A DNA stretch of 64,000 nucleotides from Haloplanus aerogenes (GTDB taxonomy: Archaea; Halobacteriota; Halobacteria; Halobacteriales; Haloferacaceae): contig NZ_CP034145.1 of the NCBI RefSeq assembly GCF_003856835.1, positions 1-64,000 on the forward strand, in the 5' to 3' direction. Position numbers and translations under genes: made by a program. The notes below the pieces were generated by a model. That model saw nothing but the letters and a program-made list of their open reading frames with translations, was not told the origin of the DNA and made no database searches. Shown here in pieces: positions 1 through 64,000 of the stretch (the stretch's first letter is position 1; every line of letters starts with the position of its first letter).

Positions 1-26
1 CTCGCCTCGGCGTTTCGACTCAGTAG

Positions 27-35
27 TATATAAAT
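27..35 (+). promoter_or_regulatory. TATA-like box before the HTH regulator gene
   Basis: TATATAAAT is a strong archaeal TATA box. It would place a transcript start near position 57 and leave a leader of about 50 bases before the ATG at 111. The assignment to that gene is inferred from position only. Confidence 0.5.
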
Positions 36-110
36 CTCGGCGTTTTCAAAAATGTTCTACTAGAGAATATCTAAGTAGATGGCGCCCCTGGTCCAAGACA
101 GAGCAACCAG

Positions 111-503
111 ATGGTAGAAACCGATCGACGAACGGAAAAGGGGGTCCGTAAACCGACGCCACTACTGCCCGATGACAGTGGCCTCACGCTGGAGGAGTAT
201 CTGGCGATGCAACAGGCAATTGGTCATCCCACGCGATTTCGCATCCTACGTACGCTCACCGCAAACGACGAGTTGAGTGCTACTGACCTCAAATCCGCCG
301 TCGATGTGGAATCCCACAATTTCCACTACCATCTCGACGAGCTCGTCGATGTCGGACTCGTCGACAAACGCCAGCGACGAACCGCGAACAGCCAGGGATT
401 TTACACGTATTATCGGCCGACTGCGATGGGTCGTGGAATCCTCGAATACGGTGTTGAGGAGTTAATGCGGCGTGAACGGGAGTTTAACGAGGCGTACTCC
501 TGA
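111..503 (+). CDS. ArsR-like winged-helix transcriptional regulator
   Basis: A 130-residue protein whose central part (about residues 27-95) reads as a winged helix-turn-helix of the ArsR/HTH_20 type. It has a helix with AIGHPTRFRILRTL, a recognition-helix region with HNFHYHLDELVDVGLV, and a wing carrying the YTYY strand. Such proteins bind promoter DNA as dimers. No metal-binding cysteines or fused sensor domain are visible, so the signal is unknown. It is monocistronic: a TATA-like box lies upstream, and the next gene starts 158 bases downstream after a stretch holding what looks like a degraded ORF. The fold is clear and the target is not. Confidence 0.8.
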   Translation: MVETDRRTEKGVRKPTPLLPDDSGLTLEEYLAMQQAIGHPTRFRILRTLTANDELSATDLKSAVDVESHNFHYHLDELVDVGLVDKRQRRTANSQGFYTYYRPTAMGRGILEYGVEELMRREREFNEAYS

Positions 504-549
504 GCGGCTTCACGAATCTCAAAGAGGAGGCCGACTCATGACATGGTGA

Positions 550-669
550 CAGGCAACCCACGAGGAGATTTATGCTTGCTACGCCGAGGAATTCCCCCAC
601 TACGTCGACAACCTCCCCGAATTCAGAACGTTTACTAGGCTAGCAAAAATGAGGCTGTTTTATGAATGA
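550..669 (+). pseudogene. Possible protein-coding remnant between two genes
   Basis: After a stop at 547-549, one frame stays open for 39 codons and reads like a real acidic/aromatic protein fragment (for example EEIYACYAEEF and DNLPEFRTF). It has no start codon and ends at the TGA at 667-669, overlapping the first codons of the next gene. I do not recognise the family. It could be the tail of a lost gene or of a transposon-borne gene, or chance in a short stretch. Confidence 0.25.
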
Positions 670-1884
670 AATGTCACGCCGCCAAGCAATTAGTCTGCTT
701 GGCGCGGGGGCAGTGACCGGATTAGCGGGTTGTAGCTCGAATGGTGAATCCACATCGACCGAGACAGCGACTGATGTGCCACCAACCAGTCCGACCGCGA
801 CACAGACGGCAACGCCAACGGCTGTGCCACAAACAAAGGATGAAATCACTACTCCTGAGGGGAACAAGAATAAACTATCGACTGGAAAACTACGGACTTC
901 CCAGAAGATATCGCGTCTCTCAGCGTCCACAGAGATACTGTTTACGTTGGTTTGTTTGACAGCACGCTGCGTGCTCTCGACGCGGCGAGTGGCAAAGAGC
1001 AGTGGTCGGTGGAACTGGATAACTGGGAGACGTTGTTGGAAGCAACGGAAAGTGGCATTTATGCTGGTGCTGGCTCCTATTTAAACAGCGTCAACACAGA
1101 CGGAACAGTTGAATGGGTGATCCACGCAGACGATCAGCTTAGGGGCATCACCGTTAATAATGGCACTGTATATGGCAGTGACGACGCAGGCTACGCTTAC
1201 GCTGTTGACATTGGCGGGACTCTTCACTGGAAGACTGAGTTGATGTTCAGTACGGTTAGCGATGGCCAGAGGACAACCCACTTCGGGTCTCCCCTGGGAG
1301 CTCCAATTGTTCAGGGGGATACCGTGTATGTCACTGGAGGGAACTACCTCTGGAGTTTAGGAATTGACGACGGGTCAATTACGTCTCATCTAAAATTCGG
1401 CGAATCTGAAATCACGACGCAAGTTGTTGCAGCGGGCAATCGGCTGTTCTATGGCGGAGGGCCCACTGTTATCAGGGCTGTGAATCCTGATGACGGTTCG
1501 AGTGAATGGACGTTCACCCCGGAGGACGCTCGAGCGGCTGGAGCAGCGGCTCCGCCAGTTATTACCGGTGACAGTATGTTCGTCGCTGCGAACGAAGTGC
1601 GAGACAGTACGCCAATCCCCGCGATGTATCGTCTTGACACCGCTGACGGGGAGGTTGACCAGCGGACAGTTCTTCCGGGGCCGACGACGTGGCTCAAGTT
1701 CATTGATGGATTGTTGTATGCTCTCATCGACAAGGACGTGTATATTCTCGATTCCGAGACGATGTCGGTAGCAGGGTACTTCAGTCCCGACACTGAAAGC
1801 CGTCACTTCCTTCTGGTGCCCGCAAATGAAGAACTGTATTTCACTATGGGGAAGACGCTCTACCGACTGTCGACATCCGTATGA
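662..1884 (+). pseudogene. Frameshifted Tat-exported lipoprotein with PQQ-like beta-propeller
   Basis: The first frame, from ATG 662, encodes a twin-arginine lipoprotein signal (SRRQAISLLG, lipobox LAGC at about residues 21-24) and a Thr/Pro-rich linker. The second frame, usable from about 874 to 1884, encodes a WD40/PQQ-type propeller with repeated blades such as VYVGLFDSTLRALDAASGKE and VYVTGGNYLWSLGIDDGS. The frames meet in the A-rich stretch at about 866-876, where a shift of one base joins NKNK to a DWKTTDFPED start. The intact protein would be about 407 residues, anchored on the outer face of the membrane. The gene is either a recent pseudogene or carries a one-base sequence error. Base composition is less GC-rich than in most of the window, which suggests an accessory gene. 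Confidence 0.75.
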
Positions 1885-2409
1885 CCACATCGTCATCCGC
1901 GGCTGTTGCCGCTGGTCTCCCCGACGAGTTATGCGGAAGGCCCCACGCACACCTATTTCCACGGTCTCCAGATGCAACGAATGTTCATCGGCACCGCCAC
2001 TCACTGCTCACTGATCACAACGCCATCTCGACCAGAGCGACTATCGAATAGATATCTACGGATACTGTTCAGATTAGGATTGGATGTGGACCCCTCGAAA
2101 GCCCCCGGCGGCCGGTCGGCCAGCCGATGCGGGCGGGACTGAAAGGGGCGACTCGCTGGAGTCGGGGCTTTCGAGGTGGTCCCAGTGTCACCTGCTTATC
2201 TGAACACTACCACCGTGAGTACCGAAATGAAGCGTGACTATACTCGGTCCAGAACAGCGGGGAGTCGGGGGGGCGCAGTATGTCAGAGGCACCCGTTCCC
2301 CCTGTTGGCTATCGCTCCGCAGCTGGATATACCCTGTCTGTTCCCCAGATAATAAACAATCTACCAATATCGGGACACCCACGGAGGTGAACAGTTACGA
2401 CGACCCGTA
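1885..2409. other. Gene-free stretch of about 525 bases
   Basis: No convincing gene: the short ORFs here have no family-like sequence and overlap on both strands. The stretch contains a near-perfect inverted repeat (2088-2182, listed separately). Towards 2340-2400 there is a more AT-rich part with AATAAACAAT, which may serve as a terminator or promoter. Confidence 0.5.
2088..2182. ncRNA. Long GC-rich inverted repeat, candidate structured RNA
   Basis: The left arm (2088-2105, GGACCCCTCGAAAGCCCC) pairs with the right arm (2164-2182, GGGGCTTTCGAGGTGGTCC) along 18 base pairs with one bulged base. The 58-base interior holds further GC-rich pairing and the core GGGACTGAAAGGGGCGAC. No protein reads through it. 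A dispersed haloarchaeal RNA or the end of an IS605-type element would look like this, but that is a guess. The orientation cannot be fixed from the stem alone. Confidence 0.35.
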
Positions 2410-4518
2410 TCAGTCCGCCGCAGCGCCCGTCCGACCAGTGTCGTCCGCGCCGTCGATGGCAGCTGCCTCCATCGCCTCCACCAACAGTTCGGTCAGGTCG
2501 ACGATCTCCAGATCCTCCTCGTACCCGCCCGTCTTGCGGCCGTCCTCGAACATCGTCGTACACATCGGGCAGGCGACGACGAACTGCTCCACCGCGCCGT
2601 CGGTATCTTCCACCGCTTCGCGGAGGCGCTCCTCACTCGGCTTTCGCTCCTCCTCGACTTCGGTCCAGACGCCGCCGCCACCGCCGCCACAGCAGAAGGA
2701 GTCGGCCCGGTTGCGCGGCATCTCCGCGAGCGTCGCGCCCGTCGAGCGCACGAGATCCCGGGGTGCTTCGTACACGTCGTTCATGCGCCCGAGGTGGCAG
2801 GGGTCGTGGTACGTGACGGTCTGGCCGAGTGCGGGTGAGAGGGGGAGTTGTCCCTCGCGTACCAGCCGCTCGACCACCTCGGTGTAGTGGGAGACGGGGT
2901 AGTCGAACTCCTCGGCCATCTCGGGGTACTCGTGGGTGAACGTGTTGTAGCTGTGCGGGTCGGTGCAGACGATTTCGTCGAACTGAGCGTCGGCGAAGGC
3001 GGCGGCGTTGTCCTCGACGAGCATCTCGTAGAGGCCCTCCTCGCCGACGCGGCGCACGTCGTTGCCGTCGTGTTGCTCGTCCTCGTAGAGGATGCCGTAG
3101 GAGACGCCCGCCGCCTCGAAGATGCGGGCGAGCGACTGCGCGACGCGCTCGTTGCGCTCGTCGTAGGAGGGGTAGTCGCCGACGTACCAGAGCAGGTCCA
3201 CGTCCTCCTCGCGGGCGTCGGGCACCTCGAACTCCAGTTCGTCGGTCCACTCCGGGCGCTTGCGCGCAGGGTCGCCGAAGACGTTGCCCTGCTGGAAGAC
3301 GTTCATCATCGCGTCCTGCACGTGCGGGTCCATCTCGCCCGACTCGGTGAGCCGGCGGTTCATCCCCGTGAACTGCTTGACGTGTTCGATGTCGACGGGG
3401 CAGGCGTCCATACAGGCCATACAGGAGAGACAGGCGTGCATCGACTCGGCGTCGATGACGCTCTCACCCCCGTCGGCGACGATGGGCACCTCCTCGGCCT
3501 CGCCGGCCGCCCGCTCCTCGCGGTAGGCCTTCAGGTCGAGGATCACGTCCCGCGGGTCGAGGTTGCGGCCCACCTCGTTGGCGGGACAGACGGACGAACA
3601 CCGGCCACAGGTGGTACAGGCGTCCTGATCGAGGCGTTCGCGCCACGTGAAGTCGTCGACCGAGCCGGTGCCGATTTCGTCCGGCGGCAGGTCGGCGGGG
3701 ACGCCCGGCAGACGCTTGCCCGCCTGCTCGTCGCGGGTGACGATATTCGCCATCGAGGTGAGCATGTGGACGGGTTTGGCGTAGGGGAGGAGGGCGACGA
3801 AGCCGAGCGCCAGCAACGAGTGACTCCACCAGACGGCGGCGTAGACCGTCTCGGCCGTCGCGGGCGAGATGCCGGCTTCCTGCCCCAGGAGGGCGAGGGC
3901 GTAGCCGACGAAGCTCACCGTCTCGAAGTCGGGGAAGCCGGTGCCGAGGATGCGGAGTGCCTCGACGACGTAGCCGCCGACGCCGAGGGCGAAGAGCGTC
4001 CAGACGAAGGCGTCGTCCTCCAGGTCGGTGTGTTTGCCCCAGAGACGGGACTCACGGACGCCGTAGCGCCGCCAGAGCGCCATCCCGACGCCGACGACGA
4101 AGAGGAGGCCGAGTGCGTCCATCACCAGCGAGTACGAGAGGTAGAATCGGCCGACGAAAAAGGAGGGCTGACCCAACAGTTTCGTCCAGATGTCCATGTC
4201 GATGGCGAGGATGGTCGTCCCGATGAGCAGTGTGAGAAAGCCCCAGACGAGGAACGTGTGCATCACGCCGGCGTAGGTGTCGCGGTCGAACTGCGCCTCG
4301 TTGGAGAGGAGGAGTCGAGTCGCGCGGGCGACGCGGCCGGGCAGGTCGTCGAGACGGTCGAAGGGGTCCGCCGGCGCCGCGGCGTACTCCGAAATCCGGG
4401 CGTAGACGCCGTACAGGAAGACGAGGATGGCGACGGCCGCGAGGTAGTAGAAGGCGGCCTCGCCCACAGGGCCGATGGTCCAGAACGTCTCCCGCGTGAC
4501 GGTTTGGAGGACGGGCAT
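2410..4518 (-). CDS. Membrane Fe-S oxidoreductase, FadF/ETF:menaquinone reductase-like
   Basis: A 702-residue protein that begins with a NarI-like membrane part of about six helices (residues about 20-260). Two 4Fe-4S motifs follow, CTTCGRCSSVCP near residue 300 and CLSCMACMDACP near 362. Two cysteine-rich CCG modules come last: the first is degenerate, the second is complete (DPCHLGR, SFCCGGGG, CPMC). This order matches FadF of Bacillus and EMR of mycobacteria, which pass electrons from ETF (fatty-acid oxidation) to menaquinone, and relatives of HdrD. Its job here is inferred from architecture, since no etfAB genes are in the window. The ATG at 4518 was chosen because the protein aligns from there as a membrane protein. 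The open frame extends further upstream, but only as a shadow of the vapBC genes. Confidence 0.85.
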   Translation of the reverse strand: MPVLQTVTRETFWTIGPVGEAAFYYLAAVAILVFLYGVYARISEYAAAPADPFDRLDDLPGRVARATRLLLSNEAQFDRDTYAGVMHTFLVWGFLTLLIGTTILAIDMDIWTKLLGQPSFFVGRFYLSYSLVMDALGLLFVVGVGMALWRRYGVRESRLWGKHTDLEDDAFVWTLFALGVGGYVVEALRILGTGFPDFETVSFVGYALALLGQEAGISPATAETVYAAVWWSHSLLALGFVALLPYAKPVHMLTSMANIVTRDEQAGKRLPGVPADLPPDEIGTGSVDDFTWRERLDQDACTTCGRCSSVCPANEVGRNLDPRDVILDLKAYREERAAGEAEEVPIVADGGESVIDAESMHACLSCMACMDACPVDIEHVKQFTGMNRRLTESGEMDPHVQDAMMNVFQQGNVFGDPARKRPEWTDELEFEVPDAREEDVDLLWYVGDYPSYDERNERVAQSLARIFEAAGVSYGILYEDEQHDGNDVRRVGEEGLYEMLVEDNAAAFADAQFDEIVCTDPHSYNTFTHEYPEMAEEFDYPVSHYTEVVERLVREGQLPLSPALGQTVTYHDPCHLGRMNDVYEAPRDLVRSTGATLAEMPRNRADSFCCGGGGGGVWTEVEEERKPSEERLREAVEDTDGAVEQFVVACPMCTTMFEDGRKTGGYEEDLEIVDLTELLVEAMEAAAIDGADDTGRTGAAAD

Positions 4519-4589
4519 ACGTAGTGGGCGGCGCAGGGGCGGGTTAAAGGTTGTCACACCCGTCCACCGAAGATTGATACGACATCGGA

Positions 4590-4606
4590 GTATACATCGT
4601 GTATAC
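4590..4606. promoter_or_regulatory. Inverted repeat, probable VapB operator
   Basis: GTATAC-ATCGT-GTATAC is a perfect 6-base palindromic pair with a 5-base spacer, ending on the base just before the vapB ATG at 4607. VapBC complexes usually repress their own promoter by binding such a site, so I read it as the autoregulatory operator. The position implies a leaderless or nearly leaderless mRNA. Confidence 0.55.
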
Positions 4607-4825
4607 ATGGCCGACAAGACCATCCGCATCTCCGAGGAGAACTGGCGTCGGCTGGAGGAACTGAAAGAGGAGGGTGACTCTTTCGACGACGTCGTCACCC
4701 GCCTCACGACCGGCGACCGCTGGAGCGGGTTCGGCGCACTCGCTGACGTGGGTATCAGCGAGGGAATGGCCGACGCCCACGACCGGTTGCGCGAGGAGAT
4801 GGATCGGCGCGTCGACGAGTCCTGA
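4607..4825 (+). CDS. vapB: VapB-type antitoxin
   Basis: A 72-residue protein with a ribbon-helix-helix-like N-terminus (ADKTIRISEENWRRLEELKE) followed by an acidic, probably disordered C-terminus that would wrap the toxin. This is the haloarchaeal VapB antitoxin pattern (DUF7557-like, by memory). Start ATG 4607 was preferred over the in-frame upstream codons because the antitoxin fold starts there and the operator repeat ends at 4606. Its stop overlaps the vapC start by one base (TGATG), so the pair is co-translated. Confidence 0.8.
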   Translation: MADKTIRISEENWRRLEELKEEGDSFDDVVTRLTTGDRWSGFGALADVGISEGMADAHDRLREEMDRRVDES

Positions 4826-5223
4826 TGCTGTGTTTCGACACTAATCTCCTCGGTGACTACCTCGACGGCATCGCCGCCGCGAAGGTGTTTCTGGAGGGAT
4901 ACGAGACGGAGCCGTGGGCGGTTCCGAGCCTCGTGCTCTTCGAGGCCTATATGGGTGCAATCTACGGGCGACCACGCGGGACGATAGAGGACGTGTACGC
5001 GGCGACCCGCGAGTTCGAGGTGCTGGACATCGGTGACGACACCGTTCTCCGAGCGGCTCGCTTGCAGAAAGACCTCGAGTCCTCGGGCATCGAACTCGAA
5101 TCCGTCGACGCGCTCCTCGTCGCCAGTGCCGACGAACACGGCGCGACGTTCGCCACGAACGACGGAACGCTTCTCGAACCGGCGGTGGGGGAACGCATCG
5201 ATGTCATCGAGTACCCGCGCTAA
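4825..5223 (+). CDS. vapC: VapC-type PIN-domain ribonuclease toxin
   Basis: A 132-residue PIN-domain protein. The conserved acidic residues expected around the metal site are visible: Asp5 in CFDTN, Glu40 in SLVLFEAYMG, Asp95 in LESVDALLVA, and Asp113 in FATND. VapC toxins cut specific RNAs, often initiator tRNA or rRNA loops, when VapB is degraded. The length is typical. The pair lies between the Fe-S oxidoreductase and the biotin transporter operon, with no functional link to either, which fits a mobile toxin-antitoxin module. The RNA target cannot be read from the sequence. Confidence 0.87.
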   Translation: MLCFDTNLLGDYLDGIAAAKVFLEGYETEPWAVPSLVLFEAYMGAIYGRPRGTIEDVYAATREFEVLDIGDDTVLRAARLQKDLESSGIELESVDALLVASADEHGATFATNDGTLLEPAVGERIDVIEYPR

Positions 5224-5226
5224 CGG

Positions 5227-5931
5227 TCAGAGAACGGCCCACACCACCAGCCCAACCCCCGCCAGCATCGCCGGCCCGTCCCGCCACGTCGCGTTCAACG
5301 GCGGCAGCGTCGGGTTCCACGCGAAACACCGGGCCTGCAGGGCGAGCGCGAAGCGGTCGGCGCGGTGGAACACGCGTCGGAGACCCGTCACACCGATCAG
5401 CCGGATTCGCTCGCGGAGCGAGCGCTCCGAGCCGAGGCGGGCGTCCATCGCCTGCCGAATCGTCGAGAGGTCGTCGCGGAGCAGGGGGAGAAATCGGAGG
5501 ACGAAGCCGACGCCGGCACCGAGAACGACGCCCGCGCGGCCGGGGAGGAGCCACTGGATCGCCGCCCGCGACTCCCGGACGCGCGTGGTGCGGATGTACG
5601 CCGTCGAGACGAGCAGGAGGAGGACGACCCGATAGCTCGCCAGCGCGGGCGTGACGGCGTCGGCGGGGACGAACCACGGAGTCCCGAGCGTCGCGCCCTC
5701 CACGAGCGGCCCGGCGACGAGGAAGGGCAGGAAGGCGCGGTAGGAACGCAGACTGGCGAGAAGGGGCGTCGCGGCCAGCCAGCAGACGCCGAGGACGAAC
5801 GCGGAGAGGAGAAGCAGGCCGCGAGGCGACGTGTGGGCGAAGGCGGCGACGGCGACGGCGGCCTGCACGAACAGCTTGGTCCGCGGGTCGAGGCGGTGGA
5901 TCGGGGTGTCGCCCGCGACGTAGGTGATCAT
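5227..5931 (-). CDS. bioN: ECF transporter transmembrane component (biotin)
   Basis: A 234-residue EcfT/CbiQ-family protein with about five hydrophobic segments. Its C-terminal cytoplasmic part carries the Ala-Arg coupling motif that contacts the ATPase (AMDARLG, and the later ALQARCF). It is the last gene of a three-gene operon bioY-bioM-bioN and overlaps the ATPase gene in an ATGA arrangement. In the complex it links the substrate-binding BioY to the ATPase. The substrate assignment rests on the bioY neighbour. Confidence 0.87.
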   Translation of the reverse strand: MITYVAGDTPIHRLDPRTKLFVQAAVAVAAFAHTSPRGLLLLSAFVLGVCWLAATPLLASLRSYRAFLPFLVAGPLVEGATLGTPWFVPADAVTPALASYRVVLLLLVSTAYIRTTRVRESRAAIQWLLPGRAGVVLGAGVGFVLRFLPLLRDDLSTIRQAMDARLGSERSLRERIRLIGVTGLRRVFHRADRFALALQARCFAWNPTLPPLNATWRDGPAMLAGVGLVVWAVL

Positions 5932-6626
5932 GGCGGGCGGACGCCGAGCGTCTCTAGCTCCTTCGGCGACGGGTCGTCCGAATCGAGCGCCACCTGTCCG
6001 TCCGAGAGGACGACCGTCCGGTCCGCGAGCGTCGAGAGGTCGCGCAGGTCGTGGGTGACGACGACGACGCTGACGCCGTCGTCGTTGAGTGCGCGGAGGC
6101 GGTCGAGCACCGACTCCCGCGCGCGCAGGTCGAGTCCGGTGAACGGTTCGTCGAGGACGAGGTGATCGGGGTCCATCGCCAGCGCGCCCGCGATGGCGAC
6201 GCGTTCGCGCTCGCCGCCGGAGAGTTCGTCGATGCGGTCCTCGTGCCGACCAGCCATGCGCACGGCGTCGAGGGCGTCGTCGACGCGGCGGTCGATCTCC
6301 TGCCGCTCCAGCCCCAGATTCTCGGGGCCGAAGGCCACGTCGCCGCCGACCGTCGCGGCGACGAAGCCGTCACGAGGGTCCTGAAACACCATGCCGACGC
6401 TGGCGCGGGCGGCGACGAGGTCGTCGGTGACGGGCGTGCCGTTCACGCGGATTTCGCCGGCGTCGGGCGTCAACAGGCCGTTGAATCCGCGGACGAGCGT
6501 CGTCTTCCCCGAACCGTTGGGGCCGGCGAGGACGAGGAACTCGCCGGCCGCGACGGTGAGGGAGACGCCGTCGACGGCGAGTGTCTCCTCGCCGTAGCGG
6601 TACGTGTAGTCCTCGACGGATATCAT
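5928..6626 (-). CDS. bioM: ECF transporter ATPase (biotin)
   Basis: A 232-residue ABC ATPase. Walker A is GPNGSGKTT at about residues 33-41, the Q-loop is MVFQDPRDGFVA, the signature is LSGGERERVAIAGAL, Walker B is LVLDEPFTGLD, and the switch His is in VVTHD. It is the typical size for EcfA/BioM. A much longer open frame runs upstream, but only the part from ATG 6626 is ABC-like, and that ATG overlaps the bioY stop as ATGA. It drives biotin uptake together with BioN and BioY. Confidence 0.9.
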   Translation of the reverse strand: MISVEDYTYRYGEETLAVDGVSLTVAAGEFLVLAGPNGSGKTTLVRGFNGLLTPDAGEIRVNGTPVTDDLVAARASVGMVFQDPRDGFVAATVGGDVAFGPENLGLERQEIDRRVDDALDAVRMAGRHEDRIDELSGGERERVAIAGALAMDPDHLVLDEPFTGLDLRARESVLDRLRALNDDGVSVVVVTHDLRDLSTLADRTVVLSDGQVALDSDDPSPKELETLGVRPP

Positions 6627-7207
6627 CGAGCGACGAGCGCGTCGCTGCGGACGATGGCGACCGTCGCGGCGACTTTCAGCCCCGCAACCGGGAGGAAGGG
6701 GACGACCACGGCCGAGACGGCGGCGACGAGGCCGATGGCCTGCACGAGCGAGTAGCCGACGGCGCCGGCGGCGTAGACGACGGCGGTGCCCGCGAGTAGC
6801 GCGCCGACGAGCCGGGGGACCGGAATCTCGGACGGCGGCGTCAGCCCGTCCGTGCCGTGGGCGACGGCACCGATAGACATCGCGGCGAGGGGGAAGCCGA
6901 TGAGGAAGCCGCCGGTGGGACCGAGGATGACGCCGAGACCGGCGTTGCCGCCGGCGAAGACGGGCAGGCCGATCAGGCCGGCGAGGAGGTAGAGGGTGAA
7001 CGCGACGCCCGCCCACAGGGGACCGAGGACGATACCCGCGAGGTACACCCAGAGCGTCTGGAGCGTGATTGGCACGTTCGGCGCGAGGGGATGGACCATA
7101 TCGACTGGCGCCGTAGCGCTGGTCGCCGCCGCGAACAGCACCGCCCGGGCGACGTTGCTCGTCGCCTCGTCGCCCACCAGTTCGACGGAGTCGGTCGATG
7201 TCGACAT
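6623..7207 (-). CDS. bioY: Biotin transporter BioY, substrate-binding S component
   Basis: A 194-residue membrane protein of the BioY family with about six hydrophobic helices. Family-typical stretches are visible: VPITLQTLWVYLAGIVLGP in the first half and NAGLGVILGPTGGFLIGFPL near the middle. It binds biotin from outside and is the first gene of the bioYMN operon. Start ATG 7207 was chosen over an in-frame start at 7231 because the upstream residues are not conserved-looking. No biotin synthesis genes or birA are in the window, so import may be the supply route. Confidence 0.9.
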   Translation of the reverse strand: MSTSTDSVELVGDEATSNVARAVLFAAATSATAPVDMVHPLAPNVPITLQTLWVYLAGIVLGPLWAGVAFTLYLLAGLIGLPVFAGGNAGLGVILGPTGGFLIGFPLAAMSIGAVAHGTDGLTPPSEIPVPRLVGALLAGTAVVYAAGAVGYSLVQAIGLVAAVSAVVVPFLPVAGLKVAATVAIVRSDALVAR

Positions 7208-7300
7208 ACCAACCACTCTCTCGTAAACCACTTAGTAGGTGTGGGTTGACGCAGGGCGCGCCGATGGATTTTTGCCCGCGAACGGCATCGTACACGTAGT

Positions 7301-7810
7301 ATGGACGACAAGACCGCGGAGCTACGGGACATCTTCCTCGACGCGACGGGTGGTGAGGAGACGGTGACGGAGCGACAGGCCGAGCGCCGCGGGTCACTCG
7401 TCGACGGCGACGCCGACCCCGACGCGGTCGACGCACGCCTGCGCGAACTCGTGGCGACCATGCGCGAGCGCTACGAGTTCGACACCGACCTCGACCCTGA
7501 CGCGTACGTCAGCCTGATTCGGGGGTTCTACGACGGCGCGGACGACGCGGCGCTCGCGGACGCGCTCAATCTGTCGGCCGATACCGTCCTGCAGGCACGT
7601 CTCGACTGTCACCTCGCCCGCGAAGACGACGACGAGACGCCCGCCGTCGAGGCGAGTCGGGAGCGCGCCGTCCGCGCCAACCACCGTTTCCGGGACGCCT
7701 TCGTCGAACTCCTGACCGACAAGGATCTGTCCGACCGCCTCGCCAGCGACTCTCGCGAGGACGGACTGCGGGAGGCGACGGAGGACATCGAGACGGACGT
7801 GTCGTTCTAG
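7301..7810 (+). CDS. Conserved haloarchaeal protein, CMI4-like
   Basis: A 169-residue, very acidic and mostly helical protein. Its opening DDKTAELRDIFLD matches what I remember of the family annotated as conditioned medium-induced protein 4 in haloarchaea. There is no enzyme motif, signal peptide or membrane segment. The middle (DALNLSADTVLQARLDCHL) could be a helix-turn-helix. Start ATG 7301 lies about 32 bases after an AT-rich box (ATTTTTGC, near 7265). It is divergent from bioY. The function is unknown. Confidence 0.75.
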   Translation: MDDKTAELRDIFLDATGGEETVTERQAERRGSLVDGDADPDAVDARLRELVATMRERYEFDTDLDPDAYVSLIRGFYDGADDAALADALNLSADTVLQARLDCHLAREDDDETPAVEASRERAVRANHRFRDAFVELLTDKDLSDRLASDSREDGLREATEDIETDVSF

Positions 7811-7871
7811 CAGTCCGTCCCGACCCAACGCTGAATATCGTCCCGTTCGGGGTTCCGGATCGACGGTCCCC

Positions 7872-8648
7872 ATGCGCGACACCCGAACGACGAACCAGCG
7901 ACTCTGGAACGAATGGAGCGACGCCTTCCAAGCGCTCTGGAACGCCGACACCGACGAGGGCGGCCTCCCGCCGGCTCCGTGTCCGTTCGCGTCGGACGCG
8001 CCGGGCGGGAGTCAGCCCGACCTCCTCCCGTCGGTGTCGGGGATCGACGTCGTCGAACTGGGGTGTGGCGGCGGGCAGGCGAGCGTCGGCACCGCGGTGG
8101 AAGGCGCCGAGACGGTCGTCGGCGTGGATTTCTCGGCGGCGCAACTCGAACACGCCAGGTGGCTCCGGGATCTGTACGGCGTCGAGGTGCAGTTCGTCGA
8201 GGGCGACGTCACCCGACTGCCGCTGGCCGACGACACCTTCGACGTGGCCTTTTCGGGCTGGGTCGTGCAGATGATCGAGAACTTCGACGCGTATCTGACC
8301 GAAGCCAGACGCGTCCTCCGGGCGGACGGAGTGCTCGTGTTCGACGTGCCCCACCCGTTCTACGAGTGCTTCGATCCAGCGACGGAATCCCTCGAACGGA
8401 GTTACCACGACGCCGGGCGGCGGGCGATCACCATCGACGAGGAGTACGACGCGGATCTGACCGTCTTCGACCGGACGGTGAGCGACCTCCACAACGCGGC
8501 GGTCGACGCCGGCTTCGACGTGCGCCGGGTGCTCGAACCCGGGAGTCCCGATCCCGACGACTACGACGACGACCCCCTCGACAGCAACCGGCCAGCGTTG
8601 ATGGCGAAGGTGCCGCGGACGCTCCGATTCTGGGCCGTCGTGCGGTGA
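7872..8648 (+). CDS. Class I SAM-dependent methyltransferase
   Basis: A 258-residue Methyltransf_11-type enzyme. Motif I is VVELGCGGGQASV (about residues 59-71), the acidic residue after strand 2 is in VVGVDFSAAQL, motif II is VQFVEGDVTRLPLADDTFDVAF, and the post-motif region is VLRADGVLVFDVPHPFYE. It uses S-adenosylmethionine to methylate an unknown small molecule or lipid. The N-terminal 50 residues contain aromatic-rich NQRLWNEWSDAFQALWN, common in haloarchaeal members. It is followed 50 bases later by mcm, which has its own promoter, so a functional link is not implied. Confidence 0.87.
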   Translation: MRDTRTTNQRLWNEWSDAFQALWNADTDEGGLPPAPCPFASDAPGGSQPDLLPSVSGIDVVELGCGGGQASVGTAVEGAETVVGVDFSAAQLEHARWLRDLYGVEVQFVEGDVTRLPLADDTFDVAFSGWVVQMIENFDAYLTEARRVLRADGVLVFDVPHPFYECFDPATESLERSYHDAGRRAITIDEEYDADLTVFDRTVSDLHNAAVDAGFDVRRVLEPGSPDPDDYDDDPLDSNRPALMAKVPRTLRFWAVVR

Positions 8649-8668
8649 GCGGCGGCCCAAACGAAGAC

Positions 8669-8677
8669 TCTTAGGTC
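8669..8677 (+). promoter_or_regulatory. TATA-like element of mcm
   Basis: CTCTTAGG in an otherwise GC-rich region is centred about 27 bases before the mcm ATG at 8699. That spacing implies a leaderless transcript. The box is weak compared with TTTAWA boxes, so confidence is moderate. Confidence 0.4.
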
Positions 8678-8698
8678 ATCCCGCGCAAGGGAATTGCA

Positions 8699-11600
8699 AT
8701 GGCGCAGTCGTCGCCGAATCAGGAACTGGTCGACCGCTTCGTCCGGTTCTACCGGAACTACTACCGCGACGCAATCAGCCAACTCGCCCAGCGGTATCCC
8801 AACGAACAGCGTTCTCTCCACGTCGACTACGACGACCTCTATCAGTTCGACCCCGACCTCGCCGAAGACTTCATCGCACAGCCCGATCAGTTGCAGGACT
8901 TCGCGGAGGAAGCCCTGCGGGTGTACGACCTCCCCGCGGACGTGTCGCTCGGACAGGCCCACGTCCGCCTGCGGAACCTGCCCGACAGCATCGACATCCG
9001 GTCCATTCGTGTCCACGACAACCACGTCGGGCGCATGATCGCCGTCTCGGGCATCGTCCGCAAGGCCACCGACGTACGCCCGAAGATCGTCGAAGCCGCC
9101 TTCGAGTGCCAGCGCTGCGGCACGATGACCTACATCCCCCAGTCCGACGGCGGGTTTCAGGAACCCCACGAGTGTCAGGGGTGTGAGCGACAGGGACCCT
9201 TCCGGGTCAACTACGACCAGAGCGAGTTCGTCGACTCGCAGAAACTCCGGGTGCAGGAGTCGCCGGAGGGGCTCCGCGGCGGCGAGACGCCCCAGAGCAT
9301 CGACATCGACATCGAGGACGACATCACCGGCGAGGTGACTGCGGGCGACCACGTCACCGTCACGGGCGTCCTCCACATCGATCAGGTGACGGACGGCAAC
9401 GAGAAATCCCAGCTGTTCGACCTCTATATGGATGGCGTCAGCGTCGAAATCGAGGACGAACAGTTCGAGGACATGGAGATCAGCGAGGCGGACAAACGCG
9501 ACATCATCGAACTCTCCAACCACAAGAACATCTACGACGAGATGGTCGCCTCCGTCGCACCCTCCATCTACGGCTACGATCAGGAGAAACTCGCGATGAT
9601 CCTCCAGCTGTTCTCGGGCGTGACCAAACACCTGCCCGACGGGTCGCGGATTCGGGGGGACCTGCATATGCTCCTCATCGGTGATCCTGGTACGGGAAAA
9701 TGCCAGAAATATAATACTAAGGTCGTTCTCGGAGACGGGACGGTTCGAATGCTCGGAGAACTCGTCGAATCGCGGCTGGAAAATCCTGTATCGGTCGACG
9801 ACGGAGTATACGAGTCGGTCAATTTCTCCGTCCAGACGGTGACTGCCGACGGGAACATCACCGTCGGAGAGGCGACGAAGGTGTGGAAACGGGAAGCGCC
9901 CGAGCGGATGTACCGCATTCGCACCAAATCCGGCCGCGAGGTGGAGGTAACGCCGTCACACCCTCTGTTCGTTCCGGATGGAGGACACATGGATGCGATC
10001 AGAGCCGACGAACTCGAAGTCGGTGATCGTATCGCAGCAAGTGGAAGCGGCGTAGTTGACGGCGCGGAGAAGGAATCGACAACGCCGACTTCCGCTGTCC
10101 CGGACGGTGGTTCGACGACCGTCGACGGAACGGGTGGTCACGGCGGCGTCCACTGGGATCGCATCGAATCGATAGAAACCGTCACCCCCAACTACGACTG
10201 GGTGTACGACCTCGAAGTCGCCGAAACACACACGTACCTCGGCAACGGCATCGTCTCGCACAACTCACAGCTCCTGTCCTACATCCGCAATATTGCGCCC
10301 CGATCCGTCTACACCTCCGGGAAGGGATCGTCATCGGCCGGGCTCTGTGTGACCGGCGATACGCTGATCCACACGGCAGACGGGTTCGAACCGATTCGTG
10401 AGCTGGTCAAGCCGCACCATCCCGAGCCAGTTACTACGGAGACATCCGAACCAGCCGAGTACGATCTCTACACGTTCGACCGGACGAGCGGTGAGATGAC
10501 CCAACGGACCAGTTCCTACGTCTGGCGAATGCCCGAAAAACAGTGCCGCCGAATCGAGACAGCTCACGGAAAAGAACTGGAAACGTCGACGAATACGCCA
10601 GTCCTCATCTGTGGCGACGATGGCATCGAGTGGCGCGAAATATCGGAAATCGAGGCCGGCGATTTCGTGGCCGTGCCGAAATACGAAGATCCTGAACGCT
10701 CGACGCTGTCACCGCGAGCGTTTTTCGAGTTCTCGGGGGAGAAACTGAAACCGGACGAGGAATCGATCACCTTCCTTCGGCGGCGCCTGCGTGAGCAGTT
10801 CGGTACCCTTCGGGACGCGGCCGCAGAACTGGAACTCACCGAAGATTTCATCTACGATTCGCTGTCGAACCGACACCTGCCGCTCTCACGACTCGATCGA
10901 ATACTCGAAGCTATCGACGCCGACCGTTCGGACATCAACGTAGCGCGGTCGATGCTCGGTCACGGCAACAGCATCACCATTCCGGACTCGTTCGACGAGG
11001 ATCTCATGTATCTCATTGGTCTCGTGTTCGGCGACGGCGACATCATGCTGTCTCGCCGTGGCGAAAATCGTGGGCACGTTCGCCTCTCCAACAGCGACGA
11101 GGAGCTACTTCGAAAAGCCGCACGGATCGTCGAGGAAACCTTCGACAAGTCGGTCGAGATCGAGAAACAGGACGAACGTGTCCCCTGTATTCGTATTCAC
11201 AGTGCGACGATCGCTCGCTTCTTCCGGAATCTCGGGATGGAAACCCCGAAAGACGGCCTCAGTCTCGATCCGCGGTTGACGACCGCAGAACACGCCGATG
11301 CGTTCCTCCGTGGCCTGTTCGACGCGGATGGATCGGTCTCCGCCCGCGACGACGGCGGATCGAGTATTCAGTTCTCGACGATCAGCGACGAGTTCGCTCG
11401 CCAAGTCCAGTTGATGCTGGAGACGTACGGCGTTCGAGCGCGTCGGCGCGAGCGTGACAGACGTGGGACGTACGAACTGGAAAGTGGCTACGAAATCGAA
11501 TCGAAGGCCGTACAGACGCATCTGGCGATGTACGGGCAAAACGTCGATGCCTTCGCCGAACGGATCGGATTCGAATCGGCGGCGAAGACCGAGGCACTCG

Positions 11601-12943
11601 ACGGCATCGTTGGCGACGCAACCCGACGAGGCGAGCGGCTTCCGGTCGGGAGAACACTTGCGGCTGTGACCAGATCGGCCGGCGCCTACTACCAGAATAT
11701 CCATCGTGGCGACAATCCGAGCCGAAAACGGGCACGGGCGATGCTCACGGAGCGTGACCTCGGACCCGTCGAATCGGCTGTCCGGGAGGCCGTCGACGCG
11801 AATCTCGTGTGGGACGAAGTCGTCGCCGCTGTCGATACGGAGGAGAAGGAGCTGTTTGACCTCACTGTCCCCGAGACGAACAACTTCGTCGGCAATGGCA
11901 TCGTTACGCACAACACGGCCGCCGCCGTACGCGACGACTTCGGTGAGGGACAACAGTGGAGTCTCGAAGCCGGGGCGCTCGTGCTGGCTGATCAGGGGAT
12001 CGCGGCTGTGGACGAACTAGACAAGATGCGCGCGGAGGATCGATCGGCCATGCACCAAGCGCTCGAACAGCAGCAGATTTCGATTTCCAAGGCCGGAATA
12101 AACGCCACCCTCAAATCCCGCTGTTCCCTCCTCGGCGCCGCCAACCCGAAGTACGGCCGGTTCGACCAGTACGAACCCATCGGCGAACAGATCGACCTCG
12201 AACCCGCACTCATCTCGCGGTTCGACCTGATCTTCACCGTCACGGACCAGCCCGATCCGGACGAGGACGCCGCCCTCGCGGAGCACATCCTGCGCACCAA
12301 CTACGCGGGCGAGTTGAACACCCAGCGAGAGCAGGTGGCGAACTCGAATCACAGCCAAGAGGAGGTGGAGTCGGTCACCGACACAGTCGACCCCGAAATC
12401 GACCCGGAGCTCCTGCGGAAGTACATCGCGTACGCCAAGCGCACCTGTTTCCCGACGATGACCGACGAGGCGAAGGCGGCCATCCGCGACTTCTACGTCG
12501 ATCTTCGCGCGAAGGGGGCGGACGAGGACGCGCCGGTGCCCGTCACGGCCCGGAAACTGGAGGCGCTGGTGCGACTCGCGGAGGCGAGCGCGCGGGTTCG
12601 GCTCTCGGACACCGTGGAGCGCGACGACGCCGAACGCGTCATCGAAATCGTCCGCTCCTGCCTGCAGGACATCGGCGTCGACCCCGAGACGGGCGAGTTC
12701 GACGCCGACGTGATCGAGACGGGCACCTCGAAGAGCCAGCGCGACCGCATCAAGAGCATCAAGGACGTGATCGAGACGGTCGACGCCGAGTACGAGGGCG
12801 AGGCGGGCGCGCCCATCGACGCCATCGTCGAACGCGCCGAGGCGGAAGGTATCGACGAGGACAAGGTGATGGATCAGATCGAGCAGTTGCGCCGGAAGGG
12901 CGACCTGTACAGCCCGAAACAGGACCAGTACAAGGTGGTCTGA
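8699..12943 (+). CDS. mcm: Replicative helicase MCM, carrying two inteins
   Basis: A 1414-residue precursor. The extein parts (residues 1-334, 523-549 and 1073-1414) join to about 703 residues, the usual size of archaeal MCM, the hexameric 3'-5' replication helicase. The N-terminal domain has a zinc site (Cys137, Cys140, Cys159, Cys162). Walker A is GDPGTGK followed after splicing by SQLL, the next conserved extein piece is YTSGKGSSSAGL, and Walker B is AAVDELDKM with Asp1105/Glu1106. The arginine-finger region SRFDLIF and a C-terminal winged helix follow. Both inteins interrupt ATPase-core motifs, so the enzyme is inactive until spliced. Its stop overlaps the next gene by one base (TGATG), so mcm heads a co-transcribed group. 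Confidence 0.97.
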   Translation: MAQSSPNQELVDRFVRFYRNYYRDAISQLAQRYPNEQRSLHVDYDDLYQFDPDLAEDFIAQPDQLQDFAEEALRVYDLPADVSLGQAHVRLRNLPDSIDIRSIRVHDNHVGRMIAVSGIVRKATDVRPKIVEAAFECQRCGTMTYIPQSDGGFQEPHECQGCERQGPFRVNYDQSEFVDSQKLRVQESPEGLRGGETPQSIDIDIEDDITGEVTAGDHVTVTGVLHIDQVTDGNEKSQLFDLYMDGVSVEIEDEQFEDMEISEADKRDIIELSNHKNIYDEMVASVAPSIYGYDQEKLAMILQLFSGVTKHLPDGSRIRGDLHMLLIGDPGTGKCQKYNTKVVLGDGTVRMLGELVESRLENPVSVDDGVYESVNFSVQTVTADGNITVGEATKVWKREAPERMYRIRTKSGREVEVTPSHPLFVPDGGHMDAIRADELEVGDRIAASGSGVVDGAEKESTTPTSAVPDGGSTTVDGTGGHGGVHWDRIESIETVTPNYDWVYDLEVAETHTYLGNGIVSHNSQLLSYIRNIAPRSVYTSGKGSSSAGLCVTGDTLIHTADGFEPIRELVKPHHPEPVTTETSEPAEYDLYTFDRTSGEMTQRTSSYVWRMPEKQCRRIETAHGKELETSTNTPVLICGDDGIEWREISEIEAGDFVAVPKYEDPERSTLSPRAFFEFSGEKLKPDEESITFLRRRLREQFGTLRDAAAELELTEDFIYDSLSNRHLPLSRLDRILEAIDADRSDINVARSMLGHGNSITIPDSFDEDLMYLIGLVFGDGDIMLSRRGENRGHVRLSNSDEELLRKAARIVEETFDKSVEIEKQDERVPCIRIHSATIARFFRNLGMETPKDGLSLDPRLTTAEHADAFLRGLFDADGSVSARDDGGSSIQFSTISDEFARQVQLMLETYGVRARRRERDRRGTYELESGYEIESKAVQTHLAMYGQNVDAFAERIGFESAAKTEALDGIVGDATRRGERLPVGRTLAAVTRSAGAYYQNIHRGDNPSRKRARAMLTERDLGPVESAVREAVDANLVWDEVVAAVDTEEKELFDLTVPETNNFVGNGIVTHNTAAAVRDDFGEGQQWSLEAGALVLADQGIAAVDELDKMRAEDRSAMHQALEQQQISISKAGINATLKSRCSLLGAANPKYGRFDQYEPIGEQIDLEPALISRFDLIFTVTDQPDPDEDAALAEHILRTNYAGELNTQREQVANSNHSQEEVESVTDTVDPEIDPELLRKYIAYAKRTCFPTMTDEAKAAIRDFYVDLRAKGADEDAPVPVTARKLEALVRLAEASARVRLSDTVERDDAERVIEIVRSCLQDIGVDPETGEFDADVIETGTSKSQRDRIKSIKDVIETVDAEYEGEAGAPIDAIVERAEAEGIDEDKVMDQIEQLRRKGDLYSPKQDQYKVV
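9701..10264 (+). other. Mini-intein in the MCM Walker A motif
   Basis: 188 residues (precursor 335-522) lie between GDPGTGK and SQLL. The intein starts with Cys335, contains the block B motif VTPSHPLFV with its Thr-x-x-His-like His, and ends with the block G HN followed by the extein nucleophile Ser523. There is no LAGLIDADG or HNH motif, only a Ser/Thr/Gly-rich linker where an endonuclease would sit. It is therefore a splicing-only mini-intein that has lost its homing activity. Confidence 0.9.
10346..11914 (+). other. Large LAGLIDADG intein in the MCM ATPase core
   Basis: 523 residues (precursor 550-1072) lie between SSSAGL and TAAAV. It begins with Cys550 (CVTGDTLIHT), ends with VTHN, and is followed by the extein nucleophile Thr1073. 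The DOD endonuclease motifs are LIGLVFGDGD (about 772-781) and LRGLFDADGS (about 870-879), with acidic residues at both. Between the splicing domain and the first DOD motif, residues about 702-742 look like a small helix-turn-helix (AAAELELTEDFIYDSLSN). This may help DNA recognition. It is a complete homing intein by sequence. Confidence 0.92.
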
Positions 12944-13224
12944 TGGACCGCATCTCCGCGATCCGCAACGTCGAAGACGCGCTCCGGGCGTTCGAGGAGG
13001 GAGAGACCGACCTCGCGGCGACCGAGGAACGCGTGTTGGCGACGCTCCGGACGTACGCCACGGAGTTCGACGACGAGACGGCGCTGGCGGCGTACGTCGG
13101 GAAGGGCGACGAGGCGGTCGAAGGCGTCGTGGTGGTTGCGTCGTCGCGCGCCGAGGCCCGAGAGCGGATTGCCGACCACGCCGTGGACGCGCCCGAGACG
13201 TTCGAGGTCGACCGACTGGAGTAG
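12943..13224 (+). CDS. Haloarchaeal protein of unknown function (DUF7854-like)
   Basis: A 93-residue acidic protein that opens with a helical stretch (DRISAIRNVEDALRAFEEGE) and ends in a small beta-alpha part (AVEGVVVVASSRAEARERI). It has no catalytic motif. It overlaps the mcm stop by one base and so is translated with mcm. I recall this as the family that follows mcm in many haloarchaea (DUF7854, from memory). Genomic coupling to the replicative helicase is the only clue to function. Confidence 0.75.
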   Translation: MDRISAIRNVEDALRAFEEGETDLAATEERVLATLRTYATEFDDETALAAYVGKGDEAVEGVVVVASSRAEARERIADHAVDAPETFEVDRLE

Positions 13225-13276
13225 GAGACTGCCGGTACCGATACTGTTAGGTTATCCCTGTCGACATGGCAACGCG

Positions 13277-13615
13277 TTGCTACTCGTCGTCACGTACTCG
13301 CAGGGCGCTCGAACGACGCTCCGCAACGTCTGTCGGACCCACGAGTCGGCGGTCGTCCGGCGACTGGGTCGCGCAGCGCTTTTCGCGGAGACGGAACTGG
13401 GTGCGTTTCTCGCGCTCCGGCTCCGCGCGAAACACGGTGACGATGTACAGATCGAGCGCACACGTCCGTTCAACGAGTTCGACACGGTCCCCGAGTCGGT
13501 GCGGGAGGCGGCCGCAGCGTACGAGGACCGCGAGACGGCGAGTACGCCGTACGCCAAATTCGCCGCAGGGACCGACCATCCCGATCCCGAAACGATGCGC
13601 GATGCCGATCTGTGA
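13277..13615 (+). CDS. Haloarchaeal protein of unknown function (DUF7855-like), TTG start
   Basis: 112 residues. The protein-like sequence begins LLVVTYSQGARTTLRNVCR and continues to the end. The only suitable start is TTG at 13277, since the upstream in-frame ATG lies inside the preceding gene and gives an arginine/proline shadow. It has basic patches (FLALRLRAKHGDDVQIERTR) that could bind nucleic acid, and ends in the phrase TPYAKFAAGTDHPDPE, strongly reminiscent of a conserved haloarchaeal family. It belongs to the mcm-linked gene run. Function unknown. Confidence 0.7.
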   Translation: MLLVVTYSQGARTTLRNVCRTHESAVVRRLGRAALFAETELGAFLALRLRAKHGDDVQIERTRPFNEFDTVPESVREAAAAYEDRETASTPYAKFAAGTDHPDPETMRDADL

Positions 13616-13621
13616 GTAACG

Positions 13622-14452
13622 ATGCGCGTACGAATCGACGGTCGGATACGCGAAGGGCGAGCGATCGATCTGACAGAGACAGACGTGTCCGCGGCGGCCG
13701 TCGTGCGTGCAATCGACGGCGAGAATGGTCGAATCCGGATCGACTGCCCGCCACCGAGCGATCCACACGACCACGTCGCACGCCTGCCGCCGATGACGTT
13801 CGACCGGCGGGCGGCGCTCGCCACCGCGGCGCGGGCGCTGGGGCACACGTCACCTGCCGAGTCACAGCTCGAAGCGACGCGGACGGAACTGGCCGATCTG
13901 TCGCCGCCGTCCGTCGACGTGGCGGCAGCGCGGCGACGCGTCGCCGAGACCGGCGCGGCGGAAGACCGACTCCGCGAACGGGTCGCCGAACTGCGTGGCC
14001 GACTACAGGCACGCCGGGAGACTGGCGCGGACACGACGGCCGTCGAGGCACAGCTGGACGAGGCGGTGAGTCAGCTCTCGGCGGCCGAAACCGAGCGTAT
14101 CGCGGCTGAACAGGCGCTCGACCGGGCGGAGGAAGCGGCGCGAGCGGCGCGTGACCGCCGTGACCGTCGCCTCGAACTCGAAGACCGGGTGGCGAATCTC
14201 GAACGCGAGGTGCGGCGTGATCTGGCGAGCGCCGTGTGGGAGCGGTTCCGTGCGGCGCTCCGGGCAGTCCCGGGCGACGGGACGGTAGGGCCGTCGCCAG
14301 GAGCGTACGACGGCGACCCGGTGACCGCCGCGCTCGCCGTGGCTCGGCTCGCACCCCTCGACGCGCCGGTCGTCGTCGACGGAGTGGAACGGCTCGACGG
14401 CGCCGAGGCGGCCGCGTCGACGCTCGACGCGCCGGTGATTTATATCGGGTGA
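13622..14452 (+). CDS. Coiled-coil haloarchaeal protein (DUF7856-like)
   Basis: A 276-residue protein with a small N-terminal beta domain (RVRIDGRIREGRAIDL) and a long central coiled coil (about residues 78-200) rich in Ala, Glu and Arg. The C-terminal domain ends in PLDAPVVVDGVERLDGAEAA. This C-terminus resembles the Walker-B-like end of SMC-like or RecF-like proteins in layout, but no P-loop is present, so that is only a structural thought. It starts 6 bases after the previous stop. Function unknown. Conservation next to mcm suggests a chromosome-related role. Confidence 0.7.
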   Translation: MRVRIDGRIREGRAIDLTETDVSAAAVVRAIDGENGRIRIDCPPPSDPHDHVARLPPMTFDRRAALATAARALGHTSPAESQLEATRTELADLSPPSVDVAAARRRVAETGAAEDRLRERVAELRGRLQARRETGADTTAVEAQLDEAVSQLSAAETERIAAEQALDRAEEAARAARDRRDRRLELEDRVANLEREVRRDLASAVWERFRAALRAVPGDGTVGPSPGAYDGDPVTAALAVARLAPLDAPVVVDGVERLDGAEAAASTLDAPVIYIG

Positions 14453-14469
14453 CGCGGCCACTCCCGGCC

Positions 14470-15174
14470 ATGGAATCCGACTGGTCAGTGACGCCGCTCG
14501 ATGGCCACGACGGTGTGGTCCTCGTGACGGTCGACCTGCGGAACCCGTCGCCGGTCGACCGCCGCGTCCGCGTGACGAACCGTCTGGACGGTCCCGTCCT
14601 CCCGCCGCGACGGCAGGGCGTGCCCGAATCCGGTTGGAACGACGACGGATTCGCGGGCGTCGTCCCGGCCGACGGCCGCCGAAATCTCGGCTACGCCTGT
14701 CCAGCCCCGGCGACTCGGCCGCCCGTCTCGGTTGCCGACGAGGGGAGAGCCGATGGCGGCGATTCGGCCGACACGCCGGCCGCCGCCGTCCGGGAACTCG
14801 GCGATCCACGACCGCCGATCGACGCTATTCCGGGCGGCAGGGAAGTCGACGAGGACGATGGGGACCCTCGGAGGGAGTCGTCGGAAGGGATCGATGGCGA
14901 CGGCAACGGGGGCGCCGACGCCGTCCCACCGGCAGTCGACTCGTGGCTGACAGCGGCCGCGGAGCGGATCGAACGCGGGGAGCGACTGACGGACGCATCG
15001 GTCGACACGGCGGCAGCGGCACTCGAAGCTGACGGAGGAGCGGTGTCCGAACTGGAGACGCGACTCGCCGACGACGCGGCCGCGCTCGAAGCGGTCGCGG
15101 AGCGATCGGCGGCGCTCGCCGATCGGGCGGCGGCAGTCGACGTGCCGGTCGACGCCCTTCGGAGGTTGGTATGA
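14470..15174 (+). CDS. Haloarchaeal protein of unknown function (DUF7857-like)
   Basis: 234 residues. The N-terminal part (about 1-80) looks like an Ig-like beta domain: VVLVTVDLRNPSPVDRRVRV with later LGYACPAPATRPPVSV. An acidic Gly/Asp-rich linker and a C-terminal helical part full of Ala and Arg follow. The ATG at 14470 was chosen because the upstream extension of the open frame is a shadow of the preceding gene. The stop overlaps the ATPase gene start in an ATGA arrangement, so translation is coupled to a MinD-like protein. Confidence 0.7.
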   Translation: MESDWSVTPLDGHDGVVLVTVDLRNPSPVDRRVRVTNRLDGPVLPPRRQGVPESGWNDDGFAGVVPADGRRNLGYACPAPATRPPVSVADEGRADGGDSADTPAAAVRELGDPRPPIDAIPGGREVDEDDGDPRRESSEGIDGDGNGGADAVPPAVDSWLTAAAERIERGERLTDASVDTAAAALEADGGAVSELETRLADDAAALEAVAERSAALADRAAAVDVPVDALRRLV

Positions 15175-15845
15175 TCGTCGCCGTCGCGGGCGGCAAAGGT
15201 GGCGTCGGGAAGACGACGGTCGCCTACAACCTCGGGGCGGCGCTCGACGCCGTCGTCGTCGACGCCGACCTCGGGATGGCGGATCTGCCCCGTGGCCGCG
15301 GGCCGGATCTGCACGACGTACTCGCGGAGCAGGCGGAGGCGACCGAGGCCATCCGCGGCAGCCCGGTGTCGATCCTGCCGTGCGGGCGGTCGCTGGCGGG
15401 GGCGCGCGGAGCGGACGTGGGGAAACTGGCCGACACGCTCCGGACAGTGGCGGACGAGCGGGGCGACGTGGTGGTGGACTGTCCGGCGGGCATGCGAGCG
15501 GACGTGGGCGTCCCGCTCGCCGTCGCGGACGCCAGCGTACTGGTGGCGTCGCCACGGCAGTTCGCGCTGGCGGATGCGGTGCGGACGCGCGAACTGGCGC
15601 GCGAACTCGACGCCGGACTGGTCGGCGTCGCGCTCAATCGAACGACGGATGCCGACGACCCGCCAGTCGACGTGTTTCGGCGGGTACTCGGCGCACCAAT
15701 CTCGACGGTGCCAGCCGATCCGCGGGTGGGTCGATCCGTCGACGAGGAGCGGCCGGTGGTGACGGCGGCACCGGAATCGGTCGCGGCGGATGCGGTTCGC
15801 TCGCTCGCAGACGGCGTTCGGAAGGCACATCGACCGCGTCCATAG
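15171..15845 (+). CDS. MinD/ParA-like P-loop ATPase
   Basis: A 224-residue SIMIBI-class ATPase with the deviant Walker A GGKGGVGKTT at residues 7-16, switch I-like VVVDADLGMADL, and Walker B-like DVVVDCPAG. There is no obvious amphipathic membrane-targeting helix at the C-terminus as in classic MinD. Members dimerise on ATP and position partner proteins or DNA. Its translational coupling to two haloarchaea-only proteins downstream of mcm suggests they are its partners. It may act in replication, segregation or cell organisation. The precise role is unknown. Confidence 0.82.
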   Translation: MIVAVAGGKGGVGKTTVAYNLGAALDAVVVDADLGMADLPRGRGPDLHDVLAEQAEATEAIRGSPVSILPCGRSLAGARGADVGKLADTLRTVADERGDVVVDCPAGMRADVGVPLAVADASVLVASPRQFALADAVRTRELARELDAGLVGVALNRTTDADDPPVDVFRRVLGAPISTVPADPRVGRSVDEERPVVTAAPESVAADAVRSLADGVRKAHRPRP

Positions 15846-15892
15846 CGACTCGACGCCAGAAGAGCGAGTATCACTCGTGAGGGAACTACCGA

Positions 15893-16756
15893 TCAGTCCT
15901 GTAACAGCTGGTAGGTGTTGCGGACGGTGACGGGCGTGACGCCGGCCACGTCCGCGGCGGCCTGCTGGGTGAGCGAAGCACCGGCTTCGCGGGCGGCAGT
16001 GTAGAGGCAAGCAGCGGCAACGCCGCTCGGATTCCGACCCGCGGTCTCGCCCGATTCGCGGAGACGGCGGGCGTACGTCTCGGCCCGCTGGCGGACGGTA
16101 TCGCTCACGTCGAGTTCGCTCGCGTAGCGCGGAATGTACTCGGCGGGGTGGATCGGCCCGGTCGGGAGGTCGAGTTCCCGATTCAGCGCGCGGTAGGCCG
16201 CCCGGTGTTCGTCTTCGGTGGCCTTCGCGGCGTCGACGATTTCCTCGACGGTCCGGGAGACCGAACACGTCCGGCAGGTGGCGTACACCGTCGCGGCGGC
16301 GAACCCCTCCAGCGACCGCCCGCGGAGCAGGTCGGCCTCCTGCGCTGTGCGGAACAATGAACACGCCGCCTCGCGGACGTGCGTCGGGAGCGAGAGCGAG
16401 CCGACCAGCCGCCGAATCTCGGTGAAGGCGTACACCTGATTGCGCTCGCGCTTCGTCGAAATCTGAGCCCGGTTGTGCTGGGTGCGCATGCGCGACAGCC
16501 GCCGCCGTTTCCGGCCTTTCACGCGCGTCGACCGACCGATGTCGGTCGAGAGACCACGGTCGTGCCGCGAGTGGGTCAGCGGCGCCCCCGTTCGCTCCGG
16601 GTTCGTGTCGTCGTCCGCGAACGACCGCCACTCCGGACCGTGATCGATCCGGTACTCGTCGACGACGAGACCACACTGCCCGCAGACGGTTTCGGTTCCC
16701 TCGGTGTTCAGTCGACCACTGCACTCCGGACACTCGACCGCACGTGCCTGACTCAT
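15893..16756 (-). CDS. tfb: Transcription initiation factor TFB
   Basis: 287 residues. An N-terminal zinc ribbon (Cys9, Cys12, Cys25, Cys28) is followed by the B-finger/linker region (PLTHSRHDRGLSTDIG) and two cyclin-like repeats. The second repeat ends in the helix-turn-helix TQQAAADVAGVTPVTVRNTY. TFB binds TBP-TATA and recruits RNA polymerase. Haloarchaea have several TFBs with partly different promoter sets. Start ATG 16756 fits a leaderless transcript from the strong TATA box at 16784-16792; a GTG one codon upstream is also in frame. It is convergent with the MinD-like gene. Confidence 0.95.
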   Translation of the reverse strand: MSQARAVECPECSGRLNTEGTETVCGQCGLVVDEYRIDHGPEWRSFADDDTNPERTGAPLTHSRHDRGLSTDIGRSTRVKGRKRRRLSRMRTQHNRAQISTKRERNQVYAFTEIRRLVGSLSLPTHVREAACSLFRTAQEADLLRGRSLEGFAAATVYATCRTCSVSRTVEEIVDAAKATEDEHRAAYRALNRELDLPTGPIHPAEYIPRYASELDVSDTVRQRAETYARRLRESGETAGRNPSGVAAACLYTAAREAGASLTQQAAADVAGVTPVTVRNTYQLLQD

Positions 16757-16783
16757 CACAGTCGAAACTTGGTCCCGATAGGG

Positions 16784-16792
16784 TATTTAAAC
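16784..16792 (-). promoter_or_regulatory. TATA box of tfb
   Basis: On the minus strand the box reads GTTTAAATA, close to the archaeal consensus. Its centre is about 31 bases before the ATG at 16756, which allows a leaderless or very short-leader mRNA. Confidence 0.6.
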
Positions 16793-16883
16793 GAGGGCGA
16801 GATCGGGGTGAATCGCCGCCGAACGCCGCGCCGAACGTACCGGTAACCGGTACGTTCTCGCCGCTGTCTCCCGATCAGGGCTA

Positions 16884-16890
16884 GCTTTTA
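16884..16890 (+). promoter_or_regulatory. TATA-like box of the next rightward gene
   Basis: GCTTTTA is centred about 30 bases before the ATG at 16918, consistent with a leaderless transcript start near 16915. Confidence 0.4.
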
Positions 16891-16917
16891 CATGGATCGG
16901 ATCGGGAATGTGGGTCG

Positions 16918-17433
16918 ATGGGACTGTCGGATATCGCCGCGGGGATCGAGGTACACGACCGCCAGCGTGATCGAGGGGTGCCGACCGTGGACGCGACAGG
17001 GGGGGATCTGGTCGGTCGTCTCGAAACGCACGCTGACGCGCTGCCGTGTACGCCCGAGGCTGCGGCGTCGGTCCTCGAAACGTACGCTGCGGGGACGAGC
17101 GTCGGCGACTGTGCCCGCGAGGCAGGCATCCCGCCGATGACGGCCGCCAAACTCCTCCACCGGTGTGGCATCACGGGCCTGTCGCCGCTAGCGCCGACCG
17201 CCCGCGACATCGTTCGCGACTGGCTGAACGGTGACCTCCCGCGCACCGAGGCCGTCGAACTCGTCGGCGCCGACGAGGCGGACTTCGCGCTGGCGACGTA
17301 CGTCGAGACGCACGACCCCGTGCCCGAACTGGCCGACGCCGTCGCAGGCGTACTCGAACCCGAATCGAACGCGACGGTCGCCAAACGCGACGCGCTGGCG
17401 GAGACGATGAGTTCGGTCGGGGACCTGCGATAG
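16918..17433 (+). CDS. Haloarchaeal protein of unknown function (DUF7858-like)
   Basis: A 171-residue acidic, mostly helical protein with two helix-turn-helix-like stretches: LETYAAGTSVGDCAREAGIP followed by MTAAKLLHRCGITGL, and RDWLNGDLPRTEAVELVG. The first resembles a resolvase-type HTH (repeated in the pattern of counting sequence-specific DNA-binding proteins), so DNA binding is plausible. It is divergent from tfb across 160 bases with promoters for both. I recall this family as a constant neighbour of tfb in this cluster. Function unknown. Confidence 0.72.
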   Translation: MGLSDIAAGIEVHDRQRDRGVPTVDATGGDLVGRLETHADALPCTPEAAASVLETYAAGTSVGDCAREAGIPPMTAAKLLHRCGITGLSPLAPTARDIVRDWLNGDLPRTEAVELVGADEADFALATYVETHDPVPELADAVAGVLEPESNATVAKRDALAETMSSVGDLR

Positions 17434-17496
17434 CGGCGTTCTTCGTCACCGACGGCCACCCTCTGGAGTTATGTCGAATCGTACTGATGAACACAC

Positions 17497-18495
17497 ATGT
17501 CCGCTGCGGAACTCACGCGGTCCGTCTGGGACGTAGACGCCGACGACTTTCCCGGGAACGCAGGGATAGACGAGCAGGCTCGGTTTCTTCTGCGATACGC
17601 GATACTGGCGCCGTCCAGCCACAACTCGCAGCCGTGGCGGTTCCGGATCGACGGGAACGCGATCCACGTCGCCGCCGACGAGTCGCGGTGGCTGGCGGTG
17701 GCCGATCCGGACGAGCGCGAACTGTTCGTGAGTCTCGGTTGTGCCGTGGAGAACCTCGTCGTCGCTGCGGAGCGGTTCGGTCTCGATCCGATGGTGACGT
17801 ATCCCGAGAAAGGCGGGGAGCGGGTGGCGACGGTGACGCTCGGAGGGAATGGAGACGGCGACGACGCGTCACCCCTGTTCGACGAACTCACCGCCCGGCG
17901 GACGAGTCACGACCCGTTCGATGGGGAGTCACTGGACGTGACGGCGCGGGAACGGATCGTGGCGGCCGCTGACGCGGACGCTGTTGCCCTGTCTCTCGTC
18001 GCCGGTGAGACGAAACGCGCCGTCGGCGAGTTGCAGGCGAAAGCAGATCGCCTGCAGATGGAAGATCCGGCGTATCGGAAGGAACTGGGCCGCTGGATCG
18101 GTCTGGGCGTGCTCGGACACTCGTGGCTCGCGGCCCGCGTCGGACAGGCCGTGGTCAGTCACCTCGATCTCGGTGATCGGGAGGCGGCGAAGAACTCGAC
18201 GCTCGTCGAAAGCGCCCCTCTGATCGGCGTGCTGACGACCGAGACGGACGATCCGGTCGCTCGTGTCGAGACGGGACGTGTGTTCGAACGTGTCGCCCTA
18301 CGCGCCAGTGCCGAGGGGGTCGCCGTCCACCCCATGAGCCAGATTCTGGAGCGCCCCGACCTCCGGGGACAGCTCGCGGACGAACTCGACCCCGGCGGGG
18401 CGAAGCCACAGCATCTCTTCCGACTGGGCTACGCGGACGAGATGCCCGAACACACCCCCCGGTGGCCGGTTGCGGTGGTGCTCGACGAGGGGTGA
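17497..18495 (+). CDS. Nitroreductase-fold flavoprotein, Acg family
   Basis: 332 residues with two nitroreductase-like halves. The first has LLRYAILAPSSHNSQPWRF, the FMN-binding signature of Acg-type proteins (mycobacterial Rv2032/Acg). The second has VFERVALRASAEGVAVHPMSQ and the end motif HLFRLGYADEM. Acg proteins bind FMN in a closed site and may store flavin rather than reduce nitro compounds, so substrate turnover is uncertain. A TATA-like box at about 17467-17474 lies 27 bases before the ATG, giving a leaderless mRNA. It converges on the membrane protein gene behind it. Confidence 0.82.
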   Translation: MSAAELTRSVWDVDADDFPGNAGIDEQARFLLRYAILAPSSHNSQPWRFRIDGNAIHVAADESRWLAVADPDERELFVSLGCAVENLVVAAERFGLDPMVTYPEKGGERVATVTLGGNGDGDDASPLFDELTARRTSHDPFDGESLDVTARERIVAAADADAVALSLVAGETKRAVGELQAKADRLQMEDPAYRKELGRWIGLGVLGHSWLAARVGQAVVSHLDLGDREAAKNSTLVESAPLIGVLTTETDDPVARVETGRVFERVALRASAEGVAVHPMSQILERPDLRGQLADELDPGGAKPQHLFRLGYADEMPEHTPRWPVAVVLDEG

Positions 18496-18504
18496 GGCGG
18501 TCGA

Positions 18505-19242
18505 TCAGGGCGGGTCCGATCGATCCCGCCGGAGATCCTTCTCCCGAAGTTCGTCGCTCGCGTGCCACGTCCGCGGACGCAGACTCACGAGGGCCGCCCC
18601 GAGCATGAGGACGACGACGAGTCCCGTGACGACGGCACCCGGAAGGACACCGACGCGCGCGCTCGCGGGCCAGGTGGCGTCGGTGAACGCCGTCACGCGA
18701 AGCAACCACGCCCCGTTCAGGATGGTAAAGAGTGGGAGGTACACCCGGCGGAGCCGGTGCGCGATTGCCTCCTCCATCGTGATCTTGAGTGTCGGCTGCG
18801 CGTAGTCCGCCGCGAGATTCCGGCGCCACTCGTCGTCGGCAAGTGGGCGCGTCGGGTCGAGTCCGGGCGCCCAGACGTTCTGCTGGAGCGAGCGGACGCG
18901 ACTCCGCCAGATATCGTACGCCCGGTACCGACGGGCCTCGATAGTGAGAAAGAGCACGACGGCGGCGTTGCCGATGAGGATGACGTAGTGCGGGTTCGTC
19001 TCGTTCGAGAACGCCCACGTCAGAATGGCGGCCATCAGCAGAACCGCCCAGTTGGTGGTGCGGTCGAGCCGTTCGCGCCAGAGCTTCATGCGGTGGATTT
19101 CACCGCGGTAGAGGTGTGCGAGCGCCGAACTCGGCCCCATCTCGACGTCGAGGAGCCCCCTCCCGACGTACGGATCGGCGGGACCGGCAGCCGCCTCCTC
19201 GCGATCCGACCCCGGCCCGGTCTCGTCGTCGATCGGTGTCAT
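18505..19242 (-). CDS. DUF2270 integral membrane protein
   Basis: About 245 residues with four predicted membrane helices in two pairs: NWAVLLMAAILTWAF with YVILIGNAAVVLFLTI, then LPLFTILNGAWLLRV with VLPGAVVTGLVVVLMLGAAL. Between the pairs is the family-typical EARRYRAYDIWRSRVRSLQ. This is the DUF2270 pattern, a predicted membrane family of unknown function found in haloarchaea and some bacteria. ATG 19242 is used; an in-frame TTG 13 codons upstream is an alternative. Confidence 0.8.
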   Translation of the reverse strand: MTPIDDETGPGSDREEAAAGPADPYVGRGLLDVEMGPSSALAHLYRGEIHRMKLWRERLDRTTNWAVLLMAAILTWAFSNETNPHYVILIGNAAVVLFLTIEARRYRAYDIWRSRVRSLQQNVWAPGLDPTRPLADDEWRRNLAADYAQPTLKITMEEAIAHRLRRVYLPLFTILNGAWLLRVTAFTDATWPASARVGVLPGAVVTGLVVVLMLGAALVSLRPRTWHASDELREKDLRRDRSDPP

Positions 19243-19363
19243 GTCCACGGATACCGCGGTCGGCTCGAAAAGGGTTTTCAATACTGTGCAATACTACCAA
19301 AACAATTGGGCGTCGTGAGAACGACGACAAGACCCCTGTCCCAGTCACTCAGCTTCACGGACG

Positions 19364-19697
19364 ATGACCGCGTGGTCCGATCCGACCGACGAGATGGCGT
19401 CCCGAGACGCTGTATCTCCTGCTGGCGGCCGAACTCGGGACCGAACGTGACCGCGAACACCTCCTGCCGTCGATGGGTCGGCTACGGGGACGATACCTCC
19501 CGTTCGCGCTGCTCGGCGGGGTCGTCCTGCTGGTTCCACTCGGTATCCAGCCGGCGCTGGTGTTCGCGTACCCATTCGCGTTCGTCGCGGCGGCGGCCGC
19601 CGACCGGGAGGAGCGCGCACTCGACGCCGTGGTGCGACCGGCGACGCTCCCGGCGCTCCTCGGAGCGATCATGCTGATCGTGGCGCTCCGGGGCTGA
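19364..19697 (+). pseudogene. Small membrane protein gene with an apparent one-base frameshift
   Basis: From ATG 19364 one frame gives MTAWSDPTDEM. A different frame from about 19398 gives RPETLYLLLAAELGTERD and runs to the stop at 19697 with two hydrophobic helices (YLPFALLGGVVLLVPLG and LPALLGAIMLIVAL). Removing one G of the GG at about 19396-19397 joins them without a gap into a protein of about 110 residues. The intact 74-residue ORF from ATG 19473 would lose the N-terminus. This is either a mutation or a sequence error. The family is a small haloarchaeal membrane protein of unknown role. Confidence 0.6.
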
Positions 19698-19769
19698 GAG
19701 CCGGTATGGCCGCAGCACCAGTGATCGGGGCAGAAGACCTATGCGTCGGTCGGGGAAACGCGCCGGGCG

Positions 19770-20558
19770 ATGGATTCCCGCAAGCTGACCCTCCTCGTCG
19801 CCGTCGGGCTGGTCTGTCTGCCAGCACCGCTGTATCTGAGCTGGGCTGGGCAGGCGACGGCACCGCCACCGAAGACGTCCCAGATCTACGTCGCCGAACC
19901 GCTCGACCCGACGAACGAGTCGGACCGTGACGCTATCGTCGAGCAGTATCGGACGACGGTCGCGCTCTCGGTTCACCAGGTGTCGGAGCGATACTCCGCG
20001 GGCGAGTATCGGACGCCGAACGCGACCCGAGCGGCGTTGACGGCGGCGATGGAGACGGGGCAGTCGCGGGCGACCGACGCCGGGACGAAAGCCGACCTCC
20101 GGGCAATCGCTCGCAACGAGACGTTCGTCTACGACGCGTATGGCGATCACGAGCGGTACTACCGACTCCGAGTCGTCGAGAACGGATCCGTCGTTCGAGC
20201 CGAGAACGTCTCCCGCGACCGGGTGGCGGCCGCCATCCTCGACGAACACGTCTATCGGTACGACCGCCTGTCACCGGGCGCCCAGCGGACGGTCGACCGC
20301 ATCCTCGACAATTCGTCGGCCGACGGTGATGGATACCGTCCACGGGTGAACGATCCGTTCGTCGACCGTCTGCCCGCGCTCGTCGAGAAAGACGAACGGC
20401 TGTACAGCCTGACCGTCTACGGACACGTCGACGACTTCGGCCCGGGATTCACGTGGTTCGTCCGTGGACTCCTCGTGACCGGTGTGGGCGTCCTCCTGTT
20501 GCTCGTCGCCGGCGGGAGGTACGCCTACGGGTGGTGGCGCGGGCAGTCGGTGGAGTGA
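19770..20558 (+). CDS. Membrane-anchored extracytoplasmic protein, unknown function
   Basis: 262 residues with one hydrophobic helix at the N-terminus (LTLLVAVGLVCLPAPLYLSW) and one near the C-terminus (WFVRGLLVTGVGVLLLLVAG). Between them is a soluble domain of about 190 residues, rich in Asp and Arg and carrying several N-x-S/T sites (NES, NAT, NET, NGS, NVS, NSS). The sites suggest exposure outside the cell and N-glycosylation, as in haloarchaeal surface proteins. I do not recognise a family. The spacing to neighbours gives no operon clue. Confidence 0.75.
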   Translation: MDSRKLTLLVAVGLVCLPAPLYLSWAGQATAPPPKTSQIYVAEPLDPTNESDRDAIVEQYRTTVALSVHQVSERYSAGEYRTPNATRAALTAAMETGQSRATDAGTKADLRAIARNETFVYDAYGDHERYYRLRVVENGSVVRAENVSRDRVAAAILDEHVYRYDRLSPGAQRTVDRILDNSSADGDGYRPRVNDPFVDRLPALVEKDERLYSLTVYGHVDDFGPGFTWFVRGLLVTGVGVLLLLVAGGRYAYGWWRGQSVE

Positions 20559-20618
20559 GGCCGGACCGTCGGTCGTCTATCGCGGCGACCGCGGGCCGTA
20601 GACGACTGTTCCCCACCC

Positions 20619-20626
20619 CATTATCA
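20619..20626 (+). promoter_or_regulatory. TATA-like box of the peroxiredoxin gene
   Basis: CATTATCA is centred 27 bases before the ATG at 20649, which predicts a leaderless transcript. Confidence 0.45.
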
Positions 20627-20648
20627 CCGTCGCGCGCGAACCGCGACC

Positions 20649-21095
20649 ATGCTCGCACCCGGCGACCCGGCACCGGACGTATCGACACGCAACCAGGATG
20701 GCGAGACGGTCACGCTCGCGTTTTCGGACCCGACGGTCGTCTACTTCTACCCCAGAGACTTCACCGGCGGCTGTACCACCGAAGCTAGCGAGTTTCAGGC
20801 GGCGCTCGCCGAGTTCCACGAACTCGGCGTCTCCGTCTACGGCGTCTCGACGGACGACGTGGCGACCCACGCCGACTTCGCGGCGGCAGAAGGGCTCCAG
20901 TTCGACCTGCTCGCCGACCCGGACGGATCGGTCGCGTCGGCGTTCGGCGTGGACGTGGCGGACGGCGCGGCCGAACGAGTGACCTTCCTCCTCGCGGACG
21001 GCGAGGTGATCGAGCGGTACGAGCAGGTGGACCCGGACGGCCACGCCCGCGAGGTGTTGACCGACGCCCGACGCGAGTTCGTCGCCGGTGGGTGA
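20649..21095 (+). CDS. bcp: Peroxiredoxin of the BCP/PrxQ type, one cysteine
   Basis: 148 residues with the thioredoxin fold of BCP peroxiredoxins. The peroxidatic cysteine is Cys42 in PRDFTGGCTTEAS, within the expected P-x(3)-T-x-x-C pattern. The usual resolving cysteine five residues later is Ser47 here, and the protein has no other cysteine. It therefore acts as a 1-Cys enzyme needing an external thiol for recycling. It detoxifies hydrogen peroxide and alkyl peroxides in the cytoplasm. Monocistronic with its own promoter. Confidence 0.92.
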   Translation: MLAPGDPAPDVSTRNQDGETVTLAFSDPTVVYFYPRDFTGGCTTEASEFQAALAEFHELGVSVYGVSTDDVATHADFAAAEGLQFDLLADPDGSVASAFGVDVADGAAERVTFLLADGEVIERYEQVDPDGHAREVLTDARREFVAGG

Positions 21096-21123
21096 GCTGG
21101 GCGTGGTGTGGAAACTCGGGACG

Positions 21124-21375
21124 CTACGGGCCGTCGGTCCGGCCGGTCGCAACGGGCGGTGAGGACGCCGTCGACCGGGCCGCGGCGCGTGCGCGGAGCG
21201 CGCGGACGCCACGGACGACGACGGTCACGGCGGCGATGACCAGCGCCGTCGGCAGCGGGTTGCTGACCGCCCAGATCACGGCCGGGACGCTCGCAGCCAA
21301 CAGCAGGCTGACGGCCGCGCTGGACCGGTGTGGGCGGGAACGATACGACTGTCGCTGAGACGGGTGATCGAACAT
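21124..21375 (-). CDS. Small membrane protein, unknown function
   Basis: 83 residues from ATG 21375. A basic N-terminus is followed by a hydrophobic hairpin (SSAAVSLLLAASVPAVIWAV and LPTALVIAAVTVVVRGV) and a short basic tail. The longer open frame upstream has no protein-like character. Convergent with the peroxiredoxin gene. No known family. It is plausible as a small haloarchaeal membrane protein, but could be a chance ORF. Confidence 0.5.
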   Translation of the reverse strand: MFDHPSQRQSYRSRPHRSSAAVSLLLAASVPAVIWAVSNPLPTALVIAAVTVVVRGVRALRARAAARSTASSPPVATGRTDGP

Positions 21376-21610
21376 CGGTGGCGGGGTGCGAGGGGCGGTC
21401 GGTGTATCGCCGGGTAGAGGCGAGACGAACCGCCGTCGCAGACAGCCTCGGGAAGCGGTCGAACGACCGTACGGTCGGAGAGCCCCCGCCGGAGGACATT
21501 CCTCACGACTGGGCTCGCGCTCAGTCAATAATACGGAGGGTCATTGCACTCCTGACAACCGATCGAAACATTATAACTATTGTTCAAGTGGTGGTACCGA
21601 ACCACACGGC

Positions 21611-22357
21611 TCATCGGGAGACGAAGTCGCCGACGGAATCGAGCAGGCCCGGACCGTCACCGGTCGAGGGATCGGCGTCGAGGACGACGCTGGCGACGGT
21701 GGCGACGGCGGCCGCAGTCGAGCGTTCCGTCAGACAGGTCGGCGCGGCCGTCACCTCGGCGTCGGTCTCCGGGACGGCCGCATCGGCGACCGATAGCTCT
21801 CCGCGCGTCGTGACGACGGCGTCGACATCGACGTCGAGATCGTCGAGCCGGCCGGTCGTGCGCTGGACGGCGTCGCGACCGCGGGTCGTCGCCGGCGCGA
21901 TCAACACGGTCCGTGACGCGGCGTTCACTGCGCCGACCGACTGGTTGGCGGCCACGGGCGGCGTGTCGACGAGGACGTGATCGAACGTCTCGGCTGCCTC
22001 GTCGATGCGGGCTTCGAGCGCCTGCGCGGCCGCGGGCGTCTTCGCGCGAGCCAGCCGCTCGAACGGGGCGACGGCGGGACAGCACGCCAGCCGTCCGGTC
22101 GCGTCGTCGAGCGAGAAGTCGACCAGCCCCGCCGAGAGGGGCGTGTCACGCTCGTCGGTGAGGAGGGTCGTCAGATCCGGATCGATGCGGCCGGAGAGGT
22201 AGTCGGAGAGTCCCTGTGTCGCGAACGCGGCGTCGAGGACTGCCACGTCCCGCCCGTCGTTCGCGAGGAGTGCGCCGAGTTCGACCGTCAGCCGTGTCGT
22301 CCCTGCCCCGCCGGTCGCGCCGACCAGCGCCGCCGTCTCGTCGCCAGCGTCTGCCAT
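21611..22357 (-). CDS. ParA/MinD-family ATPase with atypical P-loop
   Basis: 248 residues of the SIMIBI ATPase fold. The P-loop region reads GATGGAGTTR, with Gly/Thr where the canonical lysines would be (KGGxGKT), so nucleotide handling may differ or be lost. Other landmarks are VAVLDAAFATQGLSDYL and the Walker B-like DHVLVDTPPVAANQ. Similar haloarchaeal proteins with this loop are common. No ParB or partner gene is adjacent. The 235 bases between this gene and the small membrane protein hold an AT-rich patch with no clear gene. Confidence 0.78.
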   Translation of the reverse strand: MADAGDETAALVGATGGAGTTRLTVELGALLANDGRDVAVLDAAFATQGLSDYLSGRIDPDLTTLLTDERDTPLSAGLVDFSLDDATGRLACCPAVAPFERLARAKTPAAAQALEARIDEAAETFDHVLVDTPPVAANQSVGAVNAASRTVLIAPATTRGRDAVQRTTGRLDDLDVDVDAVVTTRGELSVADAAVPETDAEVTAAPTCLTERSTAAAVATVASVVLDADPSTGDGPGLLDSVGDFVSR

Positions 22358-22455
22358 ACCCCGGGATGGAGACGGCTTCGGATTAAAACTCGGGGGCGGC
22401 GCGGGTCGGAAGTCACCGGCACTTATGTGAGAGCGGAAAGAACCCTCGGAGTTGC

Positions 22456-23010
22456 ATGCCCTCCAGACAGCGTCGGCTCTTCCTGAGAGCCATCGGTACA
22501 GCGATGAGCGTCAGTATCGGCGGCTGTGCGGGCCAGTTAGGTGGTGGTGCGACGGACGAGACCGCGCCGACGACGGCGACGGACGATCCGCTCACCCTCC
22601 CCTCGGCGGTCACGACCGGTGACCTGCCGGACGGCCAAGTCCGCCTCAAGGCACCGGAGACGGTCACTTTGCTGAACTTCTTTACGACGTGGTGTCGGCC
22701 GTGTCAGCGCGAGATGTCCGAGTTTCGGAAGCTCCGAGCCGAGTACGACGCCGACGCGCTCCACATGGTGTCGATCACGCCGGAGGTGGACGAGACGCTC
22801 GTCGAGGAGTTCTGGGCGGAGTACGAGGGAACGTGGCCGGTCGTGATGGATCCCGCCCTGACGGCCACCGAGCGGTGGAACGCCAACCGCTACCCGACGA
22901 ACCTGCTGTTCGACGCCGACGGCGACCCGGGGGGCGACGGCCCCCGGGTCCGGGCGCGGACCTTCGAGGAGTTCGACGCCCTGATCGAACCCCTCGTGGC
23001 GGAGGCGTGA
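22456..23010 (+). CDS. TlpA-like thioredoxin lipoprotein
   Basis: 184 residues with an N-terminal signal that combines RRLFLRAIG (twin-arginine-like) with the lipobox IGGC, then a thioredoxin domain. The active site is WCRPC at about residues 79-83, inside NFFTTWCRPCQREMSEF, and the cis-Pro region is NRYPTNLLF. It would sit on the outer membrane face as a disulfide reductase. It is followed directly by a ccdA gene, its expected electron supplier. A TATA-like ACTTATGT near 22422-22429 lies about 29 bases before the ATG. Confidence 0.87.
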   Translation: MPSRQRRLFLRAIGTAMSVSIGGCAGQLGGGATDETAPTTATDDPLTLPSAVTTGDLPDGQVRLKAPETVTLLNFFTTWCRPCQREMSEFRKLRAEYDADALHMVSITPEVDETLVEEFWAEYEGTWPVVMDPALTATERWNANRYPTNLLFDADGDPGGDGPRVRARTFEEFDALIEPLVAEA

Positions 23011-23012
23011 CG

Positions 23013-23747
23013 ATGACCGGTCTCACTCCACCCGCCCTGCTCGCCCTCGCGTTCTCCGCGGGCACCGCGACCTTTTTCGCCCCGTGTGCGTTCCCGCTGC
23101 TCCCGGGCTATCTCTCCTACTTTCTGGGAGATACCGTCTCGATGGCGACGGAGGAGACGGGGACGCCAGCCCGCCCACACACCGACCGCGTACGCGGTCC
23201 GCTGGCGCGTGCGGGACTCGTCGCCGTTGTGGCGAGTCTCGGCATCACGCTCGTCTACGTCGGCCTCGCGGGGACGACGGCCGCACTCGGCGCGCGAGCG
23301 CTGGCCGACATCGCGATACTGGAAGTCGTCGTCGGTGGCCTGTTCGTCGTCGCGGGGACGGCGATGGCGGCCGGCTGGAAAGTCTCCCGCTCTATCGTCC
23401 GGTTGCCGAAGCGCCGACGGTCGGTCGTCGGGTTCTTCCTCTTCGGCGTGTTGTACGCGGGCGCCGCCGCGGGCTGTACGGCGCCGCTGTTTCTCGCCGT
23501 CGTGGCACGGGGGCTGACCGCAGGCCCGCTGTTCGGCGTCGGCATCGCCGCCGCCTATGCGGCCGGGATGAGTGCGGTGCTGGTCGTCGTGACCGGCGTG
23601 TCGGCGGTCGGTAGTTCGTCCGTCGTCTCCGCCCTCGCCGGCTACACGGAACGAATCTACCGGGTCGCAGGCGCACTACTCGCACTCTCGGGGGTCGCGG
23701 AGCTCTACTACTACGCCTACGGCTTCCCGGAGGTGTGGCCCCAATGA
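23013..23747 (+). CDS. ccdA: CcdA/DsbD-type thiol electron carrier across the membrane
   Basis: 244 residues with six predicted membrane helices. Its two conserved cysteines are in FFAPCAFPLLPG (helix 1) and AAAGCTAPLF (helix 4), the pair that shuttles reducing equivalents from cytoplasmic thioredoxin. It starts 3 bases after the TlpA-like gene and overlaps the next gene as ATGA, so all three are one operon. The likely job is to keep the TlpA-like protein reduced. In other organisms this pair serves cytochrome c maturation or sporulation; no cytochrome genes are nearby. Confidence 0.9.
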   Translation: MTGLTPPALLALAFSAGTATFFAPCAFPLLPGYLSYFLGDTVSMATEETGTPARPHTDRVRGPLARAGLVAVVASLGITLVYVGLAGTTAALGARALADIAILEVVVGGLFVVAGTAMAAGWKVSRSIVRLPKRRRSVVGFFLFGVLYAGAAAGCTAPLFLAVVARGLTAGPLFGVGIAAAYAAGMSAVLVVVTGVSAVGSSSVVSALAGYTERIYRVAGALLALSGVAELYYYAYGFPEVWPQ

Positions 23748-24514
23748 CGCCGCGCCGTCGGGTGGCCGCCGTCGTCGTCGGCCTGTTGCTCGTCGGCGCG
23801 GGCTGTGTGGCACCGACGAGTCAGTCGGCACCGCCGCCGGGTCTCGACGACGACGCCGTGACGGACGCGAACGCACTCGTTCGAGCGCACACGACAGCGC
23901 TCGAATCCCAGTCGTTCACCATCCACGCGACGACGACCTCCCGACCGACCGATGCGGACTACCGTGTCGTCACGAACCGGACGTGGCGTGTCGATCCGAC
24001 GGGGACGATCAGGGGGTCGGTCGTGAGTACCTCGAACGCCGTCGGCGACGCGCCAGCGCGATACGCACGCCGGCCGGACGAGCGGGCGTCGTGGCGCGAG
24101 GGGACGACCACCTATCGACGCGTCGACGCCGACGGGAACGCCACGTATCGCCGCGTCGACCTATTCAATTCGTCGGTGAAACTGAGTGCAGCCATCCAGC
24201 GACAGACGCTGTATCGGCTGAACACGCGCACCGCAGCGACGGTTACCCCGGTACTGCGGGACGGCGCCCGCCGGTATCGCATCGACGCCGAGTTGAACGA
24301 CACCGCGGTGACGACGAACGCGTCCATGACGCTCCTCGTGGACACGAACGGGATCGTGCGGACGATGCGGACGACACGGACCGTCCGGTACCGGTCCGGA
24401 ACCCGCGTCGTCACGCGGACGGTGCGGATCGAAGACGTCGGCAACACCACCGTCGAGCGGCCGGACTGGTATCCAGCGGCAGTCGAGGCGACTAGAATGG
24501 AGACGGACGGCTAA
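23744..24514 (+). CDS. Secreted lipoprotein, unknown function
   Basis: 256 residues. The N-terminal signal (RRRVAAVVVGLLLVGAG) ends in a lipobox with Cys21. The mature part has a repeated beta-strand pattern with several Thr/Arg-rich strands (TTYRRVDADGNATYRRVD and TTRTVRYRSGTRVVTRTVR) and several N-x-S/T sites. This matches a large family of haloarchaeal lipoproteins whose role is unknown (DUF7537-like, by memory). It is translationally coupled to ccdA. Whether it is a substrate of the thiol system is doubtful, since the mature protein has no second cysteine. Confidence 0.78.
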   Translation: MTPRRRVAAVVVGLLLVGAGCVAPTSQSAPPPGLDDDAVTDANALVRAHTTALESQSFTIHATTTSRPTDADYRVVTNRTWRVDPTGTIRGSVVSTSNAVGDAPARYARRPDERASWREGTTTYRRVDADGNATYRRVDLFNSSVKLSAAIQRQTLYRLNTRTAATVTPVLRDGARRYRIDAELNDTAVTTNASMTLLVDTNGIVRTMRTTRTVRYRSGTRVVTRTVRIEDVGNTTVERPDWYPAAVEATRMETDG

Positions 24515-24730
24515 CCGCCGACGGCGCGCCGCTCCTCCACCGAAAGAATATCATTATTATGGTACATTCGATCAGAAGTGAATGAACGATCATTGGGATA
24601 ATTCGATTTTGCGAATAACGAAAAGAGGCCTTTGAGCGGCCTATAGGCGTATATAGTACGACTTTTGTACACGTACCACACCCCATCAGATGATTGTTCC
24701 CCATCGATCACAACATATCACATCACAGAA

Positions 24731-24738
24731 ACATTTAT
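24731..24738 (+). promoter_or_regulatory. TATA-like box of the small wHTH gene
   Basis: ACATTTAT is centred about 32 bases before the ATG at 24767. This supports 24767 rather than the in-frame ATG at 24737, which lies within the box. Confidence 0.45.
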
Positions 24739-24766
24739 GCGTCTGGCAGTTGACAAACAGAACAAG

Positions 24767-25003
24767 ATGAGCGCCACCCAGTTCGACACGCCCGACACCG
24801 GCATCGACGTTCCGGACGACCTCACGTCCGCCGAATCGAAACTCGTCTACCTGTTTCTCACCGCGACGGACGGCGCGTCGATAGACGAACTCCACGACGC
24901 CCTCGACATCCGCAAAATCTCGCTCTTTCCGGTGCTCCGAACGCTGACCGAACGGGACGTGATCGCTCGCGAGGGAGCGATCTACGTGCCGAGCGCGTCG
25001 TAG
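24767..25003 (+). CDS. Small winged-helix protein
   Basis: 78 residues (from ATG 24767) that are almost entirely a winged helix: SAESKLVYLFLTATDGASID, then the recognition part LHDALDIRKISLFPVLRTL and the wing ERDVIAREGAIYVP. Size and fold resemble small TrmB/MarR-like haloarchaeal regulators. It lies between two gene-poor AT-richer gaps, so its targets cannot be guessed. The upstream stretch (24515-24730) contains no gene I can support. Confidence 0.7.
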   Translation: MSATQFDTPDTGIDVPDDLTSAESKLVYLFLTATDGASIDELHDALDIRKISLFPVLRTLTERDVIAREGAIYVPSAS

Positions 25004-25547
25004 GACGAGTAAGTACGTCGGACGTGGGGACTGGCCGCGCGAGGATCAGCCTCGTCACTCCGACGAGGCGCTGTGGTACGTGGCATTAAACAGGGTGTAT
25101 TGCTCCCACCGGGAGCAGGGCGGGAGCGTTGGCCATGGACGAATAGCCGGTCAACCGTCGGTCGTAGACGGAGCAACCGGGTGATCGCTCCGATCGATAG
25201 CGACGGTCGACGGTACAGGGTAGCATTTCCCAGTGTAACACCCTGGAGACTGACCGTCTCGTGTGGCTGTGACGACAGCGGGATCGGGGACCGATACGTC
25301 GGTCGCGCGGTGGTGTGTTCGTAGCTCGATCACCTCATCCACTGAATTGAACGCACTTCCAGTATATATTCTTTAAGGTGCGTTACCTAGTACACTTTTA
25401 TCGGATTAATCAACATATGGAGATAATTCCGTTCCTATTCCCCAAATATGGAATTTTTAATCTATTCGATGAGAGCGGGCGTACCGCGCGGTGTCGGACG
25501 ACGATAGCAGTCGCTGCGCGGGGGAGCCGACACGGTGACGGAACGGG
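25004..25547. other. Gene-free stretch of about 545 bases
   Basis: No convincing gene on either strand: the longest ORF (25073-25324) reads like random GC-rich sequence. The left part has several inverted repeats, including the hairpin at 25101-25117. The right part (about 25340-25480) is markedly AT-rich for this genome, with several ATATA/TTTTAA patches. It may hold an unannotated RNA or be a remnant of inserted DNA. Confidence 0.5.
25101..25117 (+). other. Short perfect hairpin in the gene-free stretch
   Basis: TGCTCCC-ACC-GGGAGCA gives a 7-base-pair stem with a 3-base loop, about 100 bases after the wHTH stop. It could end that transcript or belong to a small RNA; there is no T-run right after it. 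Confidence 0.35.
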
Positions 25548-25967
25548 TCAGTCGGCGCGGATGGCCTCGGCCACGTCACCGAGTTCGTCGTCGTCGACCT
25601 CGGGCGGATTCTCGATCAGCGCGTGGATGGGGCGTCCGCCGTCGGCCTCGTCGCGGGGGACGATGTGGGCGTGGACGTGGGGGACCTCCTGCCCGGCGGC
25701 GGCCCCGTTGTTGACCGCGATAGTCGTCGCCTCGGCGTCGACGGCGTCCTCGACGCGGTCGGTCAGGTCGTGGACCGCGGCGAACACGTCCGCGGCCAGG
25801 TCGGCGGGCAGGTCGTTGACGCGTTCGTGGTGAGCCTTCGGGATGACGAGGGTGTGCCCGCGCGCCAGCGGGTTGGCGTCGAGGAAGGCCATCACGGTGT
25901 CGTCTTCGTACACGGTGTAACTGGGGATGTCGCCGTCGACGATGGAACAGAAGATGCAGTCGCTCAT
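25548..25967 (-). CDS. HIT-family nucleotide hydrolase
   Basis: 139 residues, typical for HIT proteins. The N-terminus CIFCSIVDGDIPS provides the family's Cys pair, and the histidine triad is HVHAH at residues 97-101, inside EVPHVHAHIVPR. Such enzymes (HINT/Fhit group) hydrolyse nucleoside phosphoramidates or dinucleoside polyphosphates. The ATG at 25967 gives the standard start. It is upstream-adjacent to the uracil-DNA glycosylase gene on the same strand, with 67 bases between. Confidence 0.92.
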   Translation of the reverse strand: MSDCIFCSIVDGDIPSYTVYEDDTVMAFLDANPLARGHTLVIPKAHHERVNDLPADLAADVFAAVHDLTDRVEDAVDAEATTIAVNNGAAAGQEVPHVHAHIVPRDEADGGRPIHALIENPPEVDDDELGDVAEAIRAD

Positions 25968-26034
25968 ACCTGTACGATCGCTGTCCCGTCTGAAAAGCGT
26001 CCCGGAGACGGCGATATCGACACATACGCCGGCA

Positions 26035-26685
26035 TCAGTCGGTGGCGTCGACACCACACGACCGCAACGCCGCCGCCAGCGCCGCGCGATACGAGTCGCG
26101 GTCGTACCCCAGACGCGACCGCCACACGTCCGCGTAGGAAGGATGGAGCAGGGGGATCACCGTCGCGCCCAGCGTCGGCGCGTCGACGGGGTCGAGGACG
26201 TGATCGAGGAAGCCGTCGAGTTCCCGTCCCTCGGCGACGAGAAGCGTCGTCGTCGCGTGCTTGCCAGTCGGGAGGACGACCGTCGGGCCGACGGCGTCGA
26301 GTTCCGCTCGGAGGTGGTCGCGGCAGTTCGACCGTTCCTCCGGTGTCGGCTCCCGGTTCGATCCCTCCCCATCCGGCGGAAAGCATTTCACCGCGTTCGT
26401 GTAGAACGCGTCGTCGATGCCGACGGCTGCGAGCAGGGAGCGAATCCGTCGCCCGGAGTGACGCGAGGTGTACGCCAGCCCCGAGCGGTTGCCGCCGGGC
26501 CACTCGGGGTCGTCCGGATCACCCGCCGCCGGCGCCTCCCCGACCACCATCACGTCGGCGTCCCGCGGTCCGTTCCCCCACGCGATGCGGTCGCGAGCGT
26601 CGGCGAGGGCGGGACAGCGGCGACAGTCGGGGGCGAGGACGAGGGCGTCGTCGAGGGCGGGCGGTTCGGGCGTCGGGTCTGACAT
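26035..26685 (-). CDS. udg: Uracil-DNA glycosylase, 4Fe-4S family 4/5-like
   Basis: 216 residues. Four cysteines (21, 24, 101, 121) are placed as in Fe-S UDGs: CRRC at the N-terminus, then KCFPP and NCRDH. Motif 1 is GEAPAAGD at 49-56 and motif 2 is LLHPSYADV at 179-187. These enzymes excise uracil from deaminated DNA and start base-excision repair. An acidic loop (GDPDDPEWPGG) follows motif 1, which looks like a halophilic insertion. It ends the prs gene strand group: the prs stop is only 8 bases away. Confidence 0.88.
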   Translation of the reverse strand: MSDPTPEPPALDDALVLAPDCRRCPALADARDRIAWGNGPRDADVMVVGEAPAAGDPDDPEWPGGNRSGLAYTSRHSGRRIRSLLAAVGIDDAFYTNAVKCFPPDGEGSNREPTPEERSNCRDHLRAELDAVGPTVVLPTGKHATTTLLVAEGRELDGFLDHVLDPVDAPTLGATVIPLLHPSYADVWRSRLGYDRDSYRAALAAALRSCGVDATD

Positions 26686-26693
26686 CGCCCCGG

Positions 26694-27542
26694 TTAGAGT
26701 ACGTCGGCGACGACGGGCGCGACGGAGGTGGCGGTCACGTCGCGTTCGACCGTATCCGTCGCGTAGATGGCCGACACACCGGCGCGTTCGAGTTTCGTCC
26801 GCGCGTTTCGGGCGAAGAGGGGGTGGATGCAGGTGACGATCACGCTCGCGGCGCCTCGGTCGTTGAGGACGCCGATGGACTCGCTCATCGTCGATCCGGT
26901 GGCGACGATGTCGTCGACGACCACCACGTCCCGGTCTGCGACGGCGGCGTCGCTCGGCGTGATCTCCACCTCGGTCCCCGAGTGACGCACCTTCTCGAAG
27001 TAATCCACGTCGCCGCGACCGTAGGCGTCGCGGGCCGACTCCGCGAGGGCGATAGCGCCCGCGTCGGGCGAGAGGAAGAGCGGATCGATCAGCTCCGGGG
27101 GGAGCGGGTCGGCCAACTGCGCCGCGGCGTCGACGACCGTACAGGGGACGGTGAAGAAGTCGGTCACCGACGCCTCGTGCGGGTTGACGAGGATGACCCG
27201 GTCGGTGCCGGTCGAGATGGCGCGGGCCATCGCTCGCGCGGAGACGGGTTGGCCCGCCTCGAAGGCGCGTTCCTGCCGGCCGTAGCCCATGTAGGGGAGG
27301 ACGGTCACTACCTCGTCGGCGCCGGCCTCGCGGACGGCGTCCTGTAACTGGAGGAGTTCGACGTGGGCCGCGTCGGTGGTCGTCGCGGCGACGACGATTG
27401 CCCGGTCGGTGTCGTCCATCGTCACCGACGCCATCAGTTCGCCATCGGGGAACCGCTCGTAGTCGACGGCGGCGAGCGAGTGTCCCGTCTCGGCAGCCAG
27501 CGCCGCGCCGAGCGCCTGCGAGGCGGAACCGGGTACGATCAT
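26694..27542 (-). CDS. prs: Ribose-phosphate pyrophosphokinase
   Basis: 282 residues, typical for archaeal PRPP synthetase. It opens MIVPGSASQALG, has the ATP-binding region YMGYGRQERAFEAGQPVSAR, and the PRPP-binding loop VVVDDIVATGSTMSES. It makes PRPP from ribose 5-phosphate and ATP, feeding nucleotide and histidine synthesis (upp and his genes are also in this window). Start ATG 27542. The longer open frame upstream is a shadow of the beta-propeller gene, which lies 37 bases upstream on the same strand. Confidence 0.95.
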   Translation of the reverse strand: MIVPGSASQALGAALAAETGHSLAAVDYERFPDGELMASVTMDDTDRAIVVAATTTDAAHVELLQLQDAVREAGADEVVTVLPYMGYGRQERAFEAGQPVSARAMARAISTGTDRVILVNPHEASVTDFFTVPCTVVDAAAQLADPLPPELIDPLFLSPDAGAIALAESARDAYGRGDVDYFEKVRHSGTEVEITPSDAAVADRDVVVVDDIVATGSTMSESIGVLNDRGAASVIVTCIHPLFARNARTKLERAGVSAIYATDTVERDVTATSVAPVVADVL

Positions 27543-27579
27543 ATGCGGTGGTCGACGGCCGCCCCGAAAACCGTTTCCG

Positions 27580-28368
27580 TTATCGCTGAATCGCCACCGC
27601 CGCGACGCCCGAGACGCCCAGTTCGCGGCTCCGCCAGCCGTCGCCCGCGTCGGCCAAGAGCGTCCCCCCAGCCGCCACCACAACCGTCGCCGCGTCGGTG
27701 TAAGCCACGTCGACGGGGTCGGCGGTCGGCACGTCGACGGCCGTCCACTCGCCGACCGCCTCGCGGGCGAACAGCCCCGCCTCACTCGCGGCGTGGGCGC
27801 GATCGTCGTCGTCATCCGCACTGACGACCCAGAACGCGCCGCGCACGTCGTCCATCCAGCCGTTGCCGAGGCGGTAGAGGCCGTCGTCGGTCGCCGCGAG
27901 CGGCATCCCCCGGCCGTACACGTCGTGGACACCCTCGAGGCCGACGTTCCGCAAGCCGTCGTCGACGACCTGGTGGACGCCGCTCTCGGCGGCGATCATC
28001 CCGCCGTCGATGGCGCGCGGGGTGTCGACCTCCCCCAGCGTCGTCCACGTCTCGTCGAGGCGGGCCACCCGGCCGTTCGGGCTGGCCGCGAGGAGTGCGT
28101 CGTCGTGGAAGCCGACGGCGACGGCGGGGCCGAAGTCGGTCGGATCGTAGTCGCCCACGAGGACGTCCGCGTCGGTGGCGACGGCGCGGCGGTCGCTGGC
28201 GGTGGCCACGTCGCGGACGGCACCCCGGTGGTCGAGGCCGAACTCGCCGACGCGGTCGTCGGAGAGCGACGCGACGACCACGCCCTGTTCGGCGGCGATC
28301 AGCACCTCGTCGGCCCCCGTCCGGTCGGCGTAGACGCGTTTCTCGTCGATCGTCAGATCGTGGTCCAT
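27580..28368 (-). CDS. HVO_0234-type beta-propeller protein
   Basis: 262 residues made of repeated short beta-strand units ending in Asp-Gly/Asp-Asp turns, for example LLAASPNGRVARLDETWTTL, GVHQVVDDGLRNVGLEG and PLAATDDGLYRLGNGW. There is no signal peptide, so it is cytoplasmic. I recall this as the HVO_0234-family propeller that sits next to prs in haloarchaea. The role is unknown; propellers usually scaffold protein contacts. Spacing to prs (37 bases) suggests co-transcription. Confidence 0.75.
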   Translation of the reverse strand: MDHDLTIDEKRVYADRTGADEVLIAAEQGVVVASLSDDRVGEFGLDHRGAVRDVATASDRRAVATDADVLVGDYDPTDFGPAVAVGFHDDALLAASPNGRVARLDETWTTLGEVDTPRAIDGGMIAAESGVHQVVDDGLRNVGLEGVHDVYGRGMPLAATDDGLYRLGNGWMDDVRGAFWVVSADDDDDRAHAASEAGLFAREAVGEWTAVDVPTADPVDVAYTDAATVVVAAGGTLLADAGDGWRSRELGVSGVAAVAIQR

Positions 28369-28423
28369 ACCGGCATTCCGGGAGCAGCCCCCATAAGGGT
28401 CGTTGTACGTCGTTACCGACGAT

Positions 28424-29116
28424 TTAGTCGTCGGCCGCGACCGCCCGTCGCTCGCGCACGTAGTCGGTGAAGTTGTCGAACAGGCGCTTGGTCCGGCAGG
28501 CGGCGGCGTAGTTGTCGTCGTCGATGTCGTCGACGACGGCCCGAATGCGCTCCGCTGGCAGATCCTTTCCCTTCGTCACGCGTTCGGCGCTCCCCCGATC
28601 GTACTCGGGGTGGAACTGCACGCCCCAGCAGTCGTCGCGGCGGAACGCCTGCACGCCGCGGTCGTTCTCGGCGAGGAGCGTCGCGCCGGGCGGCAGGTCG
28701 ACCACGCGGTCCGAGTGGGTCTCGAAGGCGACGAAGGGGGTGTCGATGCCGTCGAGGAGCGGGTCGTCGACCAGCCGCTCGATTTCGCGGTAGCCGAGTT
28801 CGATGTCGTCCATCGCCTCGACCCGGCCGCCGAGCGCCTCGGCCAGCACCTGGTGGCCGTAACAGACGCCGAAAACGGGCAGGCCGCGCTCGGCTGCCCG
28901 CGCCACCCAGTCGACCAAGTCGTCGATCCACGCCTCGTCCCAGTAGACGGAGGAACGCGACCCGGTCACGACGACCCCGTCGTAGTCGAAGTCGGGAGGG
29001 AGGTCGCCGCTGGTCACGTCGAACTCCGCGAGGTCGGCGTCGAGTTCGCGCCGGAAGTTTCGGCGCGTGTGGTCCGTGCCGTGCGAGGCGTCCAGCAGGG
29101 CGAGCCGCAAGGTCAT
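28424..29116 (-). CDS. Class I glutamine amidotransferase, GMP synthase-like
   Basis: 230 residues. The nucleophile elbow is VFGVCYGHQVLAEALGG with Cys in GVCYG, and the catalytic His-Glu pair is in WGVQFHPEYD, so the amidase triad is complete. There is no fused synthetase domain. Stand-alone proteins like this hydrolyse glutamine or gamma-glutamyl amides, or serve an unknown synthetase. It is the standard size. The neighbours (propeller, alpha/beta-hydrolase-like protein) give no pathway. Confidence 0.85.
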   Translation of the reverse strand: MTLRLALLDASHGTDHTRRNFRRELDADLAEFDVTSGDLPPDFDYDGVVVTGSRSSVYWDEAWIDDLVDWVARAAERGLPVFGVCYGHQVLAEALGGRVEAMDDIELGYREIERLVDDPLLDGIDTPFVAFETHSDRVVDLPPGATLLAENDRGVQAFRRDDCWGVQFHPEYDRGSAERVTKGKDLPAERIRAVVDDIDDDNYAAACRTKRLFDNFTDYVRERRAVAADD

Positions 29117-29148
29117 TACTTGCAGCAGGCCGGCGAGCAGTTAGTCTC

Positions 29149-29916
29149 TTACGCCGATTCGAAGAAGCCGAACAGCCGGTCGTTCACCTCGCGGGAGCGC
29201 TCGATGCCGATCAGGTGGCCGCCATCCAGTTCGACGAACTCGCCGCGCGGGAGGTTCTCGGCGAGGCGTCGTCCGTATTCGAGCGGCCAGACGGCGTCGT
29301 CGCGACCGTGGAGCACGAGTGCCGGGCAGTCGACTTCGTACAGGCGGTCGGTGATGTCGAACGCCTCGACGGCGGCGGCCTGGGCGTCCCACGCCTCGCG
29401 GGTGGCGTCCTCCGCGGCGCGCCAGTCGACGATCCGTGCGACCTCGTCGGGGTGCGCGTCGAGGAAGTCCCGTGAGAGGGCGGCCGCGAGCGACGACTCC
29501 AGTTCGTCGGGATCGGCCGGCGACCCGAACAGCGGATCGAGCGTCAGGTCGGCGCCTCCGGGCGCGGTGCCGAGGAGGCCGAGCGACGCAGGCCGGGTCG
29601 AGATCCGGGCGAGTTCGAGCGCGACCATCCCACCCAGTCCCGCGCCGACGACGTGAACCGTCCGCTCGCCGTGGTCGTCGAGGACAGCCTGCACGTCGGC
29701 GACGAAGTCGTCGACGGCGTAGGGACCCGGCGGCGCGTCGGATCGTCCCGCGCCCCGGAGGTCGGTCACGAGCGTCTCGAACGGTCCCGTCAACCCGGCG
29801 TGTTGCCAGCCCCACTGCCAGGCGCCGTAGCCCACGTCGCCGAGGAAAACCACCGTCTCCCCCTCGCCATCGGTCTCGTAGTAGCACGACACGGACCCGT
29901 TCGATGCAGTCGGCAT
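29149..29916 (-). CDS. Alpha/beta-hydrolase fold protein lacking the nucleophile serine
   Basis: 255 residues with the fold's landmarks: the oxyanion region VVFLGDVGYGAWQW, the strand-loop TDLRGAGRSDAPPGPYAVDDF, an Asp in HGRDDAVWP, and a C-terminal His in DGGHLIGIE. The nucleophile elbow, normally G-x-S-x-G, reads VVGAGLGGM, with Gly93 where Ser should be. So either the protein is not a hydrolase or it uses another mechanism. It lies 32 bases before the amidotransferase on the same strand. Specificity unknown. Confidence 0.8.
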   Translation of the reverse strand: MPTASNGSVSCYYETDGEGETVVFLGDVGYGAWQWGWQHAGLTGPFETLVTDLRGAGRSDAPPGPYAVDDFVADVQAVLDDHGERTVHVVGAGLGGMVALELARISTRPASLGLLGTAPGGADLTLDPLFGSPADPDELESSLAAALSRDFLDAHPDEVARIVDWRAAEDATREAWDAQAAAVEAFDITDRLYEVDCPALVLHGRDDAVWPLEYGRRLAENLPRGEFVELDGGHLIGIERSREVNDRLFGFFESA

Positions 29917-29952
29917 AGTCGACCGTACGACCGCGAGACAGTAGGGCGTTTC

Positions 29953-30204
29953 TCAATACACGCGTGCGACGAGAAGGACTAGCCCGATCACGGTGGCCGC
30001 GAACCCGATGAAAAACAGGCCACCGGTGTAAGCCAGCGACGGCAGATCGATGGGACTCACCCCCATCAGAAGATCCAGCAACGTCACCTCCCGGAACAGC
30101 GATTGACCGGGAATGGAGACGCTCGTGAGCGCCGCGATGCCGATGACGAGGAGACCGGCCACCGTCAGCAGCGACGCACGCGAGACACGGGAGGGCGACT
30201 TCAC
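29953..30204 (-). CDS. Small two-helix membrane protein
   Basis: 83 residues with two hydrophobic helices (SLLTVAGLLVIGIAALTSV near the N-terminus and GLFFIGFAATVIGLVLLVA at the C-terminus) and a short loop with LFREVTLLDLLMG. It has a clear start, ATG 30204. No family is recognised; it resembles many small haloarchaeal membrane proteins. The 140 bases between it and alaS hold no other gene. Confidence 0.65.
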   Translation of the reverse strand: MKSPSRVSRASLLTVAGLLVIGIAALTSVSIPGQSLFREVTLLDLLMGVSPIDLPSLAYTGGLFFIGFAATVIGLVLLVARVY

Positions 30205-30344
30205 ACCGAGTCTGTTTCCGGAATGGCATATGAAGCTTCGTCCGAGAACTTCAGCAGTGAGATTTTCGCGATTGATCGATTACATCGGGCTGCGCGAGGC
30301 TACGGCCGTCGTAGCGGGACACGAAATCAGACAAGCGAACCGAA

Positions 30345-33116
30345 TCAGGCGTTCTTGATCGCTCGGAGTACGTCGGGCGCGTCGTCGAGAGCGTCGCCGA
30401 GGGCGTCCACGTCGGGGCCGCCGCCCTGCGCGAAGTCCGGCGGGCCGCCGCCGCCGCCACCCACCTGCGCGGCGAGGCGACCGACGACCTCCCCGGCGTT
30501 GATGTCGACGTCGTCGGGGACACCGACGACGAACTGCGCGCTCCCACCCTGGGCGCTCCCGAGGACCGCCACGGATCCCTCGTCGACGATGGCGTTGGCG
30601 GTGGCGCGGAGTTCGTCGGCGTCGGCGTCCATCCGCCGGACCACAGCGGTGACACCCTCCGCGATCTCGACCTCGTCGGCGTCCGCCGCGGCCGCCCGCA
30701 CCTCGGCGAGTTCCTCCTTGAGGCGGTCGATCTGCTTGCCCCGTTCTTTCCACTCCTCGAAGAAGCGCTCGGCCGTCTCGGGCACCTCCGTCGGGGACAC
30801 GTCGAGGATATCCGCCGCGTCGTAGAGGGCGTCCTCGGTGCGCTGGGTCGCCTCGATGGCCGCCTCGCCCGCCGCGAAGACGATGCGCTCGACGCCGTCC
30901 TGAATCGGCTCGGTCTTGAGTATCTTGATCGCGCCGATGTCGCCCGTGCGGGAGACGTGGGTGCCGGCACACGCCTGCACGTCCTCCTCGACGTGGATGA
31001 GGCGGATCTGCTGGCCCGGCGGGACGCCACCCTGATACAGGTCGAAGCCGTGTTTCGCCTCCGCCTCGTGTCGATCCGGCCACTCCTGCGTGACCGGGCG
31101 GTTGTCCCGCACCACCTCGTTGGCGACGCGTTCGATCTCTTTGACTTCCGACCGACTGATGCGCCGGAAGTGGCGCACGTCGAGACGGGACTGGTCCGTC
31201 CCCTTCTGGGCTCCGGCCTGCCGGACGTGCTCGCCCAGTACCTGCCGGGCGGCGTAGCCGATGACGTGTGTCGCCGTGTGGTGACGCATCAACGCGTAGC
31301 GGCGCTCGGCGTCGACCCGCCCGCGGACGAACTCACCCTTGCCGGGGTTGCCGTCGGTGCGGTGGAGGACCACCCCGTCACGGCGCTGCACGTCGGTCAC
31401 TTCGACCGTCGTCTCGTCCGTCGAGAGGGTTCCCGTGTCGGCCGGCTGGCCCCCTCCTTCGGGGTAGAACATCGTCTGGTCGAGCACCACGTCGTAGCCG
31501 TCCTCGCGTTCGAACACGTCGAGGACGACCGCCTCGAACTCCGTGCGCTCCTGGTCGTCGTAGAACAGGCGGTCGGTCTCGGGCAGGTCGTCGAGACGGT
31601 CGTCGCGTTCGTGGGCGGCCTCGCTCGCCCCCTCGCCCTCGTGGCGGGCGGCGACCAGCCCGTAGAAGTCGTCGGGCACGTCGACGGCGGCGCCGTAGTC
31701 TTGGGCAATCTCCGCGACCATGTCCGGCTGGATGCCGTGGGAGTCGTAGAGTTCGATCAGCGTCTGACGGGGGATCGGCTCGTCGCGTTCGGCGTACTCC
31801 TCCGCGATGCTCTCGACTTTGCGCCGGCCGCGTTCGAGCGTCCGGCGGTACTTCCCCTCCTCCGTCCGCACCATGTCGCGGATGGTGTCGCGGTTGGTGT
31901 AGCCCAGCCGCTCGGCCTGCATGTCGACGAGTTCGTCGAGCGGCGCGTCGATTCCGAGCCCGTCGACGAGGCGTTTGGTCCGCCGGAGCACCATCCGCGC
32001 CAGATAGCCCGTGCCGACGTTCGAGGGGACGATGCCGTCGCCAAGCATGTACGCCAGCGTCCGGCAGTGGTCCGCGATGGCGTAGATGTCTTCGAGGGGT
32101 TCGAGCAGGTCGGTGAGACGGTCGGCGTCGACGCCGAGTTCCTCGGCCACCTCCGCCCGCGCGGACGCGAGGTCCTCGATTTCGTCGATGTCGAGATAGC
32201 CCGAAAGACGGGCGGCCTCGCGGATGAGGTCCTCCTCCGCCGCGGAGTGCTCGATGCCCGCGTGCTCCATGAGGAAGTCGATCATCTCGGGGTAGACGGC
32301 TTCGTAGACCGTCGGCGTCCCCTGCGTCATCCACGTCCACCGCTCCAGCCCGTAGCCCGTGTCGACGATGTACGTGTCCATCGGGCTGTAGCGGTTGCCG
32401 TCTTTCATCTCGTACTCGCCGTCGGGGTCCTGCTCCATGGACATGAAGACGAGCGTGGCGAGTTCGAGGCCACGGTAGATCACCTCGAACGCCGGGCCGG
32501 CGTTGCCGCCGCCGACCCACGGGTCCTCGATATACGTGATCTCCGCAGGATCGGCACCCATGTGCTCGAAGAACTCGTCGCAGTACTGGACCGTCTCGTC
32601 TTTCCAGTACACCTCGCCCTCGTAGGCGTAGTCGTCTTCGGCGTCCTCGCGGGTGTTGAACGCGTGGTGGGCCATCATCTCGAAGGCCATCGTGTGCCGG
32701 CCCGTCTTGCCCACGTTGTCGATGTCCTGCATCCGGATGCAGGGCTGGCTGATCGTCAGGGGGTTGGCTGGCGGCGGCGTCTCGCCGGACGTGACCAGCG
32801 GCTGGAAGTCGTAGATAGAGGCCTGCGTCAGGAGCACGTCGTCGCGCCAGCGGTTCGCCGCGACGGGGTACGGGTCGATGCGCTCGTGACCGTTCTCCTC
32901 GAAGAAAGAGAGGAAGGCCTCGCGCATCTCCTCCAGCGTGTACGCCTCGTCGAAGCCCGGATTGCCGATGAACGTGTAGTCGTCACAGGGTGGCTCGCCG
33001 CAGGTGTCGCGCTCGATCCGCGACCAGAAGTGGGCGCCACAGGAGGCACACTCCTGTCGAGTGAACCCCTCCTCCTCGAAGTAGTCGAGGCGATAGGCGT
33101 CTTCGAGTTCGCTCAT
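30345..33116 (-). CDS. alaS: Alanyl-tRNA synthetase, archaeal type
   Basis: 923 residues. The N-terminal archaeal extension has [11 protein letters not shown] with a metal-binding look and the signature [10 protein letters not shown]. The class II core follows with [10 protein letters not shown] and the glycine-rich [12 protein letters not shown]. The editing domain has [15 protein letters not shown] and [13 protein letters not shown], the zinc-site His/Cys residues. The C-terminal C-Ala part ends with [17 protein letters not shown]. It charges tRNA(Ala) and clears mischarged Ser and Gly. The ATG at 33116 is preferred to the GTG two codons upstream. It is divergent from the giant STAND gene. 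Confidence 0.97.
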
Positions 33117-33265
33117 TACCACCTCTTTGGCCCGTCTCCGGGTAAAACAGTTCCGGGAAGGCGGAGTTACCGATAGCCGAACGGGACGCGTGTCACGATT
33201 CTAACGTCGGATCGAGTGGCCGAGGCGCCTCGAAGGCGGGCGAAACGAACCGAATCCGGCGAACG

Positions 33266-33273
33266 ATTTATTA
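33266..33273 (+). promoter_or_regulatory. TATA box of the STAND NTPase gene
   Basis: ATTTATTA is centred about 30 bases before the ATG at 33300, giving a near-leaderless transcript. It also supports 33300 over the in-frame upstream ATG at 33216, which lies upstream of the box. Confidence 0.55.
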
Positions 33274-33299
33274 GTAGTACTGACAGATTCCGAGACGTC

Positions 33300-36200
33300 A
33301 TGCTCAGCGGCGTCGCCGCCAGTCTGATTGCGACCGGACTGGTTGCTGGAACGGCCGCTGGGCGGCAGTTCGTCGTTCGTGATCTCCGAGATCGGCGGTA
33401 TTCGACCGACCTCGACCCGCTCCTCACACAGTTCCACACCGAACTGGAGGACCAAATTCGGGAAGAGGCCCGAAGACGGCAGAACTGGACGCTTCTCGAC
33501 GTCGTCGACGAGTGGGATGCCGTGGCGACCGAACTGGAGGGTCTGGAGATGGTGTACGGGGACGTAGACGACGCCGTCGACGCCGTCGTCGAGACGGTGG
33601 CGACGGAGACGAACTCCGATCTGGACGACACCACCCGCTCGCAACTCCGTGAAGTCGTCGCCGAGACGTATCAGGACGCCGTCGAAGCCTTTCAGCAGAC
33701 GGTCGCGAACGACGAGACGCTCAGGCGACAGCTCGAAACGGAACTCGACATACAGACTACGGCGCGGTTGCGGGAGCTACGGGAGCGCCTCGACGACTAC
33801 GTCGAACAGCTGGGCCCGCCCAGCAGGCTCGTCCACTACGACGCGGACGACACCGAGGAAGTCGTGGACCAGCTCCTGCCCCCGAATCCGGTGCCCTACG
33901 TGCCACGCCCGGACCTGAGAGACGTCCCCGACGCGAACAAGCTCCTCCTGGTCGGGCCGGCGGGCGCGGGGAAGACACGCGCCCTGGCCGCGCTCGTCCA
34001 ACGGCGGCGGCGCGGTGTCGAACACATCGTCCACCCCGAGGATCTCACGCAGCCACAGGATCAGTACGCCTTCGAACGCCGACAGTACGACGGAGACGTC
34101 CTGCTCGTGTGGGACGACATCCATCGCATCAACGAGAACCGGGAAATCGCGGTGTTCGAGGACGTGGTCACGAAACTCGAGACGACGCTGGATCGGCAAG
34201 GACACGCGCTGCATCTCCTCACGGCGGCGCGGTCGGGCGAGCTGGACCGCCTCGGGGACACGGTCGCGGCCGTGCGGACGATTCAGCGGCGTGAAGAGGG
34301 ACTCTGGGGCGACATCGAACCCGTCGAACTGGAGCCGCTCAGTCACGAGAAGCTGAAAGAGATCGGCCGGCGCATGGCCGAGAAATACGGCGCGAGGATC
34401 GAGCAGGATATCCTCGAAGACCTCGTCGAGGCGGCGGAACACGAATCCGCGCCGGTGTATCTGGACGCCGTCCTCCGCGAGGGCGGAACCGTGACGGGCG
34501 ACGACGTGCAGGCGCTGCCCGAGACGGCGGCGGAAATCTGGGCGGAACGGTACGACGAGGTGCTGGCCGGTGCCGACGACCCGGCGCTGGACGTACTCAA
34601 AGCGTGCAAACTCGTCTTCGATCTGGGCTACTCCCGCTACTACTGCCGGCTCGTCTGGGGGTTCTACCAGCAGGTCATCGGCGGCGGGTCGAGAGGGATG
34701 GGCGACTTCTTGGAGGCGGTTCAGTCACTCGTCGATCGGCAGTGGATCGACACGGCCGGCGACGACGTGTACGGACCGGAAGTCGAGTACAGCCTCCACG
34801 ACACGCAACTCGAAGCCGTCGCCATCTTCGAAGAGACGGATCACGGAGTCCGCACGTACGCCGACGCCGTGTCGGAGTTCCTGCTCGACGGGCTCGACGA
34901 GCAGTACATCCCCTCGACCGATCACCAGTGGGTGTTACAGCTCAACGCACGGTTCGCCTTCAGGGTCAAGGAGAGTGACGTGTCTCGGCCGCAGTTGGCG
35001 AAGCGACACCTAGACCACTGCAAGGAGATAGATCCGGAGCATCCGGGGGTTCATCTGTTGTACGCGAGCATTCTGGAAGACCAGTTGGACTCCGAAGAAG
35101 CGGAGGATCACTACCGAGAGGCGCTAGCGCTCAGTTCACCCTCCGACGACATCCTCGAATCCGACAACGAAACGGCACACCGCGAGTACGCCATGTTGTT
35201 GAACAACGATCTCGACCGTCCCGGGGACGCCGCCGACCACTTCCGCCGCGCCCTCGAACTCACCTCCCCCACCGACGACATCCTCGACTCCGACAACGAA
35301 GCCGCACACCGTAACTACGCCGTCCTTCTCCGCGACGACCTCGACCGACCCGAAGACGCCGCCGACCACTTCCGCCGCGCCCTCGAACTCACTTCCTCGT
35401 CAAGGGACCCACTCGACTCCGACGACGAACCCGTTCACCGTAACTACGCCGTCGTCCTTCGCGACGACCTCGACCGACCCGAAGACGCCGCCGACCACTT
35501 CCGCCGCGCCCTCGAACTCACCTCCCCCACCGACGACATCCTCGACTCCGAGGACAGAGACACACACGGGTCGTACGCTATTCTCCTGCGCCACCACCTC
35601 GACCGCCCCGAGGACGCCGCCGACCACTTCCGCCGCATCCTCCAACTCACCTCTCCTACCGACGACATCCTCGACTCCGACGACGAAACCACCCACCACA
35701 ACTACGCCCTCCTCCTCCGAGACGACCTCGACCGACCCGAAGACGCCGCCGTCCACTTCCGCCGGGCGCTAGCGATCAACGCTCCCGGCGACGAAATCCT
35801 CAAATCTGACAACGAGGGCGTACACCGACACTACGCGCTCAACCTGTACAACGGCCTGGGTCGTCCCGAGGACGCCGCCGCCCACTTCCGACGCGTCCTC
35901 AAACTCACTTCTCCCACCGGCGACATCCTCGACTCCGACGACCGAGACACCCACCGTAACTACGCCGTCATCCTCCGCGACGACCTCGACCGCCCTGAAG
36001 ACGCCGCCGCCCACTTCCGACGTGTCCTCGAACTCAATTCCCCCTCCGACGATCCTCTCGACGCCGACGACAGGGACCGCCACGGGGCGTACGCCCTTCT
36101 CCTTCGGGACGATCTCGACCGACCCGAAGACGCCGCCGACCACTTCCGCCGCGCACTGGAGATCACTGCGGACGGTGACGATATCCTCGACTCCGACGAC

Positions 36201-38501
36201 GAAACTACCCACCACAACTACGCCGTCCTTCTCCGCGACGACCTCGACCGCCCCGAGGACGCCGCCACCCACTTCCGCCGCGCCCTCGAACTCGACTCAC
36301 CCTCGGACGATCCCCTCGACGCTGAGAACGAGAGCGTACACAGGGCGTACGCCATCCTCCTGCGCGATTCGCTCGACCGCGCCGACGACGCCGCAGCTCA
36401 CCTCCGGCGCGCTCTCGAACTCGATTCCCCCTCCAACGATCCCCTCGGCGCCGACGACAGGAATCTGCACGGCGCGTACGCCCTCCTTCTCAGGCAGGAC
36501 CTCGACCGATACGCGGACGCCGCCACACACTTCCGGCGCATCCTCCAACTCACCTCCCCCACCGACGACATCCTCGACTCCGACGATCTGACGACCCACC
36601 GCAACTACGCACGGCTCTTGCACCACGAACTCGACCGCACCGAGGACGCAGCCCCGCATTTCCGCCGTGCCCTCGAACTCGACGCCGACACCGAGGATCC
36701 GCTCGAATCGGACAACGAGATCATCCACCGCAACTACGCGGCTGTCGCCTACGACCTCGACCGCTCCGACGACGCCGCCGACCACTTCCGACGCGCCCTC
36801 GAACTCACCTCTCCCACCGACGATATCCTCGACTCCGACGACGCGACGAGCCACCGGCAGTACGCGTCTCTCCTCCGCGACGACCTCGACCGCCCCGAGG
36901 ACGCCGCCACCCACTTCCGCCGCGCCCTCGAACTCACCTCCCCCTCCAACGATCCCCTCGGCGCCGACGACAGGGATCTGCACGGTGCGTATGCCCTCCT
37001 CCTGCGACACCACCTCGACCGCCCCGCGGACGCTGCTGCCCACTTCCGCCGCGCACTGGAGATCACCGCGGACGGTGACGATATCCTCGACTCTGATGAC
37101 GAAACCACCCACCGCAACTACGCACAACTCCTGTACCGCGACCTCGACCGGCCCGAGGACGCCGCCGACCACTTCCGCCGAGCGCTCGAACTCGAATCCG
37201 CCACAGGAGACCCCCTCGACGCCGACGACAGGAATCTGCACGGCGCGTACGCCCTTCTCCTCGACCACGCACTCGACCGACCCGAAGACGCCGCCGACCA
37301 CTTCCGACGCGCCCTCGAACTCACCTCTCCCACCGACGACATCCTCGACTCCGACGACGAAACCACCCACCGCAACTACGCCGTCCTTCTCCGCGACGAC
37401 CTCGACTGTCCCGAGGACGCCGCCGACCACTTCCGCCGAGCGCTCGAACTCGACGCGTCGTCGACGAACATCCTCGACGCAGAGAACCGAATCACGCACC
37501 AGAACTACGCACGGCTGCTCCGGCACGACCTCGACCGCCCAGAGGACGCCGCCGATCACTTCCGCCGGGCACTAGAGATCACCTCCCCCTCCGACGATCC
37601 CCTCGACGCCGAGAACGAGAGCCTGCACCACAACTACGGTTCGCTCCTCGCCGAAGAGTTCGGCCGGCCCGAGGACGCCGCCGACCACTTCCGCCGAGCA
37701 CTAGAGATCACCTCTCCCTCCGACAACCTCCTCGACTCCGACAGCGAGTCCATCCACGGCAAGTACGCCCTCCTCCTCCGTGACGAACTCGACCGGCCCG
37801 AGGACGCCGCCGATCATTTCCGCCGCATCCTCGAGATGACCGCCCCCAGTGACGACATCCTCGACTCCGAGGACGAGACCACCCACCGCAACTACGCCAC
37901 GCTCCTCCGTCATGGCCTCGACCGGGGCGAGGACGCCACGCCTCACTTCCGGCGCATCCTCGAACTCGACTCCCCGACCGGGGACCCACTCGACTCCGAG
38001 GACGAGGCCGTCCACCGCAACTACGCCACGCTCCTCCGAAACGAGCTGAATCGCCCCGAAGACGCCGCCACACACTTCCGACGCACCCTCGAACTCACCT
38101 CACCCACCGACGATATTCTCGATTCAGACGACAGGATCGCCCACGGCGAATACGCGCTCCTCCTCCGGCACAGTCTCGACCGCCCCGAAGACGCCGCCGC
38201 ACACTTCCGACACATCCTCGAACTCACGTCCGACAGCGACGACATCCTCGACTCCGAGGACGAGACGACGCACCACAACTACGCCCTCCTCCTCCAAGAC
38301 GACCTCGACCGCCCCGAGGACGCCGCCGCGCATCTCCGACGCACCCTCGAACTCACCTCACCCACCGACGATCCACTCGACTCCGAGGAGGCCATCGTCC
38401 ACAACAACTACGCGAGCCTCTGCAGGCGAACGGGCCAGCGAGAAGAAGCGGCGAACCACTACCACCGCGTGTACGAACTGATGACGGACGCGAAAGAGTG
38501 A
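33300..38501 (+). CDS. Membrane-anchored STAND-like NTPase with 27 TPR-like repeats
   Basis: 1733 residues from ATG 33300. Order: a hydrophobic N-terminal segment (LSGVAASLIATGLVAGTAAG, residues 2-21), a charged helical region to about 200, and a P-loop NTPase. Walker A is GPAGAGKT at 219-226, Walker B LLVWDD ends at Asp272/Asp273, the sensor-like TAAR is at 308-311, and a LEPLSHEKL motif near 345 is typical of STAND/AP-ATPases. A winged-helix-like region follows (about 440-500). Last come 27 tandem 43-residue repeats (585-1733) like the kinesin-light-chain TPRs of NB-ARC proteins. STAND proteins sense a ligand with the repeats, oligomerise, and trigger an effector, here perhaps the membrane segment. 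An antiviral role (Avs-like) is possible but not shown. No partner gene is adjacent. Confidence 0.85.
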   Translation: MLSGVAASLIATGLVAGTAAGRQFVVRDLRDRRYSTDLDPLLTQFHTELEDQIREEARRRQNWTLLDVVDEWDAVATELEGLEMVYGDVDDAVDAVVETVATETNSDLDDTTRSQLREVVAETYQDAVEAFQQTVANDETLRRQLETELDIQTTARLRELRERLDDYVEQLGPPSRLVHYDADDTEEVVDQLLPPNPVPYVPRPDLRDVPDANKLLLVGPAGAGKTRALAALVQRRRRGVEHIVHPEDLTQPQDQYAFERRQYDGDVLLVWDDIHRINENREIAVFEDVVTKLETTLDRQGHALHLLTAARSGELDRLGDTVAAVRTIQRREEGLWGDIEPVELEPLSHEKLKEIGRRMAEKYGARIEQDILEDLVEAAEHESAPVYLDAVLREGGTVTGDDVQALPETAAEIWAERYDEVLAGADDPALDVLKACKLVFDLGYSRYYCRLVWGFYQQVIGGGSRGMGDFLEAVQSLVDRQWIDTAGDDVYGPEVEYSLHDTQLEAVAIFEETDHGVRTYADAVSEFLLDGLDEQYIPSTDHQWVLQLNARFAFRVKESDVSRPQLAKRHLDHCKEIDPEHPGVHLLYASILEDQLDSEEAEDHYREALALSSPSDDILESDNETAHREYAMLLNNDLDRPGDAADHFRRALELTSPTDDILDSDNEAAHRNYAVLLRDDLDRPEDAADHFRRALELTSSSRDPLDSDDEPVHRNYAVVLRDDLDRPEDAADHFRRALELTSPTDDILDSEDRDTHGSYAILLRHHLDRPEDAADHFRRILQLTSPTDDILDSDDETTHHNYALLLRDDLDRPEDAAVHFRRALAINAPGDEILKSDNEGVHRHYALNLYNGLGRPEDAAAHFRRVLKLTSPTGDILDSDDRDTHRNYAVILRDDLDRPEDAAAHFRRVLELNSPSDDPLDADDRDRHGAYALLLRDDLDRPEDAADHFRRALEITADGDDILDSDDETTHHNYAVLLRDDLDRPEDAATHFRRALELDSPSDDPLDAENESVHRAYAILLRDSLDRADDAAAHLRRALELDSPSNDPLGADDRNLHGAYALLLRQDLDRYADAATHFRRILQLTSPTDDILDSDDLTTHRNYARLLHHELDRTEDAAPHFRRALELDADTEDPLESDNEIIHRNYAAVAYDLDRSDDAADHFRRALELTSPTDDILDSDDATSHRQYASLLRDDLDRPEDAATHFRRALELTSPSNDPLGADDRDLHGAYALLLRHHLDRPADAAAHFRRALEITADGDDILDSDDETTHRNYAQLLYRDLDRPEDAADHFRRALELESATGDPLDADDRNLHGAYALLLDHALDRPEDAADHFRRALELTSPTDDILDSDDETTHRNYAVLLRDDLDCPEDAADHFRRALELDASSTNILDAENRITHQNYARLLRHDLDRPEDAADHFRRALEITSPSDDPLDAENESLHHNYGSLLAEEFGRPEDAADHFRRALEITSPSDNLLDSDSESIHGKYALLLRDELDRPEDAADHFRRILEMTAPSDDILDSEDETTHRNYATLLRHGLDRGEDATPHFRRILELDSPTGDPLDSEDEAVHRNYATLLRNELNRPEDAATHFRRTLELTSPTDDILDSDDRIAHGEYALLLRHSLDRPEDAAAHFRHILELTSDSDDILDSEDETTHHNYALLLQDDLDRPEDAAAHLRRTLELTSPTDDPLDSEEAIVHNNYASLCRRTGQREEAANHYHRVYELMTDAKE
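35052..38498 (+). repeat. Tandem array of about 27 129-base coding repeats
   Basis: Each unit encodes 43 residues with the core HRNYAxLLRDDLDRPEDAADHFRRALEL and an acidic linker such as TSPTDDILDSDD. Unit 1 is divergent, units 2-26 are close copies, and unit 27 is partial. One unit (near 36730) lacks a single residue. DNA identity is high and uses a narrow set of C-ending codons, unlike the N-terminal domain. Some units recur in the same order (for example those with ITADGDDILDSDDETT at about 36160 and 37070), pointing to block duplication and gene conversion. Confidence 0.95.
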
Positions 38502-38513
38502 GCGCCGACGTGA

Positions 38514-40790
38514 CTACTCCTCTTCCAGCGCCAGCGCCGCCAGCATCGCCTCCAACTGCACCCGCTCGTTCGCCCCCTCCGTGATGCGGTAGTCGGCCTC
38601 GCCTAACCGCTCCATCAGCTGGACGGTCCGGCGCTCGTCGAGGTCGAACTCCCACGCCGACCGATGCAGTTGGTCGATCACGTCGCCGCCGGCCATCCCC
38701 GAGTCGACGAGGAGCGTTTCGAGCGTAGACCGCGCCCGCGGGAAGTCGCCCTCGATGGCCGCCTCGACCATCGACTCGATCTCCTCGGGTCGGGCAGTAC
38801 TCGTCACCAGATACACCGCTTCGTCGTCGACGACATCGCCCGTCGTCGCCGCCGCCTGAAGGGTGTTGATCACCCGTCGCATGTCGCCGCCGGCGGCGTA
38901 GACGAGGGCGTCGAGACCATCCTCGGTCATCTCGATCCCCTCGGCCTCGGCAATCTCGCGTGCCTGTGCCGCGATGGCCTCGTCCGGCAGCGGCGAGAAG
39001 CGGAAGACTGCACACCGCGACTGGATCGGGTCGATGATCCGACTGGAGTAGTTACACGAGAGGATAAAGCGCGTGTTGTCCGCGAACTGCTCCATCGTCC
39101 GGCGGAGCGCTGACTGGGCGTCAGAGGTATTGTGGGTCAAAACCCCATTAGCGAGCATGAAGTTCGGCGTTCCCTCCATGCTGATGTTGTAGGCCTTTCC
39201 ACGGTGACTGTACCCGATACGGCTGATCTTCGCGGTTTTGACGGTTTGGAGGCCCCCGTCGGAAAGGACAGCCGGCTCGAACTCCGCCCGGTCGTAGTGT
39301 TCGTGATGGGGGAGACCCCCATCGCCGACGACGATGAACGTGTATTCGTCACCGTAGCTGTCGAGGAACTCCTCTACCTTCTCCGTCTGTCCCCACAGTT
39401 CGGCGACGCCTTTGACCTCGATTACCGTATCGCCGACCAGGAAGTCGGGATGGTACACCGACTCGGACAGTTCGAACGACGGTTCGTACTCGTATTCGAT
39501 GCCCGCGTCCTGTAGGGACTTCCCGACTTCGTACTCCCAGTCGGATCGGACGAGATGACCGAGCTCGTCGCTGTGTCTGACATTGCCGCCAGTCGGTTCG
39601 TGTCCCTGCAGTGCGTCCGAAACCTTCTGTGCGACCTCAGGATCACGCATCGGGTTGTCGTCGCCGGTGATATCACAGACCGGATAATCACAGTTCTCGA
39701 CGCTTTTCTCGATGAGCGCCGCTTTCTCGTCGTCGTCAAGACTCGCCCACCACTCGGCGGAAGAATTCCCGATGTCTGCTTTTACCCGCTCGGGATCGGC
39801 GTCGACGACCCACTCTTCCCAAGAGGTCCCCGACCGCATCTCGCTTATCGTTTCGCGGACCCGCTCGACCGTCTCCTCGTCCATCTCCCAGACGTGGACG
39901 CCGTGGAACTCCCCTCCGTAATTCGGGTTGTTTTCGCCTGCGAATCGTCCATCCGAGAGCTTCTCGACGATCTTTCGTCGCCGCTCGTCCGACCATGTCG
40001 TCCCATACATCGGGTTCTTTTCGCCACGCATCTCGCGGCTGTGTCCCTCGTTCTTGCAGTCGACGGAACAGAACCGCCCGGCGGTCCAAGCGTCACAGAC
40101 TTCGCACCGTGACACGCCAACGTCGTCTTTGAAATCCGCGATTTCGTCCCCCGGTGACAGCTCCCGTAGCTCCTTTTCGACGAGTTTCCCGTCATCGTCG
40201 ACCACGAAGAACGGGTGAGTCAAACTCGCTAACATCGTCCGCCCGTCCTCCAGTTCGATCTCGAAGAAGTCCGCGACGCCGGAATCGACAAGTTTCCCCT
40301 TGTCAGATTGTATTTCGTTCGTCTCGAAGTCGACGGAGGGGATCGGCTCACCGTCGTGGCTTACCTCCTCTATCGGCTTCACTTCGGGTTTGGACGGATA
40401 CCCTGTCACCACTTCAGTTCCCGGCGGCACGCACAGCGAGTCGGCCTCGTCGAGAAAGATGACCCGATAGTCGAAGCCGCCAAAGGACGACCGCGCGAAG
40501 TTCTTGATCCGGTCGCGTACCACGTCGATCCCCCGCTGGTCGGAGGCGTTGAGTTCGAGGAAGTTGCCCCGCCAATCGTCGCCGTACACTTCGCGGGCGA
40601 TGGCCGTGGCGCAGGTTGTTTTTCCCACGCCGGCAGGCCCCGAAAATAAAAGGTGCGGCAGGTCCTCCTGGTCGATGTAGCTCCGCAGGCGGTCGACGAT
40701 GTCGTCCTGTCCTTTCACGTCGTCGAGGGTCTCCGGGCGATACTTCTCGATCCAGATCTCGCGTCCCGTCGCCCCCTCGGCCTCGCTCAT
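38514..40790 (-). CDS. rfcS: Replication factor C small subunit with an intein
   Basis: 758-residue precursor. The exteins (1-119 and 555-758) total 323 residues, normal for archaeal RfcS, the clamp-loader subunit that places PCNA on primed DNA. Walker A is GPAGVGKTT at 51-59, Walker B is IFLDEADSL at 111-119, sensor 1 is FILSCNYSS, and the SRC motif is PIQSRCAVFRF. The intein sits directly after DEADSL, inside the Walker B/SRC core, so splicing is needed for activity. A box GTTTATGT 27 bases before the ATG suggests a leaderless mRNA. It is convergent with the STAND gene (12 bases apart) and divergent from a small membrane protein gene. Confidence 0.97.
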   Translation of the reverse strand: MSEAEGATGREIWIEKYRPETLDDVKGQDDIVDRLRSYIDQEDLPHLLFSGPAGVGKTTCATAIAREVYGDDWRGNFLELNASDQRGIDVVRDRIKNFARSSFGGFDYRVIFLDEADSLCVPPGTEVVTGYPSKPEVKPIEEVSHDGEPIPSVDFETNEIQSDKGKLVDSGVADFFEIELEDGRTMLASLTHPFFVVDDDGKLVEKELRELSPGDEIADFKDDVGVSRCEVCDAWTAGRFCSVDCKNEGHSREMRGEKNPMYGTTWSDERRRKIVEKLSDGRFAGENNPNYGGEFHGVHVWEMDEETVERVRETISEMRSGTSWEEWVVDADPERVKADIGNSSAEWWASLDDDEKAALIEKSVENCDYPVCDITGDDNPMRDPEVAQKVSDALQGHEPTGGNVRHSDELGHLVRSDWEYEVGKSLQDAGIEYEYEPSFELSESVYHPDFLVGDTVIEVKGVAELWGQTEKVEEFLDSYGDEYTFIVVGDGGLPHHEHYDRAEFEPAVLSDGGLQTVKTAKISRIGYSHRGKAYNISMEGTPNFMLANGVLTHNTSDAQSALRRTMEQFADNTRFILSCNYSSRIIDPIQSRCAVFRFSPLPDEAIAAQAREIAEAEGIEMTEDGLDALVYAAGGDMRRVINTLQAAATTGDVVDDEAVYLVTSTARPEEIESMVEAAIEGDFPRARSTLETLLVDSGMAGGDVIDQLHRSAWEFDLDERRTVQLMERLGEADYRITEGANERVQLEAMLAALALEEE
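39129..40433 (-). other. RfcS intein with NUMOD3-like and PD-(D/E)xK-like nuclease region
   Basis: 435 residues (precursor 120-554). The splicing parts start at Cys120, have block B SLTHPFFV (Thr191, His192) and end NGVLTHN before extein Thr555. The middle has no LAGLIDADG motif. It has a Cys cluster (229, 232, 241, 245), two NUMOD3-like repeats (GEKNPMYG near 256-263 and GENNPNYGG near 285-293) and a third degenerate one (GDDNPMRD). A segment with YHPDFLV and IEVKG follows, giving Asp449, Glu458 and Lys460 of a PD-(D/E)xK-like active site. This is an unusual homing nuclease layout. The assignment is by motif only. Confidence 0.85.
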
Positions 40791-40814
40791 ACCGTATAGA
40801 AGGGGCCGGTCCGC

Positions 40815-40822
40815 ACATAAAC
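40815..40822 (-). promoter_or_regulatory. TATA box of rfcS
   Basis: On the minus strand GTTTATGT is centred about 28 bases before the ATG at 40790, consistent with a leaderless transcript. Confidence 0.5.
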
Positions 40823-40845
40823 TCCCCGAGACGGGATACCCAACG

Positions 40846-40853
40846 GTTTAATT
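40846..40853 (+). promoter_or_regulatory. TATA box of the small membrane protein gene
   Basis: GTTTAATT is centred about 27 bases before the ATG at 40877. It overlaps the region upstream of rfcS, so the two divergent genes share a compact promoter zone. Confidence 0.5.
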
Positions 40854-40876
40854 TCGACGCCGGAACATCACCGCGT

Positions 40877-41053
40877 ATGGCGTCTCAGGGCGACCCGCGC
40901 GTGCTCTTCGTGATGAATCTCGTCCTCTCCTCTCTCTTCGCGTACGGCGTCATCTGGGGACTCGAACTCGTCGGTCTCGTGAGCGTCACCGTCTGGAACG
41001 TCGCCTCGCTCACGCTCCTGTTGATGGCGGTGACGTACGTGGTGACGCGGTGA
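40877..41053 (+). CDS. Small membrane protein, conserved in haloarchaea
   Basis: 58 residues with two hydrophobic helices (VLFVMNLVLSSLFAYGVIWGL and VASLTLLLMAVTYVV). The size and divergent placement next to rfcS look conserved, as in a DUF8107-like family (by memory, unsure). The ATG at 40877 is fixed by a TATA box 27 bases upstream. Function unknown. Confidence 0.65.
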   Translation: MASQGDPRVLFVMNLVLSSLFAYGVIWGLELVGLVSVTVWNVASLTLLLMAVTYVVTR

Positions 41054-41142
41054 TATAGGAGCGTTTGGAACGGTTTGCACAGCCGATCGCCAGACGGCGT
41101 ACGATCGACTGTGCGATGACTTACGAACGCTACTATAGCGCG

Positions 41143-41150
41143 TTTTATTA
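41143..41150 (+). promoter_or_regulatory. TATA box of upp
   Basis: TTTTATTA is centred about 28 bases before the ATG at 41175, again the leaderless geometry. Confidence 0.5.
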
Positions 41151-41174
41151 GCCTCGGCTCGCCGAATAGGGGGT

Positions 41175-41849
41175 ATGACCATCGAGGACCGCGACGACGC
41201 GTATCTCGTCACGCACGCACTCGCCAAGGACACGCTCTCGAAGATCCGCGACGTGGAGACCGAACAGGTGGCGTTCCGGAAGGGGCTCGTGAAACTCGGG
41301 CGCATCTGCGGCTACGAGATCATCGACGGCGCGATGGACACGGAGTACGTCTCGATCGAGACGCCGATGGCCGAGACGACCGGTGAGCGCGTGAAAGGCC
41401 TCGACGACGTGGTGATCATCAACGTCCTCCGCGCGGCGACGCCGTTCGTCGAGGGGCTTCTGAAGGCCTTCCCCCGCGCCAAACAGGGCGTCATCAGCGC
41501 CGGCCGCGACGAGGAGGCCGGGATGAACGAGGACGGCGAGTTCCCGATCACCATCGACTACGTGAAACTCCCCGAAATCCGCGAGCAGGACACCGTCATC
41601 GTCGCCGATCCGATGCTCGCCACTGGGTCGACGATGTGTGCCGTCCTCGACTACGTCCTCGACGGGGCCGACCCCGAGAACCTGTTCGTCCTGTCGGCGG
41701 TCAGCGCTCCCGACGGCCTCCTCCGGGTGGGCGAGGCCGCCCCCGAGGCGGACCTCCTCACCGTCGCCATCGACGACCACCTCGACGAGGACGGCTTCAT
41801 CGTCCCCGGCCTCGGCGACGCCGGCGACCGTGCCTTCCGGACGAAGTAA
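41175..41849 (+). CDS. upp: Uracil phosphoribosyltransferase
   Basis: 224 residues. The PRPP-binding loop is [14 protein letters not shown], the uracil-binding C-terminal region is [25 protein letters not shown], and [17 protein letters not shown] precedes the substrate loop. It salvages uracil to UMP with PRPP. It is monocistronic with a clear promoter. The 100 bases that follow hold an ATATAAAT box (about 41897-41904) with no gene to the right that it could serve. Confidence 0.95.
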
Positions 41850-41950
41850 CCCCTCTCTTTCACGTCGAAAACCGCCAGACAGCGGTCGAACGACGCGATA
41901 TAAATCTCCACAGAACCGGACCCATCGAGTGCTCAGTACGTCGCCGTAGC

Positions 41951-42556
41951 TCACCCCAGTTCGACCCGGCCGCCGGTCGCACTGCGGAGGCGGTCACGCA
42001 AGTCGGCGGCGTCGTCGACGGGGACGCGCACCTCGAACGTGACCCGTGCTTCGTAGGCGGCGTCGAATTCGACGCCCGCGCTCTCCAGAATGCCGCGGAC
42101 GGTGCCGGAGTCGTCGTAGTCGACGGCGATGTCGATCCGTTCGTGCGGGCGTTCCTCGACCACGCCCGCGGCGTCGACGGCGTCGCTCACGCCGCGAGCG
42201 TACGCCCGCGCCAAGCCGCCGACACCGAGGTTGACGCCGCCGTAGTAGCGGGTCACCACCGCGACGACGTTCCGCAGGTCGCGCTGGACGAGGACGTTCA
42301 GCGCGGGCTTGCCCGCCGATCCCGTGGGTTCGCCGTCGTCGCTCGCCCACTCGCGGAGCATGTCGCCTTCCGGAACCCGGTACGCGGGAACGTTGTGGGT
42401 CGCGTCGGCGTACGCCTCGCGTACCTCGCCCACGAACGCCTCCGCCTCGTCGACCGAATCGGCGGGCGCGACGTGGCCGATGAACTCCGAGCCTTTCACC
42501 TCGAACTCCGCTTGCGCGCGCTCCGCGACGGTCAGGTACGCCTCGGCGTCGGCCAT
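41951..42556 (-). CDS. IMPACT/YigZ-family protein
   Basis: 201 residues. The UPF0029 N-terminal domain carries the signature AYRVPEGDMLREWASDDGEP followed by [11 protein letters not shown] and VVAVVTRYYGGVNLGVGGLARAY, typical of YigZ/IMPACT. The C-terminal part is a ferredoxin-like domain (RVTFEVRVPVDDAADL). Related proteins are linked to ribosome function and stress; the haloarchaeal role is unknown. It shares one base with the ACT-domain gene (TGATG) and is co-transcribed with it. Start ATG 42556. The longer frame is a shadow of that gene. Confidence 0.9.
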   Translation of the reverse strand: MADAEAYLTVAERAQAEFEVKGSEFIGHVAPADSVDEAEAFVGEVREAYADATHNVPAYRVPEGDMLREWASDDGEPTGSAGKPALNVLVQRDLRNVVAVVTRYYGGVNLGVGGLARAYARGVSDAVDAAGVVEERPHERIDIAVDYDDSGTVRGILESAGVEFDAAYEARVTFEVRVPVDDAADLRDRLRSATGGRVELG

Positions 42557-43056
42557 CAGAATTCGACCCGACGGACGTAGGGCAGTTCGCGAATCTCGAC
42601 CAGCAAGTCGCCGGGGAGGGCCGTGTCGGTGATGACGTAGAGTTTGGGGTCGTCGACGAACTCGGGGTCCTCGCTGATGACCTGCCGGATGGAGATGTCG
42701 CGCTCGGCGATGGCAGCCGTCACGTCGGCGACGATGCCCGATTCGGTCTCGTCGTCGACCCAGATGGTGAGGACGGTCAGATCGAGGACCGGCGCCAGAT
42801 CCATCAGGCTGGGGATGGCCGTGATGTTCTGGAAGATGCGGCGGAGTTCGGGGTCGTCGAGGATGGCGTCGGTCGTGGAGTCGACCACCCGGCGGTCGAC
42901 GTCGATTTCGCGGGCGATCCCCGTGTTGGGGATCTCGATCCCGCCGGAGACGACCCGCCCCTTGTCGTTGACGGAGAACCCCCGTTCGAGCAGGAGTCGG
43001 ATCACCGCCTGCTGACTGGGACTCCCCTCGAACTTCTCCATGATCTCGTCGAACAT
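42556..43056 (-). CDS. HTH plus ACT-domain regulator-like protein
   Basis: 166 residues. The N-terminal helix-turn-helix-like part (SPSQQAVIRLLLERGFSVN and IARIDVDRRVVDST) is followed by an ACT domain (LTIWVDDETESGIVADVTAA, then ISIRQVISEDPEF). ACT domains sense amino acids, so a role as a feedback regulator of amino-acid metabolism is plausible. It precedes and overlaps the YigZ/IMPACT gene. No operator is obvious. The target pathway is unknown. Confidence 0.82.
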   Translation of the reverse strand: MFDEIMEKFEGSPSQQAVIRLLLERGFSVNDKGRVVSGGIEIPNTGIAREIDVDRRVVDSTTDAILDDPELRRIFQNITAIPSLMDLAPVLDLTVLTIWVDDETESGIVADVTAAIAERDISIRQVISEDPEFVDDPKLYVITDTALPGDLLVEIRELPYVRRVEF

Positions 43057-43191
43057 TCGTCGTCGATGCTTGAGCGGGACGGTTCATATATATTGTCGAC
43101 CCGGCCGAAACCGGCAAAATACCACGGTTGAGAATGGGGACGATAGATTATAGCGCTCATACGTGGCAGGTCACGAGGAGAGGTACCCAGA

Positions 43192-43500
43192 ATGGCAACC
43201 GTATTCGGCGTGTTCGGGGCGCAGTCGCTGGTCGTCCTGATCGTCGCCGTCGTTGGGCTGATTCCCGTCGTACTGTACTACCAGAAAACGCCGCGGTGGT
43301 TCGTCGCGGCCTACGGCTTCCTGTTCGTCGCGGCGTTCGCGACCAACTTCGAAGACCTGTTCCTGCCGACAGCGTTGAATCTGGTCGAACACTTCATCGG
43401 CAACCTCGGCGCTGGCATCGCGTTCGCCGTGGCGGCGTACGCGTACCGGAAGAAGCACATCGAGGGAGACGATGACGTCGCCGCCGCACCGGAGGCCTGA
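43192..43500 (+). CDS. Three-helix membrane protein paired with a transducer
   Basis: 102 residues with three membrane helices (SLVVLIVAVVGLIPVVLYY, FVAAYGFLFVAAFATNF and NLGAGIAFAVAAYAY) and a short charged tail. It ends 3 bases before the start of a transducer gene. Its layout resembles the transducer's N-terminal membrane part, so the two may form one sensor. A GATTATAG box near 43146-43153 lies upstream. No family recognised. Confidence 0.75.
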   Translation: MATVFGVFGAQSLVVLIVAVVGLIPVVLYYQKTPRWFVAAYGFLFVAAFATNFEDLFLPTALNLVEHFIGNLGAGIAFAVAAYAYRKKHIEGDDDVAAAPEA

Positions 43501-43503
43501 CCG

Positions 43504-45114
43504 ATGGTACTCGAGACGATCATCCCCTTTGTCGACGCGGTGGCGACGCTCGGCTTCCTCGTCGCCGCCGGGATCGGGATCCGAAATTATCAGGATACGG
43601 ATCTGGAGCGGACGTTCTGGGCGAGTTTCGTGCTGGTCGCCGTGACGGGCACCCTCTGGATGGGACTCGTCACCGTCGAGTGGTTCGGCATCAGCGGGCA
43701 ACTCATGGACACGCTCAACACGTCGCTGCAGGCGATCGTGCTCGGCGTGTTCTCGATCGGCTCCATCGGGACGATGGCCGTCGTCGCGGACCTCAAGGAG
43801 TCGCAAGCGGAGATGAATCGGCGACGGGCGGAAGCGGAGCAGGCCCGGACGGAAGCGGAACAGTCGCAACGTGACGCCGAGACGGCGCGCGAGGAGGCCG
43901 AAACCTCGCGCGCAGATGCGGAAGCGGCACGCGAGGAAGCCGAAGTCCTCAACATGCACCTCGAGGAGAAGGCGACGGCGTTCAGCACGACGATGAACCG
44001 GGCCGCAGACGGCGACTTCACGCAGCGGATGGATCCCGAGAGCCGGAACGGCTCGATGACCGACATCGCGGAGGCGTTCAACGCGATGATGAGTCAACTC
44101 GAAACGACGGTGGCGCAGATCCGATCGTTTGCCAACGACGTTGCGGCGTCGAGCGACGAGGTGACGACCGGAGCCGAGGAGAGCCAGAACGCGAGCGAGC
44201 AGGTGAGCGAGTCCATTCAGAAAATCTCCGCGGACGGCGAGGCGCAGTCGGACAACCTGCAACAGGTTGCCACCGAGATGCAGAGCCTCTCCGGGACGGT
44301 CGAGGAAGTGGCGTCGTCGGCCGACGGCATCGCCGAAACGTCGCGGGTGACGGCGGAACTCGGTCGGGACTCCCAGGAGGCCGCGGCCGCTGCCATGGAC
44401 GAGATGGCGACGATCGAGACCAAATCCGAGGAGACGATCGACGAGATGGAGACGCTCGCGTCCGAAGTCGACGAAATCGGCGAGATCGTCGACGTGATCA
44501 CCGACATCGCCGACCAGACCAACATGCTGGCGTTGAACGCCTCGATCGAGGCGGCACGGGCCGGCGAGGCTGGCGAAGGGTTCGGCGTCGTCGCCGACGA
44601 GATCAAGCAACTGGCCGGTGAGGTCGCCGCGGCGACCGAAGACGTGGAGGGGCTCATCGGCGAGGTCCAGTCCTCGACGGATACCACCGTTTCGGACATC
44701 CGGGAGATGGGGTCCCGTGTCACCTCGGGCACGGAGACCATCGAGGACGCCCTCGACTCGCTCGACGAAATCGCGGACAACGTCGAGGAGTCCGACCGGA
44801 GCATTCAGGAGATCAGTACGGCCACCGACGATCAGGCCGCCTCGACGGAGGAGATCGCCAGCATGGTCGACGAGGTGGCGGACGCGGCCGAACAGGTCAG
44901 CACCGAATCCGAAAACGTCTCCGCGGCCGCCGAGGAACAGACCTCCTCGCTCACGCAGGTCGCCCAGAACACGCGAACCCTCGCGGAGCAGGCCACGGAA
45001 CTCCGAAGCAAACTGTCGCAGTTCGAGATCGACGCCGGTGTCGGACCGGGCGTCGACGCGCAGGGACAGGCCCGAACCGCGGCCGACGGCGGGACCGAGA
45101 CACGGCGCCGGTGA
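43504..45114 (+). CDS. Membrane methyl-accepting transducer (HTR type)
   Basis: 536 residues. Three N-terminal membrane helices (about residues 5-25, 37-57 and 70-92) are followed by a long coiled coil ([17 protein letters not shown]), a HAMP-like linker ([10 protein letters not shown]), and the signalling hairpin whose tip reads [20 protein letters not shown]. Gln/Glu pairs in the flanking heptads would be methylation sites. There is no extracellular sensor domain of usual size: the loops between helices are short, so the signal probably comes from the membrane or from the small membrane protein encoded just upstream. It transmits to CheA/CheW, which are not in the window. Confidence 0.92.
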
Positions 45115-45165
45115 GACCGCGGCCACGTCCCAATCCTTACGAGACCCACCGACGTTCGTGCGCGT

Positions 45166-46128
45166 ATGAGCGACGCAACTGTCGTCTTCACCGACCACAC
45201 CTTCGACGACCTCGACCTCGAACGCGAAATTCTCGCCGAGATCGGCGCCGACCTGATCGACGCCGAAGCCAGCGACGAGCCATTGGAGGCCCTTCTCGCG
45301 GACGCCGACGGCGTCATCGTGATGTACGAGGAGGTCGACGGCGACCTGCTCGACGCCATGCCGAACTGCCGGGTCGTCTCCCGGACGGGCATCGGCTTCG
45401 ACAACGTCGACCTCGACGCGGCCACGGAGCGCGGCGTCTACGTCACGAACGTCCCCGACTACTGCATCCCCGAAGTGTCCAGCCACACCATCGCCCACCT
45501 GCTCGCGCTGGAGCGCAAGATCGTCGAGTACAACGACCGGATCAAATCGGGCGAGTGGGACGTGAACGCCGGGCGGACGATGCACCGCCTCGACGGCCAG
45601 ACGCTCGGCCTGATCGCCTTCGGCGACATCGCCCGGGCGGTGGCGGAGAAGGCGTCCGCGTTCGGGATGGACGTCCTCGCTCACGACCCGTACGTCGACG
45701 AGGTGACGGGGGACGTACGGCTCGTCGACGACCTCTCGACCCTCCTCGCCGAGTCGGACGCCGTCTCGATTCACAGCCCGCTCACTCCCCAGACGCAGGG
45801 GATGATCGGCGCGGACGAACTGGCACAGATGAAAGAGTCCGCCTTCCTCGTCAACACCGCCCGCGGCGGCATCGTCGACGAGGACGCGCTGGCCGAGGCG
45901 ATTCGGGAGGGCGGTATCGCCGGCGCCGGCCTCGACGTCCTCGCGGAGGAACCGCCGGCTGACGACTCGCCGCTCCTCGATCTCGAGAACGTGATCTTGA
46001 CCCCCCACGCCGCCTACAACTCCGCGGAGAGCGTCGTCGAACTCCGGACGAAGGCGGCGCGAAACGTCGCGCAGACCCTCGCGGGCGACGTGCCCGACTA
46101 CGTCGTGAACGACGACGTGCTGGACTAG
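45166..46128 (+). CDS. D-2-hydroxyacid dehydrogenase
   Basis: 320 residues with the two-domain layout of the family. The NAD-binding region LGLIAFGDIARAVAEKASAFG carries a G-x-x-x-x-G-like Gly pattern. The catalytic Arg and Glu are in NTARGGIVDEDAL and in DVLAEEPP, and the His in TPHAAYNSAE. It reduces or oxidises a 2-hydroxy acid; which one (glyoxylate, phosphoglycerate, lactate) cannot be told. A TATA-like CCTTACGA is 27 bases before the ATG. Its end overlaps the convergent HTH gene by 4 bases. Confidence 0.9.
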   Translation: MSDATVVFTDHTFDDLDLEREILAEIGADLIDAEASDEPLEALLADADGVIVMYEEVDGDLLDAMPNCRVVSRTGIGFDNVDLDAATERGVYVTNVPDYCIPEVSSHTIAHLLALERKIVEYNDRIKSGEWDVNAGRTMHRLDGQTLGLIAFGDIARAVAEKASAFGMDVLAHDPYVDEVTGDVRLVDDLSTLLAESDAVSIHSPLTPQTQGMIGADELAQMKESAFLVNTARGGIVDEDALAEAIREGGIAGAGLDVLAEEPPADDSPLLDLENVILTPHAAYNSAESVVELRTKAARNVAQTLAGDVPDYVVNDDVLD

Positions 46129-46364
46129 ACGAGCGGCCGGCGGTCCGGCAGCGATCCCGCATCCTCGGCCAGCACGACCCGGTCCGAACCCTCCAGTCGA
46201 CGAACCAGTCCCTCCTCGTCCAGGTGGCGAACGGTCGCCAGTACGGTCAACAGGGGCAGTCGGAGCCGTTGCGCGATCCGATCCGGCGTAGCGTCCCCGA
46301 CGCGCTGGAGGTACAGCACGACCAGTTTCGAGGTGTCGCTGTCGAGCCTGTCGAACGCCTGCAT
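46125..46364 (-). CDS. Small winged-helix protein
   Basis: 79 residues covering a single winged helix: SDTSKLVVLYLQRVGDATPD, then RIAQRLRLPLLTVLATVRHL and the wing EEGLVRRLEGSDRVVL. It resembles the small TrmB/MarR-like protein at 24767-25003 in size and layout. The start is ATG 46364, with an AT-rich promoter-like stretch (about 46380-46400) upstream. It converges on the dehydrogenase gene with a 4-base overlap. Targets unknown. Confidence 0.75.
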   Translation of the reverse strand: MQAFDRLDSDTSKLVVLYLQRVGDATPDRIAQRLRLPLLTVLATVRHLDEEGLVRRLEGSDRVVLAEDAGSLPDRRPLV

Positions 46365-46443
46365 ACCCCTCCGCTCTCACCCCATTATCAAATAATTAAC
46401 GACGCGTGTCGAAGCCGGATACGACAGGAGTTGTATCCGATCA

Positions 46444-47028
46444 CTACAGTTCGCCTTTCGTGCTCGGCGTGTCCGACCGCCGGTCGTCGATTCGGGTGGC
46501 GTCGTCGAGCGTGCGCGCGAGCGCCTTGAACAGCGCCTCGACCTCGTGGTGGGCGTTCTCCCCCGTCACGTCGACGTGCAGGGTGAGCCCCGCCTGCATC
46601 GCCAGCGACCGTGCGAAGTGTCGCGCCATGACGCTCGTGAACTCCCCGATCCGTTCCTCGGAGAACTCGCCCTCGAAGCGAAAGAGAGGGCGGCCGCTCA
46701 CGTCGAGGACGACGCCCGCGACGGCCTCGTCGAGGGGGACGCGCCGGTCCGCGAATCGGCGGATGCCGCGCTTGTCACCGAGGGCTTCGTCGAACGCCGC
46801 GCCGAGGACGAGCGCCACGTCCTCGACGGTGTGGTGGTCGTCGATCTCCAGATCGCCGTCACACTCCACCGTCAGGTCGAACAGGCCGTGTTTGGCGAAG
46901 GATTCGAGCATGTGGTCGAAGAAGCCGATGCCGGTGTCGATGCGGGCGTCGCCATCGCCGTCCACGTCGAGCGTCAGATCGATGGTCGTCTCCGCGGTTT
47001 CACGGGAGACGGCGGCGGTGCGGTCCAT
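46444..47028 (-). CDS. hisB: Imidazoleglycerol-phosphate dehydratase
   Basis: 194 residues, the usual stand-alone HisB dehydratase size. The metal-binding motifs are [27 protein letters not shown] and [16 protein letters not shown]. It catalyses step 6 of histidine biosynthesis in the cytoplasm. It lies 42 bases downstream of hisA on the same strand, and the two likely form an operon. hisI is about 2.6 kb away, with glmM between. Confidence 0.97.
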
Positions 47029-47070
47029 ACGCGACCCTCGCAGGGCGTGCGTAAGTCGGTTTTGGGGCGA

Positions 47071-47793
47071 TCAGGCGTCCATCGCCTCGGGAAGGGTGAA
47101 CGCCCCCTCGTACAGCGCGGTGCCGACGACGACGGCCGCGGCACCCGCCTCGCGGCACGCCCGCACGTCGTCCAGCGTGGCGACGCCGCCGCTGGCGATG
47201 ATCGGAATATCCACCGCGTCCGCGAGACGTTCGATCCGGTCGGTCCGCACCCCTTCCAACCGCCCCTCCACGTCCACGTCGGTAAAGAGGATCGCGCCGG
47301 CACCGAGGTCCGCGTACCGCCCCGCGGCCTCCACGGGGTCGAGACCCGTTCCTTCGGTCCACCCCGAGACGACCACCTCGTCACCCTTGGCGTCGAGGCT
47401 CACGACGACGCTCCCCGGCCGCTGCTCGCTGATCTCGGCCACGATATCGGGCTGTTCTACCGCGGCGGTGCCGAGGATGACGCGGTCGACGCCCCGGTCG
47501 AGAAGCGAGAGCGCGTCGTCGACGGTACGGATGCCGCCGCCGAGCTGGACCGGCACGTCCACTGCGTCGACGATGGCCTCGACCGCCGGGGCGTTGGCGC
47601 GTTCGCCCTCGAAGGCGCCGTCGAGGTCGACCAGATGGAGGGTTCGGGCGCCCGCGTCGACCCACCGTCGCGCCGCCTCGACGGGATCACCGTATCGCTT
47701 CTCGGTTCCGCGCTCCCCCTGCACCAGTTGCACCACCTCGCCGTCCTGCATATCGACGGCGGGGATCACCTCGAACTCCGGGAACTGCGACAT
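47071..47793 (-). CDS. hisA: ProFAR isomerase
   Basis: 240 residues of TIM-barrel HisA. The N-terminal catalytic Asp is in VIPAVDMQDGEVVQL, the first phosphate motif is VQLGGGIRTVDDALSLL, the middle Asp is in LFTDVDVEGRLEGV, and the second phosphate motif is IIASGGVATLDDV. It makes PRFAR in the histidine pathway. It is divergent from glmM (95 bases apart) and is followed by hisB. Confidence 0.97.
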   Translation of the reverse strand: MSQFPEFEVIPAVDMQDGEVVQLVQGERGTEKRYGDPVEAARRWVDAGARTLHLVDLDGAFEGERANAPAVEAIVDAVDVPVQLGGGIRTVDDALSLLDRGVDRVILGTAAVEQPDIVAEISEQRPGSVVVSLDAKGDEVVVSGWTEGTGLDPVEAAGRYADLGAGAILFTDVDVEGRLEGVRTDRIERLADAVDIPIIASGGVATLDDVRACREAGAAAVVVGTALYEGAFTLPEAMDA

Positions 47794-47888
47794 ACCGAGG
47801 GAAAGGGGGTGGCGGGGTAAAGGCCGACCGATCCAGCGGTAGCGGATAGACGCAACGGATTTGTGGCCCCGGTGACGACCTCCTGCCG

Positions 47889-49250
47889 ATGGAACTGTTC
47901 GGTTCGAGCGGTACGCGCGGGGTCGTCGGCGAGGAGTTCACGCCGGAACGCGTCCGGCAGGTCGCGGCGGCCACGGCGGCCGTCTGGGACGCCGACCGGG
48001 TCGCCGTCGCCCGCGACACCCGCCTCTCGGGCGGCCCCTTCACCGACATCGCGGCGGGCACCCTCGCGGCCGCCGGGGCCGACGTGGATCGACTGGGTGT
48101 CCTCCCCACGCCCGGCGTCGCCTACTACTGCGAACGGGAGGGCGTCCCCGCCGTCCACGTCACCGCCTCCCACAATCCGCCCGAGTACAACGGGATCAAA
48201 CTCCTCGGCGACGACGGGACGGAACTCGGCGTCGACGCGTACGAACGGGTGGAAGCGCAGGTGTTCGCCGAGGGCAACGCCCTCGCACCGTGGGACGAGG
48301 TGGGCACGGCCCGACGGATCGACGGCGTCGAGGCGGACTACCGCGCGGACTTGCTGACCGGGATCGACCGCGAGACCGTCGCCGCGGCGGATCTCACCGT
48401 CGCGGTCGACCCCGGCCACGGTGCCGGCTCCACGATTTCGCCAGCCTTCTTCCGCGAACTCGGGTGTGCGGTCCGAACCGTCAACGCCGATCCGGACGGT
48501 CGATTCCCCGGCCGCGACCCCGAACCGGTGCCGGAGAACCTGACCGCCCTCCAGCGCCTCGTCCGCTCGACCGACGCGGACGTGGGGATCGCTCACGACG
48601 GCGACGCCGACCGCGCCATCTTCGTCGACGAACGCGGCGAGGTGATCGACGGCGACACCTCGCTCGCGGCGCTGGCGGCCGCGGCAGTGGCGGGAGACGA
48701 CGTCGTCGTCGCCGCGGTCAACGTCTCCCAGCGACTGGTCGACGCCGTCGCCGACGCGGGCTCCAAACTCGACCTCACCCCCATCGGGTCGACACACATC
48801 GTCACGCGGGTTCGGGAACGCCTCGCGGCCGGTGATCGCGTCCCCATCGCCGGCGAAGGGAATGGTGGGGTGTTCTTCCCCGAGTACCGCCTGACCCGTG
48901 ACGGCGCGTACGTCGCCGGGAAGTTCCTCGAACTGCTCGCCGACACGGGGGCCACCGCGAGCGAGATCGCGGCCCCGTACGCCGACTACCACTTCATCCG
49001 CGAGAACGTCGACTACGCCGACGCCGCGGAACGCGACCGCCTCCTCGGCGCTGCCGAGGGGTACGCCCGCGAGGCCGACGCCGACCTCGACACCACCGAC
49101 GGCTACCGCCTCGACTACGGCGACGCGTGGCTGCTCGTCCGACCGAGCGGTACCGAACCCAAGATCCGTATCTACGCCGAAGCGCGGGACGAGAGCCGGG
49201 CGGCCACCCTCGCGGACGACCTGCTCGCTCACCTCGAATCGGCGCGCTAG
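47889..49250 (+). CDS. glmM: Phosphoglucosamine mutase family enzyme
   Basis: 453 residues of the alpha-D-phosphohexomutase family. The catalytic serine loop is HVTASHNPPEYNGIK with the phosphoserine in TASHN, the metal loop is AHDGDADRAIF, the sugar loop is EGNGGVFFPEY, and the phosphate-binding loop is VRPSGTEPKIRIY. The short GlmM-like length suggests conversion of glucosamine-6-P to the 1-P for UDP-GlcNAc; other hexose phosphates are possible. A TATA-like box sits about 27 bases before the ATG. It converges on the coiled-coil gene with 4 bases of overlap. Confidence 0.92.
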   Translation: MELFGSSGTRGVVGEEFTPERVRQVAAATAAVWDADRVAVARDTRLSGGPFTDIAAGTLAAAGADVDRLGVLPTPGVAYYCEREGVPAVHVTASHNPPEYNGIKLLGDDGTELGVDAYERVEAQVFAEGNALAPWDEVGTARRIDGVEADYRADLLTGIDRETVAAADLTVAVDPGHGAGSTISPAFFRELGCAVRTVNADPDGRFPGRDPEPVPENLTALQRLVRSTDADVGIAHDGDADRAIFVDERGEVIDGDTSLAALAAAAVAGDDVVVAAVNVSQRLVDAVADAGSKLDLTPIGSTHIVTRVRERLAAGDRVPIAGEGNGGVFFPEYRLTRDGAYVAGKFLELLADTGATASEIAAPYADYHFIRENVDYADAAERDRLLGAAEGYAREADADLDTTDGYRLDYGDAWLLVRPSGTEPKIRIYAEARDESRAATLADDLLAHLESAR

Positions 49251-50371
49251 GCGTCCGCAGTCTCCGAGAGCGCCGCTTCGATCCGCTCGCGTTCGTCGCG
49301 CGCGGCGGTCAGTTCCGCCTCGACGGCCCCTCGTTCGAGCCGTTCGCGTTCCGCCTCGTCGAGTTCGTCGCGGGCGAGGGCCGTCTCTCGCAGGCGCTCG
49401 TAGTCAACCTCGTCGGGCAGTCGCCGGAGCCGGCGCGCCTGCGCGACTACCGCCTCGGGCGCGAAGCGAGCGACGACCGAGACGAGTTCCGACGCCCGAT
49501 ACCGGAGACGCTCGGCCGACGGCGGCGGCCACGACACCGTCAACGGCTCGGCGTCGAGGCGTTCGAGGTAGGTCCGGTGGGTCGCCACGCGCGTCCGGAG
49601 CGCCCCGGGGTCGTCGACGTAGTGTGAGAGCTTCGAGGACGAGTAGTCCGCGTACTCTAGCAGGGTGGGGATGGACTCTTCGCCGGCGGGAGACGTGGTC
49701 ACGTACTCGCGGAGATCCGGGGGGAGTGGCTGGAAGGCCGCGAGCGGGTACGCCTGACTCGCCTCGACGACGCGGAACACCTCGCGGGCGCTCGCCTCGC
49801 GGCGGAACTCGGTCCACGCGTCGGTGACGGCGTCGTCGTACGACTCGATGGGGTCACGCAGGCGTTCGACCGGGGCGTCGAGATCGGCCTCGCCCAGTCG
49901 CTGCAGGCGTTCGAGGTGGTCGATCCGCTCGTCGAGGTCACGCAGACGCTTCCGAGCGTCGCGGCGAGCCGTCTCGTACCGGTCTTCCGCCCTCTCGCGG
50001 TCCGCGAGGAGGGCCGCGCGGTCGGCCACCGGCCGGAGCGTCTCGCGTGCCTCCTCGAAGTCGTCCTCGCCGAGGCGGCGCTGGTCGAGGTGGTCGTTGG
50101 CCTCCTCGAACGCGTCGCGGGCGGGCAGATCGTCGTCCAGTCCCTCGACGAGTTCGACGAAGGCCTCCTGAAACTCGACGAAGGCGGCGAAATCGCCCGT
50201 CCCGGTCGCCCGCCCCTCGTAGCGGTCGAGGAGGTCGGTCGCCTCGCGGTAGGCGTCTCGCACGGCCGCCAGCCGCGCCTCGCCAACCTCGTCGACGGCG
50301 TCGCGGGCGTCGGCCAGTTCCTCGCGGGCCGACCGGAGTCGGTCGAGGTAGTCGTCGCCCTCGTCGCTCAT
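49247..50371 (-). CDS. Coiled-coil haloarchaeal protein (DUF7118-like)
   Basis: 374 residues, nearly all helical and very charged. Long coiled coils run from about 5 to 170 ([20 protein letters not shown]) and near the C-terminus ([20 protein letters not shown]). The central part is less regular ([40 protein letters not shown]). I recall this as the DUF7118 family of unknown function. It starts inside the end of hisI (ATGA overlap), so the two are translated together, which is unexpected for a histidine enzyme. Confidence 0.78.
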
Positions 50372-50736
50372 CCGTCGTCGTACACCTCGTCGGGGTCGAA
50401 GACGCGGTCACCGACGGCCTCGCCCTCGACGGTCCGGTAGAAACAGGAGCGGTAGCCGGTGTGGCAGGCGCCGCCCTCCTGGTCGACGAGATAGAGGAGG
50501 GCATCGCCGTCACAGTCCACCCGTACCTCCTCGACGTGCTGGACATGGCCACTCGTGGCGCCTTTCTCCCAGAGTTCGTCGCGGCTCCGGGAGTAGTAGT
50601 GGGCGTGGCCCGTCTCGCGGGTGCGTTCCAGCGCCTCGGGCGAGACGTACGCCAGCATCAACACCTCGCCGGAGTCGGCGTCCTGTGCGACAGCGGGGAC
50701 GAGGCCGTCAGAGCCGAAGTCCACGTCGACGGTCAT
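50368..50736 (-). CDS. hisI: Phosphoribosyl-AMP cyclohydrolase
   Basis: 122 residues of a stand-alone HisI. The metal site is [19 protein letters not shown], with the Asp-x-Asp-x-Asp pattern and Cys residues for zinc, and the early motif is [14 protein letters not shown]. It catalyses the third step of histidine synthesis. Its start is ATG 50736. It is coupled to the coiled-coil gene downstream. Confidence 0.96.
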
Positions 50737-50798
50737 GGCCGATGCAGGATGGCTCGACCGATAGGTCTTGTGTCACCGGGCGCGTCGTCGCCGTCGGC

Positions 50799-51803
50799 TC
50801 ACACGGCGCCGACGGCGCGAAGCAGGCCGAACAGGAGGTCGCCGTAGATCAGTGCGATCACCAGCCCGAGGAAGACGGGGACGATGAAGGGCACGCCGGG
50901 CGAGAGCCACACCGTCTCCCGGGTCGTCACGACGCGCAGGCCCTCGCGGAGCCCCTCGGGTGTCGTGCCGTAGGCGTTCCCCTCGATGTCGTCGAGGAAG
51001 CGCTCGGCCGCCCACGGGTCGTCGTAGTCGCCGTCGAAGTCGGGGACTGTGTCGGGGTCGTCGGCGTCGCCGCCAGCGTCGACGGCGGCCGCGCCGACCG
51101 CTCCGTCCGTCGGGTCGTGTGTCTCCCCGACGCTCTCGGGGTCGCGGTACGTCTCGGGGTCGCCCCGGAGTGCCGCGAGGCTGGTTCCCCGCCAGCGCAG
51201 GTACATCCGCAGGGCGTCGACGTCGAGGCCGTGTCGGGTGAAGCCCTCGGTCGTCTCGAACAGGCGGCCGTGTTCGGTCGGGAGCGCCGCGACGGCCGTG
51301 CGCCGGCCGACGAACATGATGGGCGAGATATCGCCGCGGAGGGCGTTCCGGACGCCGAGATAGAGGGGGTAGGCGAGGCCGACGAGAACGGCGTTCGTCA
51401 GGATCGTCAGGGAGAAGACGCCGAGGTTGCTCGCCACGAGCGGATAGGCGTCGCCGGGCAGGTAGAAGACGGGGTAGGTCGGAAAGAGGATGGCGAGGGT
51501 CATCAACGCCTTGGCGTCGGCGCCGCCGAAGCCGCCGACCCACCAGAGGGCGTACGCGAGCGGGATCAGGATCAGGACGCTGACGCCGACCCGGACGAAA
51601 AAGAGGCGATCGTCGACGGTCGTCATCGGGAGGTGGCCGACGGCGTCGACGGCGAGGGTGAGGAGGCCGATGGCGACGAGCGGCGTCCACAGTCGGTTCG
51701 GGAGTCGTCGGGTGCGTACGTCGCGCCAGGCCGCCCAGCCGAGCGCCGGTACTGCGAGGAGTCGCAACAGGTCCGGCAACATGTCCGTCGTCGCCCCGAG
51801 CAT
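50799..51803 (-). CDS. pibD: Archaeal prepilin peptidase (A24 family, PibD-like)
   Basis: 334 residues. The first catalytic Asp is in AWRDVRTRRLPN and the second in the G-x-G-D-like loop GGFGGADAKALM. About six helices precede and follow. A hydrophilic insert of about 100 residues (GETHDPTDGAVGAAAVDA) lies before the C-terminal helices, and a membrane-end LPTEHGRLFET precedes it. It cleaves signal peptides of archaellins and pilins at the cytoplasmic face. ATG 51803 is used; ATG 51782 is also possible. Divergent hisI lies nearby without a functional link. Confidence 0.88.
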   Translation of the reverse strand: MLGATTDMLPDLLRLLAVPALGWAAWRDVRTRRLPNRLWTPLVAIGLLTLAVDAVGHLPMTTVDDRLFFVRVGVSVLILIPLAYALWWVGGFGGADAKALMTLAILFPTYPVFYLPGDAYPLVASNLGVFSLTILTNAVLVGLAYPLYLGVRNALRGDISPIMFVGRRTAVAALPTEHGRLFETTEGFTRHGLDVDALRMYLRWRGTSLAALRGDPETYRDPESVGETHDPTDGAVGAAAVDAGGDADDPDTVPDFDGDYDDPWAAERFLDDIEGNAYGTTPEGLREGLRVVTTRETVWLSPGVPFIVPVFLGLVIALIYGDLLFGLLRAVGAV

Positions 51804-51905
51804 TGTTGGCTACGGACACGGCAGGGTATTGGGGTTTCCGGATCGAGAGAGCGGTCGCTCGGCGGGTGGGTGCGAAAAAATTCGGGATCTGCCGGGAAAC
51901 CGGCG

Positions 51906-52295
51906 TTAGATGACGCGGTTCTGGAGGTAGTCGAGGTGCTTCGCGTTGTAGACGAGCTTCACTTCGTCAGCCGTCGGGCTGCCGATACAGGTCAGCCGGA
52001 CGTTCTTCTCCTCGACTTCCTCGTCGGAGAGGATCTGCTGCATGTCCATGTCCAGATCGCCCTCCATGACGATGGCCGCGCAGTTCGCACAGGCACCGGC
52101 ACGGCACGAGAAGGGCCAGTCGTAGCCCTGTGCCTCGGCCGCTTCGAGGACGTACTCGCCCTCGTTGACTTCGAGCGAACCGTAGTCCTCGTCGCCGAGG
52201 TCGGCGTCAGCGGCCTTCTCGAAGAGGTCGTCGTCGTCCATATCCCAGCCGTGATCGTCCAGTACTTCGTAATTGAGGTATTCTACCGTGGGCAT
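51906..52295 (-). CDS. fer: Halophilic 2Fe-2S ferredoxin
   Basis: 129 residues. The plant-type cluster motif is [15 protein letters not shown], with the fourth Cys in [10 protein letters not shown]. The N-terminal insertion is extremely acidic ([20 protein letters not shown]), the hallmark of haloarchaeal ferredoxin that accepts electrons from 2-oxoacid oxidoreductases. The start is ATG 52295; the TTG codon just before it is not needed. It is monocistronic. The lpdA gene follows on the same strand 171 bases upstream of the ferredoxin start. Confidence 0.97.
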
Positions 52296-52466
52296 CAACG
52301 GAGTTGTTGAGCCGCCACCCCATTAGACTTTGCTGTTCGGCAAAGCCTTGTCGGCGTCTCCATCCCCGTCAGCGAATGTGTTCGATCGCGGCGCCGTCAC
52401 CGAATATCGCCAGCTACGTGACAGAGTCCGAATAGCTGTGTCCGAGTGGACACGCCGGCGTCTCGG

Positions 52467-53891
52467 CTATCGGTTCAGCGTGTGAATCGCCTGCCCGAGC
52501 GCGTTCTCCGCGGCCTCCATCACCGCCTCCGCGAGCGTCGGGTGGGTGTGGATCGTCGCCGCCACGTCCTCCAAGGTCGCCCCCATCTCGATGGCGAGGG
52601 TTGGTTCCGCGATCAGTTCCGACGCCTCGGGGCCGACGATCTGTGCGCCCAGCAGGAAGCCGTCCTCGCTGGCGACCACGCGGACGAAGCCGTCGGTCTC
52701 GCCCGTCGTCAGCGCCCGCCCGCTGGCGTTGAACGGCATCTCGCCGACGACCGGATCGAACCCCTCCGCCTCGGCTTCGGCCTCGGTCAGCCCCACCGTC
52801 GCGATTTCGGGATCGGTGAACACGGCCGCGGGAATCGCGTGCGTATCGAACGCCGACGGTTCGCCCGCGATGGCCTCGGCGGCGACGATGCCCTCCGCCG
52901 ACGCCGTGTGCGCGAGCATCGGTTCGCCCGCCACGTCGCCCACGGCGTAGATGCCGTCGACGTCGGTCGCACACTGGCTGTCCGTCTCGAAGAAGCCGTC
53001 GTCGGAGGGTTCCAGTCCGACCTCCTCGGCGTCGAGGGTGTCCGTGACCGGTTCCCGACCCACCGCGACGAGCACCCGGTCAGCGCCGTAGGTCGACTCC
53101 TCGCCGTCCTCGGTCTCCGTGGTGACGACGATGGCGCCGTCGGCGGCGTCGCGCCACCCGGTCGCCCCCTCGCCGAAGTTGAAGTCGACGCCCAGTTCCT
53201 CGGCGCGCTTGCGCACCACGCGCGACACGTCGTCCTCGTAGCCCGGCAACACGTCGTCGAGCATCTCGACGACCGTCACGTCACTCCCGAGCGTGGCGAA
53301 GACCGTCGAGAGCTCCATCCCGATGTAGCCCGCGCCGACGACGACGAGGCGGTCGGGGACGGCATCGAGGTCGAGCAACTGGGCCGAGTCGAGGACGGGG
53401 TCGTCCGCGAAGTCGAAACCGGGAATCGAGAGGGGGCGACTCCCCGTGGCGACGATGCAGTGTTCGAAGGCGACGGTTTCGGCACCCTGCCCTTCGCCAC
53501 CGTGTTCGACTCGGACCGTCTCCGAATCGACGAACTTCGCCGTGCCCTCCATGAGGCTGACGCCGTTGGCCTTACAGAGTTTCTCGACGCCACTCGTGAG
53601 GCGGTCGACGACTCCCTCCTTCCACTCGCGCATAGTCGTGAGGTCGATAGCGGGGTCGGCGTAGACGCCCATCTCCTCGGCGGTCGCGGCGTCGTGGGCG
53701 ACGCCCGTCGCCGTGATGTACGCCTTCGAAGGGATACAACCCCGGTTGAGACAGACGCCGCCGTAGGCGTCGCGTTCGACCAGCGTTACATCGAGACCGC
53801 GCTGGGCGGCGCGGATGGCGGCGACGTAACCGCCCGGCCCCGCGCCGATGACCAGTACCTCCGTCCCAGTAGTGACATCTCCGACGACCAT
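52467..53891 (-). CDS. lpdA: Dihydrolipoyl dehydrogenase
   Basis: 474 residues. FAD binding is VLVIGAGPGGYVAAIRAAQ, the redox disulfide is GGVCLNRGCIPSK, the NAD-binding loop is VVVGAGYIGMELSTVF, and the C-terminal dimer-interface catalytic motif is HTHPTLAEAVMEAAEN. It reoxidises dihydrolipoamide in 2-oxoacid dehydrogenase complexes and in the glycine cleavage system (as the L protein). The other complex genes are not here. The glycine decarboxylase genes lie 5 kb away, so it may serve them, but that is inference. Confidence 0.96.
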   Translation of the reverse strand: MVVGDVTTGTEVLVIGAGPGGYVAAIRAAQRGLDVTLVERDAYGGVCLNRGCIPSKAYITATGVAHDAATAEEMGVYADPAIDLTTMREWKEGVVDRLTSGVEKLCKANGVSLMEGTAKFVDSETVRVEHGGEGQGAETVAFEHCIVATGSRPLSIPGFDFADDPVLDSAQLLDLDAVPDRLVVVGAGYIGMELSTVFATLGSDVTVVEMLDDVLPGYEDDVSRVVRKRAEELGVDFNFGEGATGWRDAADGAIVVTTETEDGEESTYGADRVLVAVGREPVTDTLDAEEVGLEPSDDGFFETDSQCATDVDGIYAVGDVAGEPMLAHTASAEGIVAAEAIAGEPSAFDTHAIPAAVFTDPEIATVGLTEAEAEAEGFDPVVGEMPFNASGRALTTGETDGFVRVVASEDGFLLGAQIVGPEASELIAEPTLAIEMGATLEDVAATIHTHPTLAEAVMEAAENALGQAIHTLNR

Positions 53892-53955
53892 GGATGCACG
53901 TCGCGAGGGCCGCGGGTATAAAGACTGGCGGGGATCGGCGGGCGCTTATAGCAGC

Positions 53956-55863
53956 TTACTCGCTCAGTTCGTCGACACGCGCCTCGAGTGCCTCCACGGC
54001 TTCCTGCTGGGTCGCCGTCTCGTCGACGACGGCGTCGGCCGTCTCGGCCACCAGATCGGTCGCCTCCCGCGCCTCACGGATCATCGAGGTGACGCCCTCG
54101 ATGCGCACCGCCTGATCGTCGTTGGCGTCCGCGACCTCCTCGATGTCGATCGCGGCGGTCTCGACGGCGTCGGAGATCTCCTCGAACGCGCCGACGGTCC
54201 GTCTGATCTCGGTGTCCACCTCGTCGACCTGTTGGTGTGAGGCCTCGACAGCGGAGACGGTCTCCCTGGACTGGGACTTGATCCGCTCGATGTGGCCGGC
54301 GATTTCGTCCGTGTGGGACTGCGTCTCGTCCGCGAGATCCTTCACCTGGTCGGCCACGACGCCGAACCCGCTCCCGGCCTCGCCCGCCCGCGCCGCCTCG
54401 ATATTGGCGTTCAGGGCGAGCAAGTTCGTCTGGTCCGCCACGTCGGCGATCACCTCGACCACCTGCTCGATTTCGTCCATGCGGGCGGAGAGTTCCGACA
54501 CCGTGTCAACGAGCTCCTCGCTCGTCTCGTTGACCGCGTCCGCGACTTCGCGGGCGTCGCGGGCGGACTCGATGCCCGTCTCCACCTCCGACCGGGCCTG
54601 TTCGGCCGCCGTCGCCACCTCGTTCGACGTGGCGGCGATCTCCTCCATCGTCGCGCTGAAGTCGTCCATCTCCTCGGCGGCCTCCTGGAGCGAGGCGTTC
54701 TGCTCGTCGAGCTGGTCGTCGATGCGCTCTGCCGCCTCGGCCGCCGCCTCGATGGAGTCGGCGAGATCCTCCGTCCGGTCGTCGACCTGCCCGACCAGCG
54801 ACTGGAAGTTCCCCGCCATCTCGTTGACGGCGCCGACGATGTCGAGGAGTTCGTCGTCGACCACCTCGGCCTGCCCGTCGAACGCCGCACGGGCCGTGAG
54901 TGAGCCATTACCGAGGTCTTCGAGCGTCGCCGTCACCTCGCCGACCAGCGACTCCATCGCCTCCTTCCGCCGGACCTCCTCCGTCCGGTCGTCGAGCATC
55001 TCGAACACGGCGAGCAGATTCCCGTCGTCGTCGAACATCGGTACCGCCCAGAACACGATCTCGATCTCCTCCTCGTCGAGCGTCGACGCCGTGCTCGTGT
55101 CCTTGTAGACGTGGTGGTCACTGTACGGCGTGTCCACCTTTTCCACGTCGAACTCCTCGTGGGCGCGATACGGCGCCTCGATCACCTTGTCGGCCAGCGT
55201 CAGTTTCCGGGCGCCCGCGCTGTAGGTCGCTTTGACCACGCTCTCCTGGGCGGTCTTGCCGATGGCCTCCTCGCGGTCCATCCCCACGAGCGCGGTGTGG
55301 CCGTAGTTCCAGCCGATCACGCGGTTGTTCGCGTCCAGCATGTAGATGGGGTACGGGATGGCTTCGAGCACCGCCTCTATCGTCAGGAGGGCGTCGGCGT
55401 ACTCGGCGTCCCCGTCGGCCAGTTCGTCGTACACGGTCAGCCCAGAGACGGCGTCGGAGAGTGTGGCGTCGAGTCCGCGCCGGAGCGCCTCCTCCGCCGC
55501 CTCGACCTCCCCGTCACGGACCATGTCGAACGCGGCCGTGACCAGTTCGTCGACCGCACCGCCGTACGACGCCGCGAAGCCCGACGCCCCGACGCCCGCC
55601 GTCGCGTACTGTTCCGCGAGGTCGCGGCTCTCGTCGGCGTCAGTCTCGCCCGCGGCGACTGCCGCGAGGTGGTCGGCCTGGGCCGCCCGGAGGTCCTCGC
55701 GGACGGCCGGTACGTCGTCGCCGGCCAGCGTCGCCGCGTTGAGCGTCACGTCCAGTGACTGCGGTTCGTCGACCGGGTCGACCGTCACGCCCGCGGCTCC
55801 GCCGTCGGTGCGGGCGTCCCGGGCCGAGGAATCGGTTCCGAAGAGGGAGTGCAACCACGACAT
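53956..55863 (-). CDS. Cytoplasmic methyl-accepting transducer with a PAS domain
   Basis: 635 residues without membrane helices. A helical N-terminal domain (about 50-150) precedes a PAS domain (ALLTIEAVLEAIPYPIYMLD and RVIGWNYGHTALVGMDREEA, about 155-290), then a HAMP-like or linker part and the signalling hairpin. The hairpin tip is IADVADQTNLLALNANIEAA. The PAS may bind a redox or small-molecule cofactor, though no clear heme His or flavin motif is visible. It signals to CheA and CheW outside the window. It lies next to lpdA on the same strand, with no operon link. Confidence 0.92.
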   Translation of the reverse strand: MSWLHSLFGTDSSARDARTDGGAAGVTVDPVDEPQSLDVTLNAATLAGDDVPAVREDLRAAQADHLAAVAAGETDADESRDLAEQYATAGVGASGFAASYGGAVDELVTAAFDMVRDGEVEAAEEALRRGLDATLSDAVSGLTVYDELADGDAEYADALLTIEAVLEAIPYPIYMLDANNRVIGWNYGHTALVGMDREEAIGKTAQESVVKATYSAGARKLTLADKVIEAPYRAHEEFDVEKVDTPYSDHHVYKDTSTASTLDEEEIEIVFWAVPMFDDDGNLLAVFEMLDDRTEEVRRKEAMESLVGEVTATLEDLGNGSLTARAAFDGQAEVVDDELLDIVGAVNEMAGNFQSLVGQVDDRTEDLADSIEAAAEAAERIDDQLDEQNASLQEAAEEMDDFSATMEEIAATSNEVATAAEQARSEVETGIESARDAREVADAVNETSEELVDTVSELSARMDEIEQVVEVIADVADQTNLLALNANIEAARAGEAGSGFGVVADQVKDLADETQSHTDEIAGHIERIKSQSRETVSAVEASHQQVDEVDTEIRRTVGAFEEISDAVETAAIDIEEVADANDDQAVRIEGVTSMIREAREATDLVAETADAVVDETATQQEAVEALEARVDELSE

Positions 55864-56079
55864 TACCGCGCGCTTCTTGGGACCCCGTATTGAACCTGTG
55901 CGTCAGATTTTCGACTTTGATAATCGACGGGCTGAAGTGAGAAGCGATGGCCGCAGTGACGGTCGACGGGACCCGTCGCGGCCGAGCTGTCGGTGTAATA
56001 GTACCAATAGTAACGGTACTAACAGCGTATTACTCAATCACGGGTGGTCCCTACGTAGAGATGGAGACGAAGAAGACAG

Positions 56080-56469
56080 ATGCTCACTGATGCAATTTCG
56101 ATCGTGTGTGAAGAGGCGGCCGGGACGCTCTGTGGACTGCCGCCGGGGACGGTGACCGCGGCGAAGGCGATGGGTGCGGGGGTCGCAGCGGGGTCGGCGG
56201 GCTCGACGGTCGAGCAGAACACGGCGCAGCTCACCGACGAGGAGAAGCAGATCGTCGCCACCGCGGTCCACAATGTCGCGGTGACGGCGGCCCGGGACAA
56301 CCCGACCTGGTCGGAGGCACAGGCGAAGGAGTTCGGGATGTCGCTGGTGCTCGCGGCGAGTCAGATCTACTCGGGCGACGCCCTGAAGCAGGCGATGCTC
56401 GACGCGGTGAGCGCCAATCGGCAGCGTCACCACCGACTCATCGTGAACGTGGCCAAATCGCTCCGCTGA
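56080..56469 (+). CDS. Small helical haloarchaeal protein, unknown function
   Basis: 129 residues. The N-terminus has CEEAAGTLCGLPPGTVTAAK and the C-terminus is a set of amphipathic helices (QLTDEEKQIVATAVHNVAVT and SLVLAASQIYSGDALKQAML). There is no signal peptide and no recognised domain. Start ATG 56080. The region before it (55864-56079) has an AT-rich promoter-like patch with a GTACCAATAGTAACGGTAC repeat. Convergent with glyA across a 98-base gap. Confidence 0.6.
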   Translation: MLTDAISIVCEEAAGTLCGLPPGTVTAAKAMGAGVAAGSAGSTVEQNTAQLTDEEKQIVATAVHNVAVTAARDNPTWSEAQAKEFGMSLVLAASQIYSGDALKQAMLDAVSANRQRHHRLIVNVAKSLR

Positions 56470-56567
56470 TACGGTTTATTGTAAGTCAGTACCAGTGGTT
56501 CGCCGAACCGTCTTGGCGAACCACCGGTACACAGTTACAGTAATCCGTATGAAACGGACGGCCCTCG

Positions 56568-57821
56568 TTACTCGTACACCGGGAACTCGGCGCAGAGCCG
56601 GTCGACCTCGTTCCGAATCTCGCTCGCCACGTCGGCGTCGTCGGGGTTGTTCAGCCGCTCGACGATGAGTTCGCCGACCGTTTCCATGGCGTCCTCGTCG
56701 AAGCCGCGGGTGGTGAGTGCCGGCGTCCCGACGCGGATGCCGCTGGTGACGAAGGGCGAACGCGTCTCGCCGGGAACCGTGTTCTTGTTCACCGTGATGC
56801 CCACGTCGTCGAGGGCGTCCTCCGCCTCCTCGCCCGTGAGGTCCGGGTGGGATTCCCGGAGATCCAGCAGGAGGAGGTGTTTGTCCGTGCCGCCGGAGAC
56901 GGGCTGGATGCCAGCGTCGGTGAACACGTCCGCGAGCGTCTGCGCGTTGGCGACGACCTGTTCGGCGTGGTCGACGAAGTCGGGTTCGAGCGCCTCGCCG
57001 AAGCCGACCGCCTTGCCCGCGATGTTGTGCATCAGGGGGCCGCCCTGTCCGCCGGGGAAGATGGCCTTGTCGACGGCGTCGGCGTGCTCCTCGCTCGTCA
57101 TGATCATCCCGCCGCGGCCGGCGCGGATGGTCTTGTGCGTGCTCCCGGTGACGAAGTCGGCGGAGCCGACCGGCGAGGAGTGGACGCCCGCGGCGACGAG
57201 GCCCGTGATGTGGGCGATGTCCGCGAGGTGGTAGGCGTCGACGTCGGCCGCGATGTCGGTGAGCCGCTCCCACTCGAACTCGCGGGGGTAGGCGGAGGAG
57301 CCGCTGACGATGATATCGGGGTCGAACTCGGCGGCCTGTTCGGCCACCTCGTCGTAGTCGATGTACCCCGTCTCGGGGTCGACACCGTACTGTTCGACTT
57401 CGTAGAACTGGCCGGAGAAGTTGACGTGGTGGCCGTGGCTCAGGTGGCCGCCGTGGTTCAGGTCGAGCGACATGATCTTGTCGCCCGGTTCCAGCATGGC
57501 GAAGTAGACGCCCATGTTCGCCTGCGTCCCGCTGTGGGGCTGGACGTTGACGTGTTCGGCGCCGAACAGCTCCTTCGCCCGGTCGATGGCGAGGTTCTCG
57601 ACGGTGTCCATGTGTTGACAACCGCCGTAGTACCGCTCGCCCGGATAGCCCTCGGCGTACTTGTTCGTCATGACGCTGCCCTGGGCCTCCATTACCGCCT
57701 CGGAGACGTGGTTCTCCGACGCGATCATCTCCAGATTGTTCTCCTGCCGGCGCTCCTCGCCCGCGATGGCTTCGGCGACCGCCGGATCGGTCTCCCGAAG
57801 GTGCGAATGGCTCGATGTCAC
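56568..57821 (-). CDS. glyA: Serine hydroxymethyltransferase
   Basis: About 417 residues of GlyA. The PLP lysine is in VTGSTHKTIRAGRGG, the substrate region is NVQPHSGTQANMGVYF, and the active-site tyrosine is in GYPGERYYGGCQH. It interconverts serine and glycine and makes methylene-folate (or the pterin used by the organism). There is no ATG near the conserved start. GTG 57821 fits a leaderless transcript from the TTATTT box centred near 57848, while GTG 57833 is four codons longer. It sits with glycine decarboxylase genes, forming a glycine/C1 group. Confidence 0.95.
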   Translation of the reverse strand: MTSSHSHLRETDPAVAEAIAGEERRQENNLEMIASENHVSEAVMEAQGSVMTNKYAEGYPGERYYGGCQHMDTVENLAIDRAKELFGAEHVNVQPHSGTQANMGVYFAMLEPGDKIMSLDLNHGGHLSHGHHVNFSGQFYEVEQYGVDPETGYIDYDEVAEQAAEFDPDIIVSGSSAYPREFEWERLTDIAADVDAYHLADIAHITGLVAAGVHSSPVGSADFVTGSTHKTIRAGRGGMIMTSEEHADAVDKAIFPGGQGGPLMHNIAGKAVGFGEALEPDFVDHAEQVVANAQTLADVFTDAGIQPVSGGTDKHLLLLDLRESHPDLTGEEAEDALDDVGITVNKNTVPGETRSPFVTSGIRVGTPALTTRGFDEDAMETVGELIVERLNNPDDADVASEIRNEVDRLCAEFPVYE

Positions 57822-57844
57822 GGGTAAGCTCACGGAAAACAGGC

Positions 57845-57851
57845 AAATAAG
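57845..57851 (-). promoter_or_regulatory. TATA-like box of glyA
   Basis: On the minus strand CTTATTT is centred about 27 bases before the GTG at 57821, which is why that start is preferred. Confidence 0.45.
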
Positions 57852-57884
57852 TAGCGTGGTCCGTCACAAACTTTCCCGCGGAAC

Positions 57885-58358
57885 TTACCGCATCACGCTC
57901 CCGCTCCCACCACAGACGCCGCAGACGGTGTAGCCGCCGTTGCAGAAACACCCTACCCACTCGTCGCTGTACATCGGATTGTAGTCGTAGTCGTAGGTGA
58001 CGCGCGACTCGTAGCGTCCGCCCATGCCGCCACAGGAGGAACAGGTCGTCCGCCCCGATCCGTAACAGACCGAACACTGGCGGTAGCGGTCGGGGGCGAG
58101 GACGTGGACCGCCGTCGACGGCGGCAGGCCGTTGTCGTCCTCGTGTGCCCGCAGAAAGCCGACGACCAGTTCCTGTGCGTCGGGCGTCACGCGGTCCAGG
58201 TTGGCCACGAGCGCCGCGTACAACTGCGCGGTCAGCGCGTCGTCTACCTGCCCGCGGGACGGATCCCACACCTGCCGCATCAGCGTGCTGACGAACGGTC
58301 GGTCGAGCAGGCGGCCGGCCCGTAGTTGCACGTCCATCTGGGGAACGAAGTGGTTCAT
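57885..58358 (-). CDS. DnaJ-like CxxCxGxG zinc protein without a J domain
   Basis: 157 residues. The last 60 residues hold four zinc-type motifs: CSVCYGSG, CSSCGGMG, CFCNGG and CGVCGGSG, the DnaJ cysteine-rich pattern. The first 95 residues are helical and have no J domain (no HPD). Similar domains act in chaperones, in plant BSD2, and as zinc scaffolds for protein folding or thiol exchange. It lies between glyA and gcvPB on the same strand, but I can only suggest a role in assembly of a nearby enzyme. Confidence 0.75.
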   Translation of the reverse strand: MNHFVPQMDVQLRAGRLLDRPFVSTLMRQVWDPSRGQVDDALTAQLYAALVANLDRVTPDAQELVVGFLRAHEDDNGLPPSTAVHVLAPDRYRQCSVCYGSGRTTCSSCGGMGGRYESRVTYDYDYNPMYSDEWVGCFCNGGYTVCGVCGGSGSVMR

Positions 58359-58416
58359 TCCCTCTCAGACGCGCCGCAAGATATTAAACTCAGATGACAG
58401 GAAAGACGGCTGCGCT

Positions 58417-59877
58417 CTACTCGTCGAGCGCGTGCCACGAGAGCCGCGGGTTGCGGGCCGCAGTCGCCTGGTCGATCCGCCGGGCCGTCGTCTCCGTCGG
58501 CGTCTCCGCCAGCGACTCCTCGTCCATCGCTGCCACCGCGTTGAACGCCGCCGCGAGGTCGTCGAGCCGCCGTTTGGACTCCGTTTCGGTCGGCTCCGTC
58601 ATCAGCGCCTCGTCGACGATTTCGGGCCACTTCGTCGTCGGCGGGTGGACGCCGTGGTCGAGCATCGCCTTCGCCACGTCGCCCGCGTCCGCGTTCGCGC
58701 TGGCGACGAACTCGTGATGGAACGGGCCGTAGGGCACGTCGTACTCGATCTGTGAGGCGAGGTAGTTGGCGTTCAACACGGCCGTCTCGCTCACGTTCTC
58801 CAGCCCCTCGTCGCCGTGGCGCAGGATGTAGGCGTACGCCTTCACCAGCACCAGCCAGTTGCCCATGAACTCGTGGACGCGCCCGATGCTGTGGGTGGGT
58901 TCGTACGTCTCGTAGCCACCCTCGGCCTCGCGCACCTGCGGCGTGGGGAGGAAGGGCGCGAGGTCTTCCCCGACGCCGATGGGGCCCTGTCCCGGCCCGC
59001 CGCCGCCGTGGGGCGTCGCGAACGTCTTGTGCAGGTTGAAGTGCATGATGTCGAAGCCCATGTCGCCGGGGCGGGCCTTCCCGAGCAGGGAGTTGAGGTT
59101 CGCGCCGTCGTAGTAGAGCAGACCGCCAGCGTCGTGGACGATTTCCGCGATGGCCTCGATGTCGCGTTCGAACAGGCCGAGGGTGTTGGGGTTGGTGAGC
59201 ATCAGGAGGGCGGTGTCGTCGCTCACCGCCGCTTCCAGCGCGTCGACTTCGACCCGACCCTCCTCGTTCGAGGGGAGTTCGACCACGTCGTAGCCGGCCA
59301 TCGCCGCGCTGGCGAAGTTGGTGCCGTGGGCGGATTCGGGGACGATCACCTCGCTCCGGTCGTCGCCGTTTGCCTCGTGATACGCTTTGGCCACCTGAAT
59401 ACCCGTGAACTCGCCGGCCGCGCCCGCCGGGGGTTGCAGGGTCACCGCGTCCATCCCGCCGATGGTCGCCAGCGTCTCCTGCAGTTCGTACAGCAGGTGG
59501 AGGATGCCCTGTTTGTCCTCGTCGGCGCGGAGGGGATGTACCCGGTTGCCCGGGTGGGCCGCCACGTCCTCCGTGAACGAGGGGTTGTACTTCATCGTAC
59601 ACGACCCCAGCGGGATGGGCCCGGACTCGATGCCGTAGTTCATCTGCGAGAGCCGGGTGTAGTGGCGGGCCACCTCGGGTTCCACGAGCGACGGGAGTTC
59701 GAGTTCGTCCCGCGTCAGGTCGTCGGGGAGCGACGAGTCGACGTCGACGGATTCGGACGACTTCTCGCTCAGGAGCGGTTCGTACTGCCCGCCCGCGTAC
59801 CAGCGCGCCTGCTGGTGGGGGGCTTCGTCGGGCGCCGTCGCCTCGTCGTCGGCCCGCTCCCGTCCTTCTTGGCTCAT
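58417..59877 (-). CDS. gcvPB: Glycine dehydrogenase (decarboxylating) subunit 2
   Basis: 486 residues. The PLP-binding Lys is in [18 protein letters not shown], the substrate region has [10 protein letters not shown], and the PLP ring contact is in [11 protein letters not shown]. Paired with subunit 1 it forms the split P protein that decarboxylates glycine and passes the aminomethyl group to GcvH. The gcvPA stop overlaps its ATG (ATGA), so translation is coupled. gcvT and gcvH are not adjacent here. Confidence 0.96.
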
Positions 59878-61202
59878 GCTGCACCTCCGTACCCCGCGAG
59901 CGCGTCGACCAACGCGTCCACCTGCTCGCGGTTGGTGTCGGTCACGCAGACGGCGAGTCGCTCCGTGTCGCCGTCCTCGACGGTACGGAGGGCGAGGCCG
60001 GCGTGTCGGCAGTGATCGACCACGTCGGCCGCGGGGGCGTCGGTGTCGACCAGCGCCTCGCGGAAGTGGTGACCGTCGTAGACGGGGGCGGTGAAGCCGT
60101 CGAGGGCGTCGATCCGTTCACAGGTCTCCCGAACCCCTGCGACGCACTCCTCGGCCAAGTCGACGAGGCCGTCGGGGCCGAGCCACGCGGCGTGGATGGC
60201 CGCCCGGAGCGCCAGCCACGCCTGATTGGTACAGATGTTGGAGGTGGCACGCTCCCGCCGGATGTGCTGTTCGCGGGTCTGGAGCGTCAGCGTGTACGCC
60301 CGATTCCCCGCGGCGTCCTCGCTGGTGCCGACGAGGCGGCCGGGCACCTGCCGGAGGAAGTCCTCGCGGCAGGCGAAGAGGCCGAGCCCCATGCCGTACG
60401 TCGTCGGTAACCCAAGCACGCCCGCGTCGCCGACGACGATGTCCGCGCCGTACGACTCGGGCGGTTCGAGGACCGCCAGCGCGACGGCGTCGGAGCCGAC
60501 ACAGAACAGGGCGTCGTGCTCGTCGGTGAGGTCACCGACCGCGTCCAGATCAGGTTCCAGCAGGCCGCGCGCGTTCGGCGTCGCGGCGTACACCATCGAG
60601 GTGTCGTCGTCGATGCGCTCGGCCAGCGCGTTCACGTCGACGGTGCCGCCGGTAGTGGGGTAGGTGTCGACCGCGATCCCCGGCCCGTCCGTGTAGTTCT
60701 CTAGGACCGAGCGCATGCGGTCGGAGATGGCGTCGGGCACCAGCACTGTCTCGCCGCTAGTGGCGCGCACCCGGTCGGCGAGGAGCGCCGCCTCTCCCAG
60801 CGCCGTCGCTCGGTCGTACATCGAACAGTTGGCGATGCCCAGCCCCGTCAGTTCCACGACGAGCGACTGGAACTCGAACAGTGCCTGCAGGAATCCCTGC
60901 GTGATCTCCGGTTGATACTGCGTGTAACTCGTGAGAAACTCGGAGCGCAGGGAGAGGTGATCGACTACCGAGGGGACGTAGTGGTCGTAGTGACCGCCGC
61001 CGAGGAATTCGGTCAGGTCGGGTGACTCGTCGAGGATACCCTCGACCGTCGACCGGGTCGCCCGCTCCGATCGCGCCTCGATCTCGTACTCGCCGTCGAA
61101 CCGGACCGATTCGGGGATGTCGAACAGGTCGTCGGGGTTCGATACCCCCACCGCGTCGAGCATCGCCGACCGTTCCGCGTCGGAGTGAGTCACGTACGGC
61201 AT
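59874..61202 (-). CDS. gcvPA: Glycine dehydrogenase (decarboxylating) subunit 1
   Basis: 442 residues, the N-terminal half of the split P protein, with [20 protein letters not shown] and [16 protein letters not shown] as family landmarks. It lacks the PLP lysine, as expected: subunit 2 carries it. It is the first gene of the pair gcvPA-gcvPB. Upstream on the same strand is an iron alcohol dehydrogenase rather than gcvT-gcvH, so the usual haloarchaeal four-gene order is broken. The T and H proteins must be encoded elsewhere. Confidence 0.95.
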
Positions 61203-61274
61203 ACTAGGCGTACTCGGGCCGCTCGACGTATATATGCGGCGCTGTTGGTCGGTTTTCGTGGTCGATCATGCGGG

Positions 61275-62462
61275 TTAGGCTCCCGTCTCGAACCGGCCGT
61301 CGAAAGCGCGTTCGAGGATGGTCGCCAGGTCGTCGACGTCGGTCGCTCGCGGGTTGCCGGTGAGCGAGCCGTCGTCGATCGCCTGCTCCGCCAACTGCGG
61401 GATGGCGTCCCGTTCCGCGGCCGTCTCTGCGAGCGTCTCGGGAATACGCACGTCGGCCGCGAGGCGGCGCACCGCCCGCACCGCCTTCTCTCCCTCCGTC
61501 CGCGCCGGCTTCGACGGGTCCACGTCCTCGCCCAGCGCCGCCGCGATAGACACCATCTCCTCCGGCACCTGCGGGAGGTTGTACTCCATCACGTACGGAA
61601 GGAGGATGGCGTTCGCGAGGCCGTGGGGCACGCCGAAGGTGCCGCCGACCTGGTGGGAGATGGCGTGGACGGCGCCGAGGCCGGCACCGTTGAAGGCCAT
61701 ACCTGCCTGCGAACTCGCCTTCGCCATCTTCGACAACGCCTCGCGGTCCTCGCCCCGATACTCCACGGCGCGGGGGAGATACTCCCCCACCTTCTCGATG
61801 GAGTCGAGTGCGAGCGCCGAGGTCTGGCTCTGGGCCTTGATCGAGACGTACGCCTCGACGGCGTGGGTCAACACGTCCATACCCGTCGCAGCCTTGACCG
61901 GCGCGGGCGCACTCGCGGTCAACTCGGGATCGACGATGGCGAGATCCGCCAGCAGGCTCACGTCACCGATCTCCTCTTTGATCGACGTGTCGGAGTCTTT
62001 GACGATGGTCCAGTGGCCCACCTCGCTGCCCGTGCCCGCAGTGGTGGGGACGAACACGCTCGGCGGCGGATCGTTGGGGACGTTACCGCTTCCCTCGAAG
62101 TCGAGGATGTGGCCGTCGTTGGTCGCGAGGATGCTCGCCGCCTTCGCGGTGTCGATGGAGGAACCGCCGCCGACGCCGAGAATCAGGTCGGCACCCGCCT
62201 CGTCGTAGGCCGACGCCGCCTCGTGGACGATCACGTCCGTCGGGTCCGGTTGCACGCCGTCGAAGATGGTGTACGAGCGACCCGACGCCTCGATGGCGTC
62301 GAGGAGGGGGTCGAGGACGCCCGCCGCGCGCACGCCCTCGTCGGTGACGACGAGCGGGTGATCGGCATCGAACTCGTCGAGATACTCGCCGAGTTCGGTC
62401 ACGGAGCCCCAGCCGAAGAGGATCCGATTCGGTACGTTCCACATCTGGTGAGTCGCTGTCAT
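61275..62462 (-). CDS. Iron-containing alcohol dehydrogenase
   Basis: 395 residues of Fe-ADH (group III). NAD binding is LGVGGGSSIDTAKA, the metal-binding Asp and His residues are in GMDVLTHAVEAYVS and GAVHAISHQVGGTFGVPHG, and the substrate side has PTTAGTGSEVG. It oxidises or reduces a primary or diol alcohol; the substrate cannot be inferred. The next gene upstream is the M81 peptidase on the same strand, with a 170-base gap. There is no known pathway partner. Confidence 0.93.
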   Translation of the reverse strand: MTATHQMWNVPNRILFGWGSVTELGEYLDEFDADHPLVVTDEGVRAAGVLDPLLDAIEASGRSYTIFDGVQPDPTDVIVHEAASAYDEAGADLILGVGGGSSIDTAKAASILATNDGHILDFEGSGNVPNDPPPSVFVPTTAGTGSEVGHWTIVKDSDTSIKEEIGDVSLLADLAIVDPELTASAPAPVKAATGMDVLTHAVEAYVSIKAQSQTSALALDSIEKVGEYLPRAVEYRGEDREALSKMAKASSQAGMAFNGAGLGAVHAISHQVGGTFGVPHGLANAILLPYVMEYNLPQVPEEMVSIAAALGEDVDPSKPARTEGEKAVRAVRRLAADVRIPETLAETAAERDAIPQLAEQAIDDGSLTGNPRATDVDDLATILERAFDGRFETGA

Positions 62463-62633
62463 AATGGGTGTGAATGTCTGTCATTGCCCGTGGCCTACGG
62501 CCACGGAGTCGGTCGATCGATTCGACGGCACCGACTGTCGAAGGAGCCGCCGCGTATGCCATACGTTCCCGTTTCGGCGCAAGGCCGTTGTGTCACATAT
62601 CGACGGGCAGTTAAGTCCGCCCTCGGCGAGCGG

Positions 62634-64000
62634 CTACACCTCGTCCAGCGGGTAGATGGGCCGCGGAACGTGGTCGTAGTCGAACGCCGAAAGATCCGGG
62701 CTACAGAGCCCCGGCGTCGCCACCTCGCGCACTCCGCCGACGAAGGGTTCGAACCCCGCGCGGTAGTGGACGGTGCTCTTGAGGACGAGGACGCGCCGCC
62801 GTTCAGGCGTGATCCCCTGACTCCGGAACGCCTCCGGATCGTAGGGTTGCTGGCGGTGAGAGCCGACCAGTACGTCGATTCCATCCACGTCGAGAAGCGC
62901 CGTCCGGCCGAAGGAGACGGCCAGTCCCGTCGACATCGGTCCCTGATTCCGGTAGTCGCCGTCGGAGAGCAGGCGGACCCGACCCGTCACGTCGAGCGGG
63001 TCGCCGTTCTCGCCGCTCCGCCCGCCGAGCGCCAGCGACACCTCCTCGCCGATGCCCGCGTCGACGGCCGCCTCGACCGCTTCGGGGTCGTAGATGGTCG
63101 CCAGCGCCGCGTCCTCGACGCCGGCGTCGAGGAGGGCACGGAGCAACACCACGCCGTCTTGTGCGCTCCCGCCGCCGGGATTGTCGGAGATGTCGGCGAG
63201 GAGGAGTGGCGCGTCGTCGTCCCACGCCGCCGCCTCCGCCGCGGCGTCGTCGACGCTCGTGTAGTCGCGGTCGAACTCGCCGCGTCGATCCACCGCCTCG
63301 TCGGCGAGGGCGCGACAGGTCGCGCGCGCGTCGTCGGCCACCGAGCGATCCGCGACGCCGACGACCGAGAAGCCGGCGTGGTCCACGTCGGCGTAGGCGA
63401 ACCCGCCGAACACCGACACGTCCGGCACCTCCTCCCCTTCGGCGTCGGCCGACGACGCGAGCAGTGAGGCCATCGGCTCCGTCTCGGTCCGGAGTTCCGG
63501 GAGCGGCGGGAGCAGGGGGGCACGCTCCACGATCACCTCGGGGTCGAGGTCGCCACGGAGCGTCGCCGCCATCGCCCGCGCCGCCGTCTCGCCCGTGTCC
63601 CCGATGTCGACGTGCGGGTAGGTGTCGTAGCCGAACAGGCCGTCCGCGTGGGTCGCCATCCGCTCCGAAATGTTGGCGTGGAGGTCGAGCGACGCCATCA
63701 CCGGAACGTCCGGCCCGACCGCGCGGCGCACGCGTTCGAGGATGTAGCCGTCGCCGTCCGGCGCCGCTTCACTCACCATCGCGCCGTGCAGGGCGAGGAG
63801 GACGCCGTCCGGGTCCGAATCCTCGATGCCCTCCAGTACCGCCTCCAAGAGCGTCTCTCGGGCGTCGGCGGTAACGGTCCCGCCCGGCGTCGCGTCGGCG
63901 GCGACGGTCGGCACGACGTCCCAGTCCGCTTCGTCGGCCACCCGCAGGAACCCACCGACGGCGGTGTTGGTCCCCTGCAGGTCGTCGATCACGTCGTCGC
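62634..64000 (-). CDS. M81-family metallopeptidase (MlrC/microcystinase-like), partial
   Basis: The C-terminal ~455 residues of an M81 protein. The N-terminal end is beyond the right edge of the window, since the reading frame is open to base 64000. Landmarks are VLLALHGAMVSEAAPDGDG, ASLDLHANIS with the conserved His, YDTYPHVDIGDTGE, and ADISDNPGGGSAQDG in the second half. MlrC-like enzymes cut amide bonds in cyclic peptides or amino-acid derivatives; the substrate here is unknown. It shares its strand with the Fe-ADH gene. Confidence 0.88.
   Translation of the reverse strand, partial: DDVIDDLQGTNTAVGGFLRVADEADWDVVPTVAADATPGGTVTADARETLLEAVLEGIEDSDPDGVLLALHGAMVSEAAPDGDGYILERVRRAVGPDVPVMASLDLHANISERMATHADGLFGYDTYPHVDIGDTGETAARAMAATLRGDLDPEVIVERAPLLPPLPELRTETEPMASLLASSADAEGEEVPDVSVFGGFAYADVDHAGFSVVGVADRSVADDARATCRALADEAVDRRGEFDRDYTSVDDAAAEAAAWDDDAPLLLADISDNPGGGSAQDGVVLLRALLDAGVEDAALATIYDPEAVEAAVDAGIGEEVSLALGGRSGENGDPLDVTGRVRLLSDGDYRNQGPMSTGLAVSFGRTALLDVDGIDVLVGSHRQQPYDPEAFRSQGITPERRRVLVLKSTVHYRAGFEPFVGGVREVATPGLCSPDLSAFDYDHVPRPIYPLDEV

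Follow-up and report, generated by a model that had tools for sequence, protein, structure and literature searches.

An intergenic inverted repeat in Haloplanus aerogenes read as a degraded copy of a miniature element with IS6-type ends

REP and REPIN elements of bacteria are short hairpins of intergenic DNA that have a constant flank and often come as inverted pairs. Among mobile elements, close described systems include the MITEs of the IS6 family. In the accessible part of PMC7986276, that family is characterized by 8-bp repeats and conserved GG tips, and two of its members are MITEs, one 227 bp and the other 336 bp long; the same part gives deletion or inversion as outcomes of IS6 transposition within one replicon. 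MITEHarch3 and MITEBth2 are named as IS6-family MITEs in the portion of PMC6807381 available to us, and the name alone suggests a haloarchaeal host for MITEHarch3. We analyzed positions 1 to 64,000 of contig NZ_CP034145.1 of Haloplanus aerogenes (all 64,000 nucleotides, here called the window), in which an inverted repeat had been picked out from the letters alone.

The repeat lies between a plus-strand ORF ending at 1884 and a minus-strand gene ending at 2410. Its inner arms, at 2088-2105 (GGACCCCTCGAAAGCCCC) and 2164-2182 (GGGGCTTTCGAGGTGGTCC) as read on the plus strand, are complementary save for one bulged base, and the gap-free pairing between them is 13 nt long (2093-2105 with 2164-2176). 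None of 1,000 dinucleotide-preserving shuffles of 2061-2211 contained a perfect arm of at least 13 nt, the longest being 12, and a perfect inverted repeat of at least 13 nt occurred in only 3 of 2,554 overlapping 150-nt tiles of the window, two of which belong to the element at 2061-2211. The third tile holds a GC-rich pair at 63324-63339 and 63447-63462. Predicted folds were unusually stable for the RNA of 2070-2200 (z, -3.63), the DNA of 2061-2211 (z, -4.96), and the minus-strand RNA (z, -5.93), with none of 200 shuffles equally stable in any of the three. The sequence-only reading had judged the match between the arms, with its single bulge, to be far beyond chance, and these results bear it out. 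It had also remarked that no gene explains the repeat; the only ORFs that cross the element are small and without recognized content. Elsewhere in the window, a lipoprotein-like start (ORF 662-1084, plus strand) overlaps in a different frame a PQQ-repeat ORF (952-1884; Pfam PQQ_2), and the two, spanning 662-1884, look like a single frameshifted gene. The adjacent small plus-strand ORFs at 4607-5223, one from an ATG at 4607 to 4825 and the other from 4825 to 5223, resemble, by eye, a VapB-like antitoxin followed by a PIN-domain toxin.

The sequence-only reading had missed a further pair of arms on the outside, 15 nt long and 87% complementary (2063-2077 and 2195-2209); these arms are part of the real element ends and show the feature to be larger than 2088-2182. 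The whole element, bounded by this outer inverted repeat, occupies 2061-2211 without a strand of its own, and we take it for a 151-bp MITE copy with IS6-type ends; the register of its ends is the same as in 35 other paired copies. The left terminal inverted repeat, GATACTGTTCAGATTAGG (2061-2078, plus strand), has 17 of 18 bases in common with the copy at locus L278, and the right one, GGTAGTGTTCAGATAAGC when read from the outside in (2194-2211, minus strand), agrees at all 18 nt with one tip each of the IS6-family elements L357 and L370. Between them, on the plus strand, lie the conserved G-rich head of a haloarchaeal hairpin unit, GGGCGGGACTGAAAGGGGC (2131-2149), with the motif GACTGAAAGGGGCGAC at 2137-2152, and a collapsed hairpin, GACTC-GCTG-GAGTC (2150-2163), which alignment with L278 identifies as what is left of the longer hairpin that full units carry; the right inner arm then starts with GGGGCTTTC, the sequence that closes the unit.

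Apart from internal gaps, the 151-bp element can be aligned over its full length to the 321-bp copy at L278. Compared with that copy, its left hairpin arm is shorter by 100 bp and its right one by 66 bp, and 4 bp are missing near the left end; its center, head motif included, is nearly identical. Short direct repeats, CGGCG on the left and GAG on the right, mark the junctions of the large gaps as read from this single alignment. There is no transposase gene in the 151 bp, the longest stop-free stretch being 46 aa. The flanks of the window copy, TATCTACG and ACCGTGAG, agree at 2 of 8 bases and thus form no target duplication, for which reason we class it as a derived or degraded copy. An Fe-S gene is common to relatives, yet no relative aligns across the element, and no empty site was found for it. 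The window copy is a degraded relic.

Dispersed copies, which the sequence-only reading had proposed looking for, are present both in the same genome and in other haloarchaeal genomes. The window's own genome has at least three other related places at an E value of 0.002 or better, namely L275 (227 bp, with both ends) and L276 and L277 (one end each), and matches at E 0.001 or better were found in 69 of 197 genomes searched, the window's own included. An exact 16-mer matched 114 stretches in the genome collection; 79 were taken, from record titles and by eye, as haloarchaeal units, leaving out two haloarchaeal stretches (L061 and L084) and 33 non-haloarchaeal ones whose surroundings are unlike the unit. 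Matches also occurred in 44 plasmid records, the named ones haloarchaeal, and phage records gave no match at E 0.001.

The outer ends of full copies are of the type GGTAGTGTTCAGATAAGC / GGTACTGTTCAGATTAGC. A paired-end search of 47 loci that allowed 3 mismatches in 12 positions per end recovered an end pair in 36 of them, the window's included, at lengths of 151 to 493 bp, and left 11 without a pair; two copies, L256 and L275, are 227 bp long. Flanking 8-bp duplications matching at 7 or 8 of 8 bases were present in 12 of the 36 paired copies, all in one register; none of eleven other registers gave more than a single such copy. Only 0.24% of 1,260 mispaired flanks reached the same level, as did none of 10,000 permutations. 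The other 24 copies fell under 7 of 8 in the fixed register; by eye, several of them have a duplication shifted by one or two bases, and others have none.

The 371-bp copy at L036, which is flanked by CCTAGGAC on both sides, has an empty site in relatives. Its left and right flanks were each at least partly matched in all eleven other genomes of the genus. In one of these, G002 (L390), the alignment to the joined flanks shows no indel where they meet, and a single copy of the duplication is present, two bases different; G008 (L391) keeps CCTAGGAC with 6 extra bases at the junction, and in G003 three bases are absent there. In the remaining 8 of the 11, divergence is too great for the junction to be read cleanly, and these relatives gave larger indels or one-sided alignments. 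For the copy at L035, no relative had both flanks side by side.

The end motif also forms pairs in which the two motifs start about 675 bp apart, and in the loci opened these pairs surround transposase ORFs (spans of 686 to 687 bp). One enclosed protein scored 183.5 bits against the NCBIfam IS6 transposase model, whose cut-off is 125, and matched Pfam DDE_Tnp_IS240. We compared the tips of 30 IS6 loci from the window's genus with seven MITE end variants over 18 nt. Agreement was complete in two loci (L357 and L370) and reached 17 of 18 bases in six more, 16 of 18 in two, and 15 of 18 in one. Where ends were credible, the IS6 elements measured 691 to 700 bp; no credible ends were found at L353, L361, L362, L366, and L375. 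A script whose choice of ends favored duplications found an 8/8 duplication in 14 of the 30 loci and, with the same preference, an 8-bp duplication only at L349 and L365 among the eight with tips matching at 17 or 18 positions. The window's genome has four IS6-type matches, at 48 to 49% identity to the query; the two examined (L358 and L367) have ends agreeing with a MITE end at no more than 11 of 18 bases, and IS6 elements with matching ends exist in other genomes of the genus.

We read the family, with a probability of roughly nine in ten, as a non-autonomous MITE with IS6-type ends served by an IS6-family transposase in trans, the window copy being an old derivative. The ends match those of an IS6-family insertion sequence, 8-bp duplications occur in the family, and the 151-bp window copy is too short for a transposase gene. 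The shared ends, the duplications, and the empty site in relatives, all observed here, are the basis of this reading, from which we infer both the action of the transposase in trans and the role of these IS6 elements as partners. On this view, a DDE transposase of the IS6 family, provided in trans, would recognize GGTAGTGTTCAGATAAGC-type ends and insert the element, with 8 bp of the target duplicated. In the window copy, as one alignment suggests, both internal hairpin arms would have been mostly deleted between short direct repeats, and the target duplication may have been lost or never made; deletion or inversion within a replicon could be one way for a copy to lack it. As a mobile element, the MITE is ordinary.

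The sequence-only reading had suggested the end of a mobile element. The mobile element was rightly seen; what lies here is a complete miniature element with both ends, of the IS6 type, and not an end. It had also proposed comparison with IS605/TnpB ends. Haloquadratum is rich in IS200/IS605 (TnpB) and palindrome-associated elements (PATEs), according to the section of PMC3119063 consulted, and the unit has a constant flank beside its hairpin, which counts in favor of such an origin. Those elements are described in the same section as having subterminal palindromes but neither terminal inverted repeats nor target duplications; the inverted ends and 8-bp target duplications of the present family contradict this origin, and we regard it as highly improbable.

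The interior of the MITE is built from a unit of the form GGG[T/C]GGGACTGAAAGGGGC - hairpin - GGGGCTTTC. Across the order, 155 of 293 genomes contain the exact 15-mer GGGACTGAAAGGGGC, with a maximum of 67 copies (G279); its reversed control had no match among the genomes listed. In a set of 197 distinct units, which includes a few chance bacterial matches, GGGT or GGGC precedes the motif in 173 and GGGGCTTT follows within 320 nt downstream in 177; the exact motif itself served to collect most loci, so that selection accounts for part of its constancy, and less so for that of GGG and GGGGCTTT. For the 109 units whose 5' stems are distinct, Watson-Crick pairs form at 10.72 of 12 stem positions, compared with a mean of 5.95 when 3' stems were re-dealt (standard deviation, 0.17; maximum of 2,000, 6.49), a contrast that overstates independence because the units are related to one another. 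The stem is thus kept in relatives through compensating changes, the opposite of the unconserved stem that the sequence-only reading had named as telling against it.

After the removal of tail-less units (1 from the window's genus, 3 from Halonotius-type loci, 8 from other haloarchaeal loci, and 1 from G185/G210), an inverted partner accompanied 39 of 41 units and an IS6-type end 32 of 41 in the window's genus; for Halonotius-type loci the corresponding counts were 29 and 24 of 30 units, for other haloarchaeal loci 25 and 6 of 60, and for G185/G210 0 and 0 of 29. Across lineages, then, the unit is wider than its association with IS6 tips. The flanks of one single unit, L229, lie apart in relatives. 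At L227, 27-bp tandem repeats stand upstream of a single unit and 54-bp repeats downstream (1417-1495 and 1621-1749), and at L078 (1495-1692) 45-bp tandem repeats containing GAAAGCCCC lie beside another. A replichore bias of single units was rejected on inspection of the full list for the G185 and G210 chromosomes, where strands are mixed. A G-quadruplex, suggested by four G runs, was not supported by RNA folding with quadruplexes allowed, which placed one in 0 of 29 units against 21 of 145 mononucleotide shuffles.

Plasmid records placed the unit beside a particular gene. In five of six annotated records opened, chosen from the 44, a conserved gene of about 290 aa lies some 470 to 560 bp beyond the unit; it weakly matches an OB-fold and has a long leader rich in hairpins. 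None of the 30 best loci for this gene has a unit upstream. Among 80 further loci, the motif (at most 2 mismatches) was found upstream in reverse orientation in nine and in forward orientation in none, and 1 of 80 shuffled controls reached the same score. Eight of the nine units stand 429 to 582 bp upstream of the gene; the ninth, at 987 bp, is in the window's own genome. The loci with a reverse unit upstream, each in the same orientation, are L287, L288, L289, L290, and L292 on plasmids and L401, L422, L433, L454, L459, L461, L466, L468, and L472 in genomes. With 9 of 110 loci, taken from the matches listed with weaker fragments left out, the link to the OB-fold gene is real for a minority and not general; the gene itself occurs widely, and in most cases no unit accompanies it.

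It is conceivable that the hairpin unit itself is the functional thing, as a structured RNA or an intergenic transcription signal, with the IS6-type ends incidental to its spread in some lineages. Its occurrence without IS6 ends in G185/G210 and in most other haloarchaeal loci, the covariation of its stems, and its constant orientation 429 to 582 bp upstream of the plasmid gene in 8 of 110 loci all point that way. So do the annotated plasmid records: of the 38 listed, 36 have no gene where the match lies, according to an incomplete gene table. Yet most of the 110 OB-fold gene loci have no unit, and the stable RNA that the sequence-only reading had also suggested gained no positive evidence: the Rfam comparison it had proposed (Rfam 15, gathering score) gave 0 matches in the window and, in 14 other loci, none that covered an element, the two matches there being an RNase P and a tRNA that lie away from the elements. 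The window copy, its hairpin down to a 5-bp stem, is unlikely to keep any hairpin function. We consider this explanation rather unlikely. Pairing could instead be kept, without function, by arm-to-arm correction during replication or repair (quasipalindrome correction), which predicts the same covariation and accords with the collapse of the window arms at short repeats, as slippage would do. Correction alone leaves unexplained the constant GGG[T/C]GGGACTGAAAGGGGC and GGGGCTTTC flanks beside stems that diverge across genera, even though the search motif selected for some of that constancy. The covariation is compatible with structural selection as well as with arm-to-arm correction, and correction alone we hold to be a possible account, at less than even odds.

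For the interior of the MITE, we offer only tentatively the proposal that it is a separate, order-wide structured repeat of haloarchaea, with a constant G-rich head, a paired hairpin of free sequence, and the constant tail GGGGCTTTC, which spreads as single units in many genera and which IS6-type ends captured, as an inverted pair, both in the window's genus and in Halonotius. Were its spread or role to depend on the folded strand and not on the sequence, it would be an archaeal repeat recognized by its fold and tied to no transposase found. About half of the sampled haloarchaeal genomes carry the repeat, and its hairpin is kept by compensating changes, which leads one to ask what, if anything, reads the fold and by what route single units spread. 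In the open literature, which does not cover ISfinder, we found no paper with the core or end sequences, nor, within the same scope, any description of the wider hairpin repeat.

Among known systems, the unit differs from REP and REPIN elements in its constant flank and hairpin size, as far as the relevant part of PMC12306157 allows comparison. The A-type small mobile repeat (SMR) of Haloquadratum, as the consulted section of PMC3119063 defines it, is about 110 bp long with inverted ends and no coding capacity, and in these respects, as in having no target duplication, the window copy is like it. SMR ends are stated there to match no known transposon and SMRs to make no duplication, whereas the present family has ends that match IS6 and duplications; we therefore rejected membership. 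Archaeal IS6-family insertion sequences (NCBIfam NF033587) are alike in terminal sequence and 8-bp duplication, the element differing in being without a transposase gene. The IS6-family MITEs in ISfinder, MITEHarch3 and MITEBth2, are also non-coding and listed under IS6; compared by description only, the present copies range from 151 to 493 bp, the full ones with two hairpin units in inverted order. The 227-bp MITE in the accessible part of PMC7986276 has the same length as L256 and L275, and a MITE family documented by duplications and an empty site adds to the two IS6 MITEs given there, unless it is one of them.
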